A DNA stretch of 22,442 nt from a virus: IMG/VR virus record IMGVR_UViG_3300022074_000410, positions 1 to 22,442 of that record; one strand, given 5' to 3'. The translations under genes and the position numbers were made by a program. Of this stretch, positions 1 to 22,442 are shown piece by piece (the stretch's first letter is position 1; each line of letters starts with the position of its first letter). A model generated the notes under the pieces. That model ran no database searches. It saw only the letters and a list, made by a program, of their open reading frames with translations, and was not told the origin of the DNA.

Positions 1-90
1 AGGTGGGGGTGGTAGCGTTATATATACATACAAATACACAGATTAGGTAAATTCACTGTTAACCACAGGAGCAACTGACAATATTTATAT

Positions 91-140
91 TGCCTAGTAT
101 ATGTGCAGTTACACATATTGTGCCTATTTTTTGTGCAGTT
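91..140. repeat. pair of imperfect direct repeats, 30-base period
   Basis: Bases 91-110 and 121-140 match at 17 of 20 positions. Both begin TGCCTA and end TGTGCAGTT, and the three mismatches all fall in the AT-rich middle. The spacing is exactly 30 bases, about three helical turns, and the pair lies 35 bases upstream of the -35 box at 175. Placement and phasing would suit a binding site for an activator or repressor, but that is inference; no known binding motif was recognised. Confidence 0.6.
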
Positions 141-174
141 TATATTTATTTGGTAGGGCATTGTATTTTAGGGA

Positions 175-203
175 TTGACAATGTTTGCACAATCTGGTAT
201 AAT
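175..203 (+). promoter_or_regulatory. sigma70-type promoter P1
   Basis: TTGACA at 175-180 and TATAAT at 198-203 are separated by exactly 17 bases, a full consensus match for the bacterial housekeeping promoter. The base pair of Gs before the -10 (GGTATAAT) is shared with the promoter at 4460. The predicted start is near 210. It reads into the block of small genes starting at 390. Confidence 0.85.
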
Positions 204-220
204 TATAGTATAACTAAAAC

Positions 221-340
221 ACACTAATAGTGTTACACTTAAATGTTTATTAGTTAGATTATAATAACACTTAGCTATACAGTTATATGTATTAATAATT
301 TCTTTGTAAGTACACTTAACTATAACACTATAAGTGTACT
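221..340. promoter_or_regulatory. ACACTTA inverted-repeat cluster in the P1 leader
   Basis: The predicted P1 leader contains a small palindrome ACACT-AAT-AGTGT (221-233), forward ACACTTA heptamers at 235-241, 267-273 and 312-318, and one inverted copy TAAGTGT at 331-337. The last two belong to a perfect 10-bp inverted repeat, AGTACACTTA (309-318) and TAAGTGTACT (331-340), with a 12-base loop. Repeated half-sites of one sequence suggest an operator; the 10-bp repeat could equally fold as an AT-rich RNA hairpin. No U-tract follows, so an ordinary terminator is unlikely. Confidence 0.5.
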
Positions 341-389
341 ATTCTAAATATCCTATACGTGATAAAATACGTGCTAAAGGATTTTTCCC

Positions 390-611
390 TTGACAAAATC
401 TAAAAAATCAGTAAAACTATACACAGATAATGTTCTTGATGCGTTTTACGAAGCTATACGTACCAACTCATTAGACCGTTTGCATATCCCTCACAGTGAT
501 GTATTCTACGTGCGTACAGCAGTAGAGGCACACTACGGACGTTCATTTACATTGAAGCACGTAGAGGACGCTATGAGGGCAGAGGGCTGGAAAGAACCCA
601 GTGAGACATAA
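390..611 (+). CDS. small conserved phage protein, function unknown
   Basis: This is a 73-residue soluble, mainly helical protein with no membrane segment or cysteine. The only workable start is TTG at 390, preceded by AAAGGA (375-380) about nine bases upstream; there is no in-frame ATG until the last quarter of the gene. The N-terminal ten residues are lysine- and serine-rich. The middle contains the segment LDRLHIPHSDVFYVRTAVEA and the end DAMRAEGWKE, which I associate with small proteins of marine phages without a known role. It is the first gene after promoter P1 and stops directly against the next start (612). I assign no function. The TTG start is the main uncertainty. Confidence 0.7.
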   Translation: MTKSKKSVKLYTDNVLDAFYEAIRTNSLDRLHIPHSDVFYVRTAVEAHYGRSFTLKHVEDAMRAEGWKEPSET

Positions 612-833
612 ATGTTTACAGCAGTAATAGTGGCATGTCAGATTGCCCTACCCACAGACTGCCTTACGATAATAGATAATCGTGGGCCATACGAAACTAC
701 AGCTAGATGTGAAGTACGTGTAATGGAGATGGTCACGGACCTGTCTGCATTTTGGATGAAGCAGAAGTTAGGTATGGCGTATCGTTCAATTGAATGTGTA
801 GAGGGTGAAGTCCACGTAGGAACACCTACATAA
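612..833 (+). CDS. small four-cysteine protein, possibly exported
   Basis: This 73-residue protein starts at an ATG directly after the stop of the preceding gene, so translation is probably coupled. The N-terminus (FTAVIVACQIAL) is hydrophobic, too short for a standard signal peptide but compatible with membrane insertion or export. Four cysteines (about positions 9, 17, 33 and 62) surround a conserved-looking core DNRGPYETTARCEVRVMEM, which suggests disulfide bonds if the protein reaches the periplasm. I remember similar 70-80-residue proteins in phages and Alphaproteobacteria, none with a known role. A long minus-strand ORF covers it but lacks context. The function is unknown. Confidence 0.65.
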   Translation: MFTAVIVACQIALPTDCLTIIDNRGPYETTARCEVRVMEMVTDLSAFWMKQKLGMAYRSIECVEGEVHVGTPT

Positions 834-854
834 GATTTATAGTTGGAGAGTACC

Positions 855-1148
855 GTGGCTGTACCAGAGCGTGTCAAGAACAAGATGAAAGAGGAAGGGC
901 TTACTGGTGTCAATAAGCCTAAACGTACTCCTAACCATCCTAAGAAGTCACATTGTGTGATGGCGAAGGAAGGTGACACATACAAGTTCATACGCTTTGG
1001 TCAACAGGGCGTAAAGGGTGCTGGTAAGAGTCCTACCACAGCGAAGGACAAAGCACGTAAGAAGTCGTATTATGCTAGACATAATGCACAAGGTAAACCG
1101 ACCAGCAAGCTGAGTGCGAAGTACTGGTCACACAAAGTGAAATGGTAG
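855..1148 (+). CDS. small basic conserved phage protein (KSH...KVKW type)
   Basis: This 97-residue, strongly basic protein has the C-terminal signature AKYWSHKVKW and internal motifs KRTPNHPKKSH and IRFGQQGVKGAGK. I chose the GTG at 855 because GGAG (845-848) sits six bases upstream; a TTG at 843 would add four residues but would place the Shine-Dalgarno inside the gene. I recall this pattern as a recurrent family in marine phages and some large DNA viruses, without a known biochemical role. High charge, tryptophan-containing tail and many lysines suggest nucleic-acid binding or packing inside the virion, which is inference. It lies in the P1 unit, ahead of the KGG-type proteins. Confidence 0.75.
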   Translation: MAVPERVKNKMKEEGLTGVNKPKRTPNHPKKSHCVMAKEGDTYKFIRFGQQGVKGAGKSPTTAKDKARKKSYYARHNAQGKPTSKLSAKYWSHKVKW

Positions 1149-1157
1149 GATTATAAA

Positions 1158-1631
1158 ATGGCATTAGGTAAACTACTTACAAAGGCTACTAAAGCAGCCC
1201 TAACAAAAGCAGAAAAAGATAAACTTGCTAAAGAAGCTACTAAACAAACAGCACTACGCAAGAATCAGAAGAAGCCAATCAATGAATTGGAAGGCATGAC
1301 TTCTGCAGAAAAGAAAGCTGCAGGTATAGGTGAAGCAAGCCCGGCTCGTGTTATGATGGGCGAGGCTAGTAAGAAACGCACGGGCCTTGTTGCTGATTAC
1401 AAACGTACACTAAAACAAGTTGAGGAAAATAAAAACTTAACTGATGAACAGTTAGAGCGTATGATGACTAAGCTAGATGATATGCGTACTAAACTAAAAG
1501 ATGCTGGTGTAGATGTATCAGAGTTTAGTAAAGGTGGTAAGGCCACTAAGAAACGTATTGGTGCTACAGACTATCGTATGAACAAAGGTGGCTTACTCCT
1601 TTCATCTGTAGATAACAGGAAGAAAAAATAA
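1158..1631 (+). CDS. lysine-rich helical protein with KGG/TDYR C-terminal module
   Basis: This 157-residue protein is rich in lysine and alanine in its first 40 residues and predicted helical or coiled-coil in the middle (about 70-118, with LKQVEENKNLTDEQLERMMT). It ends in a 33-residue tail (125-157) with motifs KGGKATKKR, TDYRMNKGG, SS and terminal KKK. The same tail, ungapped and with 19 of 33 identical residues, ends the protein at 5824-6186. The motif GGKATKK recurs in the next gene. AGGA at 1146-1149 supports the ATG. The stop overlaps the next ATG (TAATG). A modular tail shared by unrelated bodies suggests a targeting or packing signal; the role is unknown. Confidence 0.8.
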   Translation: MALGKLLTKATKAALTKAEKDKLAKEATKQTALRKNQKKPINELEGMTSAEKKAAGIGEASPARVMMGEASKKRTGLVADYKRTLKQVEENKNLTDEQLERMMTKLDDMRTKLKDAGVDVSEFSKGGKATKKRIGATDYRMNKGGLLLSSVDNRKKK

Positions 1632-2026
1632 TGGCTAATGAAAAAGGCATCAAAGCTAATCTGGAAAATATGACAGCAAATAAACTGCTGGATATTACTA
1701 ATGATGATACGCAGCCAGCAAAGCTACGTGCCGCTGCCAAGAAAGAACTGTCTACACGTTCAATGGCTTCAGACACAATGCCCGGCAAGGCACGTACTAA
1801 TTTTAAAGATGGCGGTAAAGCTACAAAGAAAGTGCCTGTCATCTCTATTGGCGTAGGTATGGCTGAAGTTAAAAAAGGCAAAGCTAAGATGGCAAAGGGC
1901 GGCTTGGCAAATGGCAAAATGCATATGTACACAGGCGGTGGTGCTGTAAAAGATAAGATGAATCCCGGCTTGAAAGCACTGCAGAAGGAAGCACCCGAAG
2001 TGGTTGCTAAGATGCTAAAGTCATAA
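1631..2026 (+). CDS. basic KGG-motif protein, function unknown
   Basis: This 131-residue basic protein is translationally coupled to the gene before it (TAATG). The first 50 residues look helical (NMTANKLLDITNDDTQPAKL). The second half carries repeated glycine doublets in basic surroundings: KDGGKATKK, MAKGGLANGK and TGGGAVKDK. GGKATKK is identical to part of the tail of the 1158-1631 protein, so the two neighbours share a module. There is no membrane segment and no cysteine. By composition it belongs with the other KGG/RGG proteins of this window (1158, 2540, 5824). I infer a DNA-associated or virion-associated role but cannot show it. Confidence 0.75.
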   Translation: MANEKGIKANLENMTANKLLDITNDDTQPAKLRAAAKKELSTRSMASDTMPGKARTNFKDGGKATKKVPVISIGVGMAEVKKGKAKMAKGGLANGKMHMYTGGGAVKDKMNPGLKALQKEAPEVVAKMLKS

Positions 2027-2550
2027 TGCATCCTATTGAAGCTGACATTCGCAAGTGGTCTAATGACTTTCTTGAGATACCTAATAAAAAGCTAAATGGC
2101 TTACCACCATGCCCTTATGCAAAGCAAGCATGGTTAGATAAAAAAGTAACCTTTAGCATTAATACTGGTCTAGCTGGGCTGGTCAAGGCTGTTGAAGACT
2201 TTGACCTGCACACATTTGACATAGTAGTATGGGCTACAGAACTACTGCCAGACATGGAATACCTAGATGGTTTTTGTGACGGCATTAACGAGGCATTGTC
2301 GGTAGCCAATAAAGATATGCACCTGATGGTGTTTCATCCAGACTACGATGCAGAAGAAGCAGGTCTGGACTTTTTAGTAGATGATGTTACAGATGATGAT
2401 TTAGTTTACTGCATGGTATTTGTGCAGCGACTATCTACATTAGATGATGCATCATTAAGTTTAGAAAAATCAGGATACTACCAGCACTTTCCTGACGATG
2501 TATATGAATCACTCGTGCTGGACAGACGGAGACTTCGTAATGGCGGGTAA
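2026..2550 (+). CDS. conserved acidic protein with LPPCPYA motif
   Basis: This 174-residue protein is acidic, in sharp contrast to its neighbours. Near the N-terminus it has GLPPCPYAKQAW (about residues 25-36), followed by a mixed alpha/beta body with hydrophobic strands (FDIVVWATELL, MHLMVFHPDY, LVYCMVFVQRL), a cluster of aspartates (VDDVTDDDL) and a C-terminal QHFPDDVYESLVLDRR. I recall the CPYA-type motif in a conserved family shared by phages and bacteria, but no reaction is established. The cysteine after a double proline looks like a functional residue rather than structural. The start overlaps the previous stop (TAATG), and the end overlaps the next gene by 11 bases. Confidence 0.75.
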   Translation: MHPIEADIRKWSNDFLEIPNKKLNGLPPCPYAKQAWLDKKVTFSINTGLAGLVKAVEDFDLHTFDIVVWATELLPDMEYLDGFCDGINEALSVANKDMHLMVFHPDYDAEEAGLDFLVDDVTDDDLVYCMVFVQRLSTLDDASLSLEKSGYYQHFPDDVYESLVLDRRRLRNGG

Positions 2551-2701
2551 AGCAAAAGCAGCAAAGAAGATGATGCGTGGTGGTGTTGCCAAAAAGAAAA
2601 TGCGTGGCGGTGGCATGGCTAAGATGGCGCAAAAGAAAATGATGCGTGGCGGTATGGTCAAGAAAAAAATGATGCGTGGTGGCGCAGTAAAGAAGAAGTA
2701 A
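2540..2701 (+). CDS. 53-residue KMMRGG-repeat protein
   Basis: This very small protein is made almost entirely of lysine, arginine, glycine, methionine and alanine. Four imperfect copies of a unit of the form KKMMRGGxV run through it (variants MMRGGVA, KMRGGGMA, MMRGGMV, MMRGGAV), ending in KKK. I start it at the ATG at 2540, with GGAGA about seven bases upstream, giving MAGKAKAAKK. An in-frame ATG at 2498 would add 14 residues of different composition that read in the preceding gene. It overlaps that gene by 11 bases and its stop overlaps the next ATG. RGG-type repeats often bind nucleic acids; a DNA-condensing or virion-internal role is inference. Confidence 0.75.
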   Translation: MAGKAKAAKKMMRGGVAKKKMRGGGMAKMAQKKMMRGGMVKKKMMRGGAVKKK

Positions 2702-2820
2702 TGACACGTACCTGCATTAAATATATGGGTTGGGCATTGCTCTATATGGGTAAGCCCTTTACCTATATTGGTAACTGGTTCTGGCGTATGCACAGAACTG
2801 TGCTAGATTGGAATGATTGA
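2701..2820 (+). CDS. 39-residue aromatic small protein
   Basis: This short reading frame begins at the ATG overlapping the previous stop (TAATG) and its own stop TGA overlaps the next ATG (TGATG), so both ends show translational coupling. The product is unusually rich in tryptophan, tyrosine and methionine (GWALLYMGKPFTYIGNWFWR), with a hydrophobic middle that could form one short membrane helix or an amphipathic peripheral helix. Without this frame there would be a 118-base gap in a block that otherwise has none. I do not recognise a family. The perfect junctions are the main support. Confidence 0.6.
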   Translation: MTRTCIKYMGWALLYMGKPFTYIGNWFWRMHRTVLDWND

Positions 2821-3179
2821 TGCCTGTACTTTCTTCTGGCTCAAAATTTGTTACACAAGTAGTTGCACTAGGTTCTACTAACAAAACAACTGTGTATACA
2901 GTACCTGCAAATTTTTCTTCTCATTTAGAAAATTTGTTTGTAAGCAATAATCACACAGGTAATGTAACTTTAAGTCTACATTTATTTCATAAAGAAGATA
3001 ATATAGAATATGATTTATTAACCGCTCATAATATTGCAGGTGGTTCTTACGAATCTATATTCACAACAGAAAGACCGTTGTATCTTCATGCAGGTGATAT
3101 TATTAAATGTACAGCAGGTACAGCAAGTAAGTTAGTTGTTACGACAGCTTGTGAAGAATTTTTTGACCCTACTAGGTAA
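2820..3179 (+). CDS. small beta-rich protein, possible virion component
   Basis: This 119-residue beta-rich protein starts at the ATG at 2820, coupled to the previous stop; a TTG one codon upstream is possible but less likely. The pattern of short hydrophobic strands, VYTVPANFSSHLENLFVSN, then VTLSLHLF, an AGGS turn and LHAGDIIKCTAGTASKLVVT, resembles the small protein at 20203-20529 (IPAGSALQVL, ASDVLKVQSDTASSADVWVS). I recall this jelly-roll-like pattern in phage appendage or decoration proteins. Its AT-rich codons differ somewhat from those of the preceding gene. A structural role is inference. Confidence 0.7.
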   Translation: MPVLSSGSKFVTQVVALGSTNKTTVYTVPANFSSHLENLFVSNNHTGNVTLSLHLFHKEDNIEYDLLTAHNIAGGSYESIFTTERPLYLHAGDIIKCTAGTASKLVVTTACEEFFDPTR

Positions 3180-3184
3180 TTAAC

Positions 3185-3391
3185 ATGGCACGTAATGCAC
3201 CAAAGAAACCTAAGAGCAAAGTAAACGAGTCAGGTAATTATACTAAGCCTGAGTTACGTAAGCGTATATTTAACAGAATTAAAGCTGGCAGCAAGGGCGG
3301 TAAGCCGGGTCAATGGTCGGCAAGAAAAGCCCAAATGCTTGCACTTGCTTATAAAAAAGCTGGCGGTGGCTACAAGACAAAGAAGGCATAA
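3185..3391 (+). CDS. small basic protein with KPGQWSARKAQ motif
   Basis: This 68-residue, strongly basic protein carries the motifs NYTKPELRKRIFNRIKAGSK and KPGQWSARKAQMLALAYKKA, then a GGGYK tail. I recognise this as a recurrent short protein in marine phages and some other large DNA viruses, but no function is known. The spacing of arginine/lysine with helical segments suggests DNA binding. The start has only a weak AGG upstream. It sits between the beta-rich protein at 2820 and the membrane protein at 3399 in the P1 unit. Confidence 0.75.
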   Translation: MARNAPKKPKSKVNESGNYTKPELRKRIFNRIKAGSKGGKPGQWSARKAQMLALAYKKAGGGYKTKKA

Positions 3392-3398
3392 ACTATAG

Positions 3399-3803
3399 AT
3401 GCCTACAAAGCTAAGTGAAAACACTGAGGTAGCATTACCTCTACGTAATATTATCAGCATGGTTGCTGCTGCATCACTGGCAACGTGGGCTTACTTTGGC
3501 TTGATTGAGAGGCTGAACACGCTAGAAACAAATCAGACTATGATGAAGTCTGACTTGGAGCAGAACACAGAGTTCCGTATAAAGTGGCCTCGTGGCGAGA
3601 TGGGTAGCTTACCTGCTGACAGCGAACAGTTTATGTTGATTGAACATCTTGCTGACCAGATAGATGAACTAACATCACAGATTGATGAGGGTCGTGCGCC
3701 ACATGACCAGCAACAGAAACTAACATTGGAATTTTATGAGAAACGTATTAGTGCAATAGAAGCTAGACTAGAAATAATGAGAAACGGAAAAGATGGTGAC
3801 TGA
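3399..3803 (+). CDS. single-pass membrane protein with coiled coil
   Basis: This 134-residue protein has one hydrophobic segment near the N-terminus (about residues 16-36, including ISMVAAASLATWAYFG), followed by coiled-coil heptads (LIERLNTLETNQTMMKSDLEQ and, near the end, EKRISAIEARLEIM). The middle has a fixed-looking segment FRIKWPRGEMGSLPADSEQF. N-terminal anchor plus long extracytoplasmic coiled coil is the topology of an inner-membrane spanin, and the holin and lysozyme genes begin about 0.7 kb downstream, but no matching outer-membrane lipoprotein was found. I therefore call it a membrane protein of unknown role. AAGG at 3383 is rather far upstream of the ATG. It overlaps the next gene by 11 bases. 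Confidence 0.75.
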   Translation: MPTKLSENTEVALPLRNIISMVAAASLATWAYFGLIERLNTLETNQTMMKSDLEQNTEFRIKWPRGEMGSLPADSEQFMLIEHLADQIDELTSQIDEGRAPHDQQQKLTLEFYEKRISAIEARLEIMRNGKDGD

Positions 3804-4011
3804 GACAATTACACTAATACTATATCTTTCCGGCAGCGTAGCGGAGCATACTGCTTTTGAAAAGCTGTCCAAGTGTTTAAAAGCTAAACGCACCATAGAA
3901 AGAAACTTGTATAAAGATACAGGTACTGTGCGGTACTCTTGTGAGTCAAAAACAGTTGAAATTAGTAAAGGGCCAGACGGTAAAAATTATATCGTAAAAA
4001 TAGTGGAGTAA
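3793..4011 (+). CDS. small protein with hydrophobic N-terminus and cysteine pair
   Basis: This 72-residue protein begins with a hydrophobic stretch (ITLILYLSGSVAEHT) followed by a basic region KLSKCLKAKRTIERNLYKDTG and a short beta segment with a second cysteine (VRYSCESKTVEI). The two cysteines, about positions 28 and 50, may form a disulfide if the protein is exported. The N-terminus is shorter than a typical signal peptide and lacks a lipobox. GGAAAAG about seven bases upstream supports the ATG at 3793, which overlaps the previous gene. I recall close relatives in marine phages, all unannotated. It could belong with the membrane proteins at 3399 and 4015. Confidence 0.7.
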   Translation: MVTETITLILYLSGSVAEHTAFEKLSKCLKAKRTIERNLYKDTGTVRYSCESKTVEISKGPDGKNYIVKIVE

Positions 4012-4014
4012 GCA

Positions 4015-4458
4015 ATGGTAGACCCCATCACAGCCATTGCCTCTGCAAAGATGGCCTATGAAGCCATTAAAAAAGGTTTGCAGATAGGCAAAGACATAGA
4101 ATCAATGGCTGGCGATTTGGGCCGTTGGATGAACTCAATCCACGATGTCAAGAAAAGCCACGAGAAAGCTAAAGGTCGTAGGTTTGGAAGTGTAGAAGAA
4201 GAAGCACTTGAAACATTTGCAGCTAAAAAGAAAGCAGAGCAAATGGAAGAAGAGTTGCGCAATTTTGTAAACATGACGTATGGACCAAGTGCATGGTCAC
4301 AGATAATAAGAATACAAGGTCAGTTACGTAAACAGAGGCTAGAAGAGGAACGACTACGCAAGCAACAGATGGAAGAAATAATTGTATGGGGCATGATTAT
4401 ATCCTGTATTGTTTTATTCTCTGGTTTGATACTGTGGGTAGCCGTTACAGCTTTTTAA
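4015..4458 (+). CDS. C-terminally anchored helical membrane protein
   Basis: This 147-residue protein is helical and charged for the first 120 residues, with alanine-rich (IASAKMAYEAIKKGLQIGKD) and coiled-coil regions (LRKQRLEEERLRKQQMEE). It ends in one strong transmembrane helix (about 124-146, VWGMIISCIVLFSGLILWVAV). The short motif YGPSAWSQIIRIQGQLR precedes the coiled coil. GGAG at 4006-4009 supports the start. It is the last gene before promoter P2, and its stop lies two bases before the -35 box. A tail-anchored cytoplasmic protein in front of the lysis genes could modulate lysis timing or remodel the membrane; this is speculative. Confidence 0.75.
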   Translation: MVDPITAIASAKMAYEAIKKGLQIGKDIESMAGDLGRWMNSIHDVKKSHEKAKGRRFGSVEEEALETFAAKKKAEQMEEELRNFVNMTYGPSAWSQIIRIQGQLRKQRLEEERLRKQQMEEIIVWGMIISCIVLFSGLILWVAVTAF

Positions 4459-4459
4459 C

Positions 4460-4488
4460 TTGACAAATAAATATAAAGATGGTATAAC
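4460..4488 (+). promoter_or_regulatory. sigma70-type promoter P2
   Basis: TTGACA (4460-4465) and TATAAC (4483-4488) are separated by 17 bases, with GG just before the -10 as in P1. It fills the only gap between 3399 and 6954, directly ahead of the lysis/packaging block. The predicted start, about seven bases after the -10, falls on the ATG at 4495. Confidence 0.85.
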
Positions 4489-4494
4489 TTAAAT

Positions 4495-4743
4495 ATGACA
4501 TTAAAAGGACCACAGAAAAGTCTCAAGGCTTGGACCAAACAAAAGTGGGGTACTAAGAGTGGGAAGCCGTCTGGAAAAACTGGAGAACGGTACTTACCTG
4601 CTGCGGCTATCAAAGCGTTGTCACCGCAGGAGTATGCGGCTACCACCAGTGCTAAACGAAAAGGAACTGCTGCTGGTAAGCAATTCGTCAGACAGCCTAA
4701 AGCGATATCAAAGAAAACCGCTAAATTCAGAAGAGGTGTGTAA
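4495..4743 (+). CDS. small basic conserved phage protein (GERYLP/GKQF type)
   Basis: This 82-residue basic protein has motifs SLKAWTKQKWGTKSGKPS, GERYLPAAAIKALSPQEYAA, AKRKGTAAGKQFV and QPKAISKKTA. I remember the set as a widespread unannotated family in phages and large DNA viruses. There is no Shine-Dalgarno sequence upstream of the ATG, and promoter P2 predicts transcription starting at the ATG itself, so it may be read from a leaderless mRNA. Read-through from the P1 unit could also supply the message. The stop overlaps the next ATG (TAATG). Its abundant lysine, tryptophan and proline suggest nucleic-acid binding; no function is established. Confidence 0.75.
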   Translation: MTLKGPQKSLKAWTKQKWGTKSGKPSGKTGERYLPAAAIKALSPQEYAATTSAKRKGTAAGKQFVRQPKAISKKTAKFRRGV

Positions 4744-5126
4744 TGCTAACCGCACTGATAGGTCCGATAAGTAATATTGCCTCTACATGGTTAGAAGGCA
4801 AAGTAGAAGAGAAGAAAGCCCAATCAGCAAGTAAAGTTGCTAAAGCACAAGCTGAAGCTGTAGTGATGCAGAAGAAAGCTACAGGTGAAATTGATTGGGA
4901 CTTGGAGATGGCTAGAGGTAGTCAGTCTTCGTGGAAAGACGAATGGCTTACTATATTATTTAGCATACCCCTTATACTAGCTTTTATACCCGGAATGGAA
5001 GAGGTGGTTGCAAATGGTTTCGCACAACTCAACTCAATGCCTGAATGGTATCAGTACTCACTTGGAGTTATCGTTGCTGCTTCTTTCGGAGTACGTTCGG
5101 CTACAAAATTCTTTGGTAAAAAATAA
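4743..5126 (+). CDS. holin, GTA-type three-helix family (probable)
   Basis: This 127-residue protein probably forms the pores in the inner membrane that release the lysozyme encoded two genes downstream. Residues 12-62 form a charged amphipathic region (LEGKVEEKKAQSASKV, then GEIDWDLEMARGSQSSWKDEW). Two hydrophobic helices follow, about 68-86 (LTILFSIPLILAFIPGMEEV) and 103-120 (YSLGVIVAASFGVRSATKFF). This arrangement, including the SSWKDEW-to-helix junction and the IPGMEE turn, matches what I remember of the GTA holin 3TM family (Pfam PF11351). The start is coupled to the gene before (TAATG) and the stop to the gene after. Confidence 0.7.
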   Translation: MLTALIGPISNIASTWLEGKVEEKKAQSASKVAKAQAEAVVMQKKATGEIDWDLEMARGSQSSWKDEWLTILFSIPLILAFIPGMEEVVANGFAQLNSMPEWYQYSLGVIVAASFGVRSATKFFGKK

Positions 5127-5335
5127 TGATTGATTGGTGGAAACGATGGCTGCAATTTAATGTTACAGCAAAGCTGACTATGATTGCTTCAGTTGCAATG
5201 TCATGGCGTTGTGCTGAGTGGTTCATGAATTTAGAAGACCCAACAACACAACAGTCTGCATTTGTTTCTGTTATCATGGGTGTTATGACAGGTGTGTATG
5301 GTATCTATCTAGGTAGAGAGTCAAAAGGCAAATAG
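5126..5335 (+). CDS. small two-helix membrane protein, possible second holin or antiholin
   Basis: This 69-residue protein has two hydrophobic segments, about 13-33 (VTAKLTMIASVAMSWRCAEW) and 43-63 (SAFVSVIMGVMTGVYGIYLG), with a short loop NLEDPTTQQ between and a charged end RESKGK. Size, topology and position between a probable holin and the lysozyme are those of a class II-like holin or an antiholin. The start is coupled to the holin gene and the stop abuts the lysozyme ATG at 5336. Membrane location is well supported; the lytic role is inferred from neighbours only. Confidence 0.7.
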   Translation: MIDWWKRWLQFNVTAKLTMIASVAMSWRCAEWFMNLEDPTTQQSAFVSVIMGVMTGVYGIYLGRESKGK

Positions 5336-5824
5336 ATGAAGTATATTCGCACACATTTAATCAAACAACTTGTTCAGAGTGAAGGTCTACGCCTAGAGGT
5401 CTATCAGGATACACTTGGCATCGATACAATAGGCGTTGGCAGAAATCTTGAAGACCGTGGTATTACTCAAGAAGAATTAGATACTATGGACATACCGAAC
5501 ATAGAAACAGTGTATGAGTATGGTATTACCGAAGTTGACGCTGCTTTTCTATTAGAGAATGACGTGCAGATAGTCGAGGAAGAACTGTTACGTGCGCACC
5601 CTTGCGTGGACAGCTTAGACTCTGTACGTCAACTTGTACTTGTGGACATGGCTTTTAATATGGGTGTACCACGGCTATGTAAGTTTAAAAAGATGTGGGC
5701 TGCTATACACGAAGAAGATTTTCGTACTGCAGCAAAAGAAATGCTTGACAGCAGGTGGGCAGTTCAGGTAAAATCACGTAGCCATAAATTAGCACATGCT
5801 ATGCATCATGGAGAATTAAAGTAA
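5336..5824 (+). CDS. endolysin, T4-type lysozyme (GH24)
   Basis: This 162-residue enzyme hydrolyses the beta-1,4 bond between N-acetylmuramic acid and N-acetylglucosamine in peptidoglycan, ending infection. The catalytic triad of T4 lysozyme is present with identical spacing: Glu16 in SEGLRLEVY, Asp25 in QDT and Thr31 in DTIGVGRNL. The C-terminal half has the family pattern SVRQLVLVDMAFNMG and SRWAVQVKSRSHKLA. A longer acidic loop (GITQEELDTMDIPNIETVYE) replaces the short T4 lobe hinge. No signal peptide or SAR helix is visible, so it should stay cytoplasmic until the upstream holins open the membrane. The length equals that of the T4 enzyme (164). Confidence 0.92.
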   Translation: MKYIRTHLIKQLVQSEGLRLEVYQDTLGIDTIGVGRNLEDRGITQEELDTMDIPNIETVYEYGITEVDAAFLLENDVQIVEEELLRAHPCVDSLDSVRQLVLVDMAFNMGVPRLCKFKKMWAAIHEEDFRTAAKEMLDSRWAVQVKSRSHKLAHAMHHGELK

Positions 5825-6186
5825 TGGCAAATGAGTTTATTGAAAGAGGTAAGGACGGAGTTCCTAGATTGTACAGGGGAACAAAGGGTGGAAGTAAGCA
5901 GCTTTTAGGACCAGCATCTAAATCTGATATAAAAAGATTGGGTATATCAGGCGATGGGATATTTGGAACAGCGAAAAAGGCCATATCAGGTTTGTTTTCA
6001 GATGACGATGACAAAAAGAAAAAACCTAAAGCTAAATCTATTTCTGAAGGGTTAGGTTCTTTTATGGCAAGTCTTTCACAAAACAAAGGTGGCTATATTA
6101 GTAAGCCACGTACAGGCCACACAGACTATCGTTTTAACAAAGGTGGCATGGTTATGTCATCTACAAATAAAATGAAAAAGAAATAA
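5824..6186 (+). CDS. KGG/TDYR-tailed small protein between lysin and terminase
   Basis: This 120-residue protein has a basic N-terminal half with turn-forming segments (GKDGVPRLYRGTKGGSKQLL), an acidic-basic switch DDDDKKKKPKAK at about 59-70, and a C-terminal 33-residue tail (88-120) with KGG, TDYRFNKGG, SS and a terminal KKK. The tail aligns without gaps to the tail of the 1158-1631 protein at 19 of 33 positions, while the bodies are unrelated. Both junctions are TAATG couplings. Position next to the terminase genes suggests a packaging- or virion-linked role, but none is known. Confidence 0.75.
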   Translation: MANEFIERGKDGVPRLYRGTKGGSKQLLGPASKSDIKRLGISGDGIFGTAKKAISGLFSDDDDKKKKPKAKSISEGLGSFMASLSQNKGGYISKPRTGHTDYRFNKGGMVMSSTNKMKKK

Positions 6187-6560
6187 TGGCTAGAGAACTA
6201 AACGAAAGGCAACAGAAGTTTCTTGAAGTCCTCTTTGAGGATGCTGGCGGTGACGTAGTTGCCGCTAAGAAACTGGCTGGCTATTCAGAGTCTACTGCTA
6301 CAACTGCAATTGTAAAAGGTCTCAAGGAAGAGATACTTGAAGCAACGCAGATGTACATGGCACGTAATGCACCTAAAGCTGCTATGGCTATGACCCACGC
6401 TTTGTATGACCCAACTGAATTAGGTATTCGTGATAAAATGTCAGCAGCTAAAGAACTGCTTGACCGCACAGGTTTGATTAAAACAGAGAAGGTGCAAGTA
6501 GAAGCATCTGGTGGTGTGATGCTTATGCCAGCTAAAGCTACAGTAGAAGACGATGACTAG
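6186..6560 (+). CDS. terminase small subunit (probable)
   Basis: This 124-residue protein should recognise the packaging site and hand viral DNA to the large terminase. Residues 5-45 form a helix-turn-helix-like region (LNERQQKFLEVLF, then AAKKLAGYSESTA), the form seen in many phage small terminases. A helical oligomerisation segment follows (about 47-95, including GIRDKMSAAKELLDRTGLIK), and the C-terminal end is acidic (VEDDD). It lies one gene upstream of the large terminase, overlaps the next gene by 8 bases, and starts on a TAATG coupling. Identification rests on size, fold pattern and position, not on a diagnostic motif. Confidence 0.75.
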   Translation: MARELNERQQKFLEVLFEDAGGDVVAAKKLAGYSESTATTAIVKGLKEEILEATQMYMARNAPKAAMAMTHALYDPTELGIRDKMSAAKELLDRTGLIKTEKVQVEASGGVMLMPAKATVEDDD

Positions 6561-6954
6561 AAGCGCAGGGCAGTGGAAGCTACCACAGCCAACAGATATT
6601 AAAGAAGAAAACGAATGGGTACAGATACCACGCATTGCACGTACTGTACCTTTCGGCTACAAGCGAAACGAAGAAGACCCCGACATTCTTGACCCCATTC
6701 CAACTGAGTTGGATTTGCTTGAAAAGGCCAGAACACACGTAAATCAATACAGCTATCGTGAGGTAGCTAACTGGCTTAGTACAAATAGTGGTAGATACAT
6801 ATCACACGTAGGATTAAGAAAGCGGTTACAGCATGAGCGACAGCGTAAGAACACAGCTAAAAGCCTCCGCAAGTGGGCAGAGTATGCGGAAAAGGCAATC
6901 GCCAAAGCGCAAGAAATCGAAGAAGCAAGAACAGGCGCAAAAGCCAACGGTTGA
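6553..6954 (+). CDS. recombinase-linker-like DNA-binding protein beside terminase
   Basis: This 133-residue basic protein has VPFGYKRNEEDPDILDP at 32-48, then QYSYREVANWLSTNSGR at 65-81 and ISHVGLRKRL at 83-92. That order, a PxGY box, a helix, a 'SYREVANWL' helix-turn-helix and a TVxxIL-like recognition helix, is the pattern of the 'recombinase' DNA-binding region of large serine recombinases, here without any catalytic domain. A lysine/alanine-rich helix ends the protein. Residues 94-133 are encoded in DNA that also encodes the start of the large terminase in the +1 frame. A role in recognising the packaging site is inference. It could also be an accessory small-terminase-like subunit. Confidence 0.75.
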   Translation: MTRSAGQWKLPQPTDIKEENEWVQIPRIARTVPFGYKRNEEDPDILDPIPTELDLLEKARTHVNQYSYREVANWLSTNSGRYISHVGLRKRLQHERQRKNTAKSLRKWAEYAEKAIAKAQEIEEARTGAKANG

Positions 6955-8401
6955 AATACAAGAGGTACAGACTGAAGCTGCTGAGTTTGAAACTATTGAA
7001 GAGACAGCCAATGTACTTTTTAAACCTAATCCCGGTCCACAGACTGACTTTCTTGCAGCAAGTGAACGTGAAGTATTATACGGTGGTTCAGCAGGGGGTG
7101 GTAAATCTTATGCCATGCTTGCCGACCCTTTAAGGTATATGGGGCATCCGCAGTTTAGTGGGCTGTTGCTTCGACACACTACGGAAGAGTTACGTGAACT
7201 AATATTTAAATCACAAGAACTCTATCCAAAAATCTGGCCCGGAATAAAGTGGTCAGAAAGAAAGATGCAGTGGACTGCGCCATCTGGTGCGAGGTTGTGG
7301 ATGTCATACCTCGACAGAGATGAAGATGTCCTGCGTTATCAGGGTCTGGCTTTTAGCTGGATAGGCTTTGACGAACTGACCCAGTGGCAATCGCCATATG
7401 CATGGAATTACATGCGAAGTCGTCTACGGTCCACTGCCCCTGACTTGCCCATCTTTATGAGGGCTACAACAAACCCCGGTGGAAGAGGGCATCACTGGGT
7501 AAAGAAAATGTTTATTGACCCTGCCCCATATAATAAGGCGTATGATGCGACAGATAGTGAAACGGGTGAAGTTCTTCGATATCCAGCAGGTCACAGCAAA
7601 GCTGGGAAACCATTATTTAAACGTAGGTTCATTCCTGCTAGATTATCTGACAACCCGTATCTCTCTGAGTCAGGTGACTACGAAGCTATGCTCTTGTCGC
7701 TCCCAGAGCAGCAAAGAAGACAACTCCTCGAAGGTGATTGGGATATTAAAGAAGGTGCTGCGTTCACAGAGTTTGACCGTAATATTCATGTTGTTGAACC
7801 TTTTAATATTCCTAGCAATTGGGTTAAGTTTAGAGCATGTGATTACGGGTATGGTTCTTACAGCGGTGTTATTTGGTTCGCTGTCGCACCGTCTGAGCAA
7901 CTCATTGTGTACAGGGAATTGTATGTGTCAAAAGTCCTAGCTACGGACTTAGCTGACATGGTATTAGAATTGGAAGCCGAAGATGGAAATATTAAATATG
8001 GTGTCTTGGATAGTAGTCTTTGGCATAAGCGTGGCGATACTGGACCATCTCTTGCGGAACAAATGATACAAAGAGGCTGTCGTTGGAGACCATCTGACAG
8101 AAGCCGTGGTAGTCGTGTAGCAGGTAAGAACGAAGTACACAGACGTTTACAGGTAGATGAATTTACGGAAGAGCCTAGACTTGTTTTCTTTAATAGTTGC
8201 ACGAACACTGTCGCCCAGTTACCATCCATCCCACTGGATAAAAAAAATCCAGAAGATGTGGATACGAAAGCGGAAGACCACTTGTACGATGCGCTAAGAT
8301 ATGGTATAATGTCACGACCAAGATTTAGTATATTTGATTATGACCCAATGGGTAGACCCGGTGGCGGTATGCAAGTTGCAGATGCTACCTTTGGATACTA
8401 A
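6833..8401 (+). CDS. terL: terminase large subunit
   Basis: This 522-residue ATPase-nuclease packages DNA into the prohead through the portal and cuts the concatemer. Walker A is GGSAGGGKS at 84-92 (Lys91), Walker B WIGFDE at 176-181 (Asp180, Glu181), and the coupling motif ATTNPGG at 211-217. The nuclease domain has acidic residues in ACDYGYG (Asp337), YGVLDSS (Asp393) and AEDHLYDALRYG (Asp482, Asp486). The first 60 residues are low-complexity and basic, then acidic. Starts are possible at 6833 (Met1) or 6884 (Met18), neither with a good Shine-Dalgarno; all options overlap the upstream gene by at least 71 bases. The next ATG lies after Walker A and is excluded. Confidence 0.95.
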   Translation: MSDSVRTQLKASASGQSMRKRQSPKRKKSKKQEQAQKPTVEIQEVQTEAAEFETIEETANVLFKPNPGPQTDFLAASEREVLYGGSAGGGKSYAMLADPLRYMGHPQFSGLLLRHTTEELRELIFKSQELYPKIWPGIKWSERKMQWTAPSGARLWMSYLDRDEDVLRYQGLAFSWIGFDELTQWQSPYAWNYMRSRLRSTAPDLPIFMRATTNPGGRGHHWVKKMFIDPAPYNKAYDATDSETGEVLRYPAGHSKAGKPLFKRRFIPARLSDNPYLSESGDYEAMLLSLPEQQRRQLLEGDWDIKEGAAFTEFDRNIHVVEPFNIPSNWVKFRACDYGYGSYSGVIWFAVAPSEQLIVYRELYVSKVLATDLADMVLELEAEDGNIKYGVLDSSLWHKRGDTGPSLAEQMIQRGCRWRPSDRSRGSRVAGKNEVHRRLQVDEFTEEPRLVFFNSCTNTVAQLPSIPLDKKNPEDVDTKAEDHLYDALRYGIMSRPRFSIFDYDPMGRPGGGMQVADATFGY

Positions 8402-8412
8402 GGAAGAGAAAT

Positions 8413-10548
8413 ATGGATGAAGATGATATCATGATTGAAGATGACGCTATTGCGTTAGAGGATACAGATGACTCTGTGACTTTTGATGCTGACGTATCTA
8501 ATATCATTCCATTCATTATTGAACGGTATAAACGTGCCGAAGATTATCGTTATCAAGATGAAGAGCGTTGGTTAAGAGCATATCGTAACTATCGTGGTTT
8601 GTATGGTCCTGATGTACAGTTTACAGAGTCGGAGAAGTCACGTGTATTTATTAAAGTTACTAAGACCAAGACGCTTGCTGCGTATGGTCAAATCGTTGAT
8701 GTTTTATTTGCTGGTAATAAGTTTCCTCTTTCTATTGAGCCTACAACACTCCCTGAAGGTGTTGTAGCTGACGTACATTTTGATCCACAGCAACCTGAAC
8801 AGCTTCAGGCAAGCACTAATTTATCAAGCCCGTATGGGTTTAAAGGTGACGGAAAAGATTTACCACCGGGTGCAACATCAAAAACTCTTCAGGAAAAACT
8901 AGGCCCACTTGAAGAAAAACTTGACCCTGTTCAAGACAAACTAAAAGAAGGTCCGGGCAAAACACCTACTGCTATTGAATTTAGTCCAGCTATGATTGCG
9001 GCTAAAAAGATGCAGAAAAAAATACACGACCAACTAGAAGAGTCAGGTGCTAATAAAAACCTGCGTAGCAGTGCATTTGAAATGGCATTGTTTGGTACAG
9101 GTATTATGAAAGGTCCATTTGCAAAGGATAAAGAATATCCTAATTGGGATGATGATGGTAACTATGACCCACTATTTAAAACAGTACCGCAGGTAGACCA
9201 TGTATCTGTGTGGAACTTTTATCCAGACCCAGACTCAAACAATATGGATGAGGCACAGTTTGTAATCGAGCGTCATAAGATGTCACGCTCACAAATGCGT
9301 ATGCTAAAGAAACGTCCATACTTTCGTGGTCAGGTTATTGATGAGTGCATCCAGATGGGTGAAAACTACATCAAGAAGTATTGGGAAGATGACCTATCTG
9401 ATTATGCACCAGAGCATGGCATTGACCGCTTTGAAGTCCTTGAGTATTGGGGTATGGTTGACACCGAAATGCTTGAAGAGCAGGGCGTAGATATTCCAGA
9501 TGAACTAAAAGAGTTTGATGAATTACAAGCTAATGTATGGATTTGTAATAATAAACTTATTCGTATGGTGCTTAACCCATTCAAACCAGCCAAAATTCCT
9601 TACGTAGCTGCACCGTATGAAATGAATCCATACTCTTTCTTTGGTGTAGGTATTGCAGAAAACATGGATGATACGCAAACACTTATGAATGGCTTTATGC
9701 GTATGGCGGTAGACAATGCGGTGCTGTCAGGTAATCTGCTTATTGAGGTAGATGAAACAAATCTTGTGCCGGGGCAGGACATGTCCATATATCCGGGTAA
9801 GGTATTCCGTAGACAATCTGGCGCACCGGGTCAAGCTATCTTTGGTACAAAGTTTCCTAACGTATCATCAGAAAACATGATGCTATTTGATAAAGCACGT
9901 CAGTTATCAGATGAGTCAACAGGAATGCCATCATTCGCACATGGGCAGACAGGTGTGTCTGGTGTAGGTCGTACCGCCTCTGGCATATCTATGCTGATGA
10001 ATGCTGCAAGCGGAAGCATTAAGACTGTTATTAAAAACGTAGACGATTATCTGCTACGTCCTCTCGGTGAGGGTTTCTTCCGTTTTAATATGCAGTTTGA
10101 TTTTGATTCTGCTATTAAAGGAGACTTAGAAGTAAAAGCACGTGGCACAGAAAGCCTTATGGCTAATGAGGTACGTAGCCAGCGTTTGATGCAGTTCCTT
10201 CAAATTGCAAGTAACCCAGCACTTGCACCCTTTGCTAAGTTTCAATATGTAATCAGTGAGATTGCAAAATCAATGGACCTTGACCCCGACAAAGTAACCA
10301 ACAATATGAGTGAGGCTGCACTGCAAGCAGAACTAATGAAACAGTTCCAAGGACCAGCAGAGCAGCAACAACCTCAAGCAACAGGTGCGCCACTTGACCC
10401 TACAGGTGCAGGTGGTGGTAACATAGGTACTGGTCAAGCACCAGTTCCGGGTGAACAAGGATTTAGTGGTAATGGTGGACAAACAGCAGGTACTCAGCAA
10501 ACTCAAGCCGATGGTGGGCAACAACCGCCAGTGGGAAGCATTCAGTAG
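8413..10548 (+). CDS. portal protein (podovirus P22-like type)
   Basis: This 711-residue protein forms the dodecameric ring at the head vertex through which DNA enters and leaves. An acidic N-terminus (MDEDDIMIEDDAI) precedes YKRAEDYRYQDEERWLRAYRNY, a typical portal start. The middle holds DHVSVWNFYPDPDSNNM and EVLEYWGM. GVGRTASGISMLMNAASG at 517-534 is the conserved helix-turn of P22-like and related portals, followed by an arm DYLLRPLGEGFFRF. The last 60 residues are glutamine- and glycine-rich and probably disordered. Two linker insertions (about 110-190) are rich in proline and lysine. AAGGAAGAG upstream supports the ATG. It follows the large terminase directly, as usual. Confidence 0.9.
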   Translation: MDEDDIMIEDDAIALEDTDDSVTFDADVSNIIPFIIERYKRAEDYRYQDEERWLRAYRNYRGLYGPDVQFTESEKSRVFIKVTKTKTLAAYGQIVDVLFAGNKFPLSIEPTTLPEGVVADVHFDPQQPEQLQASTNLSSPYGFKGDGKDLPPGATSKTLQEKLGPLEEKLDPVQDKLKEGPGKTPTAIEFSPAMIAAKKMQKKIHDQLEESGANKNLRSSAFEMALFGTGIMKGPFAKDKEYPNWDDDGNYDPLFKTVPQVDHVSVWNFYPDPDSNNMDEAQFVIERHKMSRSQMRMLKKRPYFRGQVIDECIQMGENYIKKYWEDDLSDYAPEHGIDRFEVLEYWGMVDTEMLEEQGVDIPDELKEFDELQANVWICNNKLIRMVLNPFKPAKIPYVAAPYEMNPYSFFGVGIAENMDDTQTLMNGFMRMAVDNAVLSGNLLIEVDETNLVPGQDMSIYPGKVFRRQSGAPGQAIFGTKFPNVSSENMMLFDKARQLSDESTGMPSFAHGQTGVSGVGRTASGISMLMNAASGSIKTVIKNVDDYLLRPLGEGFFRFNMQFDFDSAIKGDLEVKARGTESLMANEVRSQRLMQFLQIASNPALAPFAKFQYVISEIAKSMDLDPDKVTNNMSEAALQAELMKQFQGPAEQQQPQATGAPLDPTGAGGGNIGTGQAPVPGEQGFSGNGGQTAGTQQTQADGGQQPPVGSIQ

Positions 10549-10708
10549 CTATATAGACATGGCTATTGAACAACACCAAAAGGTGTTGGAACAGTCTGAT
10601 GACACAATTATGATGCACCGTCAGCAGGGTGCTATTACAGCTTTACGTAAACTTAAATATCTACGGGACGAAGTAAATGGCAATGAAAAAACAAATGGAA
10701 CTGTTTGA
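10472..10708 (+). CDS. small helical protein overlapping the portal gene
   Basis: This 78-residue protein is helical and charged, with motifs RQWEAFSSYIDMAIEQHQKVLEQS and MMHRQQGAITALRKLKYLRDEV. I chose ATG 10472, ten bases after AAGGA (10457-10461); a GTG at 10451 is also in frame. It overlaps the 3' end of the portal gene by 77 bases and the next gene by 32 bases, both in other frames. I recall small proteins of this kind behind marine phage portals, without a known role. It may be a portal-associated or assembly factor. Codon context is normal and the overlaps are the odd part. Confidence 0.65.
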   Translation: MVDKQQVLSKLKPMVGNNRQWEAFSSYIDMAIEQHQKVLEQSDDTIMMHRQQGAITALRKLKYLRDEVNGNEKTNGTV

Positions 10709-12887
10709 GCCTGTAGAGGGTGCATTTGATGAGGGTGGCTTACTAGATGAAGGCGGCTCAGTTGACCCTGTATCTGGCAATGATGTTCCAACAGGCTCTA
10801 CTCAAGAAGAAGTGCGTGATGATATACCTGCCCAATTAAGTGAGGGTGAGTTTGTATTACCCGCAGATGTAGTGCGTTATCATGGCCTAGAAAAGATTAT
10901 GGAGTTACGTGACGAGGCAAAAGCTGGTCTTCAAAAAATGGAAGATATGGGACAGATGGGTAATTCAGAAGAAGCTACTCTTCCTGACGATGTTCCATTT
11001 AGCATGGATGACCTTGAAATGGAAGATGACGGTGTTGCAGAATATCAAGTAGGCGGATATGTACCACCGCCAAACGTATCTTTTCAACAATCTCAGTTTG
11101 CCGGGTATCAGCCACAGATTGCGCAGCCAGTTACACAGCCATCTACTGTACCTACCTACCAAGCACCAACACAGCAATTTACCCCAACACAAACTGCAGC
11201 CGCACCTAGCTTTGCTGCATTTACTCAGCCTACATCTGTAACATATTATCATGCAGATGGTAGAACTATTCAAGTTCCTGTAGATGCAAGTGGTAATCCA
11301 CTGATACCTGTTCCTGCAGGTTTCTCTGCAACTAAACCTGCTGCTGCAGCACCAACAACACCCACTACAACTACACCTACGTACCAACCACCTGCACAGC
11401 AGCAAGATGATAGTGGGCCTTCTCCTGAACAGTTACAACAACAAGAAGAATATAAACAAACTGTAAATAAACGTATGGAAGCTGCCGAAAAGTTAGGCTA
11501 TACAAAGAAACAAAATGCACTTGAAGCTGTATTACCTTTTGTAGTACCCGGTGCTAGTTTGCTTACAGGTAAGCCAGAACGTGGCACAGTTCTTGTGGAT
11601 GGTACTATTGCAGATGGTACGGGTGGTAGCTTTGACCCTATCTCTGGTGAAAAAGTAGGCGGTGCTGGCGGCATACTAAGTAATATTGCTACGTCATTAG
11701 GTTTGGGTAAAAAGGAAGAAATATCTGAAGCTGCATCTCAAATGGGTGTATCACCTGCTAGTATAGAAGGTCTAAAAACTATTAAGGGTGAAGAAAGTAT
11801 TCAGGCTTTGCTAGACGAAGCAGGTAAAACTACCATACCTTCTGCTACAGTAGAAACTGCTCGTGTGACTGAAGAAGGTGCTGCAGGTGAAGTGGCACAA
11901 AAAGCTGCGGAAAAAATTACAGAGACACCTGAACAATTAGATGCTAGAGTAGATAAAGTTTTAGACTATATGAATACAATCACTAAAGGTGATGTAAAAG
12001 TAGTATCAAGAGAACAGGGTGGTAATATCGTTGTAGAAGGACCAGACGCATTAGGTACAGAAAATATAACTAGCGTAATTACACCACAAGGAGATGTAAT
12101 ACGTCAATACGATGGTTCAGATGAAATACGAGACCCGTATAAAAGAGAAGACCTAGCTATGCCAACACGTAGGGATACGGCACAGGTAGCAGGTCAAACG
12201 CAACGAGATAAAGAGATTGCTGCTGAACAAGCAAGACAACTTGACCAAGAGGCTAGTGCTGTAGCTGAAGCAACACGTAGAAGTAATATACGTAATGCAA
12301 AAGCCATAAGAGAACAAAAGCAAGAAGACTCTTCTTATAATCCGTATACTGATAAACAGACTGCTTACACATCAACAAGTGGCAGAAGTTTTAATGTATC
12401 AGGAATTGCTACAGATGATAAACCCGGAAGGGGAACAACCTTTGCATCAGGCCACTTAACTACCGACAGTTCAGGTAAGGTTACAGGTGCTGCTATTCCG
12501 GGTTCTAAAGAGCATGAAGACCGTAGCGGTGGCAATAATGATGAGCCTAGTGGTGACTGTTGCTTTATTATGCTTGAAGCACGATACGGTGATGGTACAA
12601 TGGATGACGTTGTAAGACGCTACCGTGATGAATATATGACAGAGCGTAATAAACGTGGGTACTATAAACTGGCAGAAGTATTTATTCCATTGATGCGTAA
12701 ATATCCAGCATTTAAATGGTTAGTAACAAAAACATTTGCAGACCCTCTTGTTTCGTATGGTAAATACTACTATGGACAAAACAAACATGGTGTGATATAC
12801 TATCCTATAAAAGCATTTTGGATGAAAGTATTTGATGTGCTTGGCACAGACACGGAGTTTGTAAGAGAAAACGGAGAGGTCGTATAA
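10677..12887 (+). CDS. large virion-associated protein with GEFV motif and CFI-box-like C-terminus
   Basis: This 736-residue protein has three parts. The N-terminus (1-130) contains DEGG repeats, PVSGNDVPTGS and DIPAQLSEGEFVLPADVVRY, a combination I recall in structural proteins of marine phages. Residues 130-265 are rich in proline, threonine and glutamine and look disordered. Residues 265-625 are helical and charged. The C-terminus begins CCFIMLEARYGDG (628-640) followed by VRRYRDEYM and YGKYYYGQNKHGVIYYP, resembling the CFI-box C-terminal domain of bacterial proteins. There is no transmembrane segment. Its position between portal and scaffold suits a head- or injection-associated protein. 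It starts inside the preceding gene and is coupled to the next one. Confidence 0.7.
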   Translation: MAMKKQMELFEPVEGAFDEGGLLDEGGSVDPVSGNDVPTGSTQEEVRDDIPAQLSEGEFVLPADVVRYHGLEKIMELRDEAKAGLQKMEDMGQMGNSEEATLPDDVPFSMDDLEMEDDGVAEYQVGGYVPPPNVSFQQSQFAGYQPQIAQPVTQPSTVPTYQAPTQQFTPTQTAAAPSFAAFTQPTSVTYYHADGRTIQVPVDASGNPLIPVPAGFSATKPAAAAPTTPTTTTPTYQPPAQQQDDSGPSPEQLQQQEEYKQTVNKRMEAAEKLGYTKKQNALEAVLPFVVPGASLLTGKPERGTVLVDGTIADGTGGSFDPISGEKVGGAGGILSNIATSLGLGKKEEISEAASQMGVSPASIEGLKTIKGEESIQALLDEAGKTTIPSATVETARVTEEGAAGEVAQKAAEKITETPEQLDARVDKVLDYMNTITKGDVKVVSREQGGNIVVEGPDALGTENITSVITPQGDVIRQYDGSDEIRDPYKREDLAMPTRRDTAQVAGQTQRDKEIAAEQARQLDQEASAVAEATRRSNIRNAKAIREQKQEDSSYNPYTDKQTAYTSTSGRSFNVSGIATDDKPGRGTTFASGHLTTDSSGKVTGAAIPGSKEHEDRSGGNNDEPSGDCCFIMLEARYGDGTMDDVVRRYRDEYMTERNKRGYYKLAEVFIPLMRKYPAFKWLVTKTFADPLVSYGKYYYGQNKHGVIYYPIKAFWMKVFDVLGTDTEFVRENGEVV

Positions 12888-13099
12888 TGGCTGATACAGT
12901 AGAACAACTTCAAACTGAAATTGCAGAGCGTTATGCGGCTCTATCAGATGAGGATAGAACAGTATTACGTGGTCTTATTGGAAGTGAGGAACTTAGAGTT
13001 TTAGGTCGAGTGCTTGGGCCTGATATTACTAGCATTATTGATGTCAGTAAAATTGCACCATCACCTCGTGCTAGAAAACGTGGACTAGGAACACGATAA
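12887..13099 (+). CDS. small helical protein before the scaffold
   Basis: This 70-residue protein starts on a TAATG overlap with the large virion protein. It is helical at the N-terminus (VEQLQTEIAERYAALSDEDR) and has a basic, arginine-rich tail (SPRARKRGLGTR). Two hydrophobic segments (RTVLRGLIGSEELRVLGRVL and ITSIIDVSKIA) are amphipathic rather than membrane-spanning. I do not recognise it. Position just ahead of the scaffold suggests a head-assembly role by association only. Confidence 0.65.
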   Translation: MADTVEQLQTEIAERYAALSDEDRTVLRGLIGSEELRVLGRVLGPDITSIIDVSKIAPSPRARKRGLGTR

Positions 13100-13139
13100 T
13101 ATCCTAGATAATGTAATGGCTACCTAACCCCCCAACACT

Positions 13140-13153
13140 GGCTACGGTTAGCC
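13140..13153 (+). promoter_or_regulatory. short hairpin in front of the scaffold gene
   Basis: GGCTA (13140-13144), loop CGGT and TAGCC (13149-13153) form a 5-bp hairpin four bases before the Shine-Dalgarno AAGGAG (13158-13163) of the scaffold gene. An alternative 8-bp stem with a bulge pairs 13118-13129 with 13146-13153. No U-tract follows, so it is more likely to influence ribosome loading or RNA processing than to terminate. Confidence 0.35.
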
Positions 13154-13169
13154 CCATAAGGAGAAGACG

Positions 13170-14045
13170 ATGGCTGAAGCAGCTATTATGGCAGAAGAAA
13201 TGCAATCACCAAAAAAGGTTGCGTTTGCGAATAAACCTTACACGCAGGAAGAACGCATTAAGCGTGAAGAAGAAGAACTAGAACAACTTATTAAAGAACA
13301 AAAGGGTGAAGTAAAAGAAGTCGCACAAGAGCAGGAAGAAGAGCCTACTAACGCAGAAGAAAAAACATTTAAAAAGCGTTACTCTGATTTGCGTAGACAC
13401 CAGCAAAAACAATCAGAGGATTTTAAAAAAGAGATTGACAAATTAAAACGTCAGCTTGGCGATGCTACTAAGAAAGAAATGAAACTGCCTAAGTCCGATG
13501 AGGACATTGAACAATGGGCGGCTGACTATCCTGATGTGGCAGCTATCGTAGAAACAATTGCCATGAAAAAAGCACGTGAGCAGTCTACTGCATTGGAAGA
13601 ACGTGTTAAAGCGATTGATGAAATGCAAGTATCTGCTACAAAAGAAAAGGCAGAAGCTGAGTTGATGAGACTGCATCCTGACTTTGGAGACATTCGTGAT
13701 AGCGATGATTTCCATGAGTGGGCTGATGAACAGCCTAAATGGGTACAAGATGCATTGTACGAAAATGATAATGATGCTCGTTCTGCAGCACGGGCAATTG
13801 ACCTGTATAAAGCAGATAAGGGTATTGGTAATGAAAAAAAGTCTAAGAAAACTAAAGGTGCTGCTGAAGCGGTGTCCACTAAAGGCAGTAGAAGCACACC
13901 TCAAACAGACGAGGCTTCCACTTATTTAAAAGAATCTCAGGTTCAGGCAATGTCGCCTCAAGAATATGAGAAGCACTCTGACGAAATTATGGAGGCTATC
14001 CGCACAGGAAAGTTTATCTATGATATTTCTGGCTCTGCCAGATAA
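13170..14045 (+). CDS. head scaffolding protein (probable)
   Basis: This 291-residue protein would template prohead assembly and leave or be lost before packaging. It is very charged and almost wholly helical: glutamate- and lysine-rich coiled coil at about 24-115 (EERIKREEEELEQLIKEQKG, then YSDLRRHQQKQSEDFKKEID), then LPKSDEDIEQWAADYPDVAA and a helical LMRLHPDFGDIRDSDDFHEW segment. A flexible basic linker (KSKKTKGAAEAVSTKGSRST) precedes the C-terminal YLKESQVQAMSPQEYEKHSD, probably the coat-binding end. AAGGAG seven bases upstream supports the start. It lies directly before the major capsid gene, as expected for podoviruses. Confidence 0.85.
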   Translation: MAEAAIMAEEMQSPKKVAFANKPYTQEERIKREEEELEQLIKEQKGEVKEVAQEQEEEPTNAEEKTFKKRYSDLRRHQQKQSEDFKKEIDKLKRQLGDATKKEMKLPKSDEDIEQWAADYPDVAAIVETIAMKKAREQSTALEERVKAIDEMQVSATKEKAEAELMRLHPDFGDIRDSDDFHEWADEQPKWVQDALYENDNDARSAARAIDLYKADKGIGNEKKSKKTKGAAEAVSTKGSRSTPQTDEASTYLKESQVQAMSPQEYEKHSDEIMEAIRTGKFIYDISGSAR

Positions 14046-14053
14046 AAAAAGTG

Positions 14054-14081
14054 TTGACAAGTAGTTATTTTTATGTATAAC
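14054..14081 (+). promoter_or_regulatory. sigma70-type promoter P3 for the capsid unit
   Basis: TTGACA (14054-14059) and TATAAC (14076-14081) are 16 bases apart, with TG one base before the -10 (ATGTATAAC). It lies nine bases after the scaffold stop and 208 bases before the major capsid ATG. The long leader contains the hairpin at 14095-14126 and no gene. A dedicated promoter fits the high demand for coat protein. Confidence 0.8.
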
Positions 14082-14094
14082 TATATGTAACCAA

Positions 14095-14126
14095 GTGTGG
14101 ATGTATATAGCGCAATATGTCCACAC
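14095..14126 (+). promoter_or_regulatory. 5' hairpin of the capsid mRNA
   Basis: GTGTGGATGTAT (14095-14106) pairs with ATATGTCCACAC (14115-14126) over 12 bp, including two G-U pairs, with the loop ATAGCGCA. The predicted P3 start is near 14088, so the stem would sit about seven bases from the 5' end. Such hairpins protect mRNAs from RNase E; that role is inference. About 160 bases of unstructured-looking leader follow, with no ORF that I can support, ending in AGGAG ahead of the capsid gene. Confidence 0.6.
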
Positions 14127-14288
14127 ATAACAGCAAACGAACACAGCTTACGGATTACCTGACGATTTTGGCCTGTTGAATAGTAGGGCGGCCACCTTAC
14201 TTGGATACACACCCAAATGAATTAGCCTCTGATTAGTCTGGTGAGTTTGCATCTGTAAGAAAAATGCTTAACTTTAGGAGAAAATACA

Positions 14289-15344
14289 ATGGCATTTGCA
14301 TCAGCAAGTGGGTATGGTAATCTTCCTAACGGTAATTTTTCACCTGTAATTTACAGCAAACAGGTGCAGCTTGCTTTCCGCAAGTCTGCCGTTGCTGAAG
14401 CAATCACTAATAATGATTACTTCGGTGAGATTGCTGCAATGGGTGATTCCGTTAAGATTATCAAAGAACCCGAAATCACAGTCAAGAACTATGCACGTGG
14501 TACAACTATCACACCGCAAGACCTTGATGACGAAGACTTTAACCTGACAATTGACAAAGCTAACTACTTTGCATTTAAGGTTGATGACATTGAAGAGGCA
14601 CACAGCCACGTAAACTTCCAGCAATTGGCAAGTGACCGTGCTGCGTATCGTTTGGCTGACCAGTTTGACCAAGACGTTCTTGGTTATCTGTGTGGCTTTA
14701 AGCAATCTGCAATTCATGGTGCAGCCGACACAGTTAATACAACTGTTAACGGTTCTGTAGCTGTTTCAACTGCAGGTTCTGACGAACTGCTTTCAAGCAT
14801 GAAACTAGAAGCTGATGACTTTGGTGGTTCATCAGGTTCATCAATTGGTATCCAGCCCCGCTTGCCGGGTGCTTCAGCCGTACCGGGTTCAGGCAATGCC
14901 AACCCAACTATGGTTATTGCACGTATGGCTCGTAAGCTAGACCAGCAGAACGTAGACTCACAGGGCCGTTGGCTCGTTGTTGACCCAGTATTCATGGAAG
15001 TACTGAAGGACGAAGATTCAAAACTTCTGAACTCAGACTTTGGTGGTTCTGGTCTTCAGAACGGTCTCGTAATCAATAACCTGCACGGCTTCCAAGTGTA
15101 TGTTTCAAACAACTTGCCTTCAATTGGAACAGGTTCAGATACCACTGGTGGTACTAACGCTTCCAACTACGGCCTGATTGTTGCTGGACATTCATCATCA
15201 GTAGCTACTGCAGAGCAGATTAACAAGACAGAAACATATCGTGACCCTGACAGCTTTGCTGACATCGTTCGTGGTATGCACCTGTATGGTCGCAAGATTC
15301 TGCGTCCTGAAGGTCTTGTTAACGCTAAAATTAACTTGGTATAA
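14289..15344 (+). CDS. major capsid protein
   Basis: This 351-residue protein should form the icosahedral shell, probably with the HK97 fold common to tailed phages. The opening SGYGNLPNGNFSPVIYSKQV and following FRKSAVAEAITNNDYFGEIA, then GDSVKIIKEPEITVKNY and VDDIEEAHSHVNFQQLASDR, is a pattern I associate with marine podovirus coat proteins. The middle has a glycine/serine-rich loop (about 175-205) that could be the extended surface loop. The C-terminal part contains GRWLVVDPVFMEVLKDEDSK and GFQVYVSNNLPSI, typical P-domain/A-domain strands. The gene has its own promoter, a strong Shine-Dalgarno (AGGAG) and more GC-rich preferred codons than its neighbours, consistent with high expression. 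Confidence 0.9.
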   Translation: MAFASASGYGNLPNGNFSPVIYSKQVQLAFRKSAVAEAITNNDYFGEIAAMGDSVKIIKEPEITVKNYARGTTITPQDLDDEDFNLTIDKANYFAFKVDDIEEAHSHVNFQQLASDRAAYRLADQFDQDVLGYLCGFKQSAIHGAADTVNTTVNGSVAVSTAGSDELLSSMKLEADDFGGSSGSSIGIQPRLPGASAVPGSGNANPTMVIARMARKLDQQNVDSQGRWLVVDPVFMEVLKDEDSKLLNSDFGGSGLQNGLVINNLHGFQVYVSNNLPSIGTGSDTTGGTNASNYGLIVAGHSSSVATAEQINKTETYRDPDSFADIVRGMHLYGRKILRPEGLVNAKINLV

Positions 15345-15359
15345 GGGGAGTATTGAAAA

Positions 15360-15839
15360 ATGGCTAACATTACTGCAGTACTTCACCCTGCATCAGGGAA
15401 CTCACAGCGTGGACGTAACCCGTACTACGTAGATGTCACAATTGACTTGACAAAAAATAGCATTGCCCCCGGTGATACTATTCAGGCAATTACCGTACCT
15501 GCTAATACGCTAATCATGGCAGCAGGATTTCAAGTTGTAGAATCTGCAACTATGAATACGGCTACAGACGCAACTGCTGCTCTTGGCTTCACTGGTGGTG
15601 ATGTTGATGAGTTTGCAGCGGCACTAGACATTGACGGTGCATCTGATGGCGATTATGCTCCACAGGTTTCAATTGATGGACTAGCACTTTCTACATCAGG
15701 CGACACAATTGACTTTGTGTTGGCGGGTAGTGGTGCGTCATTTACAGCAGGTAAGCTACGTGCTTACGCTGTGATGATGGACATCAGCGACCAAGGTAAC
15801 ATGGCTGCTGACGAAGTAGACCGTGATACACTTGCATAA
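15360..15839 (+). CDS. probable head decoration protein
   Basis: This 159-residue beta-rich protein directly follows the major capsid gene with AAGGGGAG upstream. It has strands such as YYVDVTIDLTKNSIAPGDTI and ITVPANTLIMAAGFQVV, an alanine/aspartate-rich middle and SGDTIDFVLAGSGASFTAGK, with no helices of length. Acidic composition, absence of cysteine and the position just behind the coat suit a capsid-stabilising or decoration protein. I do not recognise a named family. A hairpin with a UUCG loop follows the stop, so this gene and the coat gene may form a two-gene high-level transcript. Confidence 0.7.
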   Translation: MANITAVLHPASGNSQRGRNPYYVDVTIDLTKNSIAPGDTIQAITVPANTLIMAAGFQVVESATMNTATDATAALGFTGGDVDEFAAALDIDGASDGDYAPQVSIDGLALSTSGDTIDFVLAGSGASFTAGKLRAYAVMMDISDQGNMAADEVDRDTLA

Positions 15840-15850
15840 GTAATCACTTG

Positions 15851-15876
15851 GTGGGGGCAGCTTCGGTTGCCCCTAC
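15851..15876 (+). terminator. C(UUCG)G hairpin, partial terminator
   Basis: The arms 15851-15861 and 15866-15876 pair over 11 bp with a G-rich lower stem (GGGGCAGC with GTTGCCCC) and the very stable C(UUCG)G tetraloop. Two pairs are G-U. The following bases TTACTCTTTT give only a weak U-tract. It stands between the decoration and adaptor genes and ends about 20 bases before the adaptor start, so it probably attenuates rather than blocks transcription. It might also act as a 3' stabiliser of the coat mRNA. Confidence 0.7.
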
Positions 15877-15897
15877 TTACTCTTTTAGGAATATGTG

Positions 15898-16608
15898 ATG
15901 GACTTTCTTAGCCTGACAAATAAAGTACTTGGAAGAATGAATGAGGTGCAGCTTACTGCATCAAATTTTGCTACTGCACGTGGCTATCAAATACAATGTC
16001 AAAATGCTGTGAATGAAGCTATCAATTATATTAATCAACGTGAATATGGCTGGCCTTTTAGCCATGCTACAAGCACTGTAACTCTAGTAGCTAATCAGAC
16101 TAGGTATTCTATTCCAACTACCGCTACACACGTTGACTACGAAACATTTAGAATAAGTAAAGATAACACGTTAGGCGTAGCTGGAACTACTCTACGTGTA
16201 TTAGATTATAAACAATACATTGACAGATATGTTGACCAAGAAAGTACAACAGGCGTAGGTGGTGTACCCATTTATGTTTTTCGTACTCCTGATAATAACT
16301 ATGGTCTATATCCATACCCTGATAATACATACGAATTAAAATTTGAATACTTTGATAAGCCAGTAGCATTGGCTTTGGCTACAGACATACCAACAGTACC
16401 AGAGCAATTTGAACAGGTAATTGTAGATGGTGCAACTGCATATGCATATCAGTATCGTGGTGAAGCACAACAATACGGAATTAACTTTGCCCGTTTCGAA
16501 GATGGCATTAAACATATGCAGTCATTGCTACTAAACAGAACAGACTACGTAAGGTCAACATATATACCACATTCGCAAAGATATGGCATTAACGTAGCTG
16601 GATTTTAA
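15898..16608 (+). CDS. head-tail adaptor (tail tubular protein A-like)
   Basis: This 236-residue protein would bind under the portal and join it to the tail nozzle. The N-terminal helical part (FLSLTNKVLGRMNEVQLTAS, then AVNEAINYINQREYGWPF) leads to a beta-rich domain (TVTLVANQTRYSIPTTATHV, NYGLYPYPDNTYELKFEY), and a helical end (IPTVPEQFEQVIVDGATAYA, then FARFEDGIKHMQSLLL). This is the layout of podovirus adaptors such as T7 gp11. The ATG at 15898 has AGGA seven bases upstream; a GTG at 15895 is in frame but too close. The nozzle gene follows after nine bases. Confidence 0.8.
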   Translation: MDFLSLTNKVLGRMNEVQLTASNFATARGYQIQCQNAVNEAINYINQREYGWPFSHATSTVTLVANQTRYSIPTTATHVDYETFRISKDNTLGVAGTTLRVLDYKQYIDRYVDQESTTGVGGVPIYVFRTPDNNYGLYPYPDNTYELKFEYFDKPVALALATDIPTVPEQFEQVIVDGATAYAYQYRGEAQQYGINFARFEDGIKHMQSLLLNRTDYVRSTYIPHSQRYGINVAGF

Positions 16609-16617
16609 GGTGACATA

Positions 16618-18126
16618 ATGGCAGATGAATCCGGCCTCAGTCCATATGTGTTTGCCTGTGAAGGTGGCTTAATACTAGACCAATCTACTTTTGCCATTAC
16701 TCCGGGTTCAGCACTTGAACTAGAAAACTTTGAACCTGCTGTTACGGGTGGATACAGACGTATCTCTGGGTACGAAAAGTGGAATAGTAACATTGTTCCA
16801 CAAGATACGTCATCAACAGAAAAAGTTCTAATGTCTGCGTACTTTAACGCTAGTGTTATTGCAGCACGTGGAACTAAAGTTTATAAAGCAGGTAGTGGTT
16901 CTGGCTCTTGGACACAGATAGACTCTGGTAGAACAAATGCAGGAAGATACACACACTTCCGTTACAGTCTTGCTGGTACAGATTTTATTGTTTGGGCAGA
17001 TGGCGCAAATCATGCGTCCAAGTATGATGGCACTACTGTTACTGATTTAAATTCTACAGGCGCACCTGCTAACCCACAGTATGTAGTAAACTTTAAAAAC
17101 GCTTTGTTCTTTGCTGGTCATTCAGCTAATCCAGAAGAAATAGTTTTTACTGCTCCTTATAGCGATAGTGATTTTTCCGTAGCTAACGGTGCTGGCTCTA
17201 TTGCAGTAAACAGTAAGATTACAGGGTTATACTCGTTTCGTAATGAACTGTATGTTTTTTGTGAAGAACGTATATTTAAACTTGTAGGCAATACATCTGC
17301 TGATTTTGTATTACAATCGGTTACTCGTGAGATTGGTTGCCTTAATGGATTTACCATTCAAGAATTTGCTGGTGACTTAATCTTTCTAGGAGCAGATGGA
17401 TTAAGAACAATTGCAGGTACAGAAAAAATTGGTGACGTTGAACTTGGTACAATTAGTAGGCAGATACAAGAACGATTTGTTGGGCTAACTAACATAGATG
17501 AATTTTGTAGCTTAATTATACCAGATAAAACACAATACAGATTGTTTTTCTCAAATGCTAATACAACAAGGGAATTAACAAAAGGTATTATAGGTGTTCG
17601 TAAACAGAGTGGTTACGAATACGCTGACATGAGTGGCATTAGACCTAGCTGTACTGATTACATAGTATCTCAAGGCGAGAGTATTATTTTACATGGCGAG
17701 TATGATGGCTATGTGTATCGCCAAGAAAAAGGTGATAATTTTGATGGTAATAATGTAGATGCTAAGTATCGCTCACCTGACCTTACAATGGGTGATGCAG
17801 GTATTCGCAAAGCATTTCAACGTATCATCGTAAACTATGCGCCTGAAGCTGCAGTTAATGCTGACTTGTTTATTAGATATGATTATGAAGCAGCAAGTGT
17901 AGCAAGACCAGCAGCGTATCCGTTTAGTAGTGCTAGTATATTTGCTATATATGGTACGTCTACTTATGGTACAGCAACATACGGTGGACAGGTTAACCCA
18001 TTATTTAGACAGCCAATTGAAGGTAGCGGATTTAGTATGGCTATACGAGTTAATGATAGAGGAACATCTGCCCCATACGCACTTAAAGGTTTTCAGCTAG
18101 AGTTTGCAGTAGGGGCTAGGAGATAA
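16618..18126 (+). CDS. tail nozzle / beta-propeller tail protein
   Basis: This 502-residue protein is nearly all beta structure, with repeated strand-turn units such as RGTKVYKAGSGSGSWTQIDS, DFIVWADGANHASKYDG and KNALFFAGHSANPEEIVFTA. This repetition, and the sequence SGYEKWNSNIV near the N-terminus, match the propeller-type tail proteins of podoviruses (T7 gp12, P22 gp10). A RNELYVFCEERIFKLVG segment and LIFLGADGLRTIAGTEKIGD follow the same pattern. It lies between the adaptor and the fibre genes, where the nozzle or DNA-stabilising protein is expected. No signal peptide or enzyme motif is visible. The choice between gp10-like and gp12-like remains open. Confidence 0.75.
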   Translation: MADESGLSPYVFACEGGLILDQSTFAITPGSALELENFEPAVTGGYRRISGYEKWNSNIVPQDTSSTEKVLMSAYFNASVIAARGTKVYKAGSGSGSWTQIDSGRTNAGRYTHFRYSLAGTDFIVWADGANHASKYDGTTVTDLNSTGAPANPQYVVNFKNALFFAGHSANPEEIVFTAPYSDSDFSVANGAGSIAVNSKITGLYSFRNELYVFCEERIFKLVGNTSADFVLQSVTREIGCLNGFTIQEFAGDLIFLGADGLRTIAGTEKIGDVELGTISRQIQERFVGLTNIDEFCSLIIPDKTQYRLFFSNANTTRELTKGIIGVRKQSGYEYADMSGIRPSCTDYIVSQGESIILHGEYDGYVYRQEKGDNFDGNNVDAKYRSPDLTMGDAGIRKAFQRIIVNYAPEAAVNADLFIRYDYEAASVARPAAYPFSSASIFAIYGTSTYGTATYGGQVNPLFRQPIEGSGFSMAIRVNDRGTSAPYALKGFQLEFAVGARR

Positions 18127-18129
18127 AGC

Positions 18130-20145
18130 ATGGCAGGTTATACCAGACAGTCTACATATGCTAATGGCGATATTATTCAAGCATCAGACAGTAATGATGA
18201 GTTCAATCAACTTGTCAGCGTCTTTGACATATCTACTGGTCACAAGCATAACGGTACTGTGGGTGAAGGCCCGGTTATCGGTTTAATCGGAGACCCCGGT
18301 GTTGCTACCCCACTTAACAAAGTTGTTGTAGACGATACTAATAACCGTGTTGGTGTGTTTGTAGATGTATCCAGCAGCACAGTAGAACAGGTACGTTTTC
18401 AAGATGGTCTTATTGTTCCTGTTACCACTAATGATGTAGATTTAGGTACAAGTAGCTTACAGTTTAAAGATTTGTACTTAGATGGCACTGCTACCGTTGA
18501 TGGTCTAGCTATGCCTACCACTACTGTTACAGACATTCTTGATGAAGATAATATGTCCTCTAACAGTGCTACTGCTTTAGCTACACAACAGTCTATCAAG
18601 GCATACGTAGATACACAACTAACTGCAGAGGACTTGGATTTTCAAGGTGACTCAGGCGGTGCATTGTCTGTAGACCTTGACAGCCAAACATTCACTATTG
18701 CTGGTGGTACAGGTGTTGACACAAGTGGTTCTGGTCAAACTCTTACTATTGCTATTGACAGCACGGTTACTACTCTTGCAGGTACGCAAACCCTCACAAA
18801 TAAAACACTCACAAGTCCTGTACTAAATACAGGTGTCAGTGGCACGGCTATTCTTGACGAAGACAACATGGCATCTGATAGCAATACTCAGTTGGCAACA
18901 CAGCAGTCAATTAAAGCCTACGTAGACTCTCAAGTTACTGCCCAAGACTTAGATTTTCAGGCTGATTCAGGTGGCGCACTGTCTATTGATTTAGATAGTG
19001 AAACGATGACGTTTACAGGCGGCACAGGCATTGACACTACTGGTTCTAGTAATGATGTGACCTTTGCAATAGATAGCACTGTCACCACTCTTACAGGCTC
19101 ACAAACGCTGACTAACAAAACGCTAACTTCTCCTGTACTAAATACTGCAGTAAGCGGTACTGCTGTGCTGGACGAAGATAATATGTCTTCAGATAGTGAC
19201 ACTCAGTTAGCAACGCAACAGTCTATTAAAGCGTATGTTGATGCGCAGGTTGCTACTGTTCCTACTGGTGATATTACAGCCGTAGTTGCTGGTGACGGTT
19301 TATCAGGTGGTGCAACTTCTGGTTCAGCTACTTTGAATGTAGACGCTACAGTAATTACAGGCCAAACTGCAGAAACGTCTATAGACACAACTAACGATTT
19401 AGTTCTTCTTTATGACAATTCTGCAACAGCACTAAGAAAAGTAGCTGTTACTAATCTTATAGCAGCTAGTGGTGGACTAACCGATGTTGTTGGCGATACC
19501 ACACCACAGCTTGGCGGTGACTTAGACACTAACGGTAATGACATTGTAACAACTTCTAATGCTACCCTAGACCTTGCACCACACGGTACAGGAACAGTTG
19601 TTGTCAGGGGTAATACTAATCCGGGTGCTGTAGTATTTAACTGTGAGTCTAACTCGCACGGTCAAACAGTTATAGCGCAACCTCACTCTGCTTCTGTAAC
19701 CAACACCTTGACATTACCTGCTGGCGGTAATCAGGAGATTGTGGGTACAACAGCAACACAGACGCTTACTAACAAGTCTATTGTAGCTACCCAGCTTACT
19801 GGTACGATTGCAAATGCACGTTTGGATGCTGAGTTACAGGCAATCGCAGGGCTAACTTCTGCAGCAGATAAGGGTATTCAGTTTACTGGTTCTGGTACGG
19901 CTGCGGTGTATGACCTAACAGCGGCAGGTAAAGCACTATTAGATGACGCAGATGCAACAGCGCAGCGCAGTACATTAGGACTAGGCTCTGCCGCAGTATT
20001 AACAGCAGGTACATCTGCTAACAATGCAGTACAGCTAGACGGGTCTGCTAGACTACCAGCAGTAGATGGGTCACAACTAACTAACCTACCATCTTCAGGT
20101 GGTGCTACTGCTGGTTTTGCAGTGGCTATGGCAATTGCGCTTTAG
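18130..20145 (+). CDS. main tail fibre with internal 105-residue repeats
   Basis: This 671-residue protein is probably a trimeric fibre attached to the tail and involved in host recognition. The N-terminal segment (1-60, YTRQSTYANGDIIQASDSN, then GHKHNGTVGEG) is likely the tail-binding end. Residues 136-345 are two tandem 105-residue repeats with a partial third, each with LDEDNM, LATQQSIKAYVD and QTLTNKTLTSPVL. Another QTLTNK lies near residue 545. The C-terminal portion has LGLGSAAVLTAGTSANNAVQ and ends in a hydrophobic GFAVAMAIAL. Threonine, serine and aspartate dominate, cysteine is nearly absent. It follows the nozzle gene after three bases and ends just before promoter P4. Confidence 0.85.
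   Translation: MAGYTRQSTYANGDIIQASDSNDEFNQLVSVFDISTGHKHNGTVGEGPVIGLIGDPGVATPLNKVVVDDTNNRVGVFVDVSSSTVEQVRFQDGLIVPVTTNDVDLGTSSLQFKDLYLDGTATVDGLAMPTTTVTDILDEDNMSSNSATALATQQSIKAYVDTQLTAEDLDFQGDSGGALSVDLDSQTFTIAGGTGVDTSGSGQTLTIAIDSTVTTLAGTQTLTNKTLTSPVLNTGVSGTAILDEDNMASDSNTQLATQQSIKAYVDSQVTAQDLDFQADSGGALSIDLDSETMTFTGGTGIDTTGSSNDVTFAIDSTVTTLTGSQTLTNKTLTSPVLNTAVSGTAVLDEDNMSSDSDTQLATQQSIKAYVDAQVATVPTGDITAVVAGDGLSGGATSGSATLNVDATVITGQTAETSIDTTNDLVLLYDNSATALRKVAVTNLIAASGGLTDVVGDTTPQLGGDLDTNGNDIVTTSNATLDLAPHGTGTVVVRGNTNPGAVVFNCESNSHGQTVIAQPHSASVTNTLTLPAGGNQEIVGTTATQTLTNKSIVATQLTGTIANARLDAELQAIAGLTSAADKGIQFTGSGTAAVYDLTAAGKALLDDADATAQRSTLGLGSAAVLTAGTSANNAVQLDGSARLPAVDGSQLTNLPSSGGATAGFAVAMAIAL
18535..19251 (+). 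repeat. tandem 315-bp repeats inside the fibre gene
   Basis: Units begin at 18535, 18850 and 19165, exactly 315 bases (105 codons) apart; the third stops after about 29 codons near 19251. Each starts with an ILDEDNM or VLDEDNM codon block and contains LATQQSIKAYVD. The protein is much better conserved than the DNA, with many silent differences, so the duplications are old or synonymous change has been tolerated. Such arrays change fibre length by recombination. Confidence 0.9.
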
Positions 20146-20148
20146 CAC

Positions 20149-20177
20149 TTGACACACGTATATAAGTATGATATAAT
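20149..20177 (+). promoter_or_regulatory. sigma70-type promoter P4 for the distal fibre unit
   Basis: TTGACA (20149-20154) and TATAAT (20172-20177) are 17 bases apart, filling the gap between the main fibre and the small protein at 20203. The -10 box lies in the 9-base loop of an inverted repeat, TAAGTAT (20163-20169) and ATACTTA (20179-20185). The leader is only about 19 nt, with TTAGGAG in front of the ATG. Confidence 0.85.
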
Positions 20178-20202
20178 TATACTTAATTAATTAGGAGAAA
20201 TC

Positions 20203-20529
20203 ATGGCACAGGATTTTGAAAGAAACATTGCAAGGAATGTTGGTACAGCCGCAGTAACTATGCGTACCGCTAATTCCGATGATGCGCTTATAGGTATCAA
20301 CATTGCTAATGTTACAACTTCCCAAATCAACATGGATGTGTTTATTAACGATGGGTCTAACGACTACTACATTGTTAAGGATGCACCTATACCTGCAGGG
20401 TCAGCTTTGCAGGTGCTTGATGGTGGAGCAAAGGTTGTAATGCAAGCAAGTGACGTACTAAAGGTACAGTCCGACACCGCAAGCAGCGCAGATGTTTGGG
20501 TCTCTGTAGTTGACACCATCAGTTCATAA
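20203..20529 (+). CDS. small beta-rich virion protein (probable)
   Basis: This 108-residue protein, first in the P4 unit, has the strand pattern VTTSQINMDVFINDGSNDYY, IPAGSALQVLDGGAKVVMQ and ASDVLKVQSDTASSADVWVS, close to the 2820-3179 protein and to a pattern I recall among phage structural proteins. It has a strong Shine-Dalgarno (TTAGGAG). Cysteine and membrane segments are absent. It may be a fibre- or nozzle-associated accessory or a chaperone-like cap; the fibre context makes a virion role likely but not proven. Confidence 0.7.
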   Translation: MAQDFERNIARNVGTAAVTMRTANSDDALIGINIANVTTSQINMDVFINDGSNDYYIVKDAPIPAGSALQVLDGGAKVVMQASDVLKVQSDTASSADVWVSVVDTISS

Positions 20530-20539
20530 GGAATAGATA

Positions 20540-20989
20540 ATGCCTTTAATCGGTAATCCTATCACTGCAAGTTTTCAGGCTAGACCTGCTACCGAAGAGT
20601 TTAACGGTAACGGGTCTACAACCACGTTTACTCTGGGTCACACAGTAACACAAGAAGATATTCTAGTGTCTGTAGACGGTGTTATACAGGAAAGTGTTGA
20701 TGCGTTCACTGTGCCAGACGGTACAACACTTACCTTTACTGCAGCACCGTCAAGCGGAACAGGTAATATCTTTGTAATTTATATGGGTGTGTCGGCAGCG
20801 TCTGTAACACCTGCCGCAGAAAACAAGGGTAACTTCAAGGCAAGCGGCATCTTCCGTACCAATGCACAATCCCTTGCATCTAACACAACCATCCTTGCAA
20901 CAGAGAACGCCAATGTTACTGGCCCACTTACTGTGGCCTCTGGTGTTACATTAACCGTTGAAAGCGGTGGGACATTGGTGACGCTATGA
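20540..20989 (+). CDS. short fibre or fibre-associated protein
   Basis: This 149-residue protein has an N-terminal domain with FNGNGSTTTFTLGHTVTQED, ILVSVDGVIQESVDAF and LTFTAAPSSGTGNIFVIYMG, a beta-sandwich pattern common in marine phage fibres. The C-terminal third (FKASGIFRTNAQSLASNTTI, then LTVASGVTLTVESGGTLVTL) resembles a beta-solenoid or fibre-shaft tail. It probably joins or decorates the main fibre. It ends by overlapping the next gene by four bases (ATGA). Confidence 0.75.
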   Translation: MPLIGNPITASFQARPATEEFNGNGSTTTFTLGHTVTQEDILVSVDGVIQESVDAFTVPDGTTLTFTAAPSSGTGNIFVIYMGVSAASVTPAAENKGNFKASGIFRTNAQSLASNTTILATENANVTGPLTVASGVTLTVESGGTLVTL

Positions 20990-21372
20990 GTACATTAAAA
21001 GCAGATACAATTCAGAACACATCTGGCGGTGCGGTCACGCTGACCAAGCAACAGGCAGCAAAGGCGTATATTAACCAAGACGAAGGAACTTCAATACTAA
21101 AAAGTTTTAATGTCGCTTCCCTAGTTGATAATTCTACGGGAGATTATATTGTTAATCTTTCTAATAATATGAGTGACGCAAACTATATTCCTACAAGTGC
21201 TTCAAACCCGCATGATTTTACATCGGGCGGTGTATCTATTTTGCACGGAACACGAAGCGGTTCAGGGCAGGATGTTGATACTGACCATTTTCATCAGAGG
21301 ACCGGAAAAGTTAGTTCCTCTGCTGTTGATAGTACCAGTGTAAGAAGTACAGTACACGGAGACCTAGCATGA
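20986..21372 (+). CDS. fibre-like protein, GDLA family copy 1
   Basis: This 128-residue protein is the first of three tandem paralogues. It starts MSTLKADTIQNTSGG, has the core AKAYINQDEG then SFNVASLVDNSTGDYIVNL, and ends VHGDLA. The region between the core and the end (about residues 65-122, with SNPHDFTSGGVSILHGT and histidine-rich DTDHFHQR) differs from the other two. Conserved ends with a variable distal part suit receptor-binding fibre proteins of marine phages. It overlaps both neighbours by four bases (ATGA). Confidence 0.8.
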   Translation: MSTLKADTIQNTSGGAVTLTKQQAAKAYINQDEGTSILKSFNVASLVDNSTGDYIVNLSNNMSDANYIPTSASNPHDFTSGGVSILHGTRSGSGQDVDTDHFHQRTGKVSSSAVDSTSVRSTVHGDLA

Positions 21373-21794
21373 GTACGGTGATTACAGACAACCTCACTGG
21401 CAAGACTGCTGCTGGCAATGTGACCATTACCTCTGAGGGCGGTGCTGTGACAATGCAACTGCAACAGGGGTTGGCGAAGCACTTTGTAAATTTTGACGCA
21501 TCTTCTGGCACTCCTACTTCACAGGATTCTTTTAATGTTTCTAGCTTAACGGACTCAGCTACAGGTAAATTTGGTATTAACGTAAATAACAATTATTCTA
21601 ATGTTACCTACTCACTAGCTGGTTATGCTTGTGGAATAAACAGTAATAGTTTTTCAGGTTCTGAATCTTTAGGGCTAGGTACAAATCTTGTTATCACAAC
21701 AACTTCTGGAACGTATGAGTTGTTAAGTTATGCCGCTAGTGCTTATCAAGACTCAAAACACTGTGACACACAAGGATTTGGAGACCTCGCATAA
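21369..21794 (+). CDS. fibre-like protein, GDLA family copy 2
   Basis: This 141-residue second paralogue starts MSTVITDNLTGKTAAGNVTI, has the core AKHFVNFDASSG then SFNVSSLTDSATGKFGINV and ends GFGDLA. It has a longer N-terminal linker than copies 1 and 3, and two cysteines (YACGIN and KHCDTQ) in the variable part. The start overlaps the previous stop by four bases and its own stop overlaps the next ATG by one. The lineage is clear, the exact role (main receptor binder, accessory, or shaft piece) is not. Confidence 0.8.
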   Translation: MSTVITDNLTGKTAAGNVTITSEGGAVTMQLQQGLAKHFVNFDASSGTPTSQDSFNVSSLTDSATGKFGINVNNNYSNVTYSLAGYACGINSNSFSGSESLGLGTNLVITTTSGTYELLSYAASAYQDSKHCDTQGFGDLA

Positions 21795-22177
21795 TGGCTG
21801 GCAAGATTGTAGCAGACCAAATAGAACACAGCACCGCAGGGTCGGTTGATACGCAGTACGTTGTGAATGGTAGTGCGAAGGCTTGGGTTAATTTTAACGG
21901 CACAGGTACGATTGCCGCAAGAGACTCGTTTAACCTAAGTAGTTTGGTGGATAACAATACTGGAAGATACGATGTAAACCTGACCAATTCTTTAAACAAC
22001 GATGATTTTTCAAGCATTTCATGCGTTGGCGAAGTAGTATCATCTGCTGGCGACCGTTCAGCAAGTAACAGTCCAGTAGACAGTAACACTGTTTTAGTAG
22101 GAACTACGTCTAGCAACAATGGTGCGTATAATGATAATGATTTTGTTTTAACGACCATTCACGGAGACCTAGCATAA
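21794..22177 (+). CDS. fibre-like protein, GDLA family copy 3
   Basis: This 127-residue third paralogue starts MAGKIVADQIEHSTAGSVDT, has the core AKAWVNFNGTGTIAARDSF, then NLSSLVDNNTGRYDVNL, and ends IHGDLA. Its core is the closest to the AKAWVNFNGTGT sequence I remember as typical of marine phage fibres. The variable part is asparagine- and serine-rich. It is coupled to its neighbours by TAATG junctions. Confidence 0.8.
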   Translation: MAGKIVADQIEHSTAGSVDTQYVVNGSAKAWVNFNGTGTIAARDSFNLSSLVDNNTGRYDVNLTNSLNNDDFSSISCVGEVVSSAGDRSASNSPVDSNTVLVGTTSSNNGAYNDNDFVLTTIHGDLA

Positions 22178-22442
22178 TGCAAACACCTGAATTTCAAGGC
22201 ACACATCTCTGGGATAGACTGTGCTGGGCGAAAGAAAACCTAGAAGGCTATCAGTCAGACTACCGTGTTGTCTACGAAGATAGCATTGATGAGTGCGCTA
22301 AGATACTTGTTCCTGACCCTAACTGGATGGCGGCAGCACTACAAGGTGGTATCCTGCCCCCGGTCTGGGTGTATCACGAACTTGCCAAAGACGAGGCGCA
22401 GGAAGACTTCAAAAAGCATACTCGTGGCTATTTGTTGCATGA
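22177..22442 (+). CDS. conserved phage protein, 3' end outside window
   Basis: The reading frame opens at an ATG overlapping the previous stop (TAATG) and continues for 88 codons to the window edge. The product begins MQTPEFQGTHLWDRL and contains YRVVYEDSIDECAKILVPDP, WMAAALQGGILPPVWVYHEL and HTRGYLLH. It is no longer fibre-like: it is soluble, aromatic and acidic, with no low-complexity. I recall similar proteins after fibre genes in marine phages, but no function. The C-terminus cannot be judged. Confidence 0.75.
   Translation, partial: MQTPEFQGTHLWDRLCWAKENLEGYQSDYRVVYEDSIDECAKILVPDPNWMAAALQGGILPPVWVYHELAKDEAQEDFKKHTRGYLLH

Follow-up and report, generated by a model that had tools for sequence, protein, structure and literature searches.

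Phage T4 internal proteins are processed by the prohead protease, and their signal is removed. They form a highly diverse set in which only the capsid targeting sequence (CTS) is conserved, according to the part of PMC3012670 devoted to them, where IPI is described as 'proteolyzed'; the corresponding passage of PMC12373910 gives the same precedent of diverse internal proteins with a common capsid targeting sequence. As for phage P1, the first 30 residues of DarB suffice to bring a reporter into the phage head, and no consensus is reported among the Dar proteins (PMC9024508). Encapsulin cargo-loading peptides are short and C-terminal, and bring varied cargo into the shell, although some cargo has the motif at the N-terminus; the excerpt concerned gives the consensus of the Family 1 targeting peptide as SDGSLGIGSLKRS (PMC8346489).

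One feature of HMO-2011-type phages is a DNA polymerase that includes part of a DnaJ domain. The group is described as dominant in the sea and widely spread there, and a putative function is given for only 254 of its 1235 orthologous protein groups (PMC9038755, in part). The window, that is, the whole stretch of DNA analysed here, is a 22,442-base fragment of a podovirus genome of this type: its terminase large subunit (TerL) is 87.7% identical over the full length to that of HMO-2011. In HMO-2011 itself, the annotation of the capsid gene names a P22-type coat protein.

The tail shared by two window proteins

Table 1. Positions of the tail-bearing genes and of their neighbours in the window.
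Feature	Positions	Strand	Remarks
Protein A, ORF	1158-1631	+	
Protein A, body (slot A)	1158-1529	+	124 residues; whole-protein pI 10.0
Protein A, tail I	1530-1628	+	33 residues, runs to the stop codon
Tail A, core TDYRMNKGG	1566-1592	+	
Gene at 1631, GGKATKK stretch	1811-1831	+	followed by the core VPVISIGVGMAE
Phage lysozyme	5336-5824	+	upstream border of slot B; Pfam PF00959, E 5.8e-12
Protein B, ORF	5824-6186	+	
Protein B, body (slot B)	5824-6084	+	between lysozyme and TerS
Protein B, tail I	6085-6183	+	33 residues, runs to the stop codon
Tail B, core TDYRFNKGG	6121-6147	+	
Terminase small subunit (TerS)	6186-6560	+	between slots B and B'; phrog_2538, E 5.5e-8
Terminase large subunit (TerL)	6833-8401	+	marks the phage as HMO-2011-type

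The C-terminal ends of proteins A and B align without a gap over 33 residues, 19 of which are identical, as an earlier note on this DNA had described, and both end exactly at their stop codons. The best ungapped segment between the two proteins has a score of 102; in 500 partner shuffles the mean was 31.0 and the maximum 49, and 100,000 shuffles of the anchored tails gave at most 12 identities. The bodies were said to be unrelated, and indeed their best segment scores 28, a value equalled in 40% of 500 shuffles, so that no relation between them is detectable; alignment along the full length rules out that A and B are simple paralogues, the likeness being confined to the tail. The two genes had also been placed in different modules, which does not hold, since both belong to one co-directional block upstream of TerL.

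The gene at 1631 had been put forward as a third carrier of part of the tail. It has GGKATKK alone in common with tail A, and as a specific piece of the tail the match is weak: its segment score with A is 42, reached in 9% of shuffles, and the comparison with B gave nothing notable, the score being reached in 55% of shuffles. In the family of this gene (32 ORFs), the GG..KK stretch is internal and lies ahead of a different conserved core, which is 32-62 residues from the end in 31 of the 32.

Regarding databases, protein A has only weak matches, namely phrog_10171 with E 0.0024 and some in Pfam and NCBIfam that stay below the cut-off, and protein B has no match in PHROGs or Pfam. In the model of protein B, confidence is limited to about residues 1-40, a predicted small beta domain, and the comparison of its fold with a viral library yielded 382 matches up to E 10, none significant (best 0.16). 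When the tail is modelled by itself, the result contains neither a helix of 4 residues nor a strand of 3, and its mean pLDDT is 61.7, a weak indication of disorder.

Position of the tail and diversity of its bodies

Tail I, with the core GxxDYR(xN)KGGM, occurs on dozens of unrelated small bodies in related viral contigs, the loci being taken from among the matches listed in each tail scan (80 or 120 per scan). The block is nearly always C-terminal, as the earlier note had anticipated, and the exceptions are few. Among the matches listed, a position-blind DNA pattern gave 107 closed frames, in 100 of which the motif falls within the final 19 residues, against 19% expected; this set comprises the loci new in one tail scan and four of its listed ones, and it keeps two ORFs with DYRKGGMGIPAP that were judged to be chance and left out of the clustering. 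In loci picked by TerL and not by the tail, 32/32 tail ORFs of at least 21 bits were C-terminal, and over all loci the same was true for 223/223 ORFs of at least 39 bits (131 distinct proteins), with a profile itself built from C-terminal tails. The exceptions consist of N-terminal copies, two clear (loci L136 and L164) and several weaker, and of one internal copy (L155). A second sequence, tail II (GGxxTKxYVNPVxIVDNRKKK), is like tail I in position and modularity.

None of the families matched in Pfam, PHROG, NCBIfam or PADLOC describes the tail. The C-terminus of Roseobacter phage CRP-345 gp79 (UAW59165.1) ends in GGAVRTGHTDYRSRGLFYK, which matches the tail profile weakly. Profile A4 (52 of 68 relative tails and the two window tails) matched 0/16 related phage records, and a tblastn search of isolated phages, for which A, B and two tails served as queries, gave no match, although its low-complexity filter may hide such tails; 17 pattern matches in bacterial and archaeal genomes were found, none of them confirmed.

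As for the bodies, 153 of 156 tail-I proteins were grouped into 39 clusters; here, three tail proteins with bodies of fewer than 25 residues are excluded and, as in another set of 25, ORFs whose first start enters the upstream gene are left untrimmed. When tails I and II were taken together, with ORFs running into the upstream gene trimmed and one protein with so short a body excluded, 233 proteins gave 66 clusters (E<1e-3) or 79 (E<1e-5) by single linkage, the largest holding 47 proteins at E<1e-3. These dozens of clusters rule out that the tail is restricted to one full-length family, and the idea of a mobile tail on different bodies was borne out also by related bodies that have the other tail or none. 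Clusters holding both tails number 8 (E<1e-3) or 7 (E<1e-5), including the family of protein A, whose relatives have tail I in L019 and L035, and tail II in L333, L340 and L344; the body of the last matches that of A with E 6e-16 (41% over 86 aa). An HMO-2011 protein (L061:2642-3679), 57% identical over 244 residues to a tail-I protein (L012:4-1020), is tailless and ends where the tail of the latter would begin. Matches that are Lys-rich and single-linked may underlie some of the two-tail clusters.

The bodies have a median pI of 10.0, above 9 in 86/98; the untagged neighbours at 843, 1631, 2498, 3185 and 4495 have pI values of 10.1 to 12.0, so a basic pI is not special to the tagged proteins. 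In a comparison of 101 members with known families, matches at E<=0.01 comprised LysM in 2, Tat in 1 and endolysin/transglycosylase PHROGs in one or two (best E 4.6e-9, probably the LysM part), and other families were scattered, with one or two members each. Set A2 comprises both window proteins, CRP-345 gp79 and 98 of the 99 representatives, L166 being excluded for an unknown residue, and set A5 comprises window B, 13 of its 15 relatives listed, L205 and L230. LysM is above the Pfam cut-off in L221, L121 and L153 and just below it in L026; Tat signals are found in L184, which has tail I, and in L205, which has a variant of tail II, both in one body cluster. Together with the lysozyme gene adjoining slot B, these matches would suit a tag directed to the cell envelope or to a lysis complex, for late action on peptidoglycan or the inner membrane, or for exclusion of other phages. 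Such a destination is unlikely, because LysM and Tat are confined to a handful of bodies, basic bodies without such segments being the rule, and because a hydropathy scan detected a membrane-like segment in only 1 of 165 complete tail proteins. This sole segment is an N-terminal stretch, possibly added by the ORF-start rule.

Gene slots, turnover and codon use

A TerS homologue is present in 190 of the 219 loci with tail-I genes; the 219 loci overlap, some being the same contig twice, and the long contigs were mostly chosen for having a tail hit. In 28 of the 219, for some of them because they are short pieces, neither structural nor packaging genes homologous to those of the window are seen. 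The slots flank TerS on both sides and the tail is rich in Lys and Gly, under bodies that are basic; hence, the tail might bind nucleic acid directly, or TerS, and gather small proteins on DNA that is being replicated or packaged, the proteins themselves staying unpackaged. This is decidedly unlikely, given that the most conserved residues of the tail include Asp and Gly besides Lys and Arg, that tail II has a YVNPV core, and that slot A is ∼4.5 kb from TerS in the window.

On the TerL tree (61 loci), the distribution of tail I needs 16 changes, against a shuffled mean of 16.3: the turnover of tail genes is random with respect to this tree. Neither tail lies around TerS in 36/61 loci, and no tail-I gene was found in 47/78 TerL-chosen loci, 17/78 having 700 bases or fewer before TerS, with slot A often out of reach; the tag is dispensable for the HMO-2011-type group. 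Tails I and II are found together in 26 loci; it would therefore be too simple to take them for alleles that a single variable site reads.

The proteins of slots B and B' (n=73) form 16 clusters, compared with a single one for TerS (n=74). Anti-host genes would typically be expected in hypervariable accessory slots, and this diversity could thus reflect a tag whose binding partner is a host protein, such as a protease or hub, with the bodies acting as varied inhibitors. We regard this as improbable: the tail-bearing phages span 31 to 47% GC, a range that suggests, from GC only, several host groups, and PADLOC returned four families with one member each (best E 0.0026).

Finally, the shared 3' ends could be a matter of DNA or RNA, either as a recombination site or as the ribosome-binding region of the next gene. 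Near the gene end, the first ATG shares bases with the stop codon in 71/96 representative genes (positions -1 and -4), and codon choice is narrower than expected at the Arg of DYR and at the first Gly of KGG, which would agree with such an origin; however, there is no loss of synonymous diversity at 9 of the 11 informative core columns (67 of 99 representatives), the terminal DNR Arg has AGR codons in 26/56, close to the 48% of the bodies, and N-terminal copies of the tail exist. The codon test largely refutes a purely DNA-level or ribosome-binding origin, to which we give very little credence, and codon use points to selection on the tail as a protein. A recombination role may be present on top of the protein role.

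A candidate address tag and its counterparts

The tag has a terminal position, is modular and can be swapped, and selection acts on it as a protein; its 33 residues are probably disordered. The reading we favour, with slightly less than even confidence, is that they constitute an interchangeable terminal address tag for one conserved viral partner, with the procapsid interior as destination. HMO-2011-type phages would put either tail I or another similarly organised tag, of which there is at least one, on small proteins, mostly basic and fast-exchanging, with genes in a few fixed slots of the lysozyme/terminase block; the conserved partner would bind the core GxxDYR(xN)KGGM, so that any tagged body would reach the same place. 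We infer a single partner, a conserved viral component, because the tagged genes come and go regardless of the phage tree.

As for the destination, the virion interior is the best guess by analogy with T4 internal proteins, and the cargo would be packaged or injected with the DNA, as these are via the CTS. The few envelope-like bodies (LysM, Tat) and the lysozyme gene next to slot B are a counterpoint. In the literature, virion proteomics or localisation was not found for any tagged protein; the parts available of PMC9038755 and PMC10386132 do not settle HMO-2011 virion proteomics, a search with four tail strings returned one paper, unrelated, and another for a C-terminal capsid tag returned none.

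An address tag of this kind would bring many unknown small proteins together as one defined set, bound for a common destination, and would allow possible virion or injected proteins of hard-to-grow phages to be traced by sequence; its possible use is as a C-terminal loading tag for phage capsids. A broader proposal, conceivable although doubtful, is plug-in delivery, where at least two swappable terminal tags (I, II, perhaps III, TSFLPH) would be read by conserved virion docking sites, and new small genes would become injected effectors by gaining a 20-35 residue tail. If true, a dominant ocean phage group would have a C-terminal counterpart of the T4 CTS with several tags, and these tags would be the key to finding injected anti-defence proteins from sequence alone.

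Compared with T4 IPI, IPII and IPIII, the tail proteins are likewise diverse accessory proteins, from more than one locus, whose bodies share only one short conserved terminal signal. However, the CTS is N-terminal, whereas the tail is C-terminal (100/107 and 32/32) with rare N-terminal copies; at least two tags occur here on related bodies; and packaging and injection, shown for T4, are a proposal for the tail proteins. P1 DarB differs in having an N-terminal signal without consensus, whereas here a consensus is common to dozens of bodies. Regarding encapsulins, their cargo consists of enzymes and the like, and neither tail I nor tail II conforms to SDGSLGIGSLKRS when compared by eye; the tail is nonetheless, as in Family 1, a short C-terminal peptide on varied proteins, and it shares with encapsulin cargo the occasional N-terminal copies.

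Position and conservation of the tail

Proteins A and B of the window end, as had been proposed, in a shared 33-residue block with 19 identities and no gap (tail I, core GxxDYR(xN)KGGM), closed in both by the stop codon; its best ungapped segment scored 102 (mean 31.0 and maximum 49 in 500 shuffles), and 100,000 shuffles anchored at both ends gave at most 12 identities. The upstream bodies are no more alike than shuffled sequences, 40% of which equal their best score, and the DNA of the two genes is identical at 69 of 99 tail positions and at 6-12 of 30 per block in the 300 bases upstream. As for the gene at 1631, credited in the earlier note with part of the tail, only the stretch GGKATKK is in common, with a score equalled in 9% of shuffles.

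Relatives were found in 23 loci with query P0002 and in 6 with P0001, while a profile from 14 tails gave 118, the best 80 of which were retained. The DNA pattern for TDYRxNKGG matched 40 stretches, and all 23 distinct proteins end exactly 12 residues past the motif. A position-blind pattern for DYRKGGM had at least 120 matches; among those listed, 107 distinct closed frames held the motif, which lay within 19 residues of the end in 100 (19% expected from random placement), near the start in 4 and elsewhere in 3. Of the near-start frames, those in L136 and L164 (L numbers being loci of other viruses) appear to be genuine N-terminal copies; the remaining pair, two near-end frames (L175, L236) and two of those elsewhere look like chance. 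The third of the latter, in L155, has the tail-I core and then, at its very end, the VPVISIGIGMAE core, which is internal in the family of window gene 1631.

With a profile of 146 tails, all 223 ORFs of at least 39 bits (131 distinct proteins) among 36,372 ORFs in 321 loci matched C-terminally, a result that leans this way because the source tails were C-terminal; between 21 and 39 bits, nine matches were not C-terminal, five of them merely having a longer MFYVGGTSAKVTPINKGKK-type end. In loci chosen through TerL, the terminase large subunit, the position was C-terminal in 32 of 32 ORFs of at least 21 bits, 23 of them from loci first obtained by the TerL scan.

Codon variety in the core equals that of the bodies at 9 of 11 informative columns, being reduced at the DYR arginine and at the leading glycine of KGG (the Met column is uninformative), and the terminal DNR has no AGR preference; thus, the tail is maintained mainly as protein.

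Bodies and alternative endings

The block sits on varied bodies, as anticipated: 153 of 156 tail-I proteins spread over 39 body clusters. Some slot genes lacking tail I end instead in tail II, GGxxTKxYVNPVxIVDNRKKK. A scan from ten such tails found 83 relatives, the best 80 of which were retained; NPV lies 7-12 residues before the end in 50 distinct proteins (25 body clusters), and 39 residues before it in one further ORF. With tail II added and ORFs that run into the upstream gene trimmed, 233 proteins formed 66 clusters at E<1e-3 (tail I in 47, tail II in 27) or 79 at E<1e-5; eight and seven clusters, respectively, held both tails, and one or two of the seven may be based on Lys-rich matches. 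The best supported are the families of window protein A (L060 with tail I and L344 with tail II, E 6e-16), MALMDSEE (L092, L269, E 5e-21), L128/L351 (60% over 55) and L084/L331 (60% over 102). Some top pairs were artefacts of ORFs extended upstream and were left out of the count. Both tails occur in one locus in 26 of 318 loci with any of three endings; the third, TSFLPH/TSFLKH/TTFLPH, closes seven convincing small ORFs, with DNRK or DNKK next in five.

The slot-A protein of Puniceispirillum phage HMO-2011 shares 57% identity with a tail-I protein of L012 across 244 residues and 47% with one of L025 across 231, and it ends at GGMVKKRKK, immediately before where the tail would be. By eye, the tail-less slot B proteins of L252, L264, L266 and L271 start much alike; judging from sequence, they may have an N-terminal beta domain in common with window protein B and different endings, e.g., QSPGFLDMVV.

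The pI exceeds 9 in 86 of 98 representative bodies and in several untagged neighbour proteins of the window. LysM and Tat matches occur in some tagged proteins; the two Tat proteins belong to one body cluster, one with tail I and the other with a tail II variant. A 53-residue window ORF consists largely of four RGG units with Lys-rich spacers, resembling a multivalent KGGM motif.

Coordinates of tails and ORFs
Location	Feature
window 1530-1628	tail I of protein A
window 6085-6183	tail I of protein B
window 2540-2701	RGG ORF
L155:6737-7576	two cores, 279 residues
L312:1372-2091	CRP-345 gp79
L221:1344-1832	tail I, LysM above Pfam cut-off
L121:3491-3982	tail I, LysM above Pfam cut-off
L153:3619-4140	tail I, LysM above Pfam cut-off
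L026:15245-15754	tail I, LysM just under cut-off
L184:1238-1987	Tat signal (PF10518) above cut-off
L205:3571-4272	Tat signal (PF10518) above cut-off
L011:1442-1609	third ending
L025:7400-7567	third ending
L138:4940-5113	third ending
L230:2569-2751	third ending
L072:8993-9157	third ending
L072:9930-10106	third ending
L268:9178-9354	third ending

Host viruses and turnover

The window is a virus record of 22,442 bases. Its TerL is 87.7% identical, over its full length, to that of HMO-2011; the TerL proteins of 11 Roseobacter CRP phages match it with 63-90% identity across 89% of the query. Profile A4 (52 of 68 relative tails plus the two window tails) had no match at E ≤ 1 in 16 records, one an uncultured assembly; profile A1 matched one of five named records, gp79 of the cultured Roseobacter phage CRP-345 (E 0.007; 12.3 bits with the tail profile), which ends GGAVRTGHTDYRSRGLFYK, probably carries a tail-I variant, and is the best handle for bench work. 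Tail II had one partial match in named records, in CRP-3 (E 0.009).

A homologue of the terminase small subunit (TerS) is present in 190, and one of TerL in 154, of the 219 loci that carry tail-I genes. The common sites are slot A, flanked by homologues of the genes at 843 and 1631; slot B, between lysozyme and TerS; and slot B', between TerS and the gene at 6553. In a sample chosen by TerL only, the best 80 of at least 597 relatives and hence close ones, a tail-I gene was present in 31 of the 78 loci that have both TerS and TerL, and 73 slot B and B' proteins fell into 16 clusters, against one for 74 TerS. On a quick TerL tree of 61 loci with visible slots (19 tail I, 6 tail II, 36 neither), tail I needed 16 changes (shuffled mean 16.3) and tail II 6 (5.8), with no trace of co-inheritance with TerL. 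Ten long viral contigs of 49-60 kb, mostly chosen for a match, had one A1 match each in seven and none in three.

Possible destination of the tagged proteins

That small proteins with a fast turnover carry a swappable, terminal tag maintained at the protein level suggests a common destination. Because gain and loss of the tagged genes do not follow TerL, the partner of the tag is likely a conserved component of the virus. By analogy, the tag could direct proteins to the virion; the LysM and Tat bodies among the tagged proteins and the neighbouring lysozyme gene count against this destination. The closest model is the T4 internal proteins, which, according to PMC3012670 and PMC12373910, share only a terminal capsid targeting sequence; further models are P1 DarB and encapsulin cargo (PMC9024508 and PMC8346489, respectively).

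Follow-up and report, generated by a model that had tools for sequence, protein, structure and literature searches.

A probable three-slot tail-fibre tip module with exchangeable heads and a dual-coding GDLA junction in a marine relative of phage HMO-2011

The window analysed here is a stretch of 22,442 nucleotides from an IMG/VR virus record (IMGVR_UViG_3300022074_000410), and its closest annotated record is Puniceispirillum phage HMO-2011, with 78.5% nucleotide identity over 1 kb. The phage is a marine relative of the SAR116 phage HMO-2011, and the gene module described below is assigned to an HMO-2011-type podovirus, a kind of phage counted among the sea's most abundant viruses (PMC9038755). 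Close to the end of the window, a fibre-anchor or adaptor gene is followed by three small genes, here called A, B and C, and by a conserved gene that is cut by the window end and has no Pfam match (Table 1). The anchor gene overlaps A by 4 bases, A overlaps B by 4 (21369-21372), and B and C each share a single base with the gene that follows (21794 and 22177, respectively). The long fibre-like protein further upstream consists of recurring DEDNM..ATQQSIKAYVD..LTNKTLTSPVLNT units, between which there are DNA-level matches across relatives as well.

Table 1. Features of the tip module and its surroundings, in window coordinates
Feature	Position	Strand	Basis
Long, internally repeated fibre-like protein of 671 aa, preceding the module	18130..20145	+	phrog_892 tail fiber, 2.5e-30
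Fibre-anchor/adaptor gene, 149 aa: T7-gp17-N-like domain and conserved C-terminal beta stub	20540..20989	+	phrog_18673 tail fiber, 2e-31
Gene A, 128 aa: class-A stalk (MSTLKADTIQ..VTLTKQ), swappable head, GDLA	20986..21372	+	phrog_11355, 1.5e-15
Class-A stalk, residues 1-24	20986..21057	+	class-specific N-terminus
Head A, AK core to codon preceding GDLA	21058..21357	+	35.5% aa identical to L084
Junction A/B, constant: GDLA codons read as Shine-Dalgarno GGAGA, with ATGA start/stop overlap	21358..21372	+	L084 comparison, codon counts
Gene B, 141 aa: class-B stalk (..TMQLQQGL), head, GDLA; second slot	21369..21794	+	phrog_11355, 3.2e-13
Class-B stalk, residues 1-35	21369..21473	+	stalk class comparison
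Head B	21474..21779	+	29.4% aa identical to L084
Junction B/C, constant: GDLA codons read as Shine-Dalgarno, with TAATG overlap	21780..21794	+	L084 identity back at 21780
Gene C, 127 aa: class-C stalk (MAGKIVADQIEHSTAGSVDTQYVVNGS), head, GDLA; third slot	21794..22177	+	phrog_11355, 1.9e-17
Class-C stalk, residues 1-27	21794..21874	+	88.9% aa identical to L084
Head C	21875..22162	+	25.7% aa identical to L084; AF2 all-beta
Junction C/next gene, constant: GDLA codons read as Shine-Dalgarno, with TAATG overlap	22163..22177	+	L084 identity back at 22163
Conserved gene downstream, truncated by window end; 157 aa long in HMO-2011 and L084	22177..22442	+	94% nt identical to L084

A preliminary description of this DNA had taken A, B and C for tandem fibre-like paralogues, and this is borne out in every particular: all three reading frames are present, with measured overlaps of 4, 1 and 1 bases, a shared core (AKAYIN in A, AKHFVN in B and AKAWVN in C), a second shared motif (SFNVASLVDNSTG, SFNVSSLTDSATG and SFNLSSLVDNNTG) and an identical C-terminal GDLA. 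The third copy, used as a query, recovered A and B at 7e-12 and 1e-10, a homology far beyond chance. The phrog_11355 (tail fiber) profile covers most of each protein (3e-13 to 2e-17) and matches all 105 of 105 aligned relatives, while a Pfam search of 105 members gave scattered weak matches only, and just five relatives, mostly longer fibres, were found in cellular genomes. The same family includes the HMO-2011 genes phage1322_29, 32, 34, 37 and 40, which form the same array as that of the window; in HMO-2011 these five members are interspersed with a C1q gene, tail-assembly chaperones and further genes of fibre type. The difference from copy to copy in the N-terminal 24-35 residues is position-specific.

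An AF2 model of the gene C product, made from an alignment without HMO-2011 rows, reached a pLDDT of 80.7, with residues 30-124 predicted as all-beta at good confidence and the last strand finishing at the glycine of GDLA. The N-terminal stalk is of low confidence in this monomer model, and any docking of it is therefore a guess. When the predicted head fold was compared with BFVD, there were 60 matches at E <= 0.001, several of them named tail fibres, including that of Syn5. The PDB gave no match to the sequence profile and no significant match to the fold; in a comparison with solved C1q/TNF-like or other lectin-type trimeric knobs, GITRL and the R1 pyocin fibre appeared only at E ~0.7-1.5. 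The head has the same predicted fold as the C-terminal fibre-tip domain of Syn5 and other phage fibres; in longer fibres the domain is the C-terminal tip, ending a few residues from the C-terminus in most of the longer relatives. Because the fold matches are to viral fibres and the domain sits at the tip of longer ones, it is a reasonable inference that the heads bind host surface receptors, and they may bear on host range.

Each head is followed by the 15-base junction GGAGACCTMGCATRA, which occurs three times in the window, exactly at the three gene ends, against 0.07 occurrences expected. Among 368 unique family ends, 344 carry GDLA, and in 334 of these 344 the end overlaps the next ATG. 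The GDLA glycine is encoded by GGA in 195 of 200 cases in the first set, compared with 21% elsewhere within the same genes, a bias of p ~1e-123 that is nominal since the members are related. The leucine codons at the same site vary freely (CTC, CTA, TTA and CTT), and the fixed GGA is therefore not a matter of mere recent descent. The GGAG provided by these codons sits 7 or 10 nt ahead of the next start and is mostly kept in the variant ends GELA, GGLA and GSLA; in GNLA variants (GGAAAY) it is broken, and the next ATG is still overlapped. In L056, the only member in which the following gene lies further off, GDLA is spelled without GGAG (GGT GAT CTG GCT). An intragenic Shine-Dalgarno sequence at overlapping gene pairs often promotes termination-reinitiation, and in E. 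coli its removal lowered this in four of five tested pairs (PMC6728339). No RNA structure beyond that of shuffled sequences was found at the three junctions, and an Rfam search gave no match. Judged from sequence, the GDLA codons serve the gene that overlaps them as its Shine-Dalgarno site.

This bears directly on the earlier proposal that the fixed GDLA marks a trimerisation or chaperone contact, which is not supported, as the codons form a Shine-Dalgarno sequence and distant relatives are without LA and often without D. A fuller version of that proposal, in which GDLA acts at the protein level (as a latch for trimerisation or a contact for a chaperone) and the bias in codons is a secondary effect, draws on the presence of GDLA or a one-residue variant in nearly all members, on a glycine near the end of many distant relatives and at the end of the modelled last strand, and on L056, which retains GDLA although no gene follows closely and its codons give no GGAG. 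We nevertheless regard it as unlikely: the glycine codon is held at GGA while the leucine codons drift, relatives without the junction end in VFGD, VFGG, FYGDQ, YGDQ, IFG, FFGGR or similar, lacking LA and often D, and within the family it is D that is replaced (by E, G, S, V or N) with G, L and A unchanged. The glycine endings of the distant relatives and the modelled position of the residue indicate that the glycine itself is probably structural, and D, L and A look, from these sequence patterns, like part of the junction.

Upstream of A, the anchor gene matches PF03906 at 8.7e-4 (19.4 bits, below the curated cut-off of 25.2). Its AF2 model (pLDDT 74.8) had the N-terminus of T7 gp17 (7ey9/7boz) among its best PDB matches, with a probability of 0.99-1.00, E of 0.02-0.06 and TM of ~0.4. 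The gene product may resemble the anchor domain of the T7-type tail fibre (gp17, PF03906). In T7, anchor and tip belong to one protein, whereas here a separate anchor gene precedes three tip genes. Similar stub genes, recognized by pattern, stand before 60 of 79 A genes, and at most loci the gene preceding A encodes a fibre protein whose C-terminal stub is conserved.

The stalks were classified from 276 family ORFs in IMG/VR relatives retrieved with the third protein, and fall into classes A (..VTLTKQ.AAK), B (..TTxLQQGLAK) and C (..TxYVVNGSAK), plus a related class D. Neighbouring pairs are nearly exclusively A-B, B-C or B-D; counting from the adaptor, the first member of the family belongs to class A, the usual locus reads A-B-C, and some loci carry a second, A-B-D, set. 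The A-B-C order is also near-fixed in an independent set of loci retrieved via the anchor gene and therefore not selected by head. Stalks are 55-83% identical within a class, in contrast to heads, which are 25-29% identical within a class and 26-27% between classes (21% when shuffled), so that membership of a class leaves head identity the same. Copy number, which the preliminary description had suggested comparing in relatives, varies up to seven per locus, with a second triplet downstream. Its picture of a duplicated receptor-binding set holds insofar as these are fibre-type proteins with conserved and swappable parts; they are not loose, interchangeable duplicates, as each copy has its own stalk and the A-B-C order behind the fibre-anchor gene scarcely varies. 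Of its constant attachment ends, only the class-specific N-terminus looks like one.

At some loci, fewer than half, slot B (the second gene after the anchor) is occupied by an unrelated kind of protein, for example an S74 protein, a different type of head, or a lectin-like protein accompanied by a Phage_tail_APC chaperone. Such replacements were seen in L013, L016, L076, L139, L142, L153 and HMO-2011 (genes 38-39 and 30-31), and a C1q-type protein is also among the occupants.

An obligate heterotrimeric knob made of A, B and C, with one stalk per class, would account for the three genes, their fixed order and their translational coupling. The three classes, the near-fixed order and the overlaps of 1 or 4 bases are all in keeping with it, since genes overlapping in this way are over-represented among those for subunits of heteromeric complexes (PMC10666635), and three differently stalked copies are found in phages of Nostoc and Microcystis as well. 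That slot B can hold an unrelated protein type lowers its standing, and the independent swapping of single heads is hard to square with a tightly packed heterotrimer of one fold; we think it rather improbable that the three products form an obligate complex of this kind.

The exchange of heads is seen most directly in L084, which is 97.2% identical to the window over 2.3 kb upstream and 94% identical downstream, with all three heads replaced (36, 29 and 26% amino acid identity for A, B and C). Identity is lost within the stalk of gene A and regained only in the blocks 21354-21415, 21780-21884 and 22163-22442, each of which begins on the GDLA codon GGA (at 21358, 21780 and 22163) or a few bases away from it and extends through the next stalk or gene. 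In other close pairs, downstream identity, where kept, mostly starts at -15 from the end of the stop, which is the GGA codon; in some further close pairs the next stalk is changed as well. Where adaptors are 95-98% identical, 127 of 132 same-slot head comparisons fall below 50% identity, and at adaptor identities of at least 98% the same heads are often kept (e.g., 10 of 15 for A). Heads also change one at a time: L133 and L134 have identical adaptor, A and B with a different C, L124 and L119 share A and differ in B, and L117 and L126 have the same B stalk under different B heads. Conversely, near-identical heads sit on different stalks: this is so in 13 of 33 similar-head pairs, and 33 of 55 multi-member head clusters include more than one stalk class. 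Of eight pairs in which one head sits on two different stalks, six share a block that begins 0-3 nt from AK and ends no more than 3 nt from the stop. The exchange is not wholly free of slot, as the nearest relatives of a head belong to the same class in 50% of cases versus 33% expected under free exchange. The swappable middle of the preliminary description, with recombination breakpoints at the core and at GDLA, is supported by heads replaced between phages with 97-100% identical neighbouring DNA and by boundaries that coincide with the AK core on one side and with the codons for GDLA on the other; across strains the middles are clearly less conserved than the ends, and do not show the equal conservation that had been named beforehand as counting against it. 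As a reading of sequence comparisons, head swapping is well supported.

These contigs are mostly metagenomic, and L084 is a single contig; conserved junctions could promote chimeric assembly, and single joins could therefore be assembly errors. If all swaps were chimeras joined at conserved junctions, it would fit that the evidence comes mostly from IMG/VR contigs, many ending inside the array, and that identical blocks of 15-105 nt would be of the kind that misleads assemblers. Against this, gene 37 of the isolate HMO-2011 has a class-C stalk, yet its head shares 91% identity with a class-A protein of L042, which argues against a pure assembly artefact, and the heads are diverse over ~160 loci from many samples with the A-B-C order respected, an order that random chimeras would scramble. 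Assembly is accordingly a very unlikely source of the pattern. That the head diversity stems from a diversity-generating retroelement, for which receptor-binding proteins are common targets (see also PMC10743442), or from ordinary point divergence hardly deserves consideration. Whole heads of 26-36% amino acid identity, with indels, stand beside near-identical DNA, in place of adenine-specific substitutions in a gene that is otherwise identical, and one head can be met again on other stalks. The window's ORF list showed no reverse transcriptase-like ORF, and 20000-22442 holds no repeat fitting such a target. The same interval held no fitting repeats for inverted-repeat switching.

Taken as a whole, the locus is probably a three-slot tail-fibre tip module with position-set stalks, exchangeable heads and a dual-coding GDLA junction. 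The anchor gene and the small genes A, B and C would make up this module, each of the three encoding a slot-specific stalk of 24-35 residues and a predicted beta-sandwich head of ~100 residues at the tip. The stalk would set the position, as its class-specific sequence and the near-fixed order suggest, presumably by docking, and the head, as the comparisons show, is exchanged by recombination between the AK core upstream and the 15-base junction downstream. Since that junction encodes GDLA, the stop, and both the start codon and the Shine-Dalgarno of the next gene, any head flanked by AK and GDLA should fit while leaving the frame and the stalk intact and the next gene normally translated. GDLA would be kept mainly as this dual-coding junction, added onto an older structural glycine where the last beta strand ends, and with each of the three slots exchanged independently, receptor specificity could become combinatorial. 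A bolder proposal, that the locus is a combinatorial receptor-recognition device whose three dedicated slots each draw, independently of the others, on one large pool of heads, is tentative, and we hold it to be possible rather than probable; here the coincidence of C-terminal peptide, Shine-Dalgarno and exchange boundary would make the heads plug-compatible in both frame and expression level, and the three products might assemble in a set order into a hetero-complex carried by a split fibre of T7-like type.

The module would belong to the modular phage receptor-binding proteins. Branched systems such as the LtfA/LtfB fibres of the T5-like phage DT57C (PMC4728585) likewise have several receptor-binding proteins with N-terminal attachment parts and recombining receptor parts, although those are long, separately built fibres, in contrast to the three small single-domain tips seen here, with their class-specific, putatively attaching stalks and their translational coupling. 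Tail-fibre domain mosaicism (PMC10684548) and the metaviromic islands of marine phages (PMC3909814) have in common with it a conserved N-terminus, a C-terminal receptor part that can be replaced, and variation among marine phage populations; what differs in the window is that the exchange boundaries are precise and repeated three times, with a dual-coding translation signal as the downstream boundary. For phrog_11355 there is only a name, with no mention of slots, of head exchange or of the GDLA/Shine-Dalgarno junction, and no account of the three-slot order or the dual-coding junction was found in the literature searched, which included few subscription journals. If true, a split fibre with three position-coded, independently exchanged tips would explain fast combinatorial change, and the identity of translation signal, C-terminal sequence and exchange boundary would give a testable rule for viable swaps. 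It also carries a caution, namely that conserved C-terminal motifs in overlapping phage genes need not be protein contacts.

Some further observations were made along the way. Three tandem family genes with differing stalks lie in L093 and L094, from phages of the freshwater cyanobacteria Nostoc and Microcystis, and the GGAGACCTCGCATGA junction of the Microcystis phage is the same as in the window phage. The GAC codon for the aspartate of GDLA was considered as Shine-Dalgarno evidence and was discounted, being partly explained by a strong avoidance of GATC. This sequence is nearly absent, with 1 occurrence versus 59.8 expected in the window, 0 versus 45.8 in 16 kb of HMO-2011 and 0 versus 33 in L014, a scarcity that suggests pressure from a GATC-targeting restriction system. 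Finally, the window encodes small basic proteins at 1158-1631, 2498-2701 and 5824-6186, two of which have similar ends (..DYR(M/F)NKGG(L/M)..SS..KKK) and one of which is built of MMRGG/KKK repeats.
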